64,000 nucleotides of DNA from assembly GCA_026129865.1 (NCBI GenBank), contig JAHCHG010000001.1:248001-312000 (forward strand), read 5' to 3'. This DNA is from Pyrinomonadaceae bacterium (GTDB lineage: Bacteria > Acidobacteriota > Blastocatellia > Pyrinomonadales > Pyrinomonadaceae). Within the stretch, counting starts at the first letter, position 1, and every line of letters begins with the position of its first letter. Shown piece by piece: positions 1 to 64,000 of the stretch. The notes under the pieces were generated by a model. It had not been told where the DNA came from and searched no databases. It worked only from the letters and a program-made list of their open reading frames with translations. The translations under genes and the position numbers were made by a program.

Positions 1-1
1 C

Positions 2-967
2 GCGCTGCGTCGTCTGCGGCAGATTTTCGACGGTGCCGAGATAACTCTTTATACTCGCTCTTGGGCTGAAGGGATCTTTCGCGACGCCGGATTTATCGAC
101 CGGATAATTACGATAAATGCTGGAGGAAATTCAGCTAAGGAACTTTTTCGCGAAGCCGGGACTTTGCGAAAAGAACGTTTCGATCTCAGTATTTTATTTC
201 CGAATTCATTCGAATCGGCGCTCGTTTCGCGCCTTGCAAACATACCGCGCCGGTTCGGCTACTCGAAGGAAGGTCGGCGGCTTTTGCTAAGCGATCCGAT
301 TCGAATTCCGGAGTGGAAAAATGATCGCCATGAGATCTTTTACTATTTACACCTCGTTGCTGCGGTTGAAAAGTCTTTTTTCGGAAGCGTTGAATTAAAC
401 GAGGCTGAACCGCAGTTTGAGCTTGATATTTCGAGCGAACGGAAGAACAAAGCCCGGAATCTGTTGAAAAGTAACGGCGTTGATCTCGATAAAAAACTCG
501 TCGTCTTTGTGCCGGGGTCGACAAATTCGAGGGCAAAGCGTTGGGGCGCGAAAAATTACGCCGAACTTTCATCGCTTTTTCAGAGCGAACTCGGCACAAA
601 AGTTTTATTGATCGGTGCAGCGGATGAGCTCGATGTATCAAAAAAGATTGCCGAACATTGTGACGTCAAACCGGTGATATTGACCGGACAGACCGACCTT
701 TCGGAATCTGCCGCGATCTTAAGCCTTGCCGATCTCGTTGTTTCGAACGACACAGGTCCGGCGCATATTTCTGCTGCCGTCGGTGCAAAAACGATAGTAA
801 TTTTTGGTCCGACCAATCCCAAAACAACGTTGCCCTGGGGTTCCGAAATGATTCGAGTCGATGTTGACTGTTCGCCTTGTATGCTTCGCGATTGTCCGAT
901 CGATCATCGCTGCATGACGCGTATTTCGCCCGAAATGGTCTTTGAAAAGGCGGTTTCGATGTTATAA
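2..967 (+). CDS. waaF: ADP-heptose:LPS heptosyltransferase (WaaF-like), 5' end missing
   Basis: Glycosyltransferase family 9 enzyme that adds heptose to the LPS inner core at the cytoplasmic face of the inner membrane. The reading frame is open to the left edge, so the gene begins outside the window. About 321 residues are visible against about 348 in E. coli WaaF, so only the extreme N-terminus is lost. The C-terminal half carries the nucleotide-sugar binding signature NDTGPAHISAA, then IFGPTNP, and the Cys-rich CSPCMLRDCP segment typical of the WaaF branch. GmhB, which makes the heptose precursor, lies just downstream and supports the role. The choice between heptosyltransferase I and II rests on family resemblance only. 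Confidence 0.85.
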   Translation, partial: ALRRLRQIFDGAEITLYTRSWAEGIFRDAGFIDRIITINAGGNSAKELFREAGTLRKERFDLSILFPNSFESALVSRLANIPRRFGYSKEGRRLLLSDPIRIPEWKNDRHEIFYYLHLVAAVEKSFFGSVELNEAEPQFELDISSERKNKARNLLKSNGVDLDKKLVVFVPGSTNSRAKRWGAKNYAELSSLFQSELGTKVLLIGAADELDVSKKIAEHCDVKPVILTGQTDLSESAAILSLADLVVSNDTGPAHISAAVGAKTIVIFGPTNPKTTLPWGSEMIRVDVDCSPCMLRDCPIDHRCMTRISPEMVFEKAVSML

Positions 968-993
968 AATTCGCTTGCTTCGATAAACCGACC

Positions 994-1416
994 ATGCCGA
1001 GCTTTTGCACAAATTGTGGTAAACAGATCGCTTTCGATGCGGAAGTCTGTCAGGAATGCGCCTCAACGCAGTATCGACGACCTTTCATGACTGCCGAACG
1101 CGAAGCTGACCGATTTTACCAGGCGCAAACAACGCAGCTTCCAAAACCGCCGGAAAATGTACAGCTTCAGCAATTTCATCAGAGTCAAATGCAGTTTTCA
1201 AACTGCCGGTTTTGCGGCGGAGCAGGCGGAATCACGACGCGGTCGACTATCTCAACCGGCGGCATCATTTACATGGCGATAATGTTTGCGTTTGCTTTTT
1301 TTTCGCTGATGATATTTTTCCCGTGCGCTCTTGTCCCGCTGGCTCTTTTGTTTTTGGGACTGCTCTTTAAGGAAAAACATTTCGCCTGCGTCAATTGCGG
1401 ACAAAAAGTAAATTAG
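994..1416 (+). CDS. Zinc-ribbon membrane protein, function unknown
   Basis: A 140-residue protein. It opens with a CxxC...CxxC zinc ribbon (CTNCGK, then CQECAS), continues through a Gln/Pro-rich linker and a second CxxCG pair (CRFCGG), then has two hydrophobic segments at about residues 88-122, and ends with a final CVNCGQ pair. It is probably a small inner-membrane protein with metal-binding knuckles on one side. It sits 26 bp after the heptosyltransferase and directly before gmhB, so it is likely co-transcribed with LPS genes. No specific function can be assigned. Confidence 0.7.
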   Translation: MPSFCTNCGKQIAFDAEVCQECASTQYRRPFMTAEREADRFYQAQTTQLPKPPENVQLQQFHQSQMQFSNCRFCGGAGGITTRSTISTGGIIYMAIMFAFAFFSLMIFFPCALVPLALLFLGLLFKEKHFACVNCGQKVN

Positions 1417-1424
1417 GAATTCAT

Positions 1425-1991
1425 TTGAAGCGATTTGATACTAAACAAAAAGCCATTTTTTTGGATAGGGACGGAACGATCTGCGAAGATTCCGATTACC
1501 TTTCCTCCGCAGCAGACCTTCGGGTTTTCGAGTTTTCGGCAGCCGCGATCAAATTGCTTCGCGACTTAAATTTCCTAATTGTAATAATTACCAATCAATC
1601 CGGGATTGGACGCGGATTTTTCGATATCGAAGCGCTCGACCGAATAAATCGTCGTCTTGTAGATGAAATAACCGCAGGCGGCGGGTCGATCGACGCGATC
1701 TATTTCTGCCCGCATACTCCTTCAGACAATTGCTCCTGTCGGAAACCGCTTCCGGGAATGATCGAACAAGCGGCGGGCGATCTAAATATAGATCTTTCCT
1801 CTAGCTGGATGATCGGGGATAAATCCGCCGATATTGAAGCCGGGATCGCTGCGGGAACAAAAACCGGGCTGGTCTTAACCGGATACGGTAAGGACGAACA
1901 GAGGAAGGTTGAGAAAAAATACGATCTTTTCGCAGAGAATCTTTTTGCTCTCGCCCGCGCTATCGCTTCGCTCGAATCGGACGGCGAATGA
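1425..1991 (+). CDS. gmhB: D-glycero-D-manno-heptose 1,7-bisphosphate 7-phosphatase
   Basis: HAD-superfamily phosphatase in ADP-heptose synthesis for LPS. Motif I is DRDGT (residues 14-18 from the chosen start) and motif II is the TNQSG segment. The zinc-binding loop has the CPH...CSCRKP pattern diagnostic of GmhB, and motif IV is GDKSAD. I chose the TTG at 1425 because an AGGAA ribosome binding site precedes it by six bases. This gives 188 residues, close to the 191 of E. coli. A TTG at 1395 would overlap the upstream gene and adds no conserved sequence. Confidence 0.9.
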   Translation: MKRFDTKQKAIFLDRDGTICEDSDYLSSAADLRVFEFSAAAIKLLRDLNFLIVIITNQSGIGRGFFDIEALDRINRRLVDEITAGGGSIDAIYFCPHTPSDNCSCRKPLPGMIEQAAGDLNIDLSSSWMIGDKSADIEAGIAAGTKTGLVLTGYGKDEQRKVEKKYDLFAENLFALARAIASLESDGE

Positions 1992-2082
1992 GTGGAAATA
2001 AATATCTTCGCGAGAAATTCTACGATTTGATAGACTATCTCAGCGACTCGCCAATTTGGAGCGGCGTTTTCCAATTTCCCGG

Positions 2083-3846
2083 ATGAACATTTCCGAACAG
2101 ATCAATCTTTCCGCATCGAAACTTTTGATGAAAAGAATTCCGACCTTAATAATCGGCAGACTTTTTGTCATTTTTGTGCTTCTATTCGCCAGTTGGCTTT
2201 GGAACAGCGAACGGCTGACGCTTTCGATAGACAATTTCCCTCGCGGGCTTTTCATTGTATTTCTGATCTCGGTCGGGTTGACGATCGCCTATTTCGTCAT
2301 ATTCCGGTTCAATAAAAACTACGATTGGCAGGTTCGCGTTCAATTTATTCTGGATGCCGCGCTTGTAACCTGGCTGGTTTGGCGAACGGGCGATCTTGCG
2401 TCGCCCTATTTGACGCTTTATATCGTGCTGATCAGCGTCGGCGGCGTTTATTTGCGGTCGATGGAAACGCTGCTTTATGCTGTATTCTGCGTTTTCCTAT
2501 TCACTCTTTTAACCACGCTTTCTGCCGTCGGAGCGATCACCTCATTTGGGACAACGTCGGAAATTTCAAAGTTGATCCAGATAGTCGGTTTTCACGATAT
2601 CGCTTTTCTCGTCGTCGGACTGCTTGCAGCGCGAATATCGCAGCGGCACGAATCGTCTGAGAAATTGCGCGAAACCGCAAAATCGCTCGCCGATCTTCGT
2701 GTTCTGCACGAACGGATCGTCGAATCCATTCGGTCCGGGTTGATAACGACCGATCTCGAAGGCAATATCTACACTTTTAATTTAGCTGCCGAAGAGATTA
2801 CCGGAATCCGTTCGCAGGATATGATCGGAAAATCGATCTATTCCATTTTCAGTAATATTAAGCATTCGGTGGTCACATCACTGAAAAACTCCGCAAGTGA
2901 GGAGTTTCACCAGCGTTTTGAAACCGATTTCATCACGCCGGACGATTTCATTTTACGGATCGGATACAGCATATCGCCGCTTTTTTCTGAAATTGGCGAA
3001 CATACCGGTTTGATCATGACGTTTCAGGATCTGACCGACATTCGAACGATGGAGGAAAGCATTCGACGCAAAGATCGACTTGCAGCGGTGGGTCGCGTTG
3101 CGGCAGGACTCGCCCATGAGATCCGAAACCCGCTCGGCGCAATGCGGGGCGCGATCCAGGTTCTCGAATCAAAGACGCCGCCCGATACCGCCCAGGCAAA
3201 CTTGATGGAAATTATCCTGCGCGAGTCCGACCGTTTGAACAAGATAATAACCAACTTTCTAACCTACGCCCGACCGCGCGTCAGCAATTTTTCTGCGATC
3301 GATGTGCGCGAATCCGTTGCCGATACGTTCACACTTTTGGAACACAGTCCGGACGTCAAGGAAAACCATCATTTGGAAACCGACCTGCCTGAAGAGGCGG
3401 TCCTGATCTCCGCCGACCCGACTCAGCTCAAACAAATTTTCTGGAATTTGGCGCGAAACGCAGTTCTTGCAATGCCGGACGGCGGATCGCTCAAGGTTTC
3501 GATCTCGGAAATAAGCCGCGACCGGATAAGAATACTTTTTGAAGACACCGGCATCGGCATGCCGCCCGAACAGGTCGAACAGTTATTTGAACCTTTTTCA
3601 AATTCAACCACCGGCGGAACGGGTCTCGGGCTTTCGATCGTTTATCAGATCGTTCGTGACCACAACGGCACGATAAACGTTCGCAGTACTGAAAATAAAG
3701 GTACAACCATAACCATCGAACTTCCAAGAAGTACCAAAAATTTGCGTCAGACGATCGCAGCTGACGAAAGCAGATCGGAGCAAAATGCGACAAAGTTGGA
3801 AGATTTCTTATCGGTCGAGGCAGACGAAAGCGAAAAAACACCTTGA
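2083..3846 (+). CDS. pilS: PilS-type membrane sensor histidine kinase
   Basis: A 587-residue NtrB/PilS-like kinase. About six hydrophobic segments span residues 22-187, followed by a PAS domain (about 205-320), a HisKA domain with the phospho-acceptor in AHEIRNP (His345), and an HATPase domain with DTGIGMP and GGTGLGLSIV ATP-lid motifs. The architecture matches Pseudomonas PilS, and the next gene is a matching sigma-54 response regulator with a pilin gene beyond it. In that system the kinase senses pilin in the membrane and phosphorylates PilR; here this is inferred from architecture and order. I prefer ATG 2083; TTG 2056 is also in frame. The last 30 or so residues are a charged tail outside the catalytic domain. 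Confidence 0.85.
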   Translation: MNISEQINLSASKLLMKRIPTLIIGRLFVIFVLLFASWLWNSERLTLSIDNFPRGLFIVFLISVGLTIAYFVIFRFNKNYDWQVRVQFILDAALVTWLVWRTGDLASPYLTLYIVLISVGGVYLRSMETLLYAVFCVFLFTLLTTLSAVGAITSFGTTSEISKLIQIVGFHDIAFLVVGLLAARISQRHESSEKLRETAKSLADLRVLHERIVESIRSGLITTDLEGNIYTFNLAAEEITGIRSQDMIGKSIYSIFSNIKHSVVTSLKNSASEEFHQRFETDFITPDDFILRIGYSISPLFSEIGEHTGLIMTFQDLTDIRTMEESIRRKDRLAAVGRVAAGLAHEIRNPLGAMRGAIQVLESKTPPDTAQANLMEIILRESDRLNKIITNFLTYARPRVSNFSAIDVRESVADTFTLLEHSPDVKENHHLETDLPEEAVLISADPTQLKQIFWNLARNAVLAMPDGGSLKVSISEISRDRIRILFEDTGIGMPPEQVEQLFEPFSNSTTGGTGLGLSIVYQIVRDHNGTINVRSTENKGTTITIELPRSTKNLRQTIAADESRSEQNATKLEDFLSVEADESEKTP

Positions 3847-3982
3847 AATTTCGGCTCCCTTTCTGTGAAAATAGAAGTCGCGGAACTTTCCGACGTATTC
3901 AGCTACAAGTTTCCGCCTTCCCTAAACATTAATCCTTGGTTCCGAAAAAGTCGGTTTCTTTCCGCAATATTCATTAATTAAA

Positions 3983-5380
3983 ATGGCAAATTTACTGATC
4001 GTAGATGATGAACAGAGTTACCGGCAGCTATTAAGCATGGTTTTCGACGGCGAAAACCATTCGATCCGTACCGCGATGAACGGGCGCGAGGCGATGAAAT
4101 TGCTTCAGGACGAACCGGCGGACGTTATCATTACTGACGTCAAAATGCCGGATATGAACGGGATCGAGCTGTTGAAAGCCGCCCGTGAAGCACTCCCCGA
4201 TATCGGCGTTGTCCTTATGACAGCGTTTGCGACCGTTGAAACTGCGCGCGAGGCATTTAAACTGGGCGCCGACGATTTTATACAGAAGCCGTTCGACGTC
4301 GAAGAATTAAAAATTATTGTTAAAAAAGCGCTCGACCGGCAGGTTTTGATAACGGAGAACCGGGCGTTCAAACGCGCTCAGCGGGAACGCGGCAGCATCA
4401 GCAATATCATCGGACATTCCGATAAAATGCAGGCGGTTTATCAAATGATCGAAACCGTTGCCGAGGTTCAATCAACCGTTTTGGTAACCGGTGAAAGCGG
4501 AACGGGTAAAGAACTCGTCGCCCGCGCGATCCACGATCTGAGCCCGCGCGCGGAAAAGCCGTTCATTTCGATAAATTGCGGTGCCTTTACCGAAACCTTG
4601 CTGGAATCGGAACTTTTCGGCTACGTAAAAGGTTCGTTTACGGGTGCGAATTCGAACCGAAAAGGTTTGTTCGAAGCCGCCGATCACGGAACGATCTTCC
4701 TGGACGAGATCGGTGAAATGTCGCCGGCAATGCAGGTCAAGCTTCTTCGCGTTCTTCAGGAGCGAAAGGTTCGTCCGGTCGGTGCGCACGATGAATTTTC
4801 GGTCGACGCCCGCGTTATAGCAGCAACAAACCGCGATCTAAAAGCGATGTCCGAAGACGGCAGTTTTCGCGAGGATCTCTTTTACCGGATATCCGTTATT
4901 CCGATCTCTTTGCCGCCGCTGCGCGACCGTAAGGAAGATATTCCGCCGCTGGTTGCGCATTTTATAAAGAAGTTTTGCGATCAAACCGGTCGCGATCTTT
5001 CGATTGCGGACAAGACAATGCAGTTTTTGGAAAATTATGCGTGGCACGGAAATGTCCGTGAACTGGAACATACCATTGAACGCGCCGTCGCACTTGAACG
5101 CGAAGAAGAAATTCAGCCCGAACGCCTGCCGGAGCATATTACAAATTACAACCCCGACCGCATTAAAGCCGAATTCGATCTGCCTGAAGACGGTATTAAC
5201 CTGACTTCTCATTTAGACAATCTGGAAAAGACTTACGTCGTCGAAGCTCTCAAGCAAACCGGCGGAAATCAGACCAAAGCCGCCGAACTTCTGAAGGTGT
5301 CTGTCCGGTCGTTTCGGCATCTGCTCGATAAACATAATATCCGCACTCTTTCGGCACAAATGCGCAGTTCCAACGACTAG
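3983..5380 (+). CDS. pilR: PilR-type sigma-54-dependent response regulator
   Basis: A 465-residue NtrC-family activator. The receiver domain (1-120) has the phospho-acceptor Asp52 in TDVKMPD. The AAA+ domain has Walker A GESGTGKE (170-177) and Walker B IFLDEIGE. The sigma-54 contact loop reads GSFTGA (217-222), where the family consensus is GAFTGA. A C-terminal Fis-type helix-turn-helix follows (NQTKAAELL onwards). Such proteins open sigma-54 promoters by ATP hydrolysis. Two near-consensus sigma-54 promoters lie 0.15 and 2.6 kb downstream, each in front of a pilin gene, so these are the obvious targets. A 136 bp gap separates the gene from the kinase. Confidence 0.88.
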   Translation: MANLLIVDDEQSYRQLLSMVFDGENHSIRTAMNGREAMKLLQDEPADVIITDVKMPDMNGIELLKAAREALPDIGVVLMTAFATVETAREAFKLGADDFIQKPFDVEELKIIVKKALDRQVLITENRAFKRAQRERGSISNIIGHSDKMQAVYQMIETVAEVQSTVLVTGESGTGKELVARAIHDLSPRAEKPFISINCGAFTETLLESELFGYVKGSFTGANSNRKGLFEAADHGTIFLDEIGEMSPAMQVKLLRVLQERKVRPVGAHDEFSVDARVIAATNRDLKAMSEDGSFREDLFYRISVIPISLPPLRDRKEDIPPLVAHFIKKFCDQTGRDLSIADKTMQFLENYAWHGNVRELEHTIERAVALEREEEIQPERLPEHITNYNPDRIKAEFDLPEDGINLTSHLDNLEKTYVVEALKQTGGNQTKAAELLKVSVRSFRHLLDKHNIRTLSAQMRSSND

Positions 5381-5536
5381 AACTGTTTTTTCTGACATTT
5401 TCCGTCACCGGACTCTTGCCAAAATCTGTTAATATGCCGGTTTATTCCTGCACGATCGAGCAAAGCCTTTCTCCGGAAAAACGCTAAGCCGTTGTATTTA
5501 TTAAGTTTTCGATCTTCCAAATTAGCCAACGCACTT

Positions 5537-5552
5537 TGGCACGAAGTTTGAT
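5537..5552 (+). promoter_or_regulatory. Sigma-54 (-24/-12) promoter of the first pilin gene
   Basis: TGGCACG, four bases, then TTGAT. The consensus is TGGCACG-N4-TTGC(A/T), so the -24 box is perfect and the -12 box differs only in the base after TTG. Transcription would start near 5563, leaving a leader of about 57 bases. PilR encoded just upstream is the expected activator; its binding site should lie in the roughly 150 bp before this element. Confidence 0.8.
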
Positions 5553-5619
5553 TAAACAGAGAGCGTGCCTTACGAAGGTAGAAAAAGACTTAAACATATT
5601 TAGGAGATTGTGAATTAAA

Positions 5620-6093
5620 ATGAAAACAAACCAAAAAGGTTTCTCGCTTATCGAATTATTGATCGTTGTCGTTATCATCGGCATCATCGCTGCTATTGCT
5701 ATCCCGAACTTGTTGGCTTCACGTCGTGCTGCTAACGAATCGTCAGCTATCGCTTCGATGAGAACGTTGACCGGCGCGCAGGCTACATTCAAAGCCAGCA
5801 ACACCAACTTTGCTGACTTTGCAGGATTAACAGGTGCAGGCTTGATCGACGCTGCTTTCGCTTCCGGCGTTAAGAGCGGCTATGACTTCACCTGCGATGC
5901 TGACGGAACAGAACCGACACTTTACTGGGATTCGACTGCAGTTCCGACTGTAGCAACCGGTTTAGGTGCAACGGGCAACCGCGGCTTCTACACAAATGAA
6001 TCCGGCGTTATTTATTTCAATGCTGATGGTACTGCTCCGACCGTTGATGCAGCAACACGTGTTGTAACCAGCGACGGACCGCTCAACAACTAA
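5620..6093 (+). CDS. pilA: Type IV major pilin-like protein
   Basis: A 157-residue prepilin. The leader MKTNQKG is followed by the cleavage site before Phe and the conserved FSLIELLIVV helix with Glu5 of the mature protein, as required by prepilin peptidase PilD. Four Ala/Ile-rich turns end in LLASRRAANE. The globular C-terminal part is short, and a single Cys in the listed sequence means no disulfide D-loop. Codons are strongly biased to GCT, GTT and AAC, unlike neighbouring genes, suggesting very high expression. The gene has its own sigma-54 promoter and a strong terminator, so it is probably monocistronic. The ribosome binding site AGGAG lies an unusually long 13-14 bases before the ATG. 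Confidence 0.92.
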   Translation: MKTNQKGFSLIELLIVVVIIGIIAAIAIPNLLASRRAANESSAIASMRTLTGAQATFKASNTNFADFAGLTGAGLIDAAFASGVKSGYDFTCDADGTEPTLYWDSTAVPTVATGLGATGNRGFYTNESGVIYFNADGTAPTVDAATRVVTSDGPLNN

Positions 6094-6123
6094 TACAGTT
6101 TGATCATTCAAACTTTGAAAACC

Positions 6124-6159
6124 AAAGCGGAACGAGATTAAATTCTTGTTCCGCTTTTT
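6124..6159 (+). terminator. Rho-independent terminator after the first pilin gene
   Basis: Stem AAAGCGGAAC pairing with GTTCCGCTTT, extended by GAGA/TCTT with one wobble pair, followed by a short T run. It lies 30 bp past the pilin stop codon. It also overlaps the alternative TTG start of the next gene, which argues for that gene starting at 6191. Confidence 0.85.
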
Positions 6160-6190
6160 CCCTTCCTGCCGATTCTCAAATTCCTTCAAG

Positions 6191-7873
6191 ATGTTGCGCA
6201 TCAATTTTAGAAGAGAACATTTCTGGCTGCTATTCGCCGCCGTCTTTACAGCGGCGGCGGTTGCGCCGATCGCTTTTATCGGAATTCCCGATACGGTCGA
6301 TCTGCCGCAGCATTTTCGTTTTGCAACGCAGTTTTATCATGCAATTCTCGAAGGCGACCTCTTTCCGGGCTGGGCAGGTCAGGAAAACTTCGGCTATGGC
6401 GATGTCGGAATCCGATTCTACCCGCCGCTTGCTTATTATGTGCTGGCTTTCTCCAGAATGATCGCCGGAAACTGGTACGATGCTGCGTTCCTGACCTTCG
6501 TATTTTGGATGGTTCTGGGATGTTTCGGCATTTATTTTTGGTCGCGTAGCTGGTTCTCGATCAAAGAATCTTCGATCATTGCTATTGTCTATGCGTTAAT
6601 TCCGTTTCATCTAAACCAGCTGTACACCGGTTTCAACCAATTTTCCGAGCTTGCCGCTACTTCACTTTTAACATTTTGCTTCGCTTTTCTAACGCGCTTA
6701 CTGCGGCAAGGAAAGTTATCCGATATTTTGGGGCTCGGCTTCTTCTTTGGACTACTGATCCTGACTCATCTGCCAACCACGATCGTCGGATCGATCTCGC
6801 TTTTAATATATTTTTTCTGCTCATTTGACCGCCGTACATTCGTGAGATCATTTGCGGGCTCTGCATCTGCTGCCGCGCTCGGCTTAATGATCAGCGCATT
6901 TTACTGGCTCAGAATGATAACTGAGATCAAATGGCTAAACCACGAGTCCGAGCGTTATTCACAAGGTTTTTTTGATTACGCCGGAAACTTTTTCCCGCTC
7001 GCGCTGCATATAACCGGTAAGCCGATTTACATTTATTTCATTCAGGATCTGATCGTTTCATTTACCGTTATCTGTTTTTCGGCAGCGTTAATTCCGGTTC
7101 TTTTCCGAAAACGGTTTGCGTCCGAAGGTTTAAGATCGGCTTTTGCATCGGTATTCCCGGTCGGCATTTTTTCGTTCTTGATGTTCACGCCGCTAAGTAA
7201 ACCCATCTGGCAAGTGATCTCACCGATTCAAAAGATTCAATTTCCAATTCGCTGGGTTCCGGTAACGGCGATGTGCGCGGCAATAGTTTTCGGTGCAGCG
7301 ATCGGTTTTCTCATCAAGAATGACCTCTTAAACCGAAAAACGATATTTTACTCAACTGTGCCGTTAACTCTCGTAATTTTGTTATTTAACTTCACTTATA
7401 TTCTTCATCCCAGTTCGTACATTCCGCTTGAACGTTCGAAATTTGAATCGAAGATCTCTCAGCTTCCTGACGAAGAGAGCTTCTTTTGCTGGTGGACGAT
7501 CTGGTCTAAACAGAGCGCGTTAAAAACATCCGACAAAGTCTCGGCAAATGGTCGAAATATCGTCTCGCTCAATCAAACGCGCGAATCACTGAGGTTTGCG
7601 GTCGATTCCGGAAAAACCACGACTGCGAGGCTGGCAATGTTCTATTATCCGCATTGGAAAGCGAGCGTGAACGGCGTCGAAGTCGAAACGAAAGCGGCGG
7701 CAGACGGCGCGATTATCGTTGATCTGCCAGCGGATTCAGCTGAGGTCTCTGTCGAATTCATCGAACCTCCGCATCTGATCGCCGCACGCTGGATTTCCAT
7801 TTCGTCTGTTGTCGGAGTCCTGTTAGTTTTTCTCGTATTGACATGGAAAGATCGCAAACGGCAATTTCCTTAG
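6191..7873 (+). CDS. Large multi-pass membrane protein, possible glycosyltransferase-like
   Basis: A 560-residue protein with about ten or more hydrophobic segments through residue 420, a C-terminal extracytoplasmic beta-rich domain (about 430-530, with YYPHWKASVNG), and a last membrane helix. The layout and the periplasmic motif PDTVDLPQHFRF near the N-terminus resemble polytopic GT-C-type and YfhO-like membrane proteins, often annotated as 6-pyruvoyl-tetrahydropterin-synthase-related. The exact family is not certain. It sits between two pilin genes, so a role in pilin glycosylation or surface polymer work is possible but is inference from position only. ATG 6191 was chosen because the earlier TTG lies inside a terminator. 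Confidence 0.6.
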   Translation: MLRINFRREHFWLLFAAVFTAAAVAPIAFIGIPDTVDLPQHFRFATQFYHAILEGDLFPGWAGQENFGYGDVGIRFYPPLAYYVLAFSRMIAGNWYDAAFLTFVFWMVLGCFGIYFWSRSWFSIKESSIIAIVYALIPFHLNQLYTGFNQFSELAATSLLTFCFAFLTRLLRQGKLSDILGLGFFFGLLILTHLPTTIVGSISLLIYFFCSFDRRTFVRSFAGSASAAALGLMISAFYWLRMITEIKWLNHESERYSQGFFDYAGNFFPLALHITGKPIYIYFIQDLIVSFTVICFSAALIPVLFRKRFASEGLRSAFASVFPVGIFSFLMFTPLSKPIWQVISPIQKIQFPIRWVPVTAMCAAIVFGAAIGFLIKNDLLNRKTIFYSTVPLTLVILLFNFTYILHPSSYIPLERSKFESKISQLPDEESFFCWWTIWSKQSALKTSDKVSANGRNIVSLNQTRESLRFAVDSGKTTTARLAMFYYPHWKASVNGVEVETKAAADGAIIVDLPADSAEVSVEFIEPPHLIAARWISISSVVGVLLVFLVLTWKDRKRQFP

Positions 7874-7972
7874 TCTCTCAATCGAACTGTCAAATTATGT
7901 TCGGAAGGTGACGAATTTTGACTATTTTCCCCAAAAAATTACGAATAATACCCCATAAATCTGGACGATTCT

Positions 7973-7988
7973 TGGCACGCGAGTTGTA
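7973..7988 (+). promoter_or_regulatory. Sigma-54 (-24/-12) promoter of the second pilin gene
   Basis: TGGCACG, four bases, then TTGTA. The spacing and -24 box are identical to those of the promoter before the first pilin gene. The element begins 71 bp before the ATG, the same general position as in the first gene. Confidence 0.8.
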
Positions 7989-8043
7989 AGTTCTAATTTG
8001 CGTGCTAACGCATGCAGACGTCAAAGGAGTGAACATTTAACAA

Positions 8044-8523
8044 ATGGATAAAAAACAAAAGGGATTTTCTCTAATAGAATTACTGATAGTGGTCGTAATT
8101 ATCGGAATTATTGCAGCCATCGCTATACCAAATCTTCTCGCTTCGCGCCGCGCTTCAAACGAAGCTGCGGCGATCGGTTCGCTGAGAACTATTACAAGCG
8201 CGCAGGCTACTTATAAATCCGGAAATCCGACCTTTGCCACACTCCCTGAACTTTACAGCGAAGGTCTGATCGACGAAGTTTTAGGCTGCGGTTCGCCGCC
8301 TTGCAGCAAGACAGGTTACAGTTATGCGGTAACGCCGCTTGCAGGTCATCCGGATTTTCACTGGGATGCGACCGCGGTTCCGGAAGTCGGCAGCGGGCTC
8401 GGTGCAACCGGCTTTCGCTATTTTTATACAAATGAAGCCGTGGTTATCTACGCCAATATCGGAAGTGTTCCGACCGTCGATGCGACTCGAGCTGTTTCAA
8501 ACGGAACGCCGATCGGCGATTAA
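8044..8523 (+). CDS. Second type IV pilin-like protein
   Basis: A 159-residue prepilin paralogous to the pilin gene at 5620. The leader MDKKQKG, the cleavage site and the first 29 or so mature residues are almost identical in protein to the first pilin. The DNA there differs at most synonymous sites, and the globular region has diverged. It contains two Cys residues close together (GCGSPPCS) absent from the first pilin, which could form a small disulfide loop. AGGAG lies about 14 bases before the ATG, again unusually far. It has its own sigma-54 promoter and terminator. Whether it is an alternative major pilin or a minor one cannot be told from sequence. Confidence 0.9.
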   Translation: MDKKQKGFSLIELLIVVVIIGIIAAIAIPNLLASRRASNEAAAIGSLRTITSAQATYKSGNPTFATLPELYSEGLIDEVLGCGSPPCSKTGYSYAVTPLAGHPDFHWDATAVPEVGSGLGATGFRYFYTNEAVVIYANIGSVPTVDATRAVSNGTPIGD

Positions 8524-8555
8524 AGTTAGCCTACGGTCAAAAAAAACGCGTTCAC

Positions 8556-8591
8556 CGGCAAATAAAATTTAATTATTTTGTTTGCCGTTTT
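8556..8591 (+). terminator. AT-rich hairpin terminator after the second pilin gene
   Basis: CGGCAAA and TTTGCCG flank an inner AAAAT/ATTTT pairing, and TTTT follows. It lies 32 bp past the stop codon. The stem is weaker than that of the first pilin gene but well formed. Confidence 0.65.
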
Positions 8592-8710
8592 GCTTTGTAA
8601 ATTTCATATCGTATAAGATTTACCTGCAGAACGAGTTCCGGCAAATGCATTTGTTCAAAATTGTAATTCGGCGGAATTTTCGAAGTTCCTAAAAGCTCCA
8701 AATCATCACC

Positions 8711-9511
8711 ATGTCAGATGTTCGTTCAGGTTCGAATTCAATTAAGAAAATAAAAACCATCGCGCTGAACGCTTTTCGCGAGGCAGTTCGCGACCGCATT
8801 TTATACAATCTTGTAATTTTCGTTTTGCTGATAACTGCGGCGGCGATCTTTCTCGGAGATCTGACGGCGGGACAGGAAGCGCGAACGATAGTTAATCTTG
8901 GTCTCGGCGCGATCCTTGTCTTTGGAACATTTATTTCGATTTTTGTCGGCGTCAGCCTGGTTTCGAAAGAAATCGAAAAGAAAACCGTGTACGCGATCTT
9001 TTCGAAACCGATCGGTCGGGGAGAGTTTATTACCGGAAAATATCTCGGGTTATGTCTGACGCTGTTTGTAAACGTGATGATTATGGGCTGCGGTCTTTCT
9101 CTGGCGTTGCTTTTCGTCGGCGGCGGTAATCTAGCGTTTCGAGTTTGGGGCGCGACTTTACTGATCTTTTATCAGCTCGTCATTTTAACCGCGGTCGCAA
9201 TTCTTTTTTCGTCGTTCTCTTCGCCCGCACTCAGTGCGCTTTTGACGTTTCTCATTTTTTTGATCGCGCATTTCAGTACTGCGCTGCGTGAACTTTCCGC
9301 AACGCTCGGTTCGTCTGCCTCCGAGTTTCTATTTACGGCGCTTTATTACCTCTTGCCTAATTTTTCAACGTTCTCATTTGCCGCAAATGCATCGCGCGGC
9401 GAATTTCCTTCGTTAGCTTTGCTCGGCGGCGGTGCCGTTTATACATGTTTTTACGTCGCCGCACTGCTTGCAATGACAATTCTCATATTCAACCGGAGAA
9501 ATTTCAAATGA
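8711..9511 (+). CDS. ABC-2 type transporter permease
   Basis: A 266-residue membrane protein with about six membrane segments. It has the ABC-2 hallmark cytoplasmic stretch SLVSKEIEKKTVYAIFSKP between the first pair of helices and an N-terminal amphipathic part with FREAVRDRILYN. It overlaps the next gene by four bases (ATGA), and the ATPase gene follows that, so this is an operon for an exporter. The substrate is not evident. Family resemblance is to NosY/CcmB-like ABC-2 permeases. Confidence 0.85.
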   Translation: MSDVRSGSNSIKKIKTIALNAFREAVRDRILYNLVIFVLLITAAAIFLGDLTAGQEARTIVNLGLGAILVFGTFISIFVGVSLVSKEIEKKTVYAIFSKPIGRGEFITGKYLGLCLTLFVNVMIMGCGLSLALLFVGGGNLAFRVWGATLLIFYQLVILTAVAILFSSFSSPALSALLTFLIFLIAHFSTALRELSATLGSSASEFLFTALYYLLPNFSTFSFAANASRGEFPSLALLGGGAVYTCFYVAALLAMTILIFNRRNFK

Positions 9512-10425
9512 TCCGGAATTCGACAAAAAATCGTTCGACCTTTTTAGCCGCGGCTATTTTGATCCTGGCTTTTTCAGGAGTTTTCGCGTCAAGCAAATGG
9601 CTTGAAAGCGCCAAGCCTCAGAACCCAGAAGGCTTTGAAGACGAAGCGCTTGTTTTTCGCGGAGAAACTTTTAAGGATTTCTCGATGGGATTAAATGGTC
9701 TGATCGCCGATTGGTATTGGATGCGGTCGCTGCAATATCTCGGCGGAAAGCTTGCGAAAAAACCTGATGTAAAGATCAATGTTAACGACCTTCGCGAATT
9801 TGACCCAAAACTGCTTTACCCATTGTTGGACAATTCTGTTAATTTTGATCCGCATTTTATTGCAGTTTATGAATATGGTGCAGTCGTCCTGCCCGCTGTC
9901 GATCCGGCGAAAGCGGTTGAATTGGTCAAAAAAGGAATCCGCGAAAATCCTGAGGAATGGAGGCTCTATAATCATCTCGGCTATATTTACTGGAAAACAG
10001 GAAACTACAGCGAAGCTTCCGACGCATATTCCGCCGCAGCTGCGATCGACGGTGCGCCGGAGCTGATGCGCTCGATGGCTGCGAAAATGAAAAGCGACGC
10101 CGGAAGCCGACAAACGGCGCGTGAAATTTACAATGAGATCTACGAAAATGCCCGCGACGACCGCACCAGGCAAACCGCAAAGTTAAATTTATTTAAGCTC
10201 GATTCACTGGATGAGATCGATGTGATAAATAGAACTTTGAAGAGCAAACCTGCATGTCCGCGCGACGTCAGGGAAATTTTGCCCGAACTCGCAAAGGTCG
10301 CGCCGGATCTGAAGATCGACCGCGACAGAAGACCGGTCGACGGCGGCGGCACGCCGTATGTTTTTAACCCGCAGACTTGCAGCGTCGAACTTGACCGCGA
10401 GAAAACCACATTGCCGATCGACTAG
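9508..10425 (+). CDS. Membrane-anchored TPR protein of the ABC exporter operon
   Basis: A 305-residue protein with one N-terminal hydrophobic anchor (about 10-28) and TPR-like helical repeats in the middle (DPAKAVELVKKG, then EEWRLYNHLGYIYWKTGNYSEASDAY, quoted in parts). It is translationally coupled to the permease by an ATGA overlap and ends three bases before the ATPase gene. Its place between permease and ATPase suggests it serves the transporter, perhaps as a periplasmic or membrane-side adaptor. No known named family is recognised. Confidence 0.7.
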   Translation: MIRNSTKNRSTFLAAAILILAFSGVFASSKWLESAKPQNPEGFEDEALVFRGETFKDFSMGLNGLIADWYWMRSLQYLGGKLAKKPDVKINVNDLREFDPKLLYPLLDNSVNFDPHFIAVYEYGAVVLPAVDPAKAVELVKKGIRENPEEWRLYNHLGYIYWKTGNYSEASDAYSAAAAIDGAPELMRSMAAKMKSDAGSRQTAREIYNEIYENARDDRTRQTAKLNLFKLDSLDEIDVINRTLKSKPACPRDVREILPELAKVAPDLKIDRDRRPVDGGGTPYVFNPQTCSVELDREKTTLPID

Positions 10426-10428
10426 ATC

Positions 10429-11367
10429 ATGACGAATATCATTGAGATCGAAAATCTATCGAAAGATTACGAAAAGGGATTTTTCAAAAAGAAAAAGATC
10501 CGCGCGCTCGACGGTTTGACCTTGTCGGTCGCACCCGGACAGATCTTCGGGTTTTTGGGCGGAAACGGTGCCGGAAAAACGACGACGATCAAGATCCTGA
10601 TGCGTCTGCTATTCCCGACCGAAGGCGGCGCGCGAATTCTCGGAAGCGATATTTCCGACGTGAAAATGCATTCCCGGATCGGGTATTGCCCGGAAAATCC
10701 GTACTTTTACGATTATCTGAACGCCTCCGAGCTGATGATGTACTTCGCTGAGCTGCTCGGAATCGAACCTTCGAAACGCAGGGGCAAATGTGAAGAATTA
10801 TTGGCAAAAGTCGGGCTTCAGGAAAAAGACTGGAACCGGCAGCTCCGCAAATTTTCAAAAGGAATGCTCCAGCGCGTAGGAATTGCGCAGTCGCTTATAA
10901 ACGATCCGGAGGTCGTTTTCTTTGACGAGCCGATGTCGGGTTTGGATCCGATCGGTCGGCGCGAAATAAGGCAGCTAATAGAGGAGCTTCGCGCGCGCGG
11001 CGTTACCGTCTTTATGTCGACCCATATTTTGTCGGATATTGAAGCGCTCTGCGACAACGTCGCGATTCTTCGAAACGGCAAACTCGCGGCTTCGGGAAAT
11101 CTTCACGACCTGTTAACTAAAAGCGGAGAAGTGCAAACGTTTGAAATAATTGTAAAAAATGTTTCAGCGGAAATTATGCGGGGCGAACTTTCAAACGCTG
11201 CCGGTTTTGATGTCGGCGAAAAACCGAACGGCGCAAGCATAATGGTTTCGGAAGAAGACGATATCGCAACGGTGCTCTCTGCGGCAAGATCGCGGGGCGG
11301 AAATCTTGTTTCGGTTCAGCCGGTTAAACAATCGCTCGAAGAACTGTTTGTCGGATCGGAAGAATGA
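10429..11367 (+). CDS. ABC transporter ATP-binding protein
   Basis: A 312-residue ATPase. Walker A is GGNGAGKTTT, the Q-loop region contains GYCPENPYFYDYL, the signature is FSKGMLQRVGIAQ (the family consensus is LSGGQ, here degenerate as in CcmA/NatA-type exporters), and Walker B VVFFDEPMSGLDP is followed by the H-loop STHIL. A C-terminal extension of about 80 residues is typical of DrrA/NatA-like exporters. It is the last gene of the three-gene operon and its stop codon directly abuts the convergent gene. Confidence 0.9.
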   Translation: MTNIIEIENLSKDYEKGFFKKKKIRALDGLTLSVAPGQIFGFLGGNGAGKTTTIKILMRLLFPTEGGARILGSDISDVKMHSRIGYCPENPYFYDYLNASELMMYFAELLGIEPSKRRGKCEELLAKVGLQEKDWNRQLRKFSKGMLQRVGIAQSLINDPEVVFFDEPMSGLDPIGRREIRQLIEELRARGVTVFMSTHILSDIEALCDNVAILRNGKLAASGNLHDLLTKSGEVQTFEIIVKNVSAEIMRGELSNAAGFDVGEKPNGASIMVSEEDDIATVLSAARSRGGNLVSVQPVKQSLEELFVGSEE

Positions 11368-11880
11368 TTACTCGGTCTTGATCGCCGTTACCGTCCACCG
11401 AACCATCGCCCGATCGGCTTTCGGGTCGAAACCGTCGATCGTCTGCACGATCTTGATCTCGTCGTTCGGCGGTAAGATCTTAGCCTGCAGACCCGGGACA
11501 ACGATCGCATCCTTTTCTTTTACGACCTCGTTGTTTACGTTTACGACAACCACTTTTACCTGCAAAAGCGTGATGGTTTTATCGCTTTTATTAGCGATCG
11601 TGGCTGGAACCGTCATCATTATTCGACCAAGCCCGGTCGGCGATTCGGTCGTGTTTTCCGCATCGGTCGTAAACAGAATATCTTTCGTCAATTTTTCAAA
11701 ATCCGGATTTCCCGGCGTCAGCGCGCCTTCGAGCATTTTTGCTTTTTGTTCTTCCAAGGTCGGCTGAAACGAAAGCAGATAAACCGCGCCGGCAATGATC
11801 AAAAACCCGACGGCGACCGCGCCGAGCATAATTTTATTAATTCCCTTTTTTTTCTGGTTTACGTTCGCAAGTGTTTCCAT
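11368..11880 (-). CDS. Membrane-anchored protein of unknown function
   Basis: A 170-residue protein with one N-terminal membrane helix (about 18-38) followed by a soluble domain rich in beta strands (VKVVVVNVNNEVV, then VVPGLQAKILPPNDE). The fold resembles the C-terminal beta sandwich seen in DUF3426-like or DUF2393-like proteins, but the assignment is only a guess. The gene converges with the ABC operon with no base between the two stop codons. Confidence 0.6.
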   Translation of the reverse strand: METLANVNQKKKGINKIMLGAVAVGFLIIAGAVYLLSFQPTLEEQKAKMLEGALTPGNPDFEKLTKDILFTTDAENTTESPTGLGRIMMTVPATIANKSDKTITLLQVKVVVVNVNNEVVKEKDAIVVPGLQAKILPPNDEIKIVQTIDGFDPKADRAMVRWTVTAIKTE

Positions 11881-11953
11881 ATTTTAGATAATTCGTTTTC
11901 GGAAAATGAACGTCTAGGTTATCATTTTACCTTTCAATTTCGTAACGCGAACA

Positions 11954-14449
11954 ATGTCCAAACCACGAAAAACTTTGCCGTCCGACGACAAGATTCGCGC
12001 TAATTTTCTTGACGCCGCACTTCCGATCCCGCTTCGCCAAACGTTTACTTACCGAATTCCCAGCGGCTTGTCCGGAACGGTAAAACTCGGCGCGCGGGTC
12101 GTCGTTCCGTTTGGAAAGCGTAAAATGACGGCGTATGTCGTCGGATTGAGCGTTGACTTTGACCCGTCTCTCGGATTCGAAGAATCAGCCGTCAAGGAAA
12201 TTCTAGAACTATTAGATCTCGAACCGCTCGTCACGCCTGAAATTTTAGAACTTTGCCGCTGGACCAGCGAATATTACCTGAGTTCGTTCGGTGAAGTCTT
12301 AAAAGCCTCGCTGCCGGCGGGAATAAATAAAACGGCGGCACGTTTCGTTGCGATCAACGGCAAAGGTCGCGAACATGCGGAAAAACAAACGGTAAAACCC
12401 GGAATGGCGGATGAGATCCTCGCACTTCTGGCGCAGTCAGGAGAAATGATCGACCGCGAGATCTTTATCCGATTTGCGCAGTCGAAGGCGAATCGGTCGA
12501 TCCGTCAGCTGGAGCGTAAAGGGTTTGTCGACATAATCTACCGGACGATCGAACCGATCGTAAAAAGCAAAAAGCGAAAGATAGTTCGGCTTGCGGGAAG
12601 CGGATCTGCAGGCGCGTTGGCGTCTGATCTGAGCAAAAAGCATCACGCAATTTTAGACGTTTTGAGAACTGCCGGCGGCGAACTGCAGTTTACAGAACTT
12701 TTGGAAAAAGCGGACGTCGGCGCATCGCCGATCAAGACGCTCGAAAAGCGCGGATTATTAGAGATATTTTCGGGTGAAGTTCGACGCGACCCGCTGGAAA
12801 ATTCCTTGCTTCCGGCTGTTAACAAATTTGATCTGACCGCTGCACAAACTCAGGTTCTCGAGCAAATTACGAAGTCGCTGCGAGCGGAACAATACAGAGC
12901 GTTCTTGCTTCACGGCGTGACCGGAAGCGGCAAGACCGAAGTCTACATCCGCGCGATCAAAGAAACGCTTGCGGCGGGGCGATCTGCGCTGATGCTCGTG
13001 CCGGAAATTGCGCTGACGCCCGTATTTTCAAAGCGTCTGCGTGCCGTTTTCGGCGATTCGGTCGCGATCCTGCATTCATCCCTTTCGACCGGCGAACGTT
13101 ACGACGAATGGCGCCGGCTGCGAAAAGGCGAAGCGAGGATCGCGATCGGAACGCGGTCGGCGGTGTTTGCGCCGCTCGAAAATGTCGGCTTGATCATAGT
13201 TGACGAAGAGCACGACGGCTCATATCGACAGCATGAGATGCCTTTTTATCACGGTCGCGACGTTGCCATAAAACGCGCCTACGACAGCGGCGGCGTCGTA
13301 ATTTTAGGCTCGGCAACGCCCGCGCTTGAAACCTTTCACAACGCACAGATCGGAAAATATGAATATCTGGAGCTTCCCGAACGGATCGAAAACCGACCGA
13401 TGGCGGCGGCGGAACTGATAGATCTGCGCGAGGTTTTTAAGACGGAAGGTGCAGTAATTCTGTCGCCGCAGCTCGTCGAAGCGATCGATCGGACCCATCG
13501 CAAAGGCGAACAATCGATTATCCTTCTCAACCGGCGCGGATTTTCCAGCTTTGTCCTTTGCCGGAGCTGCGGCGAAACCGTTCGCTGTCAGAATTGCGAC
13601 ATTTCGCTGACCTTTCATAAACGTGAAGGAAATCTTGTCTGTCATTACTGCGGCTACCGCGAAAAGCCGCCGGGAAAATGTCCGCATTGCGAAAAAGAGT
13701 TTCTTTATTATCTTGGCGAGGGCACAGAACAGGTGGAAGGCGTCTTGAGGGAAAAATTTCCCGATCTACGGATCGCTCGAATCGACCGAGATACGACCAA
13801 AAGAAAGAACGAACTCGAAAACACTTTGAATCAGTTTGATCGCGGCGAGATAGATATGCTCGTCGGAACTCAGATGCTGGCGAAGGGACACGATTTTCAC
13901 AACGTTACGCTCGTCGGCGTCGTTTCGGTTGATGCGGGGCTGCAAATGCCCGATTTTCGGTCTGCGGAACGCACGTTTCAATTGCTGACACAGGTCGCCG
14001 GACGCGCGGGACGCGGCGATCTGCAGGGAAAAGTGCTGATTCAAACGTTTTTTCCGCATCATTACGCTCTTAAACACGCCCGCTCGCAAAGCTATTCCGA
14101 TTTTTACGAGGTCGAATCGAAGTTTCGAAAACGATTTAATTATCCGCCGTTCGTCGTTCTAGCCTCGATAATAGTTAAACATCATGATCTGCATCACTCT
14201 CTCGAAACGGCAAAACTGCTTCGCGAATGTTTGAATTATGAAAATTCATCGCATCGAATAGCCGTCATGGGTCCCGCGCCGGCGGCTTTATCGCGTTTGA
14301 AAAATGAATATCGCTTTCAGCTGATCGTCAAGGCGGGCAACCGCTCGAATTTGCGCAAGATCCTGGATGCAGCGCTCGACCGTGCGGCGTCGCGCGGGGC
14401 GGATATGAAGATCGTTTTCGTTGAAGTCGACCCGGTCGACCTTATGTGA
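11954..14449 (+). CDS. priA: Primosomal protein N' (replication restart helicase PriA)
   Basis: An 831-residue superfamily 2 helicase that reloads the replisome at stalled forks. N-terminal 3'-DNA-binding domain, then Walker A GVTGSGKTEVY at about 320, the DEEH box, and motif III GSATPA. The zinc-binding insertion has eight Cys (CRSCGE, CQNCD, CHYCG, CPHC), and the C-terminal helicase half has GTQMLAKGHDF. Length fits the family (E. coli 732) with some N-terminal insertion around 130-260. It is preceded by a short gap and followed by a small membrane protein. Confidence 0.95.
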   Translation: MSKPRKTLPSDDKIRANFLDAALPIPLRQTFTYRIPSGLSGTVKLGARVVVPFGKRKMTAYVVGLSVDFDPSLGFEESAVKEILELLDLEPLVTPEILELCRWTSEYYLSSFGEVLKASLPAGINKTAARFVAINGKGREHAEKQTVKPGMADEILALLAQSGEMIDREIFIRFAQSKANRSIRQLERKGFVDIIYRTIEPIVKSKKRKIVRLAGSGSAGALASDLSKKHHAILDVLRTAGGELQFTELLEKADVGASPIKTLEKRGLLEIFSGEVRRDPLENSLLPAVNKFDLTAAQTQVLEQITKSLRAEQYRAFLLHGVTGSGKTEVYIRAIKETLAAGRSALMLVPEIALTPVFSKRLRAVFGDSVAILHSSLSTGERYDEWRRLRKGEARIAIGTRSAVFAPLENVGLIIVDEEHDGSYRQHEMPFYHGRDVAIKRAYDSGGVVILGSATPALETFHNAQIGKYEYLELPERIENRPMAAAELIDLREVFKTEGAVILSPQLVEAIDRTHRKGEQSIILLNRRGFSSFVLCRSCGETVRCQNCDISLTFHKREGNLVCHYCGYREKPPGKCPHCEKEFLYYLGEGTEQVEGVLREKFPDLRIARIDRDTTKRKNELENTLNQFDRGEIDMLVGTQMLAKGHDFHNVTLVGVVSVDAGLQMPDFRSAERTFQLLTQVAGRAGRGDLQGKVLIQTFFPHHYALKHARSQSYSDFYEVESKFRKRFNYPPFVVLASIIVKHHDLHHSLETAKLLRECLNYENSSHRIAVMGPAPAALSRLKNEYRFQLIVKAGNRSNLRKILDAALDRAASRGADMKIVFVEVDPVDLM

Positions 14450-14623
14450 ACCTTTAAAGGCAGAATTGAATCTGTCCGAAAAATGCGGTGCATTTGCGCA
14501 TTATTTTCTGCCGATCCTCGGAAAATCACCTCAAAGTTCTTCAGACGCTGCATCTTTCCGGGTTAAAAACCGTAAACCGCCGGGCTTCTTTACGGGCAAT
14601 TTTCCTTACGTTAGAATCGAACT

Positions 14624-14809
14624 ATGTCGAACGACTCGCTTGCCGAACTTTACTTTATCGCCGCGATGATGGTTTTGATCTTGATCATCTGCGCCGCCGC
14701 CGTTTATTTCTTTTTTAAGACCTATTACAAGGAAAAGCGCGCTGCCGAGCTCGCGAAACAGCGGCGCAAAGAAGCAACGGAAGCTGAATCTCAGAAAAAA
14801 GCTGATTGA
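14624..14809 (+). CDS. Small single-pass membrane protein
   Basis: 61 residues: a short acidic N-terminus, one membrane helix (about 10-32, rich in Ile, Leu and Ala), and a Lys/Arg/Glu-rich tail (KEKRAAELAKQRRKEA) likely to be helical in the cytoplasm. Its stop codon lies two bases before the ATG of the next gene, suggesting coupling. No family is recognised. Confidence 0.55.
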   Translation: MSNDSLAELYFIAAMMVLILIICAAAVYFFFKTYYKEKRAAELAKQRRKEATEAESQKKAD

Positions 14810-14811
14810 TT

Positions 14812-15369
14812 ATGCCGCATCAAAACATTTTAAATTCTGAAAAGACGGCACTTGTGGTGGTTGATCTGCAGGAAGCATTTCGTCATCCGATCAATGAATT
14901 TGCCGAGATCGCCGCACGCGCTTCGCTTGCGGTCCGCGGATTTTTGACGCTCGACCTGCCGGTTGTTATCACCGAACAATATCCAAAAGGTTTGGGACGA
15001 ACCGCGGAAGAGATAATGCTTTCGCTTCCTGACGATTTTGAATTTTTTGAGAAAACTTCCTTCAGTTCGTGCGGAGCGGCAACGTTTGTCGAACGCCTGG
15101 ACGCTCTAGGGACCGAGCATGTCGTTTTATGCGGTCTGGAAACTCATATTTGCGTTAACCAAACCGCGCATGATCTGCTCGATCGGGGTTTTTCCGTTCA
15201 CCTGTTGATAGATGCGGTCGCGTCCCGCTTTACGGTCGATAAACAAACAGCAATAGACAAAATGAAACTATCCGGTGTGGTCCCGGCGACCGTTGAAATG
15301 ACGCTTTTCGAAGTCATGCGCGATTCTAAACATCGAAAATTTAAGGAAATTCAGGAACTCATCAAATAG
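14812..15369 (+). CDS. Isochorismatase-family hydrolase
   Basis: A 185-residue cysteine hydrolase. The catalytic triad of the family is visible as the Asp in VVVDLQEAF, the Lys in TEQYPKGLG, and the Cys in CGLETHICVNQTA, preceded by the VVLCG strand. It resembles the YcaC/nicotinamidase-like branch; the substrate cannot be told. The ATG at 14812 is preferred over a TTG six bases earlier. It is followed after 12 bp by the helicase gene, so both may share a transcript. Confidence 0.85.
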   Translation: MPHQNILNSEKTALVVVDLQEAFRHPINEFAEIAARASLAVRGFLTLDLPVVITEQYPKGLGRTAEEIMLSLPDDFEFFEKTSFSSCGAATFVERLDALGTEHVVLCGLETHICVNQTAHDLLDRGFSVHLLIDAVASRFTVDKQTAIDKMKLSGVVPATVEMTLFEVMRDSKHRKFKEIQELIK

Positions 15370-15381
15370 ACGTTTTTTGCA

Positions 15382-17763
15382 ATGGAAATATTAAATACCC
15401 TCAATCCGCAGCAGCGGAAAGCTGTGGAACAAACGGACGGCGCGCTTCTGATACTTGCCGGAGCCGGTTCGGGAAAAACGCGCGTTATAACGTTTCGAAT
15501 CGCCTATTTAATTTCGGAAAATGGCGTTCCGCCGTACAACATTCTCGCCGTTACATTTACAAATAAAGCTGCGGGCGAAATGCGAGAACGCGTTTATGAA
15601 CTTCTGAAAGGTCAAAAACTTAATTCCTCGCCGCTGATCGCGACATTTCACAGTCTCTGTGTTCGAATACTTCGCCAGGACATCGAAGCGCTCGGCGAAG
15701 GCTATACCAAATCCTTTACGATCTATGACACGGACGATTCGAACAAGGTCATTCGCGCCTGCATAAAAGATCTCGGTATGGACCCGAAACAGCTTGCTCC
15801 AAATGCTGTAAAAAATGCCGTCAGCGCAGCGAAAAACCGCGGCGAGGATGTCGCGGAATTTACGGCGCGTGTTGAATACGCCGACGAACGGCGCGGCGCG
15901 ATCGCAAAGATCTATAAAATGTATGAAGAGCGTTTGAACAAAGCGAACGCACTCGATTTTGACGATCTACTAATAAAAACGGTCAGGCTTTTGCGAAAGT
16001 CGACGGATGTCCGCCGGAAATACAACGAAAAATTCAAATACATTTTAGTCGACGAATATCAGGACACAAATTCGCTTCAATTTGCACTGATCAAATATTT
16101 AACCGAAAAACAGCAAAACATCTGCGTCGTCGGAGACGATGCACAGTCGATCTACGCATTTCGCGGAGCCGACATCGCGAATATTCTGTCGTTCGAAGAA
16201 CATTACCCCAACGCGACGACGATCATGCTCGAACAAAATTACCGTTCGACGCAGACGATTCTTGACGCGGCTGATTCGATAATTTCGAATAACGTCGGGC
16301 GGAAGGAAAAGAAACTTTGGACGGAAAAGAAGGAAGGCGGAAAGATCAATTATTTTCAGGCTTTCGATGCGGATAACGAGGCAAAATATGTCGCGTCGAT
16401 GATCTACGATCACCAGCGGATGAATCCGAAGGAGAAGATCGCCGTACTTTACCGTACGAACGCTCAGTCGCGTGTATTCGAAGATGCCTTTCGCCGGATG
16501 CGGATCGATTATAACATTGTCGGCGGGTTCTCCTTCTACGAACGTGCGGAGATAAAGGACATCATTGCATATCTAAAGCTTTGCCTGAATCCATTTGACG
16601 ACATTGCGCTGCTGCGCGTCGTCAATACTCCGGCACGCGGATTGGGCAAAACCTCGCTTGACGAAGTTCAGCTGAAAGCAAAGGAGCGCGGAATTTCGAT
16701 GTGGGAAGCGATCGCGCTGATCGTCGATAACAAGATCGACGAACCTGTGAATCTGACGCAGCGCGCGAAGGATTCGCTCCGGAGTTTTAAAGCCGTCATC
16801 GAGAATATGGCAGAACGCGCCGCTGCCGGCACAACTTCCGAAACGCCCGTAACATCGGTCGTCGTTTCTGCGATCGAAGACACCGGCTATGCAAATATGC
16901 TGCGGTCGGACAATTCGGACGAGTCGAACGCGCGTCTTGAAAATTTGGAAGAATTGGTAAACGCCGCGGTCGATTATGACAAGCAGGAAGAAAACGGTTT
17001 GCGCGATTTTATCGATCATGCGGCGCTTTCGTCCGACACGGACAAATTTGACCGGAATGCCGGAGTTACGCTGATGACTGTTCATTCGGCAAAAGGACTG
17101 GAATTCCCTGTTGTATTTATTGTCGGACTCGAAGACGGTATTTTCCCGCATGCACGAAGCATTAATGACCCGAAAGAGCTCGAAGAAGAACGCCGACTCG
17201 CTTACGTCGCGATCACGCGTGCGGAGAAATCGCTTTATATTACACATGCGACGCGGCGAAGAGTATACGGTGCGGAAATGACGGCGGAACCTTCGCAATT
17301 TTTGAACGAACTTCCGCTGGAATTGATCGAAGATCATACTCGCGGTTCAAGCTGGTTATCGTTTGCGCAAAGTGCTACCGTTAAAGACAACAAATATACC
17401 GCCCGAGCCTTAAAAGGCGGGGCGCAGCGCGAGGAAAAGCCGCGAACTAAATACACCGGAAAAACCTACGACAGTGCCGATGCGATCGCGGATTTTTTCA
17501 AAATGAAGAACGGCGGCAGTCCTTCGAAAGAGGAAAAGCCGAAAACGAAAGCCGCCATGATCCCGCCGGCACAGCAGGATTATTCGATCGAAGAGTCCGG
17601 CGACAAGTTTCTTCCGGGTGCGCACGTCCGGCATGGAAAATACGGCAAAGGATTGGTCCTTCGCCGCGAAGGCAGCGGCGATAATGTGAAACTGACGATC
17701 AGCTTTCCCGGATTTGGACAGAAAAAGCTTGTGGAAAAATTTGCAAATCTTTCGCCTGCTTAG
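15382..17763 (+). CDS. pcrA: UvrD/PcrA-type DNA helicase
   Basis: A 793-residue superfamily 1A 3'-5' helicase for nucleotide excision and mismatch repair and for clearing recombination filaments. Q-motif LNPQQRKAV, Walker A GAGSGKTR, motif II VDEYQDTN, motif III GDDAQSIYAFRGA, motif IV QNYRSTQ, motif V TVHSAKGLEFPVV, motif VI RLAYVAITRA. The last 55 or so residues (GAHVRHGKYGKGLV) form the Tudor-like C-terminal domain that binds RNA polymerase in PcrA/UvrD. Confidence 0.92.
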   Translation: MEILNTLNPQQRKAVEQTDGALLILAGAGSGKTRVITFRIAYLISENGVPPYNILAVTFTNKAAGEMRERVYELLKGQKLNSSPLIATFHSLCVRILRQDIEALGEGYTKSFTIYDTDDSNKVIRACIKDLGMDPKQLAPNAVKNAVSAAKNRGEDVAEFTARVEYADERRGAIAKIYKMYEERLNKANALDFDDLLIKTVRLLRKSTDVRRKYNEKFKYILVDEYQDTNSLQFALIKYLTEKQQNICVVGDDAQSIYAFRGADIANILSFEEHYPNATTIMLEQNYRSTQTILDAADSIISNNVGRKEKKLWTEKKEGGKINYFQAFDADNEAKYVASMIYDHQRMNPKEKIAVLYRTNAQSRVFEDAFRRMRIDYNIVGGFSFYERAEIKDIIAYLKLCLNPFDDIALLRVVNTPARGLGKTSLDEVQLKAKERGISMWEAIALIVDNKIDEPVNLTQRAKDSLRSFKAVIENMAERAAAGTTSETPVTSVVVSAIEDTGYANMLRSDNSDESNARLENLEELVNAAVDYDKQEENGLRDFIDHAALSSDTDKFDRNAGVTLMTVHSAKGLEFPVVFIVGLEDGIFPHARSINDPKELEEERRLAYVAITRAEKSLYITHATRRRVYGAEMTAEPSQFLNELPLELIEDHTRGSSWLSFAQSATVKDNKYTARALKGGAQREEKPRTKYTGKTYDSADAIADFFKMKNGGSPSKEEKPKTKAAMIPPAQQDYSIEESGDKFLPGAHVRHGKYGKGLVLRREGSGDNVKLTISFPGFGQKKLVEKFANLSPA

Positions 17764-17873
17764 GTTTTCGTGAGCCTTAGATCCTTTTACCGGCGCATGC
17801 GTTCTGTTATAACAAACACACTTGGAGGCAAATCTTTTTGTCTCATCAATCAAAAAAACTCGGAGAATTAATA

Positions 17874-18284
17874 ATGAAAAACAATTTTGCCTTTGTTTTT
17901 GTAGGTTCGATAGCAATCTTTCTCGTGCTTGGCTGCAGCTCGATAAATCCGTTCGGCGGCAGTTCTTCGGACTCGTCGAAAAGCGGCAGCACCGAAAAAT
18001 CGACCGCCGATTCCGCAATCGATGCAGTTGTCGTCGAGAAAACCGGCGTTAAGGAATGCGATGAACTTTCTTCTTATCTGACGACGCTTATGAGTTCGGA
18101 AGACGAAGGGTATGCCGCGAAGGCGACACGCGAATTCATAATGAACCGCTACCGCGAAGCGATAAAGGAAAGTATCGAAAAAAATAAGGAAAATCCCGAA
18201 AAACTTGCCAAATGGTGCGGCGAATATAAAACGCAGCTCGAAACATACAAAAAAGACGAAGACGCGAAGAAAAACGCCAATTAA
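17874..18284 (+). CDS. Small lipoprotein of unknown function
   Basis: 136 residues. Signal peptide with lipobox LVLGC, lipidated Cys at about residue 21, then a Ser/Gly-rich linker (GGSSSDSSKSG) and a charged helical domain with two Cys (VKECDELSSY and AKWCGEYK). Start ATG 17874 follows GGAGAAT; an upstream in-frame TTG adds no signal features. The two Cys suggest a disulfide in the periplasm. No family identified. Confidence 0.7.
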   Translation: MKNNFAFVFVGSIAIFLVLGCSSINPFGGSSSDSSKSGSTEKSTADSAIDAVVVEKTGVKECDELSSYLTTLMSSEDEGYAAKATREFIMNRYREAIKESIEKNKENPEKLAKWCGEYKTQLETYKKDEDAKKNAN

Positions 18285-18299
18285 CTTTGTCGGAAAAAC

Positions 18300-18334
18300 G
18301 GGGCACAGCGACGGTTCCTTCTTAGCTGCGCCCC
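18300..18334 (+). terminator. Possible hairpin after the lipoprotein gene
   Basis: GGGGC-A-CAGC pairs with GCTG-C-GCCCC around a 15-base loop, with one mismatch. No clear T run follows, so termination is not certain. Confidence 0.35.
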
Positions 18335-18427
18335 GCATAAATTTGCCGCCGGTACAACTCTTTTTACGGGTCGCCTCATCCTTTACGTTTGAACTAACCT
18401 GAATTTCTCTAGGAAACTGAAGAATAT

Positions 18428-20629
18428 ATGAACAAATTATTAATAGCCGTCGTGTGCTTATTGAGCGCCTTTTCCGCTTTCGCACAAACTCCTGCAAAGA
18501 GTACGCAGAATTTGCCGATCCGGCGGGTAATTCTTTATTCGAACGGGGTTTCGTATATCGAACGCCGCGGATTTGTCAATGGAAATGCCGAGATCGATCT
18601 TTCGTTCAAACAATCGCAGGTTGACGATGTTCTGAAATCAATAATCGTTCTTGATCTCGGTCGCGGTCGAATCGGCGCGGTTTCATATAATTCGTCTGCA
18701 CCGCCTTCTGCGAAAATGGCGGAAATTCCGTTTTCGGTCGCGCCGGAAACAACCGGTACCGGCGGAATTTCAGGCGTTCTAGCTCAACTCCAGGGCGCGC
18801 GGGTTTCGCTTGCGACCGCGTCGGGCACAGTTTCGGGTTCGATCTTGACTGTCGAAAAACGTGCGGTTCGGGACGAAAAAACCGAGCGCACGGCAACTTT
18901 CTTGGTGATCGCTTCGGACGGCGGTGAGATCTCGAACTATGACCTTGCCGACGTTCGCTCGGTAAAATTGCTTGACGAAGGAACCAAGCGCGACATAAAT
19001 GAATTTGCGACCGCATCGGCGTCAACTCGCCGCCGCGACGCTAAAACAATTACGGTAACAAGTGAAGGAAGCGGTCAACGCGAAATGATCGTTAGCTACA
19101 CCATCGCGGCGCCGATATGGAAAACAACCTATCGCGTTGTTTTGGACGATGCCGGAAAGCCGTTTTTCCAGGGATGGGCGATAGTTGACAATGTCAGTGA
19201 TGAAGATTGGGAGAATGTTCAGCTGTCGCTTGTTTCGGGCACGCCGATCTCGTTCATTTTGCCGCTGCAAAAGCCGCTCTATCGTTACCGTCCGGTCGTC
19301 CCAACGCCTCGGGAACTTCAATTGCAGCCGCAGGTTTACGAACCGACGATCGACACGACCGATTCGAAGATCGACACTAACATTTCGAAGCAAACGATCA
19401 ACGAATTGCCGAAAGGTACAACCTTTAATTCCCTTTTGAAATCCGCGCCGAACGTTCGTCCTGAATCTCTTGCGGGCGGATTTCAGATCGACGGCGCAAG
19501 CGGCTCGGAAAATACGTTTTTGGTTGATGGTCAGGAAATCAGCAATTTTCGGACAGGGCAGCTAAATTCGAATAATTACATTCCCGAGCGGCAAACGACT
19601 GTTTCCGAAGCTTTAACTAGCGATAATTCCGGCGTAAGAACCGCAGCGACGGGCGGCGAGATCGGCGATCTTTTTGAATATAAGATCGACCAGCCGGTAA
19701 CCGTGATGCGCGACCGTTCGGCGCTGATACCGATCGTGCAAACTACGATGGAAGGCGAACGCGTCTCGGTTTACAACCAGTCAGTTCGGATCGATCGACC
19801 GATGAGCGGTCTTCGATTGAACAATATTACGAATTTAACGCTCGAATCGGGCAGCATTACGGTCATTGACGGAAACGCTTACGCGGGAGAATCTTTGATG
19901 GAACGCTTAAAGGCAAAGGAAGAGCGTTTGATATCCTTTGCTTTAGATCTCGGAACGCATGTTCGTGTCCGTCAGGATCAAAATCGCGAACCGGCAAAGC
20001 TTATAAAAGTAGTAAACGGAGTCTTTCAAGTTCATTATTTTCGAACGGATGAAAGAACTTATCAAATTTCGAATCAGACCAATAAGCCGAAAGTGCTCTA
20101 CATCGAATATCCGATTCGCGACGGTTGGGAGTTAACTGAAAAAACGGAAAAACCGGATTACACCACGCAGCGTTATTACCGCTTTCGAATCGAGCTGAAA
20201 CCGTTGGAAAATAAAGATTTTCTTGTTTCGGAGCGGCAGGGTTTGATGGATAATTACCAATTGACATCGCTTTCAAAAACCGATCTTTCCCTTTTTGTTT
20301 CGCGAAAGTATATCGATGACAAAACGAAACAGCGATTGGAAAAGCTGATCGACATTCGAACCAGACTTGCCGAGATCGACGGAAAACTCGCATCTTTTGA
20401 CCAAGAAATCGAGAAGATCGGAGAAGATCAGGAGCGTTTACGGGAGAATATCGAGGCACTTTCGAAAACTTCGGAGGCGAAATCGCTGATCGCGCGGTAC
20501 ATTGAAAAAGTTAACCGGCAGGAAACGCGCCTGGAAGAGATAGAAAAGGAACGGCAATCGATCGCAGCAGAGCGGACACGACTTTCGGCGGAGCTGGCAG
20601 CGGAAATTAGGAATTTTGAAATTGCCTAA
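18428..20629 (+). CDS. DUF4139 secreted protein with a TonB-plug-like insertion
   Basis: 733 residues. Signal peptide ending in AFAQ; then a DUF4139-type fold whose N-terminal part reads RRVILYSNGVSYIERRG and whose core holds APIWKTTYRVVL and GWAIVDNVSDEDW, with a C-terminal coiled coil (about 660-730, rich in Glu, Arg and Lys). Between about residues 303 and 385 lies a segment unlike the rest: INELPKGTTFNSLLKSAPNV, then GGFQIDGASGSENTFLVDG and NFRTGQLNSNN. This closely resembles the plug region of acidobacterial TonB-dependent receptors, and after it the DUF4139 sequence resumes (GDLFEYKIDQPVTV). Function unknown; probably periplasmic or outer-membrane associated. Confidence 0.8.
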   Translation: MNKLLIAVVCLLSAFSAFAQTPAKSTQNLPIRRVILYSNGVSYIERRGFVNGNAEIDLSFKQSQVDDVLKSIIVLDLGRGRIGAVSYNSSAPPSAKMAEIPFSVAPETTGTGGISGVLAQLQGARVSLATASGTVSGSILTVEKRAVRDEKTERTATFLVIASDGGEISNYDLADVRSVKLLDEGTKRDINEFATASASTRRRDAKTITVTSEGSGQREMIVSYTIAAPIWKTTYRVVLDDAGKPFFQGWAIVDNVSDEDWENVQLSLVSGTPISFILPLQKPLYRYRPVVPTPRELQLQPQVYEPTIDTTDSKIDTNISKQTINELPKGTTFNSLLKSAPNVRPESLAGGFQIDGASGSENTFLVDGQEISNFRTGQLNSNNYIPERQTTVSEALTSDNSGVRTAATGGEIGDLFEYKIDQPVTVMRDRSALIPIVQTTMEGERVSVYNQSVRIDRPMSGLRLNNITNLTLESGSITVIDGNAYAGESLMERLKAKEERLISFALDLGTHVRVRQDQNREPAKLIKVVNGVFQVHYFRTDERTYQISNQTNKPKVLYIEYPIRDGWELTEKTEKPDYTTQRYYRFRIELKPLENKDFLVSERQGLMDNYQLTSLSKTDLSLFVSRKYIDDKTKQRLEKLIDIRTRLAEIDGKLASFDQEIEKIGEDQERLRENIEALSKTSEAKSLIARYIEKVNRQETRLEEIEKERQSIAAERTRLSAELAAEIRNFEIA

Positions 20630-20642
20630 TCCAAAGGAAAAT

Positions 20643-20667
20643 GAGCGCAAGCTGCCAGCCTGCGCTC
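20643..20667 (-). repeat. REP-like palindrome, copy 1
   Basis: GAGCGCAAGCTGCCAGCCTG followed by CGCTC: an imperfect palindrome able to form a hairpin. It is the near-inverse of copy 2 at 20737. It lies right after the DUF4139 gene. Confidence 0.7.
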
Positions 20668-20736
20668 GCGCGAAAACGCGGACCTCTCCGCCAATGAAAT
20701 TGATTAAAGCGAGGCGAATTCATTTGCGTTGTAAAC

Positions 20737-20759
20737 GCGCAGGCTGGCAGCCTGCGCTC
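20737..20759 (+). repeat. REP-like palindrome, copy 2
   Basis: Core GCAGGCTGGCAGCCTGC, itself palindromic, inverted relative to copy 1 about 70 bp away. Together the two sit between convergent genes like a bacterial interspersed mosaic element and could also act as a bidirectional terminator. No REP-associated transposase is in the window. Confidence 0.7.
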
Positions 20760-20774
20760 CGGGGCTCCGCTGCA

Positions 20775-21905
20775 CTAAACTTTGATGAAGATCCGTTTGC
20801 GATAAAGCAGCCACATCAGAAACAGCCAGATGAGGATGTAGGAAACTGCGAACATTAGCGATGCATTTATCGGCGCCGCGACCTGCAAGAATGTGTTTTT
20901 GAAGAACCACGACTTGACCGCGATCGATTTTCCGTCTGCGCCGGTAATCTTGATCGTATCGATCAGCTTTGAAACGATCCCCGAAAAGACGAACAGCGCC
21001 AACGCGTTAACTCCAAAAATTACAAATGGTTTCGTCCAGAACTTATAACCTTTGATGTCGATCAGCCAATAGCAAAACCCGAGAAAGCAGAGCGCCATTC
21101 CGGAAGAAAGAACCACATAGCTGCTCGTCCAGAGCGCTTTATTTATCGGAAACGTCAATCCCCAGAGATATCCGAGAGCAACCAGCGAAACGCCGAAAAA
21201 GAAGATTCCGGCTGCCTTTTCCGATTTTTCGCGCGGCTTCTGCAGCCAAATTCCCGTCAGAACACCGGAAATCGTAGTCGCAATTGCCGGAAACGTGCTT
21301 AAGATCCCTTCCGGGTCGTAAACCTTCGCCGATTTCCAGATATGTTCGAATCCGAATACGACACGGTCGATATAGGCAGCGAGATTGCACGTTTTATCCG
21401 ACAGCGAAGTAACCTCACAGCTCGGCACGGGGATGACTGTCATCGCGAACCAATATGCGATCAGAATGCCGCATGCGATCACCGTTTGCTTTTTCCAGTT
21501 AAAATGAAGAAAGATCAGCGCCGCAGCGAGGTAACAAACTGCTATCCGCTGCAGAACACCGGGAATGCGTAAAGTCGAAAGATTAAAGAACGGCTGCGCG
21601 TGTAGAAAAAGCCCGAGCAGAAAAATGAGCGCGGACCGGCGGAAGATCTTCAGATAAACGTCGCGTGTTACCGTTGACGTCTCGATCCGTTTTGTCAGCG
21701 AAAGCGGAATAGCGACGCCGACAATAAACAAAAAGAACGGAAAGATCAGGTCGGTCGGTGTCCACCCGTGCCAGGCGGCATGCGCCAGCGGCGGATAGAT
21801 CGCTCCCCAAGTGCCGGGATTATTGACCAAAATCATTCCCGCAATAGTAATTCCGCGAAAAACATCGAGCGAAACCAACCTGCCGTCAGAAGCAAATTCC
21901 GCCAT
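20775..21905 (-). CDS. Heparan-alpha-glucosaminide acetyltransferase-like membrane protein
   Basis: A 376-residue polytopic protein with about ten membrane segments. The N-terminus SLDVFRGITIAGMILVNNPG and the following WHGWTPTDLIFPFFLF are hallmarks of the DUF5009/YeiB/HGSNAT acyltransferase superfamily, which transfers acyl groups across membranes to sugars. The substrate is unknown; cell-wall or glycan acetylation is plausible. It ends at the REP-like pair and follows the DinB gene by 15 bp. Confidence 0.8.
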   Translation of the reverse strand: MAEFASDGRLVSLDVFRGITIAGMILVNNPGTWGAIYPPLAHAAWHGWTPTDLIFPFFLFIVGVAIPLSLTKRIETSTVTRDVYLKIFRRSALIFLLGLFLHAQPFFNLSTLRIPGVLQRIAVCYLAAALIFLHFNWKKQTVIACGILIAYWFAMTVIPVPSCEVTSLSDKTCNLAAYIDRVVFGFEHIWKSAKVYDPEGILSTFPAIATTISGVLTGIWLQKPREKSEKAAGIFFFGVSLVALGYLWGLTFPINKALWTSSYVVLSSGMALCFLGFCYWLIDIKGYKFWTKPFVIFGVNALALFVFSGIVSKLIDTIKITGADGKSIAVKSWFFKNTFLQVAAPINASLMFAVSYILIWLFLMWLLYRKRIFIKV

Positions 21906-21920
21906 CGTACTCTCCCTTTT

Positions 21921-22445
21921 TTACCAGCCGTTTCGTTCTCTCAATTTTGTTATATGCGCCGCGTGATGTTTTCCATGCCATGCGTAAAGCCCAGCCATTT
22001 CGGAAAGCTTCCATTGCCCCGATTCCGGATGATTCAGTGTTCGCGCAAGATCGATTTCCGTCATCGATTCCAGCAGATCGACCCAACGTTTGTGAAGACT
22101 TTCGATAAGATCGAGCGAATGATCGACCGGCAGTTTTGCATCGCCGAGTTCTGCCCAGCGTTCTTCGTAATACGGTTTTATCGTCGGATTTTCCTCTGTC
22201 AGCGCCCATTTGAAACGGATGAACGCGTTCATATGACTTTCCGGGACGTGATGAACAACCTGACGAACCGACCAGCCTTCGGGGCGATACGGAGTGTCGA
22301 GTTGATCGTCGTTCAAAGAATCTACCGCGTTCCCGATCAGCGAAGGAAGCGCTGCAATTTCTGAAATAAAGTGATTTAGACGATCGTGATCGGGTTTGGA
22401 AACCCTTTCGTATTTTCCGATCGGAAATCGTAGATCTTCACTCAT
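21921..22445 (-). CDS. DinB/YfiT-like metal-dependent transferase
   Basis: A 174-residue four-helix bundle of the DinB superfamily. The putative metal ligands are the His in QVVHHVPESH and the two His of HGKHHAAHI near the C-terminus, as in Bacillus YfiT/BstA (bacillithiol S-transferase-like). The N-terminal RFPIGKYE is also typical of YfiT. The actual thiol cofactor in this organism is unknown. It lies 12 bp after dnaB on the same strand. Confidence 0.82.
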   Translation of the reverse strand: MSEDLRFPIGKYERVSKPDHDRLNHFISEIAALPSLIGNAVDSLNDDQLDTPYRPEGWSVRQVVHHVPESHMNAFIRFKWALTEENPTIKPYYEERWAELGDAKLPVDHSLDLIESLHKRWVDLLESMTEIDLARTLNHPESGQWKLSEMAGLYAWHGKHHAAHITKLRERNGW

Positions 22446-22457
22446 AAAATGTCACCT

Positions 22458-23813
22458 CTAACCGCCGAAATAATTTTCAAAGCGCGTAAATTCCTTCAAG
22501 AATGCCAATCGAACGGTTCCGACCGGACCGTTTCTCTGTTTGGCGATAAGCAGTTCGGCAAGTCCCGCGTTTTCCTCTTCCGGCTTGTAATATTCTTCAC
22601 GATAAATAAACGCAACGACGTCCGCGTCCTGCTCGATCGAACCCGATTCTCTCAGGTCGGAAAGCATCGGCTTCGGAGGATTTCTCGCCTCAGGCGCGCG
22701 GGAAAGCTGAGAAAGCGCGATAACCGGAACATTCAGTTCTTTTGCCAATCCTTTCAATTCCCTCGAGATCTTAGAAACTTCCTGCTGGCGCGATTCGGTT
22801 CTGCCGGATCCTGACATCAGCTGCAAATAATCTATCACTATTAGATCGAGTTGCTTTTGCTCGGCTGCAAGACGGCGCGCCTTTGCGCGCATCTGCAGAA
22901 CGGATATTCCCGGCGTGTCGTCAACAAAGATCTTCGATTCGGACAAAACTCCGATAGCTTCCGCCAGTCTTCCCCATTCGTCCCGGATAAGGTGTCCCGT
23001 GCGGAATCGATGTGCATCGACGCGCGCTTCCGAGCTCAGCATACGCATAACTAGCTGCTCTTTTGACATTTCAAGCGAAAAAACAGCGACGACAGCTTTT
23101 TCCCGGATCGCAGCATTTTGCGCGAGCGTCAAACAAAGAGCGGTTTTTCCCATAGAAGGTCGCGCCGCGACGATGATCAGGTCGGATTTTTGTAACCCGG
23201 AAGTCATCTCGTCCAGATCGCGAAATCCGGTGGCAAGTCCCGTTAATGCATGCGATTCACGTTTTGAAAATTCGTGAACCTTCGCCAGAACATCTTCCGC
23301 GACCGGGCGAATGTGCGAAAATCCCTGGCGTGTTTTTTCGTCGGCTAACGCAAAGATCTCGCGTTCGGCGTTGTCCAAAATATGTTCGGCGTCTTCTTCT
23401 TCGGCAAGCGCATCCGCTGTGATCTGATTGCAAACCTTTATCAAATTTCGGGTAATGGATTTTTCTTTAACGATCTTTACGTAACCGTGAATATCGGAAA
23501 AATGCGGCAAACCGTAAGTTAGGTTTGTGATCGTCGCAACTCCGCCAATAGATTCAAGCGCACCTTCCTTCTTTAATTCCTCGCCGATCAGGATCGGATC
23601 GATCTTCTGACTCGATTCGAAAAGCGAGGACATCGCCTTGAAAACTCTTCGATGAAGAGGCGAATAAAAATCTTCCGGCGTTAAAACTTCGACCGCCTGC
23701 GTAAACAGCTGATTGTCCAGCAATACGGCGCCGAGAATCGCGCGTTCGCTCTCGATGCTCGAAGGAAGAGGTTTGTTCAGATATTGCTCGCGCTCAAATT
23801 CGGGTGTCGCCAT
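22458..23813 (-). CDS. dnaB: Replicative DNA helicase
   Basis: A 451-residue hexameric RecA-fold helicase. N-terminal primase-binding domain ([15 protein letters not shown]), Walker [12 protein letters not shown], Walker [11 protein letters not shown], and a C-terminal [15 protein letters not shown] motif ending in [11 protein letters not shown]. No intein is present. In many bacteria dnaB follows rplI; here a secreted-protein gene and two terminators lie between them. Confidence 0.96.
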
Positions 23814-24007
23814 AGCTTAAAGAAAACTCATTAATATCGATGAAATGTTTGAATAGCATTCTAAGAAGATCCGCTTCAAAAAGATAAACGGCGAGAGATT
23901 TTCCAACTCAAATGCAGAACCGCATTATATATTTTTCACCCTTAATTTGCGATTTTCAAAACCAATTTTTTCCCGCCCGAAAGACGCCGGATTTTGTTGT
24001 GGAAATG

Positions 24008-24042
24008 AAAAAAGAACACGCGTGTCGCAACGCGTGTCCTTT
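24008..24042 (-). terminator. Rho-independent terminator after the TQGYWKNHP gene
   Basis: On the - strand GGACACGCG pairs with CGCGTGTTC (one wobble pair), flanked by AAA/TTT and followed by a run of six T. It separates the secreted-protein gene from dnaB. Confidence 0.85.
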
Positions 24043-24083
24043 CTTATATCACATGCCCGACATCCAGCCGGCACAGATACTAT

Positions 24084-24935
24084 TTACTGTTTTTCATCGG
24101 TTTTGACAGGTTGAATCGGTTCGATCTCCCACGTGATTATGTCGCTGCAGTGCGGCGGACCGTCCGGCGATACGCCGTTATTATACCGATCCAGGATCGT
24201 CGCCAGCCCGCTTGTAGAACTCGTGCTGAGCGTACCGTTTCCGATTGGCGGAATTGTTCGGTTACCGATCAGCATATCTGCCGCCGCGATGGCAACGTCT
24301 ACATCAGTCGGTACACTTGTGCCGGCAGCTCTGTTGAGCTTTGCAGCGATGAGCTGATGCGACAATGAGATTAATCCGTTTCCGCGAACAGGTGTTCGGA
24401 AGATTTGGAGCAATTCGGCTTTGGTATAGTTTCTGCTGCCGAGGCTAAGATTATCCACCGCCCAAGCGTTCGGATGGTTTTTCCAATAACCCTGTGTGCG
24501 CGTGCAGCCCTGCGACGGGGTTGAACAATCGAGAACAACATTGATCGTAATCGTGCGGAAGTCTTCATCGGTTGCAATGATCGTAAAACTTCCAGGCGCT
24601 CCGAGATCCGGTTTGATACCAGATATAATAACCGGCTGCGTTCCGCCAAATGGTGAAACATAGACGGTTGCATTGATTCTATCGATGATCTCCACGTTTC
24701 GCCAATTGCCTGCCAGCGGCGTGATCACCAATTCCGTCGGATCTGCATTTGTGACATAGAAAGCTTTCAGATTTCCTGAACTTTGCTTAATCACAAGCGG
24801 GCATTTTTGATCGGTCTGAGCCGAAGCCGATGAATTAGCAAATGCTAAAAACACCGCAAGGAATGTAAAGATTGCTGTTGAACGAAAAGCTAAAAATCCT
24901 TTTCCAAACATAATCCTCCGTTTTAATTTGTTCAT
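24084..24935 (-). CDS. Secreted protein with TQGYWKNHP motif
   Basis: A 283-residue exported protein. Signal peptide with basic start and AFANSSASAQ cleavage region; a beta-rich domain to about 140; then CTRTQGYWKNHPNAW, which together with LSHQLIAAKLNRAAGT forms a recognisable but functionally uncharacterised secreted module. Start ATG 24935 follows AGGAG by eight bases. A second ATG at 24911 also has GGAGG but too close to it. It stands alone between two terminators inside an otherwise ribosomal/replication gene block. Confidence 0.75.
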   Translation of the reverse strand: MNKLKRRIMFGKGFLAFRSTAIFTFLAVFLAFANSSASAQTDQKCPLVIKQSSGNLKAFYVTNADPTELVITPLAGNWRNVEIIDRINATVYVSPFGGTQPVIISGIKPDLGAPGSFTIIATDEDFRTITINVVLDCSTPSQGCTRTQGYWKNHPNAWAVDNLSLGSRNYTKAELLQIFRTPVRGNGLISLSHQLIAAKLNRAAGTSVPTDVDVAIAAADMLIGNRTIPPIGNGTLSTSSTSGLATILDRYNNGVSPDGPPHCSDIITWEIEPIQPVKTDEKQ

Positions 24936-25098
24936 GTGTATTTCTCCTGTTTGTTCGTAAATGACTGGGATATGGACTCTAAAATAACAAATCGGGTCAG
25001 AATTCCAAAATTATATCTTGTTAAAAGTCTCTTCGTTAGAAAAGTTAGCTGACCGCGGCGGTTCGCGACGCCAATAATTCATCAACTTATAAAACGTA

Positions 25099-25134
25099 GA
25101 AATGCCCGGTTCCATCAATGGAACCGGGCATTTC
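25099..25134 (-). terminator. Strong hairpin terminator after rplI
   Basis: A perfect 15 bp stem (GAAATGCCCGGTTCC and its complement) around a six-base loop, about 20 bp past the rplI stop. On the - strand it is followed by a modest T-rich stretch. It closes the ribosomal protein operon. Confidence 0.85.
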
Positions 25135-25156
25135 TGCGAATCGGTTTAGCCAAATT

Positions 25157-25675
25157 CTATTCTGTTTCCGACGATTCGTCCGTCTTCGTTTCTTCAGTTT
25201 TTTCCACCGGAGACATTTTGCCGCCTTCGGGCAAAACTGTTACCGGAACTTCGATGACGACATCGCGATGAAGTCTGACATCGACCTTAAAATCGCCGAT
25301 CTCTTTGATCGCGTCTTTCAGGTTTACCTTGCGGCGGTCGATCTCGTAACCTTTCGCGTTAAGCGCGTCGGTGATATCCATCGAAGTAACCGAACCGAAT
25401 AACGTTCCGCTTTCGCCTGCTTTTCGTTCAAATTCGAGACGAATGTCCTTCATCTGTTCAGCCTGAGCTTCGGCAGTCGATCTATCCTGAGCTGCTTTCT
25501 TCAGCAGAAACTCGCGTTCCTGCTCGACCTGTTTGATATTCCCTTTCGTCGCAAGCGTCGCCAAACCGCGCGGCAGTAAAAAGTTTCGCGCATAGCCGGC
25601 TTTGACCTTGACGATCTCGCCGCGACCACCGAGAGTATCGATATCTTCGCGTAATAAAATGTTGATTGATGCCAT
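25157..25675 (-). CDS. rplI: 50S ribosomal protein L9
   Basis: 172 residues. The L9 N-terminal signature LREDIDTLGGRGEIVKVK and GYARNFLLPRG are intact, followed by the long connecting helix and the C-terminal domain. About 20 residues longer than E. coli L9, mainly an acidic tail (EETKTDESSETE). It is the last gene of the rpsF-rpsR-rplI operon. Confidence 0.97.
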   Translation of the reverse strand: MASINILLREDIDTLGGRGEIVKVKAGYARNFLLPRGLATLATKGNIKQVEQEREFLLKKAAQDRSTAEAQAEQMKDIRLEFERKAGESGTLFGSVTSMDITDALNAKGYEIDRRKVNLKDAIKEIGDFKVDVRLHRDVVIEVPVTVLPEGGKMSPVEKTEETKTDESSETE

Positions 25676-25687
25676 AATTTCCTCCGT

Positions 25688-25981
25688 TTAATCTGCTACG
25701 TACGGCAGCAATGCCATTGTTCTTGCGCGTTTGATCGCCCGTGCAATTCGACGCTGATCTTTAGCCGAAACTCCCGAAATGCGGCGCGGAAGAATTTTTC
25801 CACGTTCCGGAATAAAGCGTCTTAAGAAATCGACATCCTTCCAATCGATATAATCGGGAACGAACATCGTCTGGCGTCGGCGCTGATAACGTCTTTGGGG
25901 ACGAGGACTCTTTTCATCATCATCACTGTCAAAGACCTTCTTCTCATCATCTTCATCGCGGTTAACTCTTTTCTTTTCCAT
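25688..25981 (-). CDS. rpsR: 30S ribosomal protein S18
   Basis: 97 residues. The conserved core [20 protein letters not shown] and [14 protein letters not shown] is present. A charged N-terminal extension of about 30 residues (Asp/Glu/Lys-rich, then Arg-rich) makes it longer than the usual 75. It starts two bases after the rpsF stop, with the ribosome binding site inside the rpsF end. Confidence 0.97.
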
Positions 25982-25983
25982 GA

Positions 25984-26400
25984 TTATTCGTCGCCTCCTT
26001 GTTCGTTATCGTTTTCTTCGGTTTGCGCGCCGGTTCCGCCGAGCATGGCGGTTACGCGGGCGTGTTTCTTGTCGCGTTTTGCAGTCAATTTATCTGCGGT
26101 TTTGCGTTCTTCGTCAACACGGACGGTCAAATAACGCATAATAATGTCATTAACACGCATGCGTCGTTCGAGCTCGGCGATCTCCTGTCCGCTTCCTTCG
26201 ATCTCGAAAAGGACGTAATATCCGTCTTCGCGCTTTCTGATCGGATATGCCATCCGCTGCGGTCCCATGACGTCTGTTTTGACGACATTTCCGCCGCTGT
26301 CCGTTACTAATTTTTCGATAGCTTTGTTAAGCTCAGCGATCGTATCGTCGGTCGTTTCCGGCTCGGCGATATACATCACTTCGTATGTTCTTGTTGCCAA
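25984..26400 (-). CDS. rpsF: 30S ribosomal protein S6
   Basis: 138 residues with TTG start. A strong AGGAGG lies eight bases upstream of this TTG, and the conserved TRTYEVMYI begins right after it. The earlier in-frame ATGs have no such site, so the longer reading is wrong. The core has [21 protein letters not shown]; the C-terminus is extended with a basic then acidic tail. First gene of the rpsF-rpsR-rplI operon. Confidence 0.95.
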
Positions 26401-26499
26401 TTTTGTATCCTCCTTTTGGCTTTCAAGCCTCATTCCTAAAAAATGAAGCAAGAAGGTTTGTCGTTAGTTTTACGTTTGAAAATAATTTCAAACTTTTTC

Positions 26500-27078
26500 T
26501 CAATTAAATTTTGCCATCGCTGCGTCGATTCCTTCCGAAATTACGACCGAAACGGCTTTAGCGCTCGTTTCCAAAACTTCACTGACAGTTTCCCAGTCAG
26601 ATTTTGAAAAGTTCTCCAAAACAAAACGCTTTGTGTCATTAATCGGATGCTCCGGTCCGATACCGATCCGCAAACGATAATATTCCTGTGTTTTCAAACA
26701 AGCGGTGATCGATTTCAAACCATTATGTCCGCCGTCCGAACCTTTCGGTCGCAACCTGACGGTCCCTAACGGAAGCGCTAGATCATCGACGATAACTATC
26801 AGTTTCTCAACCGTGCGATCTTCTTTTTTCAACAGGCAACTGACCGATTCGCCGCTCAAATTCATAAAGGTTTGCGGTTTTACCAATTCGACAGCCGCGT
26901 TTTCTATTTCCGCACGCCCGATGAGCGCGCGGCATTCTTCGCGTTTGACCGAGGTCTGCGCAATCTGCGCCAGAAGATCGATGACCATGAACCCGAGATT
27001 ATGCCGCGTTTTTGCATAACGTTCTCCCGGATTTCCCAGCCCAACGATTAGCCATTTTTTATCGGACAGCGATTCCAT
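26500..27078 (-). CDS. pth: Peptidyl-tRNA hydrolase
   Basis: A 192-residue enzyme that recycles peptidyl-tRNA. N-terminal GLGNPGERYAKTRHNLGF carries the catalytic His; KPQTFMNLSGESV and DDLALPLGTVRLRPKGSDGGHNGLKS (in parts) complete the active site. Located between rplY and rpsF, a common order in bacteria. Confidence 0.96.
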   Translation of the reverse strand: MESLSDKKWLIVGLGNPGERYAKTRHNLGFMVIDLLAQIAQTSVKREECRALIGRAEIENAAVELVKPQTFMNLSGESVSCLLKKEDRTVEKLIVIVDDLALPLGTVRLRPKGSDGGHNGLKSITACLKTQEYYRLRIGIGPEHPINDTKRFVLENFSKSDWETVSEVLETSAKAVSVVISEGIDAAMAKFN

Positions 27079-27106
27079 TTTTGATCAATTCGCCGTCAAA
27101 ATAAAA

Positions 27107-27784
27107 CTACGGCTTTTCAACATCGCCTTCATCTTCAACTGCGCCCGGCTTATCACCATCTTCTTCGGTGGAGTCGCCGACGAGTTCGGGTTCGCCGAGC
27201 TCTTCTTCAGGTGTCGGTTCGAGCTCCGGCTCCTTCATGTAAACAAGCGAAGCAACCAGCGCTTCCATATCGGCATGAATTTCAACTTCGTCTTCGACCT
27301 TCAGATCCGAAACATGGATCGAATCTCCAACCTGCATTCCCGAAACATCGACATCGATAGATTCCGGAATACGCCGCGGCGTACAAAGGATCTTAACTTC
27401 GCGCATTTGCTGCGTTAAAACGGCTCCTTCGTCCGCCGGGTCGCCGACGAGTGTAATTGAAACCGTTACTTCGATCTTTTCACCGCGTCGAATGCGGCGC
27501 AGGTCCGCATGCATCAAGCGACCTTGGAGCGGATCGATCTGGCGATCGTGAAACATTACGTCCGTTGTGTCGAACCCGTCGACCTCAAGCGAAAAAACGC
27601 TGTTTTGCCCGCTGTCCGATCGAAGAATCGCAGCAAGGTCCGAAATTTCCGCGACCGCCGAAAGATTTTCGCCGTCGCCGCCGTAAACTATAACCGGAAC
27701 TTTACCCGCAGCACGAAGGCGGCGCGCGTCGTTTTTACCGCGGTTTTCCCGAACTTCCGCTTTTACCACAAATTGTTCTGCCAT
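27107..27784 (-). CDS. rplY: 50S ribosomal protein L25 (CTC/TL5 type)
   Basis: 225 residues, two-domain form. The N-terminal 5S-rRNA-binding domain has RENRGKNDARRLRAAGKVP and VYGG; the C-terminal TL5 domain has CTPRRIPESIDVDVSGM and HVSDL. A Glu-rich tail follows. The prs-rplY-pth order is typical. Confidence 0.95.
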   Translation of the reverse strand: MAEQFVVKAEVRENRGKNDARRLRAAGKVPVIVYGGDGENLSAVAEISDLAAILRSDSGQNSVFSLEVDGFDTTDVMFHDRQIDPLQGRLMHADLRRIRRGEKIEVTVSITLVGDPADEGAVLTQQMREVKILCTPRRIPESIDVDVSGMQVGDSIHVSDLKVEDEVEIHADMEALVASLVYMKEPELEPTPEEELGEPELVGDSTEEDGDKPGAVEDEGDVEKP

Positions 27785-27799
27785 ATTTTTGACCTACTT

Positions 27800-28756
27800 T
27801 TAAATAAATAACGACGAAACGCTCGTCTCGTCATGAATCGATTTAATGCCCGATGCCAGCAATTTCGCCACACTGAGCACTTCGATCCTGCCTTCTTCAA
27901 GAAGTCCGAACGCCGATTCCCCAAGCGGTATCGTGTTCGTAACAATAATTTTTTTCAAATGCGATGCTGTCAAATTTTCGATCGCACTGCCCGAAAGAAC
28001 CGCGTGCGTAAAACACGCGTAAATCTCATTTGCGCCATTTTTAAACAGCGCTTCGGCGACCTTGCAGATCGTTCCGCCGGTGTCGCACATGTCGTCGATT
28101 ATCAAACAATTCTTGCCTTCGACATCGCCGACGACATTCATCACCTCGGCGACATTTGCCTTTTCACGGCGCTTATCGACAAGCGCCAAACCGGTATCGA
28201 GCCGCTTCGCGTATGCGCGCGCGCGTTCCGCGCCGCCCGTGTCAGGAGTTACAACGATCAAGTTCTCGATCGGATTCTCCTGAAAATACTTTACAATGAC
28301 CGGCGCGGCAAATAAATGATCGACCGGAATGTCGAAAAATCCTTGAATCTGAGAAGCGTGCAGATCGATCGTTAAAACTCTCTGCGCGCCGGCTTTTGCG
28401 ATCAAATTTGCGATCAACTTCGACGCGATCGGAACACGCGGTCTGTCTTTCTTATCCGAACGCGCATATCCGAAATACGGAATTACAGCAGTTACCCGTT
28501 CGGCTGAAGCCCTTCGAAATGCATCGAGCATTATCAAAAGCTCCATTAAATGCTGGTCGGTCGGAGGACACGTCGGCTGAATGATGAAAACATCGGCGCC
28601 GCGTGCATTTTCCTCGATCTGAAAATTAAATTCGCCGTCCGAAAATCTTCCGGTACTCGCCCGTCCAAGATCGCAGCTTAGATGATGACAGATCTCTTCT
28701 GCCAGCATCGGATGCGCGTTTCCCGAGAAGATCTTTATATTGCCTGTTACGCTCAT
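27800..28756 (-). CDS. prs: Ribose-phosphate pyrophosphokinase
   Basis: A 318-residue PRPP synthase, supplying nucleotide, His and Trp synthesis. N-terminal FSGNAHPMLAEEI, the flexible-loop region YFGYARSDKKDRPR, TIDLHASQIQGFF, and the PRPP-binding LIIDDMCDTGGT. Length is normal for class I enzymes. Confidence 0.97.
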   Translation of the reverse strand: MSVTGNIKIFSGNAHPMLAEEICHHLSCDLGRASTGRFSDGEFNFQIEENARGADVFIIQPTCPPTDQHLMELLIMLDAFRRASAERVTAVIPYFGYARSDKKDRPRVPIASKLIANLIAKAGAQRVLTIDLHASQIQGFFDIPVDHLFAAPVIVKYFQENPIENLIVVTPDTGGAERARAYAKRLDTGLALVDKRREKANVAEVMNVVGDVEGKNCLIIDDMCDTGGTICKVAEALFKNGANEIYACFTHAVLSGSAIENLTASHLKKIIVTNTIPLGESAFGLLEEGRIEVLSVAKLLASGIKSIHDETSVSSLFI

Positions 28757-28827
28757 TCGTCAGCAGATATAAATAAATGACGAGCACCCTTGAAAAGTCT
28801 CAAGTTGCCCGTCCGTTTGCAAAAATG

Positions 28828-28899
28828 CTGGGGCGGAAGGATTCGAACCTACGCATGCCTGGACCAAAACCAGGTGCCTTACCACTTGGCTACGCCCCA
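28828..28899 (-). tRNA. tRNA-Gln (anticodon UUG)
   Basis: A 72-base cloverleaf: acceptor TGGGGCG/CGCCCCA, D arm with AGCCAAGTGGTAAGGC, anticodon stem CCTGG/CCAGG around TTTTGGT (anticodon TTG), and T arm GGTTCGAATCC. Discriminator G; CCA is not encoded. It sits between prs and ispE on the same strand, leaving only a few bases before ispE's end, so it may be processed from a shared transcript. Confidence 0.96.
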
Positions 28900-28907
28900 A
28901 TAAAATT

Positions 28908-29816
28908 TTATCGTTGAAGCAAACTCTCGACCGTTTTCAACGATTCCAGATACTGACTTCGCGAGATCGTGCGCACGCTGTTCACACGCATCGACCTATT
29001 CTGCGAAAATGCGTCCGCAGCGGTCAAAAGTTCTTCCTTATTTTCAAACACGGCAAAAACGCTTGCGCCGCTCCCGGACAATAAAGCGTGTTTCGCGCCA
29101 AACTCAACTAACTTTTCCTTAACGTGCCCGATCTCCGGATGGACCTCAAACACTGAACTTTCAAAGTCGTTTTTCAATTCCGTATGCCGTAAATTCAGCT
29201 CCAAAGCCTCCCGACGGCAAATTTGAAGAATACTTTTTGAGTCTGTTTTTGTCAAGCGCCGCGCGTTAACGCGGGCGAACGCATCGGCGGTCGAGACCTT
29301 AACGGGCGGAGTGATGATAAGCATTTGTTCTGCAGCGATGTCGTCCAACGATTCGACGTCAGTTCCGCGACCGGCACCGAGCACAGTTCCGCCATATAAA
29401 AAGAATGGAACGTCCGATCCTATTTCCGCTCCGGTCGACCTAAGTTCTTCGAATTCAGCAGGAATCTGCCAGAGTTTTGACAGACCTAAAAGCGCTATCG
29501 CTGCGTTTGAAGACCCGCCGCCAAGCCCGCCCGGCGCCGGAATTCGCTTTTCAAGGTGAATTCGCGCTCCTTTCTCAACTGAAAATTTTTCCCTTAAATG
29601 CCTGGCAGCTCTAAAGATAAGATTTGATTCGCCGATAGGCATCGTGGGGTCGCTGCATGTAAGGCGCACTTCACGATCGGGCTCAAAGCTGATCGTATCG
29701 TGCAGCGACACAGTTTGAAAAACCGTGCAAAGCTCGTGAAAACCATCCTTTCGTTTTCCTCTGATCTTCAGAAGCCAGTTGATCTTTGCAAATGACGGAA
29801 GCGAAAATGAAGGCAT
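28908..29816 (-). CDS. ispE: 4-diphosphocytidyl-2-C-methyl-D-erythritol kinase
   Basis: A 302-residue GHMP kinase of the MEP isoprenoid pathway. FAKINWLLKIRGKRKDGFHEL at the N-terminus (in parts) is the family signature, and PGGLGGGSSNAA is the ATP-binding loop. A GSGASVFAVF motif lies near the end. The ATG at 29816 gives normal length; an upstream in-frame extension would run through the terminator of the next gene and is rejected. Confidence 0.95.
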   Translation of the reverse strand: MPSFSLPSFAKINWLLKIRGKRKDGFHELCTVFQTVSLHDTISFEPDREVRLTCSDPTMPIGESNLIFRAARHLREKFSVEKGARIHLEKRIPAPGGLGGGSSNAAIALLGLSKLWQIPAEFEELRSTGAEIGSDVPFFLYGGTVLGAGRGTDVESLDDIAAEQMLIITPPVKVSTADAFARVNARRLTKTDSKSILQICRREALELNLRHTELKNDFESSVFEVHPEIGHVKEKLVEFGAKHALLSGSGASVFAVFENKEELLTAADAFSQNRSMRVNSVRTISRSQYLESLKTVESLLQR

Positions 29817-29830
29817 TTCAAGAGAATAGC

Positions 29831-29869
29831 AAAAAAAAAGAAAAAGGATGATCTCTGACCTCATCCTTT
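29831..29869 (-). terminator. Terminator after the CAP-domain gene
   Basis: On the - strand AAAGGATGA pairs with TCATCCTTT around a nine-base loop, followed by a long T run. It lies about 40 bp past the CAP gene stop and just upstream of ispE's ATG. Confidence 0.85.
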
Positions 29870-29908
29870 CTCTCCGGAGTGCGAATCGGTTTCCGTTTCG
29901 CCTAAAAG

Positions 29909-30559
29909 CTATTTTCTGACCACGAATACCTGTGTAAAGTAGTAGGTTTTTCCGTCCGCAGCGACGGCAACGCCGACACCGGTTTCCTTCCATTTGCTGC
30001 TCAAAAGATTTTCGCGATGCGATTGCGACTGCATCCATCGAAGAACCGCGAATTCGACCGGATTCTCATAACCGCGATTGTATGCGATGTTCTCGCCGAT
30101 GCTCCGCCAGTCCCTGATCCCTAGTGAATCAGCGCGGTCATTGACCATTAAACCGTCGAGACCTTGATGGCTGAAAAAGTTGTTCAACGCCATATTTGCC
30201 GAATGAACCCGCGCTACCCTTGCAACGTCTTCATTCCACTCGACCGGCTTGAGTCCGTTTTGAACGCGTTTTTCGTTGAGCAAACGGAACGCCTCGCGCT
30301 CGAGTTCGGCGATCGTAAGTTTCGCCGTTTCAGCTTTTAACGGAACCGGTACGGCGACATCGTCGTTTTCGCGTTCCGGAACAAAAATGCGCGGACGCGT
30401 TCGGAGTTTTGATCCGACGAATTCCGAACCGGCGGAAAAATTGCTTCTATATTGAGTGATCTGTTTGTCCAGCTGAGGAAAAACGGTCGCGGGAATTAAG
30501 AGCAGAAGAGTAAAGCTGAGTAGAAACTTCGCACAGTTTACGATGGATCGTAAGTTCAT
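29909..30559 (-). CDS. Secreted CAP-domain (SCP-like) protein
   Basis: 216 residues. Signal peptide (LLSFTLLLLIPATVFPQ), a linker of about 70 residues, then a bacterial CAP domain: EAFRLLNEKRVQNGL, WNEDVARVARVHSANMA, FSHQGLDG, SIGENIAYN, and WMQSQSHRENLL. His and Glu residues of the CAP cavity are present. Its role outside the cell is unknown. ATG 30559 follows GTGAGG. A second CAP gene lies at 49382. A candidate c-di-GMP riboswitch covers its leader. Confidence 0.88.
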   Translation of the reverse strand: MNLRSIVNCAKFLLSFTLLLLIPATVFPQLDKQITQYRSNFSAGSEFVGSKLRTRPRIFVPERENDDVAVPVPLKAETAKLTIAELEREAFRLLNEKRVQNGLKPVEWNEDVARVARVHSANMALNNFFSHQGLDGLMVNDRADSLGIRDWRSIGENIAYNRGYENPVEFAVLRWMQSQSHRENLLSSKWKETGVGVAVAADGKTYYFTQVFVVRK

Positions 30560-30567
30560 TAATAACC

Positions 30568-30658
30568 TCACTTCGGTAATCTGACCATCTCAAATGTTTT
30601 TGAGATTCACGATTTTGCGTCGCCGCATCACTACGGAGTTGCCTTTAGTCGGTCAAGG
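30568..30658 (-). promoter_or_regulatory. Candidate c-di-GMP-I (GEMM) riboswitch in the CAP gene leader
   Basis: On the - strand the leader contains AAAGGCAA, a short hairpin CCG/CGG, then GACGCAAA, then a strong hairpin ATCTCA/TGAGAT, and finally GATTACCGAAG just before the ribosome binding site GTGAGG and the ATG. GGCAA, GACGCAAA and TTACCG in this order and spacing are the conserved blocks of GEMM-I RNAs. An outer pairing TGACC/GGTCA encloses both hairpins, and the same 5' CCTTGACC could instead pair with the ribosome binding site. The first hairpin lacks the usual GNRA loop, so this needs covariance support. Confidence 0.5.
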
Positions 30659-30809
30659 TTTTTGGTAAATTTTATTCGGTTAAACCTGTTAAGGCTTTTT
30701 AACCTAGTATAAAAAAAGAGCCAATGGCGGATGCATTCCAAAAAAAAGATGAGTCTTGATCGTAAGCAAAACACGGTCGAAACCCATTCTTCATAGATTT
30801 GCGAAAAGG

Positions 30810-32876
30810 CTATTTTGTCGCCTTTCCGCCCAATTTTGTTTTAATCCGGGCAGTTTCCACTGTGTCGGTTGAAAGCTTAAGTGCCCGCTGCCAATTTTGC
30901 TTTGCAGCATCGGTTTTTCCGAGCTTCTGGTAAACATCACCAAGATGTTCCAGAATCGTCGCGGAAGCGGGATCTAGTTTTGCAGCTGCTTTCAAATGTT
31001 TCTCAGCTTCCGGATAATTTTTGAGCTTGAAATACGCCCATCCCAAACTGTCCAAAAATGAAGGATTGCCGGGCGAAACTTCCAGCGCTTTTTGTATCAG
31101 CGCAAGTGCTTCTTCGAGTTTTTCATCGCGTTCCAGCAGAAAGTATCCTAAATTATTGAGCGCAAACGGATTGTTAGGCGAAATTTCCAGAACTTCTCGA
31201 AGTTCGCGTTCGGCACCGGCATGATCACCGGACATTTGTAGTGCCGTCGCGAGCGTGACCTTTGCAATTTGCTGGCGCTCGACACCTTTCGCCATTGCCA
31301 GCGCCGCGCTCGCGGAAATTACTGCGTCTCTGCCGCGATTAGCCTGGCTGTAAAGACTTGAAATTACAAGCTGATTTGTAAAATCATCGACCGCGACCAG
31401 ATTTCCGCCGGCTGTTCCTGCGGCGTTTTGTTTCGAAATATCTCTTAAAAGTGCGACGCCCTGATCGACCTTTCCGCTTTCGGTAAGTATTTCTGCTTCC
31501 TGCCGGTAAAGATCGTAGCTTTGAGGCGCTTTGAGCCGCGCAGCACGGACAGCCTGCAGCGCTTCGGTCCGCTGTCCATTTTCGCGATAAAAATCGATCA
31601 GGTTTTTATCTGCAAAGAGATCGTCGCTGCCGAAAAGAAGCGATGCGCGGTCGATCGTTTTCTTTACATCGGCGGGGCGATCAGCCTGTTTATAAGTTTG
31701 GATCAGCTTTTCAAAGATGACTTCGGAAAATTGCCGGTCAAGATCGGTAACCGGCTTGTTATTTTCGATTTTTAGAAAGGTAAAAGCGTGATTATAAGCA
31801 ACGATCGCGTCGTTTATCCGGTCGTTCGAAAGATAAAGATCGCCGAGCGAAAGCTGTAAGTTGATCGCCGAAAACTTGTTGCTTTCGGACAGCCTCGCAG
31901 CAGCTTCGGAAAATATTTTCGCAGCTTCGTCGATCTGTCCATTTCCGGCGCGAACTTCTGCAAGCAATGTAATCAAGGCGACATTGTCAGGGTTTGCAAA
32001 GATCGCTTGCTGCAGCGCTTCTTCTGCGCTCGCAGCCGTTTTCGGATCGGCAGATTCGATAGCGCGGCTGAGAAGTTCGATCGCAACGTCATCATTCGGG
32101 TTGTCGCCGATCGCACGGCTCAGTATCTCAACAGCCTCACGGTATTCCCCGGTTTTGACAAGCGCATCGCCAAGTTTTACCAGCGCGGCTTCCGGCGATA
32201 GATCTGCCTGTCCCATAATTCCGCGGTAAAAGTTTTGATCGAGCGGCGTCGCCGAAGAAAGCCATTTTTTGAGTGCGCTAATACGCTCCGCCGGCTGGTC
32301 GAGCTCTTCATAAAACTCGCTCAGGAATGCGTACGCTTCGGCATTTCTCGGGTCGAGCCGCGCGATTTCCTTCCATTCCGAAACGGCGAGTTCCGCATTC
32401 GGTTTATCGAGCGTGCCGCGGTTCAGCCGGCTTAGATGAGTGTAAAGCCGTGCCAGCACTAAATGCCCTCCGAAATTGTTTTTATCGAGCGATACAGCTT
32501 TTTTTGCAAGACGAATCACCTCGTTCACATCGTTCGGCGGCGATTTATAGGTCAGCTCAGCAAGCGCTGTGTAGCCTTCTGCAAGCGTCGGGTCTAGCTC
32601 GATAGCCTTTAAAAAGGATTCTTTCGCGAGTTTTGTCCCGAGTGCGACACTGCCGCGCGAACGCGGATCGCTTAAGCTCCAAATATATCTTTGACCTTCA
32701 AACAACTTTGCATAAGCCTCTTCGCGCCGCTCGCGCGGAATAGACGCGTTAAAATTAGGCGTACTTTTCGCTTCGGGTTTGACCGGTGTCGGAGTTGCCG
32801 AAGGCGCGGTTTGCGCGCTTACGGAAACAAAAGAAAACACCAAAACGAGCGCTAATGCAATAAATAATCTTGTCAT
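30810..32876 (-). CDS. Secreted tetratricopeptide-repeat protein
   Basis: 688 residues. Signal peptide (LFIALALVLVFSFVSVSAQ), a Pro/Thr linker, then about a dozen TPR units across the whole length, clearest at the end (NPFALNNLGYFLLERDEKLEEA, then SLGWAYFKLKNYPEAEKHL, shown in part, and HLGDVYQKLGKTDAAKQNW). It is probably a periplasmic or surface scaffold. ATG 32876 gives a clean signal peptide; an ATG six codons earlier overlaps the upstream gene. A short AAAGGC/GCCTTT hairpin spans the stop codon. Confidence 0.8.
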   Translation of the reverse strand: MTRLFIALALVLVFSFVSVSAQTAPSATPTPVKPEAKSTPNFNASIPRERREEAYAKLFEGQRYIWSLSDPRSRGSVALGTKLAKESFLKAIELDPTLAEGYTALAELTYKSPPNDVNEVIRLAKKAVSLDKNNFGGHLVLARLYTHLSRLNRGTLDKPNAELAVSEWKEIARLDPRNAEAYAFLSEFYEELDQPAERISALKKWLSSATPLDQNFYRGIMGQADLSPEAALVKLGDALVKTGEYREAVEILSRAIGDNPNDDVAIELLSRAIESADPKTAASAEEALQQAIFANPDNVALITLLAEVRAGNGQIDEAAKIFSEAAARLSESNKFSAINLQLSLGDLYLSNDRINDAIVAYNHAFTFLKIENNKPVTDLDRQFSEVIFEKLIQTYKQADRPADVKKTIDRASLLFGSDDLFADKNLIDFYRENGQRTEALQAVRAARLKAPQSYDLYRQEAEILTESGKVDQGVALLRDISKQNAAGTAGGNLVAVDDFTNQLVISSLYSQANRGRDAVISASAALAMAKGVERQQIAKVTLATALQMSGDHAGAERELREVLEISPNNPFALNNLGYFLLERDEKLEEALALIQKALEVSPGNPSFLDSLGWAYFKLKNYPEAEKHLKAAAKLDPASATILEHLGDVYQKLGKTDAAKQNWQRALKLSTDTVETARIKTKLGGKATK

Positions 32877-32886
32877 TTGAATTTCT

Positions 32887-33363
32887 TTAAACATCTTGTA
32901 AATTGACGACGATCTTTTCCCAAACGCTTCTCCTCGGGAAATTGATCAAAAACAGAACAAGCGCCACTGCGCCAAATGTAAACATCTCGGTTTTAACGCC
33001 GCCGAGAACGGCTATCAGAAAACCGATTATTGCAATGATCTCCGCCATGGCGCCTAAAATAACCGCATTACCCTGAAGCATCGTTGTAACACCGCGAATT
33101 CCCCTTAAGATCGCAGCGGTTTTCAGCCGGTCCCAGCGGAGCAGCATACGACGGAGGACAAAGCTCGTTATCGCGATAAAAATCACGCCGACGCGAAGCG
33201 ACATCATAGATTCGTCAGAGATCGCATAATCCTTATTCGCGGAGATCAGCCAGCCGGCGGCGATCAAGGCGATCGTAAAGCCGATCTGAACGTAAAATAT
33301 TATAGCCGTAACTCTATATTTTTCGCTCAGAATTTTTAGATTCTCTGGAGAAATTCCGGTCAT
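32887..33363 (-). CDS. Membrane protein of unknown function
   Basis: 158 residues with four hydrophobic segments (about 20-40, 55-80, 95-115 and 120-145) and a soluble basic N-terminus. Its end overlaps or abuts the start of the TPR protein gene, suggesting co-expression. No family recognised. Confidence 0.6.
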   Translation of the reverse strand: MTGISPENLKILSEKYRVTAIIFYVQIGFTIALIAAGWLISANKDYAISDESMMSLRVGVIFIAITSFVLRRMLLRWDRLKTAAILRGIRGVTTMLQGNAVILGAMAEIIAIIGFLIAVLGGVKTEMFTFGAVALVLFLINFPRRSVWEKIVVNLQDV

Positions 33364-33373
33364 ATAAATCAAT

Positions 33374-33410
33374 AGGTCGGAACCTTTTTTACAACGTGAA
33401 GTTCCGACCT
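33374..33410. repeat. Inverted repeat between the BamD-like and membrane protein genes
   Basis: AGGTCGGAAC and GTTCCGACCT, a perfect 10 bp inverted repeat around a 17-base loop. It sits 38 bp past the BamD-like stop and just before the next - strand ATG. On the - strand no T run follows; on the + strand one does. It could be a weak terminator or a leader structure. Confidence 0.55.
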
Positions 33411-33447
33411 TTCCCTATTTTTCAAATCAAAACCGCGTTTTGTAAAT

Positions 33448-34920
33448 TTACTGCTGCGGTTCCTGTTTTGCCGAAATTACGGTTGTCAACGATTTCGGTA
33501 TCTGAGATTCACTGATATCGCCCTGGTTTTCAATGATCTGATCGATCAATTCGAATTTTGTTTTATCAAAGTCATCGGTCATCAAAACACCGTCTTTATC
33601 AATCGTCAGTGGGTAAATTCCAAAAAGCTCGTTCTTAAAATTTTGAAAGAACGAAACATCTTCCGGCGGCATCACCTTCATCCGTTCCGGATTCGGTTCC
33701 GGCACCGTCGCGCCGATCAATTCCAGCTGTTCCTTTGATTTAGCGACCCATTCGCTGTTCGGATAATCCCGGACGAGACGCTGAAAAAAGCGTGCCGCCT
33801 GATCGGTTTCTTCTTCGATCAAATACGTAACAGCAAGTTTATAAAGCGCCTCGTCCATAAAACTGAATTCCGGATATTTTTCCAAAATTTCATTGTAGCG
33901 GGATTGCGCGCCTTTCAATCCGCCCTTCTTATAATCGACGGATTGTTTGTAGTAGTAATTGGCGATGTAAAGATTATGCAGACCGAGATTGTCCTGAACT
34001 TCCTTTAACCGGGCTTCCGCTTCGCTTCTTAGCGGCGAATTCGGATATTGCTGAAGCATCGCTTTGAGACGCTGTTCGGCGATCTTAGCAGGTGTGATTT
34101 CTCTGTCCGGAAGACCGATGCGGCGCATTTGCGATTCCGCGATCTTCAAAAGAACGCGATCCGCAAGCGGATGTGTCGGGAAAAACGTCAACCAATCCTG
34201 ATAGGCAGCGGAAGCCTGAATTAACGCGCTTGTCGAACCTTCCAGATAAAACGAATCCGCAACGGCGAGTTTCGCCATCGGCAAATAAGGTGAATCCGGA
34301 TAGGTTGTAATAATGGTTTGGAAAAGAAGACGACCGACGTCGTAACGATTCTTTCGAATATTGCGCGTTGCCTCGATAAAAAGTTCGCGGTCTCGCCCGG
34401 GAACGACATTACCGATCAGTTCGTCATATTCATCGTTTCCGCCGCCGCCGAATATTCCCAAAAATTTCTTTTTCTTTTTGATCTCACGCGGTTTGCCGAC
34501 ATCGGAAACCGGATTTGCGCGGCTCTCTGCAGTTTCCAAAAATGTCCGGTCAACGCGCGCTTGAAATTCGGAAACGCGTTCTTCGAGACTGTCGACATCG
34601 GACACTTCATACTGTTCCGCACGGTCGACTTTTCCCCACAGATTGTTGACTTCCGATTTAAGATTTCCCGCTTCTTTATCTAAAGATTTCAATCGATTAA
34701 GCGGCGAATCCAGCGAATCTTTGTCTTCATCGCTTTCTTTTTTCGTTACCGAGATCGTGCTGTCGAGAGACTTTCTGATCGCATCGAGCTTTTGCCGCAT
34801 GATCTCCAGCCGCTGAAGCGGCGACGATGACGATCTATTTCCCTGCGCAAACGACGGGACCGCCAAAGCGAGCAGAATCATCGCAAGAACGGCGATCAAA
34901 CTCTTTTTCTGAAAAAACAT
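33448..34920 (-). CDS. BamD-like outer-membrane assembly protein with coiled-coil N-terminus
   Basis: 490 residues. Signal peptide ending VPSFAQ, then a long Leu/Lys/Glu/Asp-rich coiled-coil stretch (about 30-150), then TPRs of BamD type: YDVGRLLFQTIITTYPDSPY, DWLTFFPTHPLADRV, and YNEILEKYPEFSFMDEALYKLA (in part). BamD works in beta-barrel protein insertion at the outer membrane and is normally a lipoprotein of about 250 residues. Here there is no lipobox Cys and the N-terminus is extended, which also recalls CpoB. The exact role is therefore open. Confidence 0.75.
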   Translation of the reverse strand: MFFQKKSLIAVLAMILLALAVPSFAQGNRSSSSPLQRLEIMRQKLDAIRKSLDSTISVTKKESDEDKDSLDSPLNRLKSLDKEAGNLKSEVNNLWGKVDRAEQYEVSDVDSLEERVSEFQARVDRTFLETAESRANPVSDVGKPREIKKKKKFLGIFGGGGNDEYDELIGNVVPGRDRELFIEATRNIRKNRYDVGRLLFQTIITTYPDSPYLPMAKLAVADSFYLEGSTSALIQASAAYQDWLTFFPTHPLADRVLLKIAESQMRRIGLPDREITPAKIAEQRLKAMLQQYPNSPLRSEAEARLKEVQDNLGLHNLYIANYYYKQSVDYKKGGLKGAQSRYNEILEKYPEFSFMDEALYKLAVTYLIEEETDQAARFFQRLVRDYPNSEWVAKSKEQLELIGATVPEPNPERMKVMPPEDVSFFQNFKNELFGIYPLTIDKDGVLMTDDFDKTKFELIDQIIENQGDISESQIPKSLTTVISAKQEPQQ

Positions 34921-34958
34921 AATTACCTCAAAATAAAATCACAAATAATTTCTGTCGT

Positions 34959-35621
34959 TCAAACCCACACCGTTCCGGCTTCGATCAATTCTTTAACTGA
35001 CTCGGTCGGCGTTCGCTTACCGAAGACTGCAGAACCGGCTACGATTATTTCCGCGCCGGATTCAACGATCTCGCCGATGTTTCCGGCATCAATGCCGCCG
35101 TCGATCTCGATCTTTGTCGCAAGTCCGCGTTCGTCGATCATTGCCCTTAGGCGCCGAAGCTTATCTACCATTGTCGGGATAAATTTCTGTCCGCCAAAAC
35201 CAGGGTTTACCGACATTAAGAGAACAAAATCCGCATACGGCAGACATTCTTCAAGATGAACGAGCGGCGTTCCGGGGTTTATAGCAATTCCAGCCTTTCC
35301 GCGGGCATCGCGAATCGCCGTTAACGTCCGCTGCAAATGAACATCCGCCTCAACATGAACTGAAACCATATCCGCGCCGGCTTCGACAAATTTCGCAGCG
35401 TAATTTCCCGGATCTTCGATCATTAAATGGGCATCGATCGTCATTTCCGTGACCTTGCGAACCGATTTTAGCACCGGCAAGCCGACGGTTATATTCGGTA
35501 CGAATTGACCGTCCATCACATCGAAATGGAGAACGGTCGCGCCGCCTTTTTCTATTGCGGCTATTTCTTCGCCCAATCTTGAAAAATCGGCGGAAAGTAT
35601 TGAAGGTGCTATCTCAAACAT
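34959..35621 (-). CDS. rpe: Ribulose-phosphate 3-epimerase
   Basis: A 220-residue TIM-barrel enzyme of the pentose phosphate pathway. PSILSADFSRLGEE at the start, HFDVMDGQFVPNIT with the metal-binding His and catalytic Asp, DAHLMIEDPG, MSVNPGFGGQKFI, and EIDGGIDAGN. Normal length. Followed closely on the same strand by nothing but a short gap to the BamD-like gene. Confidence 0.96.
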   Translation of the reverse strand: MFEIAPSILSADFSRLGEEIAAIEKGGATVLHFDVMDGQFVPNITVGLPVLKSVRKVTEMTIDAHLMIEDPGNYAAKFVEAGADMVSVHVEADVHLQRTLTAIRDARGKAGIAINPGTPLVHLEECLPYADFVLLMSVNPGFGGQKFIPTMVDKLRRLRAMIDERGLATKIEIDGGIDAGNIGEIVESGAEIIVAGSAVFGKRTPTESVKELIEAGTVWV

Positions 35622-35630
35622 TCGTAAAAA

Positions 35631-36332
35631 TTAAGGCGTCTTGCGCGGTCGCGTTCCGCTATCGGCGGGCGGCGTGTTCGGTTTCTTGTCTGCCGGCTTT
35701 TTGCCGTCGTTCTTGTTCTCCGCCGGTTTGTCGGCACCCTTCGGAGCAGTTTGTTTGTCGCCGCCGGTCGCAGGCTTCTTATCATCGCCCGCCGACGTTT
35801 TCTCGCCGGAGTCCGCCGCTTTCTTATCGGACGAATCCTTTCCTGAATCATCCGTAGAACTGTTCGCTACAACATCGCGAGTTTTCGAACTCTTCTTTTT
35901 GTTGGAATTATCGTTGGTCGTAGACTTTTTAGGTTTGTCAGAGATCAATTCTTCTATCTTTTCAATATCGTCTTCTTCGTCGTCCTTTTTGATCGTGTCC
36001 GGAACGACGCCGTTCGGATTCTGCTTGCTGACGACGACCAGGATCATTTGACCCGTTTTAACCGTTTCGCCCGCTTTTGGAAGCTGTTCCAGGATCGTAT
36101 TTTGTTTCTGGTCGCTAAATCGCTCCGCGCGGCGTTTTATCTTTAATCCGAGCGAAGCTAGTTCGTCCTCGCTTATATTCAGATCCTTGCCGACGAGGTC
36201 GGGAACCTTTATTTCCTCGCCCTGCAGCGACATATAAACAACGCCGCCCATTCCGAAAAGGAATGTTGCAGCCAAAACGCCGACAATTACCAATTTTCCT
36301 AACGCCGCCGCGCTTGATTTTACTAAACTCAT
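35631..36332 (-). CDS. PASTA-domain membrane protein with disordered tail
   Basis: 233 residues. One membrane helix (about 13-35), one PASTA domain (about 42-105: KVPDLVGKDLNISEDELASLGL, shown in part, to ILVVVSKQ), then about 120 residues of low-complexity Lys/Asp/Ser/Pro sequence. PASTA domains bind peptidoglycan or muropeptides; this one has no kinase part. It lies nine bases before rpe and after rsmB, so the three may be co-transcribed. Confidence 0.8.
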   Translation of the reverse strand: MSLVKSSAAALGKLVIVGVLAATFLFGMGGVVYMSLQGEEIKVPDLVGKDLNISEDELASLGLKIKRRAERFSDQKQNTILEQLPKAGETVKTGQMILVVVSKQNPNGVVPDTIKKDDEEDDIEKIEELISDKPKKSTTNDNSNKKKSSKTRDVVANSSTDDSGKDSSDKKAADSGEKTSAGDDKKPATGGDKQTAPKGADKPAENKNDGKKPADKKPNTPPADSGTRPRKTP

Positions 36333-36430
36333 TATTTACCGGATCAAAAAAGATCGAACCAAAATTACGCGAAATTCTATCATTTTTTCGTAGAAGTAAC
36401 GAATTCCAAGCCTGATTTTAAATGCCCTGC

Positions 36431-37768
36431 TTAAACTTTCCTTCGAAGTTCCGCAATAAAAAATCCGTCCATCTTAAAAAGACTCGGGTCGGTGCGGGCA
36501 AACCCGTCGTCCGTCAAAAACCGTGCGGGCACTTTTGGATCGACTTTTTCAAACTTGTCCGAACCGTAAAGAAAGTTTTCAATAACTTCTTCGTTTTCCT
36601 GCATTTCCAGCGAACAGGTCGAATAAATAAGACGTCCGCCGCTTTTAACCACCTTTGATGCATTTTTTAGGAAGGTAAGTTGTTTGCGCGGCAATTCGAC
36701 CAGATCTTTTTCCTCGAGAAAATATCGAATTTCCGGATTGCTACGGATCGTACCGGTTCCCGAACAAGGCGCATCAAGCAGTACTGCGTTAAAGCTTTCG
36801 TCTGCAAAAGGCAGCGCGATACCGGCATCATACCGCAAAATACTGACGAATTCGGATTCCTGGTTGACGCAGTTTTCGCGTAAATGACTTACCCGGTGCG
36901 CGTGAAGGTCTCCAGCAACGAGAAGCGTGGAATTAACGAGTTCTAACCTTGAACTGACATACGTAGTTTTGCTGCCCGGCGCCGCGCAGACATCGAGAAA
37001 ACTTTCTCCTTTAGTCAGTCCGCAAGACGCGGCGACTAACTGCGAGCCTTCGTCCTGAAAATATATCAACCCGTTTTCGGCAAGCTCACGGAGTCCGGAA
37101 GAAGAGGCGCCGCAAACAAAACTGCCTTCAATTATTTCCGATTGCCGAACGCCGGAAGATTTTACGATCTCATCGATGTTGGATCTCCGGTCATTCGTAA
37201 GATTTTCGTATTTTCGTGTAAATCGAAAACTGCCCGCGGATTCGCGATTGTTCGCTTCGGCGATCATCGCCGCTTTTTCAAGCGAAAATTGCTTCGCCCA
37301 ATTTTCGATCAACCAGCGCGGGTGCGAAGTTTCAGCAACTATTCGATCGATCGGGTCAACGTAATCTATTTTCAGACCGATCTCACGCGCAACCCGTCTG
37401 AGAACTGCGTTTACCAAACCGGTCGCCGAACGCTTTTTTGCACGGTGGACGAGGTTTACCGATTCGTTTATCGCAGAAAAATCCGGGATCTTATCCAGAA
37501 AGAGAAGTTGAAACATCCCGAGCCGCATCGCGATCAGCACTTCTCGATCAAATTTATCAATATTTTTCTTCGTAAGTTTTGAGATCAGGCGGTCGAGATA
37601 AAGTTTTCGTCTGAGCACACCCAGCGTCAGTGTATGACAAAGCGCGGCGTCCTTTGCAGAAAGACGTTCTTCGTAAACAGGAAGAAGTGCAGATGAATAC
37701 GACTTTTCCTTTTCTATTTTTTGAAGTATTTCAAATGCCGCGAGCCGCGACGGCGAGATTTTTTCCAT
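36431..37768 (-). CDS. rsmB: 16S rRNA (cytosine-967-C5)-methyltransferase
   Basis: A 445-residue enzyme. N-terminal NusB-like RNA-binding domain (AAFEILQKIEKEKSYSSALL in part), SAM motif VCAAPGSKTTYV, motif IV LLDAPCSGTGTIR, and motif VI YSTCSLEMQENE with the catalytic Cys. Length matches the family (429 in E. coli). Confidence 0.94.
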   Translation of the reverse strand: MEKISPSRLAAFEILQKIEKEKSYSSALLPVYEERLSAKDAALCHTLTLGVLRRKLYLDRLISKLTKKNIDKFDREVLIAMRLGMFQLLFLDKIPDFSAINESVNLVHRAKKRSATGLVNAVLRRVAREIGLKIDYVDPIDRIVAETSHPRWLIENWAKQFSLEKAAMIAEANNRESAGSFRFTRKYENLTNDRRSNIDEIVKSSGVRQSEIIEGSFVCGASSSGLRELAENGLIYFQDEGSQLVAASCGLTKGESFLDVCAAPGSKTTYVSSRLELVNSTLLVAGDLHAHRVSHLRENCVNQESEFVSILRYDAGIALPFADESFNAVLLDAPCSGTGTIRSNPEIRYFLEEKDLVELPRKQLTFLKNASKVVKSGGRLIYSTCSLEMQENEEVIENFLYGSDKFEKVDPKVPARFLTDDGFARTDPSLFKMDGFFIAELRRKV

Positions 37769-37791
37769 TAATTTTTAGATTGTCGCGGTGT

Positions 37792-38544
37792 TTATTGATT
37801 CTTTATGGTAACGCTGATGTCTTCTTCGCTTCCCTTTTCAAGCTTTTCGTCAACCGTAATCCGCTCGTCAAAAACGAAGCATTCGCCCTGCCAGAGACTT
37901 TCGTCAGGCGGTGTTTCTTCCAGATATTTCAAAATTCCGCCTTCCAACTGGTAAACATTTTCGAACCCGAGCGATTTCATGTACGGCGCGAATTTTTCAC
38001 ACCGAATTCCGCCGGTGCAAAACATCGCGATTTTTTTATGTTTCTCCGGATCGAAATTCTTCTCAACAAATTTAGGAAGTTCATTAAAACTCCTGGTTTT
38101 AGGATTAACGGCATTTCGGAATGTGCCGATCCGATATTCGTAATCGTTACGCGCGTCGAGAACAATCGTTTCGCGATCGGAAATGATCTCATTCCATTCA
38201 CGGCTGCTTACGTGCGTGCCGATCCCTTTTTCGATTTCGACCTTCTTCTTTAGGGTTACGATCTCTTTCTTAATTTTAACTTTGACCCGTTTGAACGCGA
38301 TCTTTTCGTGAAATGAAGATTTATAACTTAATTTCGTATCGAGGATCTTTTCCGCTTTCGCGATAAATTTCTCTATATCTTCGCTCCGTCCGCAAACGGT
38401 TGAATTAAACCCTTCTTCTGCAATCAATATCGTTCCGAAAATAGAATTTTCAAGCATTGCCGATTTTAGAGAATTTTTTAGAGTCTCTAAATCTTCCAAT
38501 CTCTTAAATTCATAAAACGTAATAATTTGAATCGGACTTCTCAT
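37792..38544 (-). CDS. trhO: tRNA uridine(34) hydroxylase, rhodanese-like
   Basis: A 250-residue member of the YceA/TrhO family, which makes 5-hydroxyuridine at the tRNA wobble base. N-terminal acylphosphatase-like domain, then rhodanese domain with active Cys in FCTGGIRCEKFAPYM. Shorter than E. coli TrhO (350) because the C-terminal extension is absent. A 10 bp hairpin sits nine bases upstream of the ATG. Confidence 0.88.
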   Translation of the reverse strand: MRSPIQIITFYEFKRLEDLETLKNSLKSAMLENSIFGTILIAEEGFNSTVCGRSEDIEKFIAKAEKILDTKLSYKSSFHEKIAFKRVKVKIKKEIVTLKKKVEIEKGIGTHVSSREWNEIISDRETIVLDARNDYEYRIGTFRNAVNPKTRSFNELPKFVEKNFDPEKHKKIAMFCTGGIRCEKFAPYMKSLGFENVYQLEGGILKYLEETPPDESLWQGECFVFDERITVDEKLEKGSEEDISVTIKNQ

Positions 38545-38553
38545 CTGTCTCGG

Positions 38554-38577
38554 AACCGCCCGCAGAAGCGGGCGGTT
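38554..38577 (-). repeat. Hairpin in the trhO leader
   Basis: AACCGCCCGC and GCGGGCGGTT, a perfect 10 bp stem with a four-base loop, ending nine bases before the trhO ATG. No T run follows. It would crowd the ribosome binding site region, so a translational effect is possible; it may also be the end of the fmt transcript. Confidence 0.6.
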
Positions 38578-38653
38578 AAACTTGCGGATCTAACCAGTTG
38601 ATAACTTTTATTCAGCCAGCCGCTGCCGCGGACGATTCTGCCGAACAACAAAC

Positions 38654-39607
38654 TTACTTGAGTTCAATTTCATTTCCTAAAATTTCACCAACATGCATTT
38701 TCACGCCGTTTAGAAAATCTACGGTTTTCATTCGATTTTTTCCCTGAATTTGGAGTTCTTCGATTCTTAAAACCGTTCCTTCTCCGCAATTTACGAATAG
38801 GTCCTGCTTGTTTGCGTCAAGGATTTTTCCGAAATTATTGTCAATTTCGCCCGATTCCGCTTTCCAAACCTGCGCCTTCCATATCGTCAACTTTTTACCC
38901 TGATAAAATGTAAAAGAAGTCGGAAACGGCTGGAAACCGCGAATGTGATTGTTGATCGTTTCGGCATTTGCGCTCCAATCGATTTTTCCTTCTTCTTTAA
39001 CAAGCATCGGCGCGTAGCTCGCGTTTATCTCACTTTGCTGCCGCGGCTCGATCTCATCTAATTTTTTCAAAGTTTCGCTCAAAAGACGCGCTCCTTCGAA
39101 AGAAAGCCGCGCCATCAGATCAATTGCGTTTTCGTCTTCACCGATCTCGGTTTCGCTCTGCAAAAGTATGTCGCCGGTGTCGAGTCCTTCGTCCATTTTC
39201 ATCGTCGTAATTCCGGTTTTCGTTTCGCCGTTGACGATCGCCCAATTTACAGGCGCAGCTCCGCGATATTTCGGCAAAAGTGAAAAATGAACATTTATCG
39301 CGCCTTTCGGAAACGCTTCGAGAAAGGTTTTCGGCAAAATTCTGCCGTAAGCGACGACAACCGCCACATCTGCATTATGCGATCTAAATAACTCCAAACT
39401 CTCTTTTGTTTTGATCTTCGACGGTTGAAAAACTTTCAGATCGTTTTCAACCGCAAATTCTTTAACGGGCGGCGCGGTCAATCTGTTTCCGCGTCCCGAA
39501 GGTCGGTCCGGCTGTGTCCAAACGGCGATTACTTCGTGTCCGTCTTCCAAAATTTGTTCAAGAGTCGGAACAGCCGCGAGCGGAGTTCCCATAAATACGA
39601 TCTTCAT
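38654..39607 (-). CDS. fmt: Methionyl-tRNA formyltransferase
   Basis: 317 residues. VFMGTPLAAVPTLEQI at the N-terminus, the catalytic region HFSLLPKYRGAAPVNWAI with Asn/His/Asp of the family, DTGDILLQ, and a C-terminal OB-fold domain. Formylates initiator tRNA. Its partner def lies 7 kb away rather than adjacent. Confidence 0.96.
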   Translation of the reverse strand: MKIVFMGTPLAAVPTLEQILEDGHEVIAVWTQPDRPSGRGNRLTAPPVKEFAVENDLKVFQPSKIKTKESLELFRSHNADVAVVVAYGRILPKTFLEAFPKGAINVHFSLLPKYRGAAPVNWAIVNGETKTGITTMKMDEGLDTGDILLQSETEIGEDENAIDLMARLSFEGARLLSETLKKLDEIEPRQQSEINASYAPMLVKEEGKIDWSANAETINNHIRGFQPFPTSFTFYQGKKLTIWKAQVWKAESGEIDNNFGKILDANKQDLFVNCGEGTVLRIEELQIQGKNRMKTVDFLNGVKMHVGEILGNEIELK

Positions 39608-39614
39608 AGTGGTT

Positions 39615-39710
39615 TTAAGTGAAAAATGAGAAGTGAGAAATAAAAAATCTAAAAGACTATCTCAAAATTAACTTTCACTTTTCCTTTCTCACTTCTCATT
39701 TCTCACTTAA
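39615..39710. repeat. Long inverted repeat between fmt and the alkaline phosphatase gene
   Basis: A 26-base arm at 39615-39640 (core ATGAGAAGTGAGAAA) and its near-complement at 39685-39710 (25 of 26 match) flank a 44-base AT-rich loop. The right arm overlaps the stop codon of the phosphatase gene. On the - strand it could act as a large terminator stem. A purine-only arm of this sort is unusual. Confidence 0.7.
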
Positions 39711-41238
39711 TTTTCATCGCGTCTTTCATCACATAAAAGATCCAGTTTTGCTCCATCACGCCGTGAAACATCCAGGAATTAACGCCGTTCGCAAAGATCC
39801 CCACATCTTCGCCGCCGTGAGTTTCGCCTGTCAGAGGTATCAAAGCTTCCTGCTTGTAATTCGGATCGGCGGTTTCTTCATCCGTCAAAAGCGGACGTTC
39901 GCCCTTTCTGGCGCCGGAACCGTTCATATATCCCAATGTGGTGAAAGGTTTTTTATTGATGTCCAACCGGGGTTTTTCGGAAATTTCGCCCTTGTCGTCG
40001 ACTTCGCGGACAAGACCCAAAATATTATTGCCGCGCGCCGGATAGCCGGAAATTACAAACGTATGGCTGTGGTCCGCGGTTACCACGATCAGAGTATCGT
40101 TCAAATTTACCTTGCTTTGCGCCGTTCTGACCGCATTTGAAAGTTCGATCGTATCGGTCAGCGCCCGAAACGCGCTGCCGTTGTGATGCGAATGATCGAT
40201 TCTGCCGCCTTCGACCATCAAGAAATACCCCTTTTTGTTGTTCGATAAAATGTCGATAGCTTTCGATGTCATTTCCGAAAGGCTCGGTTCGCCCAATCTA
40301 TCTTTCGGACGGTCATATTCATATTGAAGATGCGACGGCTCAAAAAGTCCTAATAGATGCTTCGTTTTCTTCGCGTCAATCGCTTCAAACTGCTGTTTGT
40401 TCCAGACAAACTCCGAATCTTTATATTTACTTTTCCATTCGTCAGTTAAATTTCTGCCGTCCAATCTTTCGCCTTTTCTGTTCTCATATTCGGGATCGTT
40501 CAATTCTTTCGGCAAAAATTTCGTCCGTCCGCCGCCGAGCGCAACTTCTAAACCGTCGCCGTAAGAAAATTCTATCAACTGCCGCGCAATATCAGGATAC
40601 TTCGCTTCGTAAGCGTCTTTGGCAGATGCAAAAACGTCAGCGTCAGATTCCCAATTTCGATTCGGCGAATGCGCGTAACAAGCCGCCGGAGTCGCGTGCG
40701 TTAAACGCGCCGTCGAAACAACACCGGTTGACTTTCCGTTCTGTTCGGCGATCTGCAAAAGCGAGATCGCCTCGTTTCCTTTAACGGTTTTGTAATCGTT
40801 AAATACCACGTTTTGATTGACGGAAATTATTCCCTCGTCCGTTTTTTGTCCCGTAATGATCGCCGTCATCGTCGGCGCGGAATCCGATGTTTGCTGGTTT
40901 GCACCGTATGTTCGTGAAAGCGCCATAGACGGAAACTGCTCGAAACTCAAAAGATTTTCCTCGCCGCTCTCGCCGCGAAGCTGACCTTCGAGAATTCGCG
41001 CCGCCGTCAAAGTTGAAATTCCCATTCCATCCCCGACAAATAAAATGACATTCTTCGCCTTCCCGTTCTTAAACTTTCTATTTTTTGACCTGGCGACTGC
41101 AGCTTCGCCATCGTTCTTCCAGGTTTGCGGACTCTCTTCGCGCTTTACAGGAAACGATTTCTGCACTGTTTGAGCAAAACCGGTGCTGATCAATGCAAAT
41201 AAAACCGACGTAGAAATGATCTTTTTAAAAATTGCCAT
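39703..41238 (-). CDS. Alkaline phosphatase
   Basis: A 511-residue secreted PhoA-superfamily enzyme. Signal peptide ending TGFAQ; metal site VGDGMG; nucleophile Ser in TSDSAPTMTAI; HATPAACYAHSPNR; VEGGRIDHSHH; and VTADHSHTF. It releases phosphate in the periplasm. No Pho box was recognised upstream. Longer than E. coli PhoA (471), as in many environmental homologs. Confidence 0.93.
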   Translation of the reverse strand: MAIFKKIISTSVLFALISTGFAQTVQKSFPVKREESPQTWKNDGEAAVARSKNRKFKNGKAKNVILFVGDGMGISTLTAARILEGQLRGESGEENLLSFEQFPSMALSRTYGANQQTSDSAPTMTAIITGQKTDEGIISVNQNVVFNDYKTVKGNEAISLLQIAEQNGKSTGVVSTARLTHATPAACYAHSPNRNWESDADVFASAKDAYEAKYPDIARQLIEFSYGDGLEVALGGGRTKFLPKELNDPEYENRKGERLDGRNLTDEWKSKYKDSEFVWNKQQFEAIDAKKTKHLLGLFEPSHLQYEYDRPKDRLGEPSLSEMTSKAIDILSNNKKGYFLMVEGGRIDHSHHNGSAFRALTDTIELSNAVRTAQSKVNLNDTLIVVTADHSHTFVISGYPARGNNILGLVREVDDKGEISEKPRLDINKKPFTTLGYMNGSGARKGERPLLTDEETADPNYKQEALIPLTGETHGGEDVGIFANGVNSWMFHGVMEQNWIFYVMKDAMKIK

Positions 41239-41268
41239 ATTTTTTTTAAGCCGCAGCGTTTTTATAAA

Positions 41269-42156
41269 TTAATAACCGCAGTGATAATTTGAAGTTTCTA
41301 AAACCTGCGTCCATTTTCCGTCAACGCGTTTGTATGCATTGAAATTACTTCCTTCAAAACCTCGAGACATCGTAAAGATCTCGCTTTGCCCGTCGGCGTC
41401 GAAATCGAGCATATCGATCAAAAGTTCATGATAGATTCCGTCGTCGACGTCGTTGATCTCGCCGCTCATGACGCTTTCAATCGCAACGTCTTGAAATTTT
41501 GAGAACGGAATGGAGAACGTTCCGTCCGAATCGGTTTCCGCGATAAAAAAGAGCAGCGAACGTTGTTTCACGCCGGTGTTGTACCAGTAAGTGCCGACGA
41601 ATTCGAAACGCCCGTCGCCGTCGACATCCAACTTCGTAAGATTATGATAACGGAGTTCGCCGGCGTTTTTAACCGGAACGTTTTTCGTTTTCATCTCGGA
41701 AACGACAAGTTCATTGATCGACTTTCGTTCGTTCGCGGTCGGCATTTTTCTGATCAATTTAGAATTCACTTTCGGTTGAAGATTTGTCCCCAGCGCCATT
41801 AAGAAAGGCTTCGGCTTGAAATTTTTCGACACGACAGCGATCTCGGCTTGATTTGCGGCGCATTCCGTTCCAGCAAGATCTTTTGAAATTATTACCGAAC
41901 CCTGATTAACGCCGCCGAAGATCAAATTATATTTCGATTTCGATTTGTAGAATGTTTTTACTACATCAACAGGATTGTCTCCTTGTTCGCCGATGCCGCG
42001 AAGTTTTCCGTTTTCGACAAACGCGACCGGTTCGAGTATTTTTCCTTCGCTAAGAACCGCGAAAATCGCCTTTACCGGTGCCGTCTTTTGTCCGAAAGCC
42101 GATATCCCGAAAATAACGAAACATGCTATTGCTAAAAATAATATTCGACTCTTCAT
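41269..42156 (-). CDS. Secreted protein of unknown function
   Basis: 295 residues with signal peptide (IACFVIFGISAFGQ). Two Asp/Gly loops, DVDGDGRFEFVGTYWYN and DFDADGQSEIFTM, resemble calcium-binding or VCBS/FG-GAP-like repeats. No catalytic motif is seen. It lies 30 bp upstream of the phosphatase gene on the same strand, so the two may be co-expressed. Confidence 0.65.
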   Translation of the reverse strand: MKSRILFLAIACFVIFGISAFGQKTAPVKAIFAVLSEGKILEPVAFVENGKLRGIGEQGDNPVDVVKTFYKSKSKYNLIFGGVNQGSVIISKDLAGTECAANQAEIAVVSKNFKPKPFLMALGTNLQPKVNSKLIRKMPTANERKSINELVVSEMKTKNVPVKNAGELRYHNLTKLDVDGDGRFEFVGTYWYNTGVKQRSLLFFIAETDSDGTFSIPFSKFQDVAIESVMSGEINDVDDGIYHELLIDMLDFDADGQSEIFTMSRGFEGSNFNAYKRVDGKWTQVLETSNYHCGY

Positions 42157-42354
42157 TTTTGTCTCCGTTTTCGTTTTTTGAACACAGATCGATCCGCCGG
42201 TAGGAAAGATTTTTCTCTTAGACGTATTTCACTCGGGCAACAATTTCAGCTCGAAATAGATGAAAGCTGATAGATGAAAGATCGATCTATTAGTTATTAT
42301 CTCTAATCTATTCCGAGCAACTTGCGACGCAGCTATTCGCCCATTTATTCAGCT

Positions 42355-43932
42355 CTAAATTTTTCGCGCGATAGATTTGCCCTGCATAAATTGAAGCAAA
42401 TATTCGCGTCCGCCGGCTTTTGAATCGGTTCCGCTCATGTTGAATCCGCCGAACGGATGAACGCCGACTAGTGCGCCCGTGCATTTGCGGTTCAAATAAA
42501 GATTTCCGACATGAAAATCACGCCGTGCTTGTTCTAACCGCTCGTCGCTTTCGGAATAAACCGCGCCCGTCAAACCGTATTGCGTACCATTTGCGACTTC
42601 CAGAGCCTCTTCGTAATTTTTGACTTTGATCACCGCTAAGACAGGTGCGAAAATTTCTTCCTGTTCGATGGTAGATTTCGGCGCGACATTATCAATGATG
42701 GTCGGTTCGATATAAAATCCTTCGGAATCGTCGCCTTTTCCGCCCGCGACGATCTTGCCCCCTTCATCAACGCCGATCTTGATATATTCGTTTGCCTTGC
42801 GGAAGGACTTTTCGTTGATGACCGCCGCCATATTTGTATCGGCTTCGGTCGGCTGTCCGATCTTTAATTTTTTCGTCAGTTCGACGACCTTTTCCATCAA
42901 TTCGTCGTGAACCTTTTCGTCAACGATCAGACGCGAACACGCCGAACATTTCTGCCCTTGAAAACCGAAAGCCGCCGCAACTACGCCGCTTGCGGCTTCG
43001 TCCAGATTCGCGTCATCGGCAACAACAATCGCATCTTTTCCGCCCATTTCGGCAACGACGCGCTTCATCCAGTTTTGTCCTTCACGAGTTTTCGCCGCTT
43101 CTTCGTAAATGTGCAAACCGACCGCTTTTGAACCGGTAAATGAGATAAATCGCGTTTTCGGACTCTGAACCATCAATTCGCCAACCTTCGCGCCGCTTCC
43201 CGCGAGGAAATTCACAACTCCTTTCGGAAGTCCGACTTGTTCCAAGACTTCCATAAATTTATAAGCGATCACCGGCGCGTCCGGCGAAGGTTTCAAAACA
43301 GTCGTATTTCCCGTAACAACCGCCGCCATCGTCATTCCAGCCATAATTGCAAGCGGAAAATTCCACGGCGGAATGATCGCGCCGACACCAAGCGGAATAT
43401 ATTCAAAATCGTTTTTCTCTGCGTAAGGCGATTTTACAATTGGTTGTTCGCCCGCCCAACGCAGCATTTCGCGCCCGTAAAACTCAAGAAAATCAATCGC
43501 TTCCGCCGTGTCGCCGTCGGCTTCCGCCCATGTTTTGCCGACTTCAAAAACCATCCACGCCGAATAATAATGTTTGTCTTTGCGAATAATATCCGCCGCT
43601 TTGAAAAGATACTCGGCGCGTTCCTCAGCCGGAACATTTCGCCAAGTTTTAAAGCTTTCAGTCGCCGCGTCAATCGCTTTATTGACAAGATTTTCCGCGT
43701 CCGAATCGGCATCCGAAAATTTTCCGACAACCTGCGTTTTATTTGAAGGATTTACGCTTTCAAATTTTTGATCCAATTCGATTTTTTCGCCGTTGACGAT
43801 AACAGGATATTCGCGTCCCAGTTCGCCTTTAACTCGTTCAAGCGCAGATTCCATCGCCTGTTTATTTTCCGGCTTTGAAAAATCTACAAATTCTTCATTC
43901 GTAAATTCGTCTAGTGTTCTTTGTGTTTGCAT
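42355..43932 (-). CDS. pruA: L-glutamate gamma-semialdehyde dehydrogenase
   Basis: 525-residue aldehyde dehydrogenase of proline and arginine breakdown (Bacillus RocA/PruA type, monofunctional). PPWNFPLAIMAG, the FTGSKAVGLHI NAD region, AEMGGKDAIVV with the general-base Glu, GFQGQKCSACSR with the catalytic Cys, and HPFGGFNMSGTDSKAGG. Start ATG 43932 chosen; upstream in-frame sequence has no family match. Confidence 0.93.
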   Translation of the reverse strand: MQTQRTLDEFTNEEFVDFSKPENKQAMESALERVKGELGREYPVIVNGEKIELDQKFESVNPSNKTQVVGKFSDADSDAENLVNKAIDAATESFKTWRNVPAEERAEYLFKAADIIRKDKHYYSAWMVFEVGKTWAEADGDTAEAIDFLEFYGREMLRWAGEQPIVKSPYAEKNDFEYIPLGVGAIIPPWNFPLAIMAGMTMAAVVTGNTTVLKPSPDAPVIAYKFMEVLEQVGLPKGVVNFLAGSGAKVGELMVQSPKTRFISFTGSKAVGLHIYEEAAKTREGQNWMKRVVAEMGGKDAIVVADDANLDEAASGVVAAAFGFQGQKCSACSRLIVDEKVHDELMEKVVELTKKLKIGQPTEADTNMAAVINEKSFRKANEYIKIGVDEGGKIVAGGKGDDSEGFYIEPTIIDNVAPKSTIEQEEIFAPVLAVIKVKNYEEALEVANGTQYGLTGAVYSESDERLEQARRDFHVGNLYLNRKCTGALVGVHPFGGFNMSGTDSKAGGREYLLQFMQGKSIARKI

Positions 43933-44027
43933 TTGTTTCTCTCTTATTAAATTTGATGTACCTAACTTTATCAGGATTCCGCCAGCGCTCAAAACTACGC
44001 TTTTAACCGATGCGTCGCCCTCAGCTA

Positions 44028-46271
44028 CTATTTTCCAATCACTTCAAAATCGATCAATTGCGTAGCTGCCTGCCATTTCTTCTTAGCCAATTTATCTGTA
44101 ATGATGACCTGAAAAATATAACTGCCGGGCTGTAGACCTGCGTTGAGAACAAGATTTCCCGAAATTTCAACTCGATTCAGGTCCTTTTGATCCTTCAAAT
44201 TCACCGGCATTGGCTGCGATTCACTTATGACCTTTTCGTCGAGGATCAGTCGCGTCTGATAGGTTAAATCAGGAAGATTGCCTTCATTTTTCGCGGGATT
44301 ATATACGATCGCTGCATAGTTAAGTTTTGTTGGAAGAACAAATTGACGCAGTGTCGTATCTGTAAACATCTTAGTGTCGTTTTCCTTTTCGACCTTTTGC
44401 GAATTCGATACGGTTTTGAAGGTAAGGTTCGATATCCACAAACGCTTTTTTTCAAATTTTGGAGTTTCCAGAAACTTCGCCGCCGCTCCAACTTTGCCTG
44501 TTTCGGAATCGTGAATCGCGACCCGGAAATGATAAACGCCGGATTTTTTTAGTACTACCGGCAAAACGTAAACAATTCCGTTCTTCAAAATTCCTCTGTA
44601 TGTCTGTTCGTTTACGGAGAAATTGAAGTTTTTCGAAAACTGGTCGATCGGTTTTTCATCGGAATTTAGCGTGATCGCAAGCATATCGAAATTCGCCGTT
44701 CTCATGCCGTCGGACGATCTTTTAAATTTAAGATCTTCGGCGGAAATGTTAATTAGAAAACGTATGAAATCGCCCTGTTCATGGTTTCCCGTGATCGAAT
44801 ATAAGTTCAGCTTGATCTCATTGGAATTGAAGGGAAATGCGAGTGCCTGCCCCACTTTTTCACGTGCAGACCGAGGTGTGACAAATTCAGCCAGACGACC
44901 TTCTTCGGAATAGAATGAATTCCGGTAGCGAATTTCAAGATCAGGATCTTTCAGCCTGATCTCGACCTTGTCGTAAACTTCCTGTGCCGAATTTACTGCT
45001 TCATAACTGGTTACATAACTTAGCAGGTAATAGCTTTGATCATCGATGACCTTTTCCAAACCCTTTTCAAGTTCGTTTTGATTTAATGTCGCAAAACCTC
45101 CGGTTTCAGATGCTAAAACCTTAAGCGCCTCCTGACTTTGCCGGAATTCCGCATCGCGATTCGTCCGTTTATTATCAGTCTGCCCGGGTTTAAAATCTCT
45201 GTCGAAAGCGCGGCGAACATCGTCATCGGAATTTGCCATTCCTAGATACTGCAGTCCGCGCGGGTCGACCGGATAGATCACAACAGACGCCTGATTCGCA
45301 GTTTGGATCAAAGCCTGGAGCGCGTCAGGAGCGCCTGAACCAAAACGGTTTGAAGACGATGGTTTTGGTGTCTGGCTCGAGGTATCAAGATCGGAATTAG
45401 AAGAATTTCTCAATGAAGTGGTCGAAAGCGAAAAACCCTCGGAAAACAGGATCAGCGCTTTTCTGCCCGGCAGATTCCGCATTCCGCGAACGACATATTG
45501 CAGCGCTCCCAGAGTACCGATCGCAAGATCCGACTTTCTTTCCGCCTCAACATCTTCTTGAAGTGCCGTTTCCTCGCGCACGCCCGGCACGTCAAATCCC
45601 CGCGAATCGCTCAGTTCTTCGAGCAACGTCGGTCTGATCGGATCGTAAAAATCTGCACCGCCGCGGCTTTGCGCCCCCCATTTGATCTTTTTGACGATCG
45701 CCAAAAGCTGCTTTTTGTCCGAGGTAAACGCAGGGAGAACAGTGGCGCTTCCGGTGGTTACGACGGTAACGAGATCGCCGTCCTTGATCTGATCTTTGAT
45801 GAACTTTTCGATCGATTTTTTAACAAGTCCGACGCTTCTGAAGCTTAATCCCAAATTATCGACCGCAAGCACCAATGTTCGTCTGATATTGTTTGGATCT
45901 GTCGGTTTATTCGTTGTCGGAATCGCTATTTTTTCCTTAAGATTCGTTCCGTCCTCGTCATTCTTAAGCCCGAGCATATCGTCTGCGACAAGATTTGCTC
46001 TATTGACCGCTTTTGGCGAAACGTAGGTTATGTTTGTGACCTCTTGTTTCTTGCCGTCTTCGTAAATTTCGAAATCGTCCTCTTTCAAATTTGCGACCGG
46101 GCGATTCTTTTTGTCGGTTACAACAACGTCAAGTCTGATCAGAGTAGTCGCGATCTTCACAACTTCCGTGTCTTCTTCGATCGGAGGCGTCGGAGTCGGA
46201 GTCTGCGAAAAAACCGATGAATGCAAAATGAATAGCAAAAAAATAAGACCTGTGAACACTAATATTTTCAT
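44028..46271 (-). CDS. VWFA-related protein of acidobacterial type
   Basis: 747 residues with signal peptide. N-terminal RLDVVVTDKKNRPVANLKEDDFEIYEDGKKQ (in part) and a following von Willebrand A-like domain (VLAVDNLGLSF, with a degenerate metal site; GRKALILFSEGFSLSTTSLRN in part). This matches the VWFA-related domain family described mainly in Acidobacteria. The C-terminal half is beta-rich. Likely periplasmic or surface; function unknown. Confidence 0.88.
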   Translation of the reverse strand: MKILVFTGLIFLLFILHSSVFSQTPTPTPPIEEDTEVVKIATTLIRLDVVVTDKKNRPVANLKEDDFEIYEDGKKQEVTNITYVSPKAVNRANLVADDMLGLKNDEDGTNLKEKIAIPTTNKPTDPNNIRRTLVLAVDNLGLSFRSVGLVKKSIEKFIKDQIKDGDLVTVVTTGSATVLPAFTSDKKQLLAIVKKIKWGAQSRGGADFYDPIRPTLLEELSDSRGFDVPGVREETALQEDVEAERKSDLAIGTLGALQYVVRGMRNLPGRKALILFSEGFSLSTTSLRNSSNSDLDTSSQTPKPSSSNRFGSGAPDALQALIQTANQASVVIYPVDPRGLQYLGMANSDDDVRRAFDRDFKPGQTDNKRTNRDAEFRQSQEALKVLASETGGFATLNQNELEKGLEKVIDDQSYYLLSYVTSYEAVNSAQEVYDKVEIRLKDPDLEIRYRNSFYSEEGRLAEFVTPRSAREKVGQALAFPFNSNEIKLNLYSITGNHEQGDFIRFLINISAEDLKFKRSSDGMRTANFDMLAITLNSDEKPIDQFSKNFNFSVNEQTYRGILKNGIVYVLPVVLKKSGVYHFRVAIHDSETGKVGAAAKFLETPKFEKKRLWISNLTFKTVSNSQKVEKENDTKMFTDTTLRQFVLPTKLNYAAIVYNPAKNEGNLPDLTYQTRLILDEKVISESQPMPVNLKDQKDLNRVEISGNLVLNAGLQPGSYIFQVIITDKLAKKKWQAATQLIDFEVIGK

Positions 46272-46301
46272 CTTTTTTTCGCCCTTTCTTTCCCGTTTAA
46301 A

Positions 46302-46820
46302 TTACCACTCGCCGTTCCGTTTTAGCCGCTTGATCTTACGCTTTGCCATTTCGCGCTTTAGTGCCGTCATCCGGTCGAGAAATACGATGCCGTCGCAATG
46401 ATCGGTCTCATGCAAAATACAGCGCGCAGTCAGTTCAGTGCCGTCGAGTTCTTGAACGTTTCCGAGGACATCCTGATACCGCACAACCGTTCTCAATTCT
46501 CTTTTAACTTTTGTGTAAATCCCCGGAAATGAAAGACAGCCTTCGTCGCCGTTCTGTTCACCTTCGACATGAATTATTTCAGGATTTATCAGCGCGATCT
46601 TTTGTTTTTCATCTTCGCCGCCGGAACAATCCATTACAAAAAGTCTTTGCGAAACAAACACTTGCGGCGCCGCAAGTCCGACTCCGTTCGAAGAATACAT
46701 CGTCTCAAACATATCGTCGACGAGTTTCTTCAGTCCATCATTAAATTCTTCATCCATCACCGGCTTTGCAACGCTTAACAAGACGGGTTCAGGATAATGC
46801 GCAATTTTCAAGATCGACAT
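46302..46820 (-). CDS. def: Peptide deformylase
   Basis: 172-residue metalloenzyme that removes N-formyl groups. All three motifs are present: GVGLAAPQ, EGCLSFPG, and HETDHCDG. Fe/Zn ligands are the Cys of motif 2 and both His of motif 3. Normal length. It is followed by the VWFA gene on the same strand. Confidence 0.96.
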   Translation of the reverse strand: MSILKIAHYPEPVLLSVAKPVMDEEFNDGLKKLVDDMFETMYSSNGVGLAAPQVFVSQRLFVMDCSGGEDEKQKIALINPEIIHVEGEQNGDEGCLSFPGIYTKVKRELRTVVRYQDVLGNVQELDGTELTARCILHETDHCDGIVFLDRMTALKREMAKRKIKRLKRNGEW

Positions 46821-46864
46821 TAAAACAGTTTATATCGCGCGGAAGAAAATTGAAAAGAAGCCGA

Positions 46865-47419
46865 TCAGCGAATAAAATGAAAGGTTCGATTTCCCGCTCT
46901 CAGCCAAACGGCGAACGTTCTTCTGAGCGCAGGCTCAGAAGCTAACGGATCTTTCGATCGCTCGCGAATGTCGTATTTCAGCTGTGCGGCGACGATCCGC
47001 CTTTCGAAATTATGAAACTCCAGCCTGCATCTTTCGAATTTTGCAAGGTCTTTGACCCAGGGTTCGATTTCGCTGTTCGATTCAAGAAATTCTGAGAATT
47101 CCAGCGCATCCTGCAAATGTTTTTTTACCTGATCAGGGATGAAAGTATTTGAGAAAACCTTAAAATGCGTCCTAAAATCGTGCTTCAGCTCGCGCGCTGT
47201 GAGATAAAGCAGACGTTCAACCTCATGAAGCCGCTTAAAATAAAGCGATTCGGCAAAACACTCGATTTCCGTTTCAATGATCGATAAAAGTTCTCTTATT
47301 TCGATCTCCGAAAGCTGATTTGCGCTTCCCGTAAATGCGGGATCTTTGATGAACGACTTACGCAGCGTGTCATCGGTGTAAAGCTTTGCAAGAAATTTTT
47401 GTTGTTCGATCAAACCCAT
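46865..47419 (-). CDS. Partner protein of the DUF692/MNIO operon (SCO6045-like)
   Basis: 184-residue, mostly helical protein. QQKFLAKLYTDDTLRKSFIKDP at the start (in part), then FKRLHEVERLLYLTARELKHDF, DALEFSEFLE and EPWVKDLAKFERCRLEF. Pattern and position recall the SCO6045-like proteins next to DUF692 genes in actinomycetes, and functionally the DUF2063/MbnC-type partners that bind the substrate for MNIO enzymes. Family assignment is from memory of the pattern. It starts nine bases after the MNIO stop and is the last gene of the operon. Confidence 0.6.
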   Translation of the reverse strand: MGLIEQQKFLAKLYTDDTLRKSFIKDPAFTGSANQLSEIEIRELLSIIETEIECFAESLYFKRLHEVERLLYLTARELKHDFRTHFKVFSNTFIPDQVKKHLQDALEFSEFLESNSEIEPWVKDLAKFERCRLEFHNFERRIVAAQLKYDIRERSKDPLASEPALRRTFAVWLRAGNRTFHFIR

Positions 47420-47428
47420 TTTAGCCGA

Positions 47429-48256
47429 TCAATTAGTCTGCATGATCGTTCGTGCTTGTCTTAGTTCATTCACGATCTCATCAAACGGCGGGAAATTTCC
47501 ATCTCGTTCGAGAACTGCGCCTTTAAGCTCTGTTCGTTTACAGACTTCGCGGAAAACTTCCCAGATCTCTTCTTCAGTTTTGTCCGAGTGCGCGTCGATC
47601 AATCTCTTTCCATTCCGGTGAGAACCGACAAAATGAACCTGTACCACCGATTCCGTCGGAATTCCGTCCAAAAAACGCCGCCAATCGAATGCGAAATTTT
47701 GCGAATTTATATACAGATTCGTTACATCGAGAAGCAATCCGCAGCCGGTTTCCGACACGATCCTTGTCAAAAATTCGGCTTCATCCATCTCCGACGAAGG
47801 AAATCGGACCAAATATGTAATATTTTCCAGGATCAGCGGCGTTTCGATCACTCTTTGGACCTTTTTTACGTTCGCAGCAACAACTGCGACCGCTTCTCTG
47901 GTAAACGGGAGCGGGGCGAGATGTCCGATGTTGGTTCCGCCCGCGCGTGTAAAGCAAATATGATCGCTAAACCACTCGGGTTGAACAAATTCGACCAGTT
48001 CGGCAAATTTTTCGAGATATTCTTCATCGATTCCCTCTGCGCTGCCGAGCGAAAGATCCAGCCCGTGGGGAATGAGTTCGAAATTTTCGTTCAAAAGCTC
48101 AAGTTCTTTTTGTTTTGCCTCGTTTGCGTCGAAGTAATGATCGGCGGTAATTTCTAGAAAATCGATCTCTGTTCTATTCAGAAAAATGTCGGAACGAAAA
48201 GGTTCACGAAAACCCAATCCGACGCCCAAAGTTTTCGATTGAAGCAGAGTCGACAT
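47429..48256 (-). CDS. DUF692 multinuclear non-heme iron oxidative enzyme (MNIO)
   Basis: A 275-residue TIM-barrel enzyme of the MbnB/BufB family, whose members modify Cys or Asp residues in ribosomal peptides or proteins. GVGLGFRE, DFLEITADHYFD, PHGLDLSLGSA (His64), EWFSDHICFT (Asp98, His99), LENITY (Glu145), LLDVTNLYINSQN (Asp177), VHFVGSH (His208), DAHSDKT (Asp221, His223) and VLERDGNFP (Glu250) give the full set of iron-ligand candidates. Start ATG 48256 overlaps the stop of the upstream gene by one base (TAATG), meaning tight translational coupling. An upstream Arg-rich in-frame stretch is the Cys-tail coding region read in another frame and is not part of this protein. Confidence 0.88.
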   Translation of the reverse strand: MSTLLQSKTLGVGLGFREPFRSDIFLNRTEIDFLEITADHYFDANEAKQKELELLNENFELIPHGLDLSLGSAEGIDEEYLEKFAELVEFVQPEWFSDHICFTRAGGTNIGHLAPLPFTREAVAVVAANVKKVQRVIETPLILENITYLVRFPSSEMDEAEFLTRIVSETGCGLLLDVTNLYINSQNFAFDWRRFLDGIPTESVVQVHFVGSHRNGKRLIDAHSDKTEEEIWEVFREVCKRTELKGAVLERDGNFPPFDEIVNELRQARTIMQTN

Positions 48257-49251
48257 TAACTGCCGCACCCTCCGCATCCGCCGCCGCAGCCGCTTCCGCA
48301 GCCTGAACTGCACGAGCTTCCGCCGCTGCAGCTGCCGGCGTCCGAACAGCTTCCGCACGACGCTCCGCACGAACTCGCGCTAACTGCCTGTGATCTTTCA
48401 AACGCTTTGTTGTAACTGTCGTACATAGTTCCGGCGAGTATCGATCCGCCGAAAACTCCGACGCTTAACAGCAGCGGATCGACCCCGGCAAATGTCGTTT
48501 GCGCCGAAGGCATCTGTTGACCAACTGCGGCGCTTTCACGTGTGGCTCTGACTTTTAACTCGCCAAATGCAAGCTGCAGGCGTTCAAGGTAGGCATTTCC
48601 GAGTTTAGTCATCCGCGGCAGTTTTGAAACGTAGCGCGCGGCAATGACACCGATGACGCCCAATATGACTAAGAATGTAATATTGAAACGACCGTTCATA
48701 AGCGCAGCGATCATCTTGTAACCACCGGCAGCGGCGATCGAAAGAATGCCGATCCATTTGAACATCGAAAAACCGGCTGCCGATTCGTCGCTAGTTAAAA
48801 GCTGTCTTTGCTCAAGCGATGTCGCGTAAACATCCGCAAAGCTTTTTAGCTGAACGACCAATCCGCTTTTCCCAAAGATGTCTTTCGCATTTCTGGTTTC
48901 GCCGAACCAGTCAAGAGTTATCTTTTCGATGTTTCGCAGATTTCCCGCGACCTGATCTTTTGAGCGCGAGATAAAACTGTCTTTACCTGAATTTGAAACT
49001 TCGAGGACCTTGTTTTGAACAAGACTAAAAACTACCGATCGAGCCAATTCGTTTATCCCGCCGCGTAAAAACGCAATTTCGTAAGGATCGATCTTATGCG
49101 GGATCGCCGGCGACGGCAGACGGTCTGTCCGGTCAATCAGTCGTTTAGCGATCGCCAATACGATAACGACACCTAGAATAAAAACCGCATAGACCGCCAA
49201 AAAATACGGTCCGTACATTTGAGCGATCGGGTTTTCAAATAATAGATCCAT
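48256..49251 (-). CDS. Membrane protein with Cys/Gly-rich C-terminal tail (TIGR04222-like)
   Basis: 331 residues: N-terminal membrane helix (about 15-35), a soluble part (PYEIAFLRGGINELARSVVF in part), two central hydrophobic helices (about 165-205), and a C-terminal tail. The last 39 residues hold nine Cys separated by Gly and Ser only (ending CGGGCGGCGS), and I see no Cys elsewhere in the protein. The architecture fits the TIGR04222 family, often found next to DUF692 genes. The tail is the natural candidate substrate of the adjacent MNIO enzyme, as an immobilised, membrane-tethered target; this is inference. Confidence 0.75.
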   Translation of the reverse strand: MDLLFENPIAQMYGPYFLAVYAVFILGVVIVLAIAKRLIDRTDRLPSPAIPHKIDPYEIAFLRGGINELARSVVFSLVQNKVLEVSNSGKDSFISRSKDQVAGNLRNIEKITLDWFGETRNAKDIFGKSGLVVQLKSFADVYATSLEQRQLLTSDESAAGFSMFKWIGILSIAAAGGYKMIAALMNGRFNITFLVILGVIGVIAARYVSKLPRMTKLGNAYLERLQLAFGELKVRATRESAAVGQQMPSAQTTFAGVDPLLLSVGVFGGSILAGTMYDSYNKAFERSQAVSASSCGASCGSCSDAGSCSGGSSCSSGCGSGCGGGCGGCGS

Positions 49252-49304
49252 TGCGCTTCTTCCTCCCGGCAGAAGAATTCTAAGTTATTTCGCCGGATTT
49301 TTCT

Positions 49305-49349
49305 AAAAAAAAGCGGCGCCTGAAGTAAATACAAAAACTTCGGCGCCGC
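49305..49349 (-). terminator. Terminator after the second CAP-domain gene
   Basis: On the - strand GCGGCGCCGAAGT pairs with ACTTCAGGCGCCGC (one bulged base), followed by eight T. It isolates the CAP gene from the MNIO operon downstream, so that operon needs its own promoter in the roughly 50 bp before 49251 or relies on readthrough. Confidence 0.88.
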
Positions 49350-49381
49350 ACTACGTTAAATTTACGTTAGATCCTTAATAA

Positions 49382-49903
49382 TCAGTTCATGAACACCTGT
49401 GTTACGTAGATCTTTCCCGTGCTCGAACGCGCAACGCCGATACCGGTGTATTTCCAGGAGCTTTTCAGCATATTCGAACGGTGTCCCGATGAATTCATCC
49501 AACCGTTCACGGCAGGCTGCGTCGGATCGTCGTAACCTTCACATGAATAAAGGTTTTCGCCGATGCCGGACCAATTCGAAATTTTGAAATCGTTGATCCG
49601 GTCGAGCAGCGATTTACCTTTCGAATCACGGTGTCCGAAGAAATTTTCGTTTGCCATTTTGGCGGAGTACGAGCGTGCCAGAGCGGCAAGGCGCGTATCC
49701 CAATCAAGCGTACCTTTTTTTAATTTTGTGCGTTCCTCGTTTACAAGATTGAATATCTTGCGTTCGCTGGAAGAAAACTTTGACGCGGAAGACCCGTTGA
49801 AAAGGATCGAATTCGCGAAGTGATCATCGGCGAAAACACTGATATTGGAGAGAACGAAAATTGCAATTAGAGCTATGCCCGGAACAATTCGAGTTTTTGT
49901 CAT
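49382..49903 (-). CDS. Secreted CAP-domain (SCP-like) protein, second copy
   Basis: 173 residues. Signal peptide (ALIAIFVLSNISVFA), then a CAP domain: KIFNLVNEERTKLKKGTL (in part), LAALARSYSAKMAN, FFGHRDSKGK, SGIGENLYSCEG, and WMNSSGHRSNML. Without the long linker of the paralog at 29909. Function unknown. A strong terminator follows. ATG 49903 preferred over TTG one codon earlier. Confidence 0.88.
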   Translation of the reverse strand: MTKTRIVPGIALIAIFVLSNISVFADDHFANSILFNGSSASKFSSSERKIFNLVNEERTKLKKGTLDWDTRLAALARSYSAKMANENFFGHRDSKGKSLLDRINDFKISNWSGIGENLYSCEGYDDPTQPAVNGWMNSSGHRSNMLKSSWKYTGIGVARSSTGKIYVTQVFMN

Positions 49904-50071
49904 CAATTTTTATTCGGTTGTTTGAAAATTGGGAAAGCTTTTCGTCGGTTCGACTACTCTTTAACCTTTTACTATTTTTCGCCGGGAATTACAAGGAAAA
50001 GATCGGGTTATTTACTGACAATGTCGGGCTTTTGACCTTTACTAGATTGATAAATTCTACGACTCAACAAG

Positions 50072-50530
50072 TTACGGTATTTTTGCTGCTTCATTTTTTG
50101 ACCATTCACAGACAGTTTTTATTTCCTGTTCCGACATGTTCGCGTCCCAATGCAGCCATAGGTACTGATAATGAGGCATTTCCCGCGATTCGATCTCCTG
50201 GCAGATCTCTTCCAGTTTACGGGATTTTTTTTCAGGCGAAAACGCCGCCCATTTTGAAAAATTCATCTCATCGCGACCGGCGTTTACGTGATCTACAATT
50301 CCCCACGAGAGCGGGGCTATGTTCGAATACCAGATCCAATTTGTTTCATTTGAATGGCAATCGTAACAAGACCGCCGGAGAATTTCGTGTACATTTTGAG
50401 GAATTTGCATCTGCGATTCCAGCGTTTCGGCAGCGACCACCGGGGGATTTGTCCTTGAAGGTCGGTAAAATTGAATGGCGATAAATGCGACCGCCATTAT
50501 GATCAATACGATTTTGAGAGCTTTTTTCAT
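50072..50530 (-). CDS. Heme-binding-domain protein with CxxCH
   Basis: 152 residues. One N-terminal helix (about 5-22) and a periplasmic domain with CYDCHSNETNWIWYSNIAPLSW (in part), a c-type heme site, followed by WAAFSPEKKSRKLEEIC and EMPHYQYLWLHWDANMS. Matches the haem-bd (PF14376-like) family. The Met of EMPHY is a possible axial ligand. Electron-transfer role likely, partner unknown. Confidence 0.85.
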   Translation of the reverse strand: MKKALKIVLIIMAVAFIAIQFYRPSRTNPPVVAAETLESQMQIPQNVHEILRRSCYDCHSNETNWIWYSNIAPLSWGIVDHVNAGRDEMNFSKWAAFSPEKKSRKLEEICQEIESREMPHYQYLWLHWDANMSEQEIKTVCEWSKNEAAKIP

Positions 50531-50678
50531 CGTCGCCGCTTTTCGATTTTCCTTTGCCCGCGGCTGAATTATATTCGATTTACATCCATCGTCAAAAACT
50601 ATAAAAGATCATGCGTTTAATGCTAAAATTCGTCGGTTTTATAATGTTGGACCAAGCTTTTTGATTTTGCTGAAATAA

Positions 50679-51152
50679 ATGACCGATCTTAGTTTGCTTA
50701 GCCTTAATCGTAAGCAGCCGAAACTGCGTAAAACAAAGCTACTGGGCGTGCGCGGCGAAACTCTTGCGGCTGACTTCCTGGTGAAGAACGGCTACCGGCT
50801 TGTCGTTTCGAATTTCAAAGCCCCGATCGGACGAAACCGAGTCGGCGTTGCTGTTTCAGGGGAAATAGATCTGATCGCGATCGATGGAGAAACTCTATGT
50901 TTTATCGAAGTAAAAACCCGCCGTTCGGAAGCGTTCGCACCGGCACTTTCAGCGGTTGATGTACGCAAGCAGCGCCAGATCACGCGAACCGCACGGATGT
51001 ATCGAAAGATCTTTGCGATCCGCGACATGCCGGTTCGATTTGATGCGGTTACAATTATCATCGGAGACTCCGTCGAACCCGTTTTTCAACTTACGAAAGG
51101 ATTTTGGACGGAATCGAAGTTCAAAAAGCGCATCTGGTCCGACCGAATCTAA
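50679..51152 (+). CDS. yraN: YraN/UPF0102 family nuclease-like protein
   Basis: 157 residues. GVRGETLAADFLVKNGYRLV, then GEIDLIAIDGETLCFIEVKTRRS: the Asp and ExK of a restriction-endonuclease-like fold. Slightly longer than the usual 120-130 due to an insertion (IGRNRVGVAVS) before GEIDLI. Family function is still poorly defined; some link it to DNA processing. Divergent from the heme-binding gene across about 150 bp. Confidence 0.85.
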   Translation: MTDLSLLSLNRKQPKLRKTKLLGVRGETLAADFLVKNGYRLVVSNFKAPIGRNRVGVAVSGEIDLIAIDGETLCFIEVKTRRSEAFAPALSAVDVRKQRQITRTARMYRKIFAIRDMPVRFDAVTIIIGDSVEPVFQLTKGFWTESKFKKRIWSDRI

Positions 51153-51211
51153 CGGTTTTTCCTTCGAACAAACTTTTTACAACATCTGAACTTTTTTTAT
51201 AAACTCTGTAT

Positions 51212-53173
51212 ATGGATCACTCAAACAACGCATCGTCTCAGACTCAGGTAGTTGACCGTGAACTTTTTTTCGGAAATCCCGAGATCTTGGGAGGACAGCT
51301 ATCGCCGAACGGAGAATATTTCGCATTTATTAAACCTTACAAAGATGTCCGAAACATATGGGTTAAACGGACGGCAGAATCTTTTGATGAAGCTGTTCCC
51401 TTGACGAACGAAGCAAGCCGCCCGATCTCAGTTTTCTTCTGGAGCCGCGACAGCTCGCATGTTCTTTTTGTAAAAGACAATAAGGGCGACGAAAATTTCA
51501 ATGTTTTCGCTGTAAAGCCAAACAGCAAACTTCCCTCCGTTATTAATCTGACGAATGCGGAAAATGTCTTGACGCAAATATACGATCTGCCGAAAGCGCG
51601 TCCCGATCTTTTATACATTGGAATTAACGATCGCGATCCGTCCTGGCACGACCTTTATCAGGTTTCTATCTCGACCGGCGACAAACAACTGCTTCACGAA
51701 AATCATCAGCGGTTGACCGCGTATATTTTTGACAACGCCGGTGAATTACGGCTCGCCATGCGGTCGGCGGACGGCGGAGATATGGAACTGCTGCTTATAA
51801 AAGATCGGGATTTCGAGCCTGTTTACACGTGCAGCGTATTTGAAACGCTAGTCCCCGTGCGGTTTCATAAAGATAACAAACGAATCTATCTGCAGACGAA
51901 TAAAGGAGATCGAGATCTCACCCAGCTTGTCCTCTTCGATCCCGAGTCGCGAACCGAAGAATTTGTGGAGCAAGATCCCGAAGGTCGCGTTGACTTTGGT
52001 AGCGCCGGTTTTAGTGAAGTGACGGACGAACTTGTCGTAACTTCCTACGAAGACGACAGCATTCGAAAATACTGGCGCGACGCTCAGGCGGAAGCGGATT
52101 ACAACTTCCTTCGCGAGCAGCTTCCAGGAATGCATATCGGCATAACTTCCTCGACCAGCGACGAACGGATCTGGGTGATCAATGCGACGAGCGATGTTGA
52201 GCCCGGAAAAACCTATCTTTTCGACCGCCCTGCAAGATCGCTGGATTTTCAGTACCAGATCCGCGAAAAATTACCGCGCGAGGCGCTTTCGCCAATGAAG
52301 CCGATTCGATACCGTTCGTCCGACGGACTGGAAATTCCGGCGTATTTAACCGTTCCTAAGAAAAAAGATTCGGAAAAACTTCCACTTCTGGTCATTCCCC
52401 ACGGCGGACCTTGGCACCGCGATGTTTGGGGGTTCAATCCTCTTGCGCAGTTTTTCGCAAATCGCGGGTACGCAGTATTACAAATGAATTTCCGCGGTTC
52501 GACGGGCTATGGAAAGAAATTCATCGACGCCAGTAATAATCAATGGGGCGATCTGATGCAGGATGACATCACCTGGGGCGTCAAACATTTAGTAGATGAA
52601 GGAATTGCGGACGAAAAACGGATCGGAATTTTGGGCGGCAGTTACGGCGGCTATGCCACGCTTGCTGCGGTCGTCTTTACGCCCGATCTTTTTGCAGCAG
52701 CGGTCGCGATAGTCGCACCGTCGAGTTTGATCACGCTTATCAATTCGATCCCGCCGTATTGGGAAGGATTTAAGAATGTTTTTCTTAAACGAATGGGCGA
52801 TCCGGGAACGGACGAAGGGCGGAAACAGTTAGAACGCCAATCGCCTCTTAACCATGTCGAGAAAATAAAAACTCCGCTGATGATCGTACAGGGTGCGAAC
52901 GACCCGCGTGTTAAGAAAGCCGAAAGCGATCAAATAGTTGTTGCGCTTCGCGAACGAAATTATCCGGTCGTATATGTGTTGGCGGAGGACGAAGGGCACG
53001 GATTTCAACGTCCCGTCAATAATATGGCTATGTACGCAGAAGCTGAAAAGTTCCTTGCGAAGCACCTCGGCGGAAATTTTCAAGAAGAAATATCGCCGGA
53101 ACTTTCCGAACGTCTTTCCGAATTAAAGGTGGACATAAACAAGGTTCAACTTCCAACTGCTGCAAGTGCCTGA
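51212..53173 (+). CDS. S9-family prolyl oligopeptidase-like serine peptidase
   Basis: 653 residues. N-terminal beta-propeller (about 20-380, with GGQLSPNGEYFAF) and C-terminal alpha/beta hydrolase: HGGPWHRDVWGF, FRGSTGYGKKF, catalytic Ser in GGSYGGYAT, Asp in ANDPRVKKAES, and His in EDEGHGF. No signal peptide, so probably cytoplasmic. Acts on short peptides, as dipeptidyl aminopeptidase or acylaminoacyl peptidase; which is not clear. Confidence 0.92.
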   Translation: MDHSNNASSQTQVVDRELFFGNPEILGGQLSPNGEYFAFIKPYKDVRNIWVKRTAESFDEAVPLTNEASRPISVFFWSRDSSHVLFVKDNKGDENFNVFAVKPNSKLPSVINLTNAENVLTQIYDLPKARPDLLYIGINDRDPSWHDLYQVSISTGDKQLLHENHQRLTAYIFDNAGELRLAMRSADGGDMELLLIKDRDFEPVYTCSVFETLVPVRFHKDNKRIYLQTNKGDRDLTQLVLFDPESRTEEFVEQDPEGRVDFGSAGFSEVTDELVVTSYEDDSIRKYWRDAQAEADYNFLREQLPGMHIGITSSTSDERIWVINATSDVEPGKTYLFDRPARSLDFQYQIREKLPREALSPMKPIRYRSSDGLEIPAYLTVPKKKDSEKLPLLVIPHGGPWHRDVWGFNPLAQFFANRGYAVLQMNFRGSTGYGKKFIDASNNQWGDLMQDDITWGVKHLVDEGIADEKRIGILGGSYGGYATLAAVVFTPDLFAAAVAIVAPSSLITLINSIPPYWEGFKNVFLKRMGDPGTDEGRKQLERQSPLNHVEKIKTPLMIVQGANDPRVKKAESDQIVVALRERNYPVVYVLAEDEGHGFQRPVNNMAMYAEAEKFLAKHLGGNFQEEISPELSERLSELKVDINKVQLPTAASA

Positions 53174-53184
53174 TCAAAGAAAAT

Positions 53185-54069
53185 TTACCGTGAACTCTTC
53201 GGCTGCGACGCGTCGGTCAGGATTATAAAATCGCCAATCCCGGCATATTTCGTCGCATCGAAGGTCTTAAAATCCTCGACATAGCGCATCGTTACAACCA
53301 GTGCGCGACCTTTTGGCATGTATCTTTGAAAATGTTCGACCGTTCCAAGACGGCTTTCCGTATGAAATGCTCCATTTAAATGTAATGCGAGTGCACCCTC
53401 GTTTTTCTTAAGAAATTCCGCAACAAAATAAGACATCGTCGCGTCCCATAGCGTCTGCGAATCCAGGATATTTTCAGAACCGTGCCCGCCCATCAACGCA
53501 TTGAATTTATCCGAATATTCCTTTGAAGAACTTGAGAACGGCAGCGGCGCGATCCAGCTTTTGGCGGTCGGTTCAAGACCGTCCAACGAAGCGCGTCCAA
53601 GGCGGCTGACCATATTTACATACCGGCGCGGCGCATTCGCAGCTACTACCGGCAGCTTTTTTTCCTTCGCAAATTCGACCAGCGGTCGATAATCCGTTTT
53701 ATAATTTCCCCAAGGTCGGCTGCTTGACAGAAAGTGTGTTTCGGTGATCTTATCCGTCAAATATTCATCCAAAACGATCTGTACGTCGCGCTCGAACATC
53801 TCGAGCGAAAGCCCGATTTTTCGTTTTGTACCATACTCTTCAAAAGCCCTCTTAAAGATCTCAAACTGAAGAAGGTGCGCGACCGAATCGTCATGGTTTT
53901 CTCCGAGAAAAACTGCGTCTGCCTTGCCGACTGCAGTAATGATCGCCGCAATATCAGCGGCATTGCCTTTCGAATCGTAAATCCGGTAATGTTCGGGATT
54001 CGCCTGCTGAGCGAATGACGCGATCGAAATGGTCATAATTAGAATTGATAAAAGGATTGCTTTTTTCAT
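53185..54069 (-). CDS. ChaN-like secreted protein
   Basis: 294 residues with signal peptide (LSILIMTISIASFAQ). FLGENHDDSVAHLLQFEIFK and LSLEMFERDVQIVLDEYL match the ChaN domain (PF04187), a heme-binding or iron-regulated lipoprotein family; GAFHTESRLGTVEHF lies near the end. No lipobox Cys here. A heme oxygenase gene lies within 1 kb, but the two genes are not in one operon. Confidence 0.82.
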   Translation of the reverse strand: MKKAILLSILIMTISIASFAQQANPEHYRIYDSKGNAADIAAIITAVGKADAVFLGENHDDSVAHLLQFEIFKRAFEEYGTKRKIGLSLEMFERDVQIVLDEYLTDKITETHFLSSSRPWGNYKTDYRPLVEFAKEKKLPVVAANAPRRYVNMVSRLGRASLDGLEPTAKSWIAPLPFSSSSKEYSDKFNALMGGHGSENILDSQTLWDATMSYFVAEFLKKNEGALALHLNGAFHTESRLGTVEHFQRYMPKGRALVVTMRYVEDFKTFDATKYAGIGDFIILTDASQPKSSR

Positions 54070-54318
54070 AAGTAGTTCTTGTCAAAATACAACGATTCCT
54101 GAAAATTTTCTCAAAATTAATATAATTTGGCGAATATCGAAACTGTTTCGCTATCGAACATAGGATTGTCCCGTAATCGCACAAGCGAAAGTCGCATTTG
54201 TGCCGAAATCTCATCAATCAACGTATTTTCCAGGCAATCCTTGCTAGGCATACCGATTGCACAAGAAGTCTTAGAGGCTGAGATGCAGTCTAAACATTAA
54301 CAAGGGAAGGAGAATTTT

Positions 54319-54870
54319 ATGAATAACCAAGGAACAGTTACCGGAAAAGAAAGAGTTTTAACAGGAATGTTTACATCGCGCGACGACGCGGAAAAAGCTT
54401 ACAGATCGCTCCGCGAGCGAGGATATAGTGAAGACGAGATAAACGTGATGATGTCGGACGCGACTCGGGATTCATGGTACGAAGATTACGACGAAAGCAA
54501 TTTAGACGATAACGAACTCGGTTCGAAAGCTCTCGAAGGAACCGGCGTGGGTTCAGCCATTGGCGGAACGCTCGGCGCGATCATCGGCGGCATCGCTGCC
54601 ATCGGAACGAACGTTTTAATTCCGGGATTGGGACTTGTCGTTGCAGGACCGCTTGCAGCGGCGTTGGTCGGCGCGGGCGCAGGCGGTGCGACCGGCGGTT
54701 TGATCGGAGCTTTGATCGGATCGGGAATTCCCGAAGAAAGAGCCGTAATTTACGAAAAAGGAATAAAAGACGGCGGCGTCGTATTTGGTGTTAACCCGAG
54801 AAACGACGAAGACCACGACTATTTCCGTAACGAATGGAAAAACTATCGGGGCGAACATATTTACAGCTAA
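54319..54870 (+). CDS. Glycine-zipper general-stress-type protein
   Basis: 183 residues. N-terminal domain GMFTSRDDAEKAYRSLRERGYSEDEINVMMSD (in part), typical of YflT/GsiB-neighbour stress proteins, and then a long Gly/Ala/Ile-rich glycine zipper (about 72-145, with GTLGAIIGGIAA). The C-terminus YFRNEWKNYRG is charged. A strong GGGAAGGAG precedes the ATG. Probably membrane associated and stress induced. Confidence 0.8.
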   Translation: MNNQGTVTGKERVLTGMFTSRDDAEKAYRSLRERGYSEDEINVMMSDATRDSWYEDYDESNLDDNELGSKALEGTGVGSAIGGTLGAIIGGIAAIGTNVLIPGLGLVVAGPLAAALVGAGAGGATGGLIGALIGSGIPEERAVIYEKGIKDGGVVFGVNPRNDEDHDYFRNEWKNYRGEHIYS

Positions 54871-54893
54871 ATCCTGTCTTTAGCAGTAAATAG

Positions 54894-54937
54894 AAAAAAT
54901 CCCCGCGCCGGACAATCGACCGGTGCGGGGATTTTTT
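54894..54937. terminator. Bidirectional terminator between convergent genes
   Basis: AAAAAATCCCCGC-G-CCGG pairs with CCGG-T-GCGGGGATTTTTT (one G-T pair) around an eight-base loop. It has A runs on one side and T runs on the other, so works both ways, ending the stress-protein gene and the heme oxygenase gene. Confidence 0.93.
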
Positions 54938-54947
54938 GTGTCCGAAA

Positions 54948-55511
54948 TTAAGCGGATTCGAAACATCGCCTAAAACTGTCGAATGTCGAGCGCGCGGCTT
55001 CGATCGTTTCCTCGTCTCCGCCGTTTTCCTCGTTATATTTTGTAATTACGGCGCCGAACTCCTTCCATTTCGGACCCGTCAATTCACCGTACCCGTTAAA
55101 GAACGATCCTCCGTTTTCCGGCGTAATCTCTAAATTTTCCTTCAAATGCCGCTTTATCAGCTGCCCGCCGAGCGTCGCTCCTTCGATAACATAAGCAGCG
55201 CCTAAAGCTTTCGCAAGGTTGTCGACTTTTGGAATATCGTTCCAGCCGTTCGAAACCTCGCTTGGCTCAAGACCAAGGTTTTTTAAGTCGTTTTCAAGCT
55301 TGCCCAGCTTTTGCCGCTCGTCGAAATCGTAACCTATCGTCTCCCAATCCAATTTAGCAAGTTCCGGTTCCATCGCTGCATAAAATCTGTAAAACTTTGA
55401 CATCAAGGTTTTATAGTCTTCAATGGTAAATGTCTGATTCATTACATCGACCGTCGATTCCAAGTCGTCATGCTGATCGCGGGTAGATTCTTTAAGTTTT
55501 TTTAGGATCAT
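54948..55511 (-). CDS. Biliverdin-producing heme oxygenase
   Basis: 187 residues. N-terminal LKESTRDQHDDLE with the proximal His ligand, and the distal-helix motif GAAYVIEGATLGGQLI. It cuts heme to biliverdin, CO and iron. No bacteriophytochrome is in the window, so it could serve iron acquisition or chromophore supply; unknown. Length is typical of the bacterial BphO-like branch. Confidence 0.9.
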   Translation of the reverse strand: MILKKLKESTRDQHDDLESTVDVMNQTFTIEDYKTLMSKFYRFYAAMEPELAKLDWETIGYDFDERQKLGKLENDLKNLGLEPSEVSNGWNDIPKVDNLAKALGAAYVIEGATLGGQLIKRHLKENLEITPENGGSFFNGYGELTGPKWKEFGAVITKYNEENGGDEETIEAARSTFDSFRRCFESA

Positions 55512-55663
55512 AATTCAAGTTTATAATCGTTGTTTATTCGCTGGTCGTTTTGCAGCTAAGATCAATTTAGTATCTAAAGGTATTTAAGTAATTCTAAGTT
55601 TTCACTATAACTTATACCGAAATCAATTGTCTGCCATAAATTTGACTTCGACAGCTAAACTCC

Positions 55664-56038
55664 TTACTTTTTTGCAGTTATCCATTCGAAAGCACCGTCT
55701 GACTCGCTTTCTGGAAAAGCTTTCATGTCCATGGAGAAAAACATGTCCTTGAAATCAGTGATCTTTTGAATCCAGGACTTGTCCGAGACGACAGCGGCTT
55801 TTCTGAGTTTTCCGAGGTTCGGCAAGATAACCGAAAAACCTTTTTTCGCCTGTTCCGAAATTCCGCCAAACGACTCTTGCAGGTCATTATCGATCTCGAC
55901 ATACAAATTTACAAACTCTTCGCTGTCAAAGCTTTTCTCCAGGCGGTCTGCGACCTGATCGATATCCTCAGCCGAGACTGTACCGGACAAACGGAACGCA
56001 ACCAGATTAGGGAGCTCTTCATGTAAAAAGGCGATCAT
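55664..56038 (-). CDS. SpoIIAA-like (STAS-fold) protein
   Basis: 124 residues. NLVAFRLSGTVSAEDIDQV, then LYVEIDNDLQ and KAAVVSDKSWIQKI fit the SpoIIAA-like family (PF11964), a STAS-type fold. Start ATG 56038 overlaps the upstream stop as ATGA, so translation is coupled to the deoxyhypusine-synthase-like gene. The family's function is not established. Confidence 0.8.
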   Translation of the reverse strand: MIAFLHEELPNLVAFRLSGTVSAEDIDQVADRLEKSFDSEEFVNLYVEIDNDLQESFGGISEQAKKGFSVILPNLGKLRKAAVVSDKSWIQKITDFKDMFFSMDMKAFPESESDGAFEWITAKK

Positions 56039-56997
56039 ATTTTTTCTCCGCAAATTAGATGGGCGGCAAGCAGCGGTATCATGATCTCATGATGACCGGT
56101 CAATGCAAATCCGCGACCTGCGCCGTTCGCCGTCGGGCGCCGGACGACATTGGTCAGCGGGCGGTAATGCTGTATAAAATCAAAATTTGCCGTCGTAATA
56201 TCTTCGAGCGGATTTCCAAGGTTTCTAACAACGGTTACAGCTTTTAAAAAGATTTCCGGCATTGTAACCGCGGAACCGATATTAAGATAAACACCGCCGC
56301 CGTTCATTTCCTTGACGATCGATGTAAACAGTCGAAAGTCCGTATGCGAAGCTTTTCCTAGAGCCGCGCCGTCGCAGGAAGCATGAAAATGCCCGATATC
56401 AGCGCCGATCGTCAAATGAGCCGTGTACGGAATCTTCCGCCGGTATGCCGCGCAGAGAAGCGAAATTTCAATGTTTTTCGGGTCTTGAGCGAGAAGCTCT
56501 TGCCCCATTACCTCTCCGAGTCCGATATTGTCACCGGCTGCGCGTCGAGCCGCGCTGTTCAAAATTTCCCCCGTTTCTTTCGCTGCGCCGAAGTCACCGC
56601 TGCCGAGCGTTGCGTCGACATCTTCGCTGGTAAAACCGACTAATGCAAGTTCGGTATCATGAACAAGCACCGATCCGTTCGACGCGATCGCGGTAATAAA
56701 ACCGCGGTCCATCAGATCGATAAGCAGTGGGGAAAGTCCGGTCTTTACGACATGCCCGCCAATTCCCCAAATTACCGGTTTTCCCGTATCACGGGCTTTT
56801 CTGATTCGCCGTGCAAGCTGACGAAGCGAATCGACCGCCAAAATATTCGGAAACTTAGATAAAAACGTTCCAAGCGTGTCGGCGGCGTCGATCGTCTTTG
56901 CAAAATCACCGATCTCGACCTTACTCGGGCGCGATTCTAGTTCGTAAGTTTTAACCTTTGAAAGGTCGATCGGCTTGTTTTTTTCGTAAATGGACAT
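56035..56997 (-). CDS. Deoxyhypusine-synthase-like protein, function unknown
   Basis: 320 residues. IWGIGGHVVKTGLSPLLIDLMDRGFITAIASNGSVLVHD (in part) has the same layout as the NAD-binding core of deoxyhypusine synthase, where a TTGANLVHD-like stretch occurs. The clear catalytic-Lys motif of true enzymes is not seen. Bacteria of this sort lack the eIF5A target as far as known, so another NAD-dependent or spermidine-related reaction is possible. It is coupled with the SpoIIAA-like gene. Confidence 0.5.
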   Translation of the reverse strand: MSIYEKNKPIDLSKVKTYELESRPSKVEIGDFAKTIDAADTLGTFLSKFPNILAVDSLRQLARRIRKARDTGKPVIWGIGGHVVKTGLSPLLIDLMDRGFITAIASNGSVLVHDTELALVGFTSEDVDATLGSGDFGAAKETGEILNSAARRAAGDNIGLGEVMGQELLAQDPKNIEISLLCAAYRRKIPYTAHLTIGADIGHFHASCDGAALGKASHTDFRLFTSIVKEMNGGGVYLNIGSAVTMPEIFLKAVTVVRNLGNPLEDITTANFDFIQHYRPLTNVVRRPTANGAGRGFALTGHHEIMIPLLAAHLICGEKI

Positions 56998-57081
56998 CCG
57001 AAAATAGTCTCGTTAGAAATAAGAAAACAGGAAAGCGGCGAACACTTCCCTGTTTTTAGACCGATTCAGAACATTGAAGAA

Positions 57082-59631
57082 TTATTCATCAACGTCCTCG
57101 GCAGCAGGATCGAGAAGCGATGCGCTCGTTACAATGTCGTCGCCGGTCATTCTGATCAGCGTTACGCCCTGCGCGCTTCTGCCGGTCTTGCGGATCTTGC
57201 CGACCTCGAGGCGAATCAGCTTCGCCTGTTTCGTTATCAAGATCACTTCCGAATCTTTCTCAACCGGGAAAGACGCTACGACCTTTCCGGTTTTCGCTGT
57301 CGTTTTCATATTGATAACGCCAACACCGGCACGGCTCTGCAGACGGTAGTTTGCAACGATCGTCTGCTTACCGAATCCGTTTTCAGACACCGTCAGCATA
57401 TTTTCCGATTCATCCTCGGAAACCGCGCAAGCCGAAACAACGTAATCGCCTTTTCGCAGCTTAATTCCGCGAACTCCGCGTGCCACGCGACCAAGCGGAC
57501 GCGCGTCGGATTCGTGAAAGCGAATTGCCATTCCGTCGTGAGTCGCGATAAAGATCTGCTTGCTGCCGTCGGTGAAAAACACGTTCAGCAATTCGTCGTC
57601 GTCGTCAATGTTTATCGCATTAATGCCGTTCGCCCGAATATTTTGATATTCCGAAAGCGCCGATTTTTTAACGACGCCCTGACGCGTTACCATCGTCACA
57701 TAAACATCATCGGCAAAATCTTTGACCGCCAAAACTTCGACCAGCTTCATTTCGGACGAAAGATTAACCAGATTTACGATCGCCTTGCCGCGCGTTGCTG
57801 CCTGACCTTCGGGGATCTCGTGAACCTTGACCTTGTAAACCTGCCCGCGCGCCGTAAAGATCATTAAATAATCGTGCGTCGACGCCGTGAACAGATGTTC
57901 GATAAAGTCTTCATTCTTCGCTACTGCGCCGAACCGACCTTTTCCTCCGCGGGATTGCTTCGAATATGTCGAGATCGGAGTGCGTTTAACGTAACCGGCT
58001 TTTGTAACTGTGATCGCAACTTCTTCGTCCGGAATCAGATCTTCGATGCTGAGTTCCACGCCGGAATCAACGATCTCGGTTCTTCTTTCGTCGCCGAAAT
58101 TCTTTTTAATTTCGGTCAGTTCGTCAATTATCACCTGACGAAGCAATTGTTCGTTGTTCAGGATCGCTTCGAGTTCGGCAATATGCTTTAGCAAAGCTTC
58201 CAGTTCGTCGATGATCTTCTGACGTTCGAGAGCGGAAAGTCTGCGGAGCTGCAGATCGAGGATCGCCTGCGCCTGAATTTCCGTAAATTCAAGATCGCCG
58301 ATGATCTTTTTCAGATCCTTAACGAAACTCTCAAGCTTCTGTTCCGCCGGCGCACCGCGCCAAACATCGACATCGTCGATCGAAGCAAAATTTCCTGTGA
58401 GCCATTGTTTTGCTTCATCGGTCGAGCGCGATGTTCGAATAGCCGGAATAATATAATCGAGCGTGTCGATCGCCTTGTTCAAACCTTCCAAAATATGCGC
58501 ACGGGCGCGTGCTTTTCGAAGATCAAACTCGGTTCGACGGCGAACTACTTCGCGCCTGAAATCTACAAAATGCTCGAGCATTTGCTTGAGCGAAAGGATC
58601 TGCGGCTGCCCGTCGACGATCGCCAGATTGATGATGCCGAAAGACATCTGCAGCGGCGTCAATTTATAGAGTTTATTAAGAACTACCTGCGGAACGGCGT
58701 CGCGTTTTAGTTCGATGACGACGCGAATACCCTCGCGGTTCGATTCGTCTCGAATTTCGGAAATGCCGTCGAGCTTCTTTTCATTTACAAGCTGCGCGAT
58801 CTTTTCGATTAAACGCGCTTTGTTCAGCTGATAAGGAATCTCGGTTACGACAACTGCGTCGCGCTCGGAGTTTCCGCGACCGATGCGGTCGATCGCCGCA
58901 CGGGCGCGCATTTGAATAATGCCGCGTCCTTCGCGATAAGCGCGATGGATCTCTTCCCGTCCGTAAATAAAAGCGCCGGTCGGAAAATCGGGTCCGGGAA
59001 CGATCTTAATAAGTTCGTCGATCGTGATCGCCGGATCTTTAATGACCGCAACCGTAGCGTCGATCATTTCCGACATATTATGCGGCGGAATTTTCGTCGC
59101 CATTCCCACCGCGATCCCTTCGGAACCGTTTACCAGAAGATTTGGAAAACGAGTCGGCAAAACCGTCGGTTCGCTTAACGATTCGTCATAGTTCGGAACA
59201 AAATCGACGGTTTCCTTTTCAATGTCCGCCAATACTTCCGCAGTCAATTTCTGCATTCGAACTTCGGTATATCTCATAGCAGCGGCGGAATCGCCGTCGA
59301 TCGAACCAAAGTTTCCCTGCCCGTCAACCAGCGGATAGCGCATTGAAAATTCCTGCGCCAGCCGGACGACCGTGTCATAAGCCGCGATGTCGCCGTGCGG
59401 GTGATATTTACCGATCGTGTCTCCGACGACACGCGCACTCTTTTTATATGGGCGGTTGTGATAATTTCCGAGTTCCTGCATCGCCCATAAAACGCGCCGG
59501 TGAACAGGTTTCAGACCGTCGCGAATGTCGGGCAGCGCGCGTCCGATGATCACGCTCATCGCGTAATCCAGGTACGAACGACGCATTTCATCTTCGATAT
59601 TTACTTGATTTCTATCTAAAGTATTATCCAT
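57082..59631 (-). CDS. gyrA: DNA gyrase subunit A
   Basis: 849 residues. [35 protein letters not shown], and the catalytic Tyr121 in [10 protein letters not shown]. The C-terminal beta-pinwheel carries a GyrA box, [10 protein letters not shown], which marks it as gyrase and not topoisomerase IV. The quinolone-site residue equal to E. coli Ser83 is Ile82 here; Asp87 is kept (Asp86). Length fits. Confidence 0.97.
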
Positions 59632-59750
59632 TTAATGTCCTTAATTATCGATTTTCGGCTGTATTTCCTATTTTGCATGAGCAGTTGATAAAAGGTGTGA
59701 TCGATAAAAAAACCTAGAAATCTCAGCCGCGTTAATGTATTATTATTTTA

Positions 59751-59765
59751 CAGGCTGAAAGCCTG
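59751..59765. repeat. Short hairpin, possible dispersed repeat
   Basis: CAGGCT-GAA-AGCCTG in the 263 bp gap between divergent gyrA and the PilZ gene. It has the look of a palindromic intergenic repeat, followed by AACCCATAGCAAAGCGACCG. One copy only in this window. Confidence 0.35.
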
Positions 59766-59894
59766 AATCGCAACCTGATAACCCATAGCAAAGCGACCGT
59801 TCCCAAGCTTTGATCAGCGAACTGAAATCCCGATAAAATTTAACTTTTGAGCAAATATACTCATTCCTTCGTCTAATCATAAAAAGCCATTCAA

Positions 59895-60656
59895 ATGTTA
59901 CAAGCTACCCAAGAAGAAAACCGAGTTATCCAGCGCATTTCGATGCAGCTTCCCGTTAAGGTAGAAGTTCGCGTCGATGCCAAGATGACCTGGGAAGAAA
60001 TTGCCCGCATTCGCGATGTTTCGCGTTACGGCGCAGGCTTTGCGCTAACGCGCCCCGTAAAGCGCGGAAGACTAGTATTTATAACGATCCCGATGCCGCG
60101 CAGCCTTCGAACTTACGATTTTGCCGAACCGCAGTATAAAATTTGGGGTATCGTCCGCCGCTGCATTAAATTTACAGATGCTGAAACACGTTCTGAAAAG
60201 TATTCGATCGGCGTGGGATTTGTCGGAAAAGAGCCGCCGAAAAGCTATTGGGTCGATCCGGCAACGATCTATGAGATCGTCGACCGCGACGAGGAAGATT
60301 TTTGGAAGATCTCCGAAGCCTACACAGGTCCCGACACTGAAGTCGTCCCGGCTGAATCGCGTCGTCATTCGCGATTTCGCATTCCGACAAATGTGACGGT
60401 CGATATTCTCGACGGCGACGGCGAGCCGGTCGCGAGTGAAGATACCGTTACCGAAAACCTTAGTTTGAGCGGCGCGTCGATATACACTTCGTTTTCACCG
60501 TCGGTTGGCGATTTTCTGCGGATAAGTTCGACACAGTATAACGTAACGATAATTTCAATAGTCCGCGGCGTCCGCGTCGGCGAAGACAACATTCAGCGCC
60601 TACACATAGAATTCATCGACCGCTTTTTCCCGCTCGAGGGCATCGAGCATATGTAG
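59895..60656 (+). CDS. Tandem PilZ-domain protein
   Basis: 253 residues with two PilZ-like domains. The C-terminal one (about 150-250) has the c-di-GMP motifs RRHSRFR and NLSLSGA. The N-terminal one (about 10-115) has QRISMQLPVKV and DVSRYGAGF, with only part of the arginine motif, so it may be a non-binding domain. A c-di-GMP effector, possibly for pili or surface functions given the pilin genes and the GEMM candidate elsewhere in this window. Ends at a bidirectional terminator. Confidence 0.85.
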   Translation: MLQATQEENRVIQRISMQLPVKVEVRVDAKMTWEEIARIRDVSRYGAGFALTRPVKRGRLVFITIPMPRSLRTYDFAEPQYKIWGIVRRCIKFTDAETRSEKYSIGVGFVGKEPPKSYWVDPATIYEIVDRDEEDFWKISEAYTGPDTEVVPAESRRHSRFRIPTNVTVDILDGDGEPVASEDTVTENLSLSGASIYTSFSPSVGDFLRISSTQYNVTIISIVRGVRVGEDNIQRLHIEFIDRFFPLEGIEHM

Positions 60657-60690
60657 ATAAATCTTTCTGTTTAATGCTTTATTTGTTCCA

Positions 60691-60737
60691 CAAAAATACA
60701 AAAACCGGAGCCGTCATCGCCCCGGTTTTTATTTTTG
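60691..60737. terminator. Bidirectional terminator after the PilZ gene
   Basis: CAAAAAT-AC-AAAAACCGG pairs with CCGGTTTTT-A-TTTTTG around a 13-base loop, with A and T runs on either side. It lies between the PilZ gene and the convergent secreted-protein gene. Confidence 0.82.
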
Positions 60738-60760
60738 TAATTATTATGGTTGTCGACCCG

Positions 60761-61660
60761 TCACTGCTCGTCGCCGGTAAAATCCGCGTCGGAGATCGAT
60801 TGGTTTAGGTTTATGAATCTGCTCGGCTCCTCAAAGGAATACCTGCGCGAAAACACCTGCAAAATATACCCTTCTCCAAGCGGTATATCGTCAAAACGAT
60901 ATTGCCCAAACATATTAGTCGTCGAATAGAGCGGCTCCGGCAAACTCCCGCCCGAAAGCATGACCGTGCAGAATCGCAAGCCTTGTCCTTTTTGGTTTTT
61001 GATCTTGCCGGAAATGATTCCGTTCGCCGATGTAGTGACGGCAGCGGTCGTGCCTCCAATCGCCAGGTCATTGCCCTGAAGCCGTCCGATTGCAAAAGTC
61101 CCACCTGTCGCGCTTGCGTTCCAGCCATAGAGCCGAAACGTAATAGTATTAGGGAACGCGACGTTTTGTAATGCGACAACTGAGCTTAGGTCTATCTGCG
61201 CTTGAGAAACGCCGTTGTTATTTGTGTTGGTGAAGTTAATTGCTGACCCAACATTAATACCCGCCGTAGAGAATCCGTCAAGGCTATATTGCCATTGAAA
61301 ATCGGTCGGTCCCGTACTTGAGCGACGAAAATTAGCGTCCAAAGAACTCAGCGAAACCTTAAATGCACTCTTAGGTTTGACAGTTATCTGAAGATATTCA
61401 TTCGAACTAATAGCTGTAGCTAAAGTTGTAGCGGCAAAATTTGTCGAGGAGTATGAGTTAGCAAGAGCACTCGGATCAATTCCCGCTCCCCTCGCAATCG
61501 ACGAAGATTCAAGATTTGCATCAATTGTTGTAGACGCGACGGAAATCTCATTACCAGCATTTCCATCCATTTCCCACGCTAAAATTTGACTATTTGCAAT
61601 CGTCGCGGATATGAACAAAAAGGAAATCAGTATGATTCCCATAAATATTCGATAAGACAT
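60761..61660 (-). CDS. Secreted protein with carboxypeptidase-regulatory-like C-terminal domain
   Basis: 299 residues. Signal peptide (GIILISFLFISATIANSQ), a Ser/Thr/Asn/Ala-rich beta domain (ILAWEMDGNAGNE to about 200), then GKIKNQKGQGLRFCTVMLSGG and STTNMFGQYRFDDIPLGEGY, a CarboxypepD_reg-like beta sandwich. Start ATG 61660 follows AAGGAG. The N-terminal part resembles repeat-type surface domains. Function unknown, probably extracellular. Confidence 0.75.
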   Translation of the reverse strand: MSYRIFMGIILISFLFISATIANSQILAWEMDGNAGNEISVASTTIDANLESSSIARGAGIDPSALANSYSSTNFAATTLATAISSNEYLQITVKPKSAFKVSLSSLDANFRRSSTGPTDFQWQYSLDGFSTAGINVGSAINFTNTNNNGVSQAQIDLSSVVALQNVAFPNTITFRLYGWNASATGGTFAIGRLQGNDLAIGGTTAAVTTSANGIISGKIKNQKGQGLRFCTVMLSGGSLPEPLYSTTNMFGQYRFDDIPLGEGYILQVFSRRYSFEEPSRFINLNQSISDADFTGDEQ

Positions 61661-61693
61661 AATTCGCTCCTTGTGAGATGCCGGATACGGCAA

Positions 61694-62132
61694 ATCGGTG
61701 ATTTAGTTTTGAGAATGCGAAGATTTTAGCGCAGCTAAATAAATCGTGTCAACCGTTTTTTTTGTTGAATTTAACAAATAATTTCCACGACCAAAATTCC
61801 CTGTTTTATTGGTTCAAGTGCCAGCCAAAATCCTTTGATCGGGAAGGTTATTTGCGCTCTTTCTTCACTCGAGCGAATGAATTTTCCAACCGCTCGTCCG
61901 GAACTGAAAGTTTCAAAGGGTTGCTTTTAAGTCGCGCAGGCGCGTGGCATCATAAATGAAATTACGTGGTTCACATGGAAACTGGGAGAAAAGGGAGTTC
62001 GTATTGACGTCCCGCAGCTTTTTTCAAAATGCAACCCGGAAATTTCAGTAGTACGACTGAGTGATTCTCTAAAGTAATCGCCCCTTCATGATCTATAGAT
62101 CAAGACCCGCGCCCTACGGTCGCCAACGCAAG
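61694..62132. other. Intergenic stretch before the repeat arrays
   Basis: No convincing gene. One 65-codon open frame (61762-61959) has no start signal and looks random. A 14 bp palindrome TGATCTATAGATCA lies at 62089-62102. Otherwise I see nothing. Confidence 0.6.
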
Positions 62133-62255
62133 GGCAGAAACGCGACCGCTAGGGAGCGTGCAATTCTCCCGCAAATACAAGGGCAGAAACGCGACCGCTA
62201 GGGAGCGTGCAGCACTCCCGCATCAACCAACTCTCGCAAACGCAAGGGAGCGTGC
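62133..62255 (-). repeat. Inverted copies of the 29 bp core
   Basis: Two full copies of GGCAGAAACGCGACCGCTAG (first 20 bases shown) at 62133-62161 and 62182-62210 (spacing 49 bp), and a partial copy CGCAAGGGAGCGTGC ending at 62255. They are the reverse complement of the core used in the tandem array at 62327, so the two sets face each other. Confidence 0.85.
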
Positions 62256-62326
62256 TCGACCCACACTTCGGAGATCACTTCCTAGTGATGCGCAATAGCG
62301 CCACATTCAACATATTCGCATTTTCG

Positions 62327-62747
62327 GTACGCTCCACTTAACGGTCTCGCTTCTTAATTTTGTTTTGCGGAATTGTAAACTGCGAGCTTTCTGCACGCTC
62401 CCTTGCAGTCGCGTTTCTGCCATTCGCTTCTGCCGAGTTGTATACTGCGGGCATTCTGCACGTTCCCTTGCGGTCGCGTTTCTGCCATTCGCTCTTGCCG
62501 GGGATGTTTACTGCGGGCTTTTTGCACGCTCCCTTGCGGTCGCGTTTCTGCCATTCGCTTCTGCCGGGAAGTTTACTGCGGGCTTTTTGCACGCTCCCTT
62601 GCGGTCGCGTTTCTGCCATTCGCTTTTGCCGGCATGTTTACTGCGGGCTTTCTGCACGCTCGCTTGCGGTCGCGCTTCTGCCATTCGCTTTTGCCGGGAC
62701 GTTTAATGCGGGCTTTTTGCACGCTCCGTTGCGGTCGCGTTTCTGCC
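62327..62747 (+). repeat. Tandem array of seven 65-66 bp units
   Basis: Cores begin at 62327 (decayed), 62393, 62458, 62524, 62589, 62654 and 62719. Each unit is a 29 bp core GCACGCTCCCTTGCGGTCGC plus GTTTCTGCC, then a less conserved 36-37 bp spacer containing TTTACTGCGGGC. The period is not a multiple of three, so the open frames across it are repeats of the same peptide in different frames and are not genes. Spacers are related to each other, which speaks against CRISPR. Confidence 0.93.
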
Positions 62748-62879
62748 TTTTTGATAGTCGCTGGCATACGCATTGCAGTTTAGACATCTAGAAGCAAAAT
62801 TTACGGAGATCGTTCCAAATTCATACGATAATTCAAGTTTTGCAAACCGAAATTATAAATTAAAAGGAGAACAGGAAAT

Positions 62880-63323
62880 ATGTTGGTAAAAGATATTATG
62901 GCGACAAACCCGGCTTGCTGCACGGCGGATTCGGGATTGCAGGAAGTTGCAAAGATGATGGTGCTCAACGATTGCGGCTGCATTCCGGTGGTCGAGGACA
63001 ACACGCACAATAAGCTTTTGGGTGTGATCACGGATCGCGACATTTGCTGCCGCGCTGTGGCTGAAGGAAAAAATCCGCTTGAATTGACGGCGAAAGACAT
63101 TATGACCGAAAAGGTTTTCACCGTTACGCCGCGGACTTCGGTCGAAGACTGCTGCAATTTGATGGAAGAAAAACAGGTGCGCCGCATTGCCGTAATCGAT
63201 GAAAAAGGCGGATGCTGCGGGATGGTCGCACAGGCTGATATTGCGATAAATACCGACCAAAGAAAGACTGCCGAGGTAGTTCAGGAAGTTTCCAAAGCGT
63301 CGGCAAGTTCACATTCGGCTTAA
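62880..63323 (+). CDS. CBS-domain-pair protein
   Basis: 147 residues forming two CBS domains (VKDIMATNPACC to VVEDN, then AKDIMTEKVFTVTP to ADIAINT), including the GVITDRDICCRAVAEGKNP loop. CBS pairs bind adenosyl nucleotides. The ten Cys occur in five close pairs (CC, CGC, CC, CC, CC), which seems typical of this small-protein branch and could bind metal or sense redox. Good AAGGAGA site. Flanked by repeat arrays; a paralog follows at 63791. Confidence 0.88.
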   Translation: MLVKDIMATNPACCTADSGLQEVAKMMVLNDCGCIPVVEDNTHNKLLGVITDRDICCRAVAEGKNPLELTAKDIMTEKVFTVTPRTSVEDCCNLMEEKQVRRIAVIDEKGGCCGMVAQADIAINTDQRKTAEVVQEVSKASASSHSA

Positions 63324-63347
63324 GACTTCCCAAAATCAAAACTTTAT

Positions 63348-63384
63348 AGACCGCTCGCCAGCTAAGGCAGGCGGTCTTTTTTTT
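63348..63384 (+). terminator. Terminator after the first CBS gene
   Basis: AGACCGC-TCGCC pairs with GGCAG-GCGGTCT (small mismatch) around a loop of AGCTAA, followed by eight T. Clear rho-independent terminator. Confidence 0.92.
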
Positions 63385-63428
63385 GGGGACTTGATTGCAT
63401 AGACAGAGAAGCTACCTCGCTAATCAAA

Positions 63429-63457
63429 GGCTGAAACGCGACCGCTAGGGAGCGTGC
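63429..63457 (-). repeat. Inverted core copy before the second array
   Basis: GGCTGAAACGCGACCGCTAG plus GGAGCGTGC, the reverse complement of the core, 47 bp before the second forward array. It repeats the inverted-then-forward layout seen at 62133-62747. Confidence 0.85.
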
Positions 63458-63503
63458 AGAAAGTGCGCAGATCGTTAAGCTCCAGGTACACAACATTTTC
63501 AAG

Positions 63504-63662
63504 GCACGCTTCCTGGCGGTCGCGTTTCTGCCCTTTTTGGCTCGGAGTTATTTTATTGCGGGAGTTTGGCACGCTCCCTGGCGGTCGCGTTTCTGCCACT
63601 CTTGGCTCGGAGTTGTTTTATTGCGGGAGTTTGGCACGCTCCCTGGCGGTCGCGTTTCTGCC
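63504..63662 (+). repeat. Second tandem array, three 65 bp units
   Basis: Cores start at 63504, 63569 and 63634, exactly 65 bp apart. They read CCTGGCGG where the first array reads CCTTGCGG. Spacers (CTTGGCTCGGAGTTGTTTTA with TTGCGGGAG) are nearly identical to each other and only loosely like those of the first array. Lies between the two CBS genes. Confidence 0.92.
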
Positions 63663-63790
63663 TTTGATTACGGCGGGGTTTTTAGGTGCGGTACGCAGTT
63701 TGCAGAAGTAATTTGTACACGGATATTTTTCACGGCAAAATGCCTTAAAAAGATACAGGTGAATTCTGAAACTGGATACGAGGTGAATTG

Positions 63791-64000
63791 ATGTTGATAA
63801 AAGATGTTTTGTCGGACGCGTCTGCCGTCTGCACGATGGAAACTTACCTGCCGGATGTCGCTCAAAAAATGGCGGAAACGCGGAGCGGCTGCGTTGCGAT
63901 CGTAGAAAGTATGTCGCACAGAAATCTGATCGGAATCGTTACGGAACACGATATTTGCGAACGCGCAGTTGCAAAGGGATTAAACCTGCAGCGGACGACC
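63791..64000 (+). CDS. Second CBS-domain protein, cut by the window edge
   Basis: 70 codons are visible from ATG 63791 with GAGGTG upstream. The start MLIKDVLSDASAVCTMETYL and the later GIVTEHDICERAVAKGLN align with the CBS gene at 62880 (MLVKDIM, GVITDRDICCRAVAEGKN). Most of the vicinal Cys pairs of the first copy are lost, with only single Cys kept. Remainder lies beyond the window. Confidence 0.85.
   Translation, partial: MLIKDVLSDASAVCTMETYLPDVAQKMAETRSGCVAIVESMSHRNLIGIVTEHDICERAVAKGLNLQRTT

Follow-up and report, generated by a model that had tools for sequence, protein, structure and literature searches.

A Pyrinomonadaceae genome (from a soil-type bacterium of the Acidobacteriota) carries a short operon of three genes, which encode a TIGR04222-domain membrane protein with a cysteine-rich C-terminal tail, an MNIO (DUF692) enzyme and a partner protein. 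We think it fairly probable that this operon makes a membrane-tethered, RiPP-like product, in which the MNIO and its partner would oxidise cysteines of the tail to yield a metal-binding tail. The window that we analysed is a 64,000-nucleotide stretch of this genome, and all positions refer to it.

The trio falls into the TIGR04222–MNIO–PME-type 2 class that Antoine et al. described by genome mining in 2025 (PMC12452194), for which the tail was proposed as the substrate and the product was not characterised. As that class requires, a TIGR04222 gene with C-proximal cysteines precedes the MNIO gene; the published loci and the trio also have in common the three families, their order, a Cys/Ser/Gly tail, the lack of a signal peptide and a TglI-like partner without a DUF2063 Pfam match. 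A preliminary description of this DNA had pointed to a similar trio from actinomycetes with a product not yet described, which agrees with the published class. Because the class was described in 2025 and the literature that we searched held no experimental paper on it, we regard the trio as a member of an already known, uncharacterised class. The main text of the survey (PMC12452194) does not name Acidobacteriota, whereas the trio described here comes from that phylum.

Operon layout

All three open reading frames lie on the minus strand, tightly packed and in the order first described: membrane protein (49251-48256), MNIO (48256-47429) and partner (47419-46865). The ATG of the MNIO gene shares one base with the TAA of the membrane-protein gene (...AGTTAATGTCG...), and nine bases separate the MNIO stop from the start of the partner. 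A peptide deformylase gene follows 44 bases downstream of the trio. The 130-base gap on the upstream side is taken up by an intrinsic-terminator-like hairpin and U-run of the upstream CAP gene (49305-49350, minus strand), which sets the trio apart from that gene, and by a strong, purine-rich ribosome-binding site, GGGAGGAAG, ahead of the ATG (49256-49266, minus strand); both were recognised by reading the sequence. Because the gaps around and within the trio are only 0, 9, 44 and 130 bases, and the largest is filled in this way, no separate short precursor gene fits, as had been suspected, and we rejected a hidden short precursor.

A Haem_bd (PF14376) protein is encoded at 50072-50530 (minus strand), one gene further upstream than the CAP gene, and is not clearly linked to the trio; the broken operon of locus L012 (see below) also has a similar haem-type CxxCH protein encoded nearby.

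The membrane protein and its tail

The membrane protein (331 amino acids; 48256-49251, minus strand) matches TIGR04222.1 with 83.1 bits against a cut-off of 43, the family that had been suggested for it, and scores weakly against DUF2207_C (32.2 bits, under the cut-off of 33). All nine of its cysteines lie in a Cys/Gly/Ser tail that spans residues 289-331 (48259-48387, minus strand), at positions 295, 299, 302, 308, 314, 318, 322, 326 and 329. The tail consists of a Ser-Cys part, SSCGASCGSCSDAGSCSGGSSCSSG, of the kind that is associated with an MNIO, and a generic end, CGSGCGGGCGGCGS. Residues 291-331 are disordered in the AlphaFold model (pLDDT <50), and the protein has neither a cleavable leader nor a signal peptide. 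A fold search with the membrane-protein model, which is weak (pLDDT 68), returned no match. We rejected a viral or plasmid origin, as the protein has no relatives in the viral contigs or plasmids searched.

A dG scan, with the coefficients of a published predictor and three control segments that gave sensible values, predicts three membrane segments and a marginal fourth directly before the tail. Segment 1 covers residues 16-39 (49135-49206, minus strand; dG -3.8 kcal/mol), segment 2 residues 161-185 (48697-48771, minus strand; dG +1.3, negative in most relatives), segment 3 residues 188-208 (48628-48690, minus strand; dG -1.2) and the marginal hydrophobic segment residues 260-277 (48421-48474, minus strand; dG +1.4, with a family median of +1.45 kcal/mol). 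In counts of Lys plus Arg across 52 relatives, the stretch ahead of segment 1 has 0.75, the ends of the large domain have 1.9-2.2 per 15 residues, the loop that joins segments 2 and 3 has 0.8, the loop after segment 3 has 3.5 and 2.2, and the part beyond segment 4 has 1.4. By the positive-inside rule, this bias places the large soluble domain and the third loop in the cytosol, and we therefore consider that the soluble domain is probably cytosolic and not periplasmic; the 2025 survey (PMC12452194), by contrast, describes large periplasmic domains. The published class is also given an extracytosolic tail, whereas the segment ahead of the tail is marginal here: the side on which the tail lies would be set by the fourth segment, and the tail would be outside only if that segment inserts. 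If it does, modification of the tail must come before or during insertion.

The MNIO enzyme

The DUF692 assignment on which the preliminary description depended is borne out by a PF05114 match of 300 bits (gathering score 25, E 1.7e-89) for the 275-residue enzyme (47429-48256, minus strand). Every ligand motif of the solved MNIOs is kept in the alignment, consistent with the full metal-ligand set claimed earlier: PHG 63-65, SDH 97-99, EN 144-145, DVTN 177-180, H208, DAH 221-223 and ERD 250-252. The ligands predicted by alignment with 3bww, TglH (8hci) and MbnB (7dz9) are H64, D98/H99, E144/N145, D177/N180, H208, D221/H223 and E250. This enzyme is the only MNIO of the genome, and the nearest loci by enzyme are in Pyrinomonadaceae MAGs (65-70% identity).

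Ranked by curated profiles, the enzyme is nearest to BufB (255 bits), followed by HvfB (219), ChrH (75) and MbnB (65). It does not reach the equivalog cut-offs of BufB (NF050167; 255.1 versus 310) or HvfB (NF003818; 219 versus 360), and in a tree of MNIOs the TIGR04222-linked enzymes split from the bufferin-type enzymes with 100% SH-aLRT support; a single MNIO from a Streptomyces plasmid, on a long branch, groups on the TIGR04222-linked side. The bufferin and oxazolin systems (BufABC, HvfABC) thus resemble the trio in their enzyme profiles and in the action of an MNIO and a partner on repeated cysteines, but differ in their small precursors, which bear a Sec signal peptide and motifs of the EGKCG type, in their DUF2063 partner and in the clade of their enzymes.

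The partner protein

The third gene (46865-47419, minus strand) had been described as a helical protein of 184 residues that starts nine bases on. Length and spacing hold, but the protein is not purely helical: the AlphaFold2 model (pLDDT 86) has helices over residues 1-137 and a small strand-rich part at residues 142-183. It matches no Pfam family above cut-off, and the label ‘SCO6045-like’ corresponds to no Pfam or NCBIfam match. A Foldseek search with the model gave two significant matches, both to TglI of the TglHI complex (8hci_A, E 5.1e-5; 8hi7_A, E 7.5e-5; probability 1.00), with MbnC next (E 1.6). A PDB sequence search with the partner alone returned nothing meaningful, so that the relation to TglI comes from the fold search only. 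The modelled TglI fold and the lack of a DUF2063 signature assign the partner to PME-type 2.

The TglHI system of the 3-thiaglutamate pathway (8hci/8hi7) is thus related to the trio in partner fold, and its MNIO is homologous (E 5.6e-25). Its substrate TglA, however, is a soluble carrier peptide with a single C-terminal cysteine, whereas the tail cysteines of the trio are repeated and mostly internal. This difference, together with a profile ranking that is nearest to BufB and HvfB and far from ChrH and MbnB, makes it unlikely that the tail is modified by another MNIO chemistry, such as methanobactin-like oxazolone/thioamide pairs, TglHI-like excision of the Cys beta-carbon or oxidation of neighbouring Ser, Gly or Asp. 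Such chemistry would nonetheless fit with TglI, not HvfC, as the closest solved partner, with enzyme scores under the BufB and HvfB cut-offs and with the action of MNIOs on Cys, Asp, Asn and Phe (PMC12452194).

The best-conserved stretch of the partner is its first ~55-70 residues, within which a core module (residues 7-59; 47243-47401, minus strand) resembles NHLP/LigA-type RiPP leader domains. The Os1348/NHLP-clan model NF038399 matches 17 of 22 partner homologues (best E 5.5e-9), and the partner of the window scores 19.9 bits (E ~6e-4; 5.8e-4), which is under the curated cut-off of 40 bits. Searched against the PDB, a partner profile hits the nitrile hydratase alpha subunit (6.8e-4); the LigA-type leader of the borosin precursor SonA also comes up, but below significance. 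On this basis, the resemblance of the core to a RiPP-leader-type domain is suggestive, and we do not claim membership of the NHLP/Os1348 clan. The likeness to NHLP/Os1348/LigA-type leaders, including that of SonA, covers the first ~55 residues of the partner, and the module differs from them in having no core peptide attached and in being part of a distinct protein or joined to the enzyme. In four Acidobacteriota loci (L112, L113, L115 and L119), the partner open reading frame is only ~70-110 residues long and is essentially the core module; in one genome (G076), a natural fusion joins the module, by a Pro-rich linker, to the C terminus of the MNIO. Neither NHLP nor LigA appears in the 2025 survey (PMC12452194).

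Recurrence and tail composition

The three genes occur together again in Pyrinomonadaceae, in other Acidobacteriota and in loci of Cyanobacteriota and Actinomycetota; because these loci are both syntenic and non-syntenic and span several phyla, we do not attribute the arrangement to chance. TIGR04222 proteins were searched for in 40 relatives and 396 Acidobacteriota genomes, and further in 291 genomes from the phylum of an Obscuribacterales MAG (Cyanobacteriota) and 397 from that of an Ectothiorhodospiraceae MAG (Pseudomonadota); MNIOs were searched for within the TIGR04222-positive genomes, and Actinomycetota are represented by a few loci from a plasmid collection.

Tails with an adjacent MNIO have 5-12 cysteines (at least five in 25/25), and those without have 0-7 (at least five in 5/24; Fisher p 2e-9, kinship ignored). 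Two or more Ser-flanked cysteines occur in 23 of the 25 MNIO-adjacent tails versus 4 of the 24 others, again with kinship ignored in the p-values. A terminal CGGGCGG/CGGCG motif is found in both sets (24/25 and 15/24), which suggests that this motif is generic and that the Ser-flanked cysteines go with the enzyme. In a tree built without the tail, there are five well-supported independent pairs, about 3.5 of which change in the expected direction and 0.1 in the opposite one; after this correction the association points in the right direction but is not significant, with too few independent pairs (sign test, median p 0.25). Distances among TIGR04222 proteins and among MNIOs correlate (Mantel r 0.86, p 1e-4), partly through shared ancestry. 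The association of cysteine number with an adjacent MNIO and this correlation support the earlier proposal that the tail is the likely MNIO target, and from them we infer its role as a substrate.

A Cys tail is not strictly bound to an MNIO, and we rejected such a rule: several TIGR04222 proteins with a Cys tail come from genomes in which we detected no MNIO, including four with 6-7 tail cysteines (G421, G560, G646 and G092), so that the tail must have some MNIO-independent use. These genomes, the CGGGCGG-type ends of 15 of the 24 TIGR04222 proteins without an adjacent MNIO and the loose association also seen in the 2025 survey (PMC12452194) would be expected if the tail stayed unmodified, as a thiol metal ligand, a disulfide cross-linker or a sorting tail, while the MNIO acted on another protein or peptide. 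We judge this distinctly improbable, given that both the number of cysteines and the Ser-flanked cysteines increase with MNIO adjacency and that the operon offers no other candidate substrate.

Still less credible, and in our view very improbable, is a role for the TIGR04222 protein as exporter, receptor or membrane scaffold of an MNIO-modified peptide encoded elsewhere. The protein has a soluble domain and three or four membrane segments, which would suit such a part, as would the position of the MNIO gene before the TIGR04222 gene in an actinomycete locus (L049) and the reversed gene order in more than 10% of published cases (PMC12452194); yet the loci that we read have no conserved small Cys gene beside the trio, and the tail itself varies with the presence of the MNIO.

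In genome G005 (L012/L091), the TIGR04222 gene stops short of segment 4, neither the tail nor an MNIO is present, and an orphaned partner lies behind a truncated copy of the zinc-ribbon gene known from L016 and L017. The locus looks as if a single deletion had taken out tail and enzyme together, which we count in favour of the tail as substrate, and misassembly is possible because this is a MAG-like draft genome. In two other loci (L016:5862-6368 and L017:5840-6364), a gene for a zinc-ribbon protein with two membrane segments lies between MNIO and partner, and a different small gene (~134 amino acids) holds that position in L014.

Other neighbourhoods vary too. In several Acidobacteriota (L114, L119, L120 and L121), the gene immediately ahead of the TIGR04222 gene is nucleotidyltransferase-like (240-263 amino acids; weak PF01909); such a gene also adjoins the TIGR04222 gene in L021, and a similar one is kept beside the TIGR04222 gene of G092 though the MNIO is missing. 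The Obscuribacterales pair of TIGR04222 and MNIO genes (L122/L019) is followed by no recognisable partner gene. Nonomuraea gerenzanensis (L047:3974-7516) has two tandem TIGR04222 genes, then one MNIO and a partner-like open reading frame, none of which is annotated in the PLSDB gene table. In G162 (L029:82-3290), a TIGR04222-like membrane protein, which at 41 bits narrowly misses the cut-off, ends in a CHSACHSAC... repeat, and its gene is followed directly by one for a radical SAM enzyme with AhbD/PqqE/StsB-like scores and an N-terminal extension that is PqqD-like by eye; this locus is possibly a parallel system, in which another class of RiPP enzyme serves a membrane-protein tail.

Proposed mechanism

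In the reading that we favour, the MNIO and its TglI-like partner would act as a complex in the cytosol, and a multi-iron centre would use O2 to oxidise cysteines of the disordered tail, most probably those of the Ser-flanked array, while the membrane domain and the cytosolic soluble domain would hold the tail near the enzyme. The natural MNIO-module fusion of G076 also speaks for this reading. Gene identities, layout and recurrence, the partner fold and the covariation of cysteine number with the MNIO were computed from the sequences, and we infer from them the substrate, its chemistry, the side of the tail and the metal role. HvfB with HvfC carries out a four-electron oxidation of Cys to 5-thiooxazole, and the mixed-valent di-iron centre of HvfB forms only in the presence of the partner (PMC13419390); bufferins are a further precedent for turning Cys into 5-thiooxazole. 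By this analogy, and because of the nearest enzyme profiles, 5-thiooxazole-type rings would be the likeliest product, through a four-electron oxidation of about -4.03 Da per Cys. The tail would be modified while still in the cytosol, before segment 4 inserts or as it does so. Once finished, it would stay at the membrane as a polymer that binds copper or another metal, probably on the outer face by way of the marginal fourth segment.

A fuller version of this mechanism is more tentative, and we consider it less likely than not. The MNIO would mature a whole membrane protein that has no leader or signal peptide; the partner core would be an NHLP/LigA-type leader domain that works in trans and can be as short as ~70-110 residues, with one case of fusion to the enzyme; and a generic Gly/Cys tail would become a heterocyclised, metal-binding brush. 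What we would add to the published class is the distinction between a Ser-Cys array and a generic tail end, the apparent leader-type core of the partner, the natural fusion, and a large domain that is probably cytosolic.

Implications

The trio is compact, with three genes in one short operon, and thus easy to test, and the minimal and fused partners are handy constructs. If the tail is modified, the targets of MNIOs would include whole membrane proteins besides small peptides, and RiPP chemistry would reach tethered protein surfaces. Such a modification would also suggest a widespread device for handling metals in the cell envelope.
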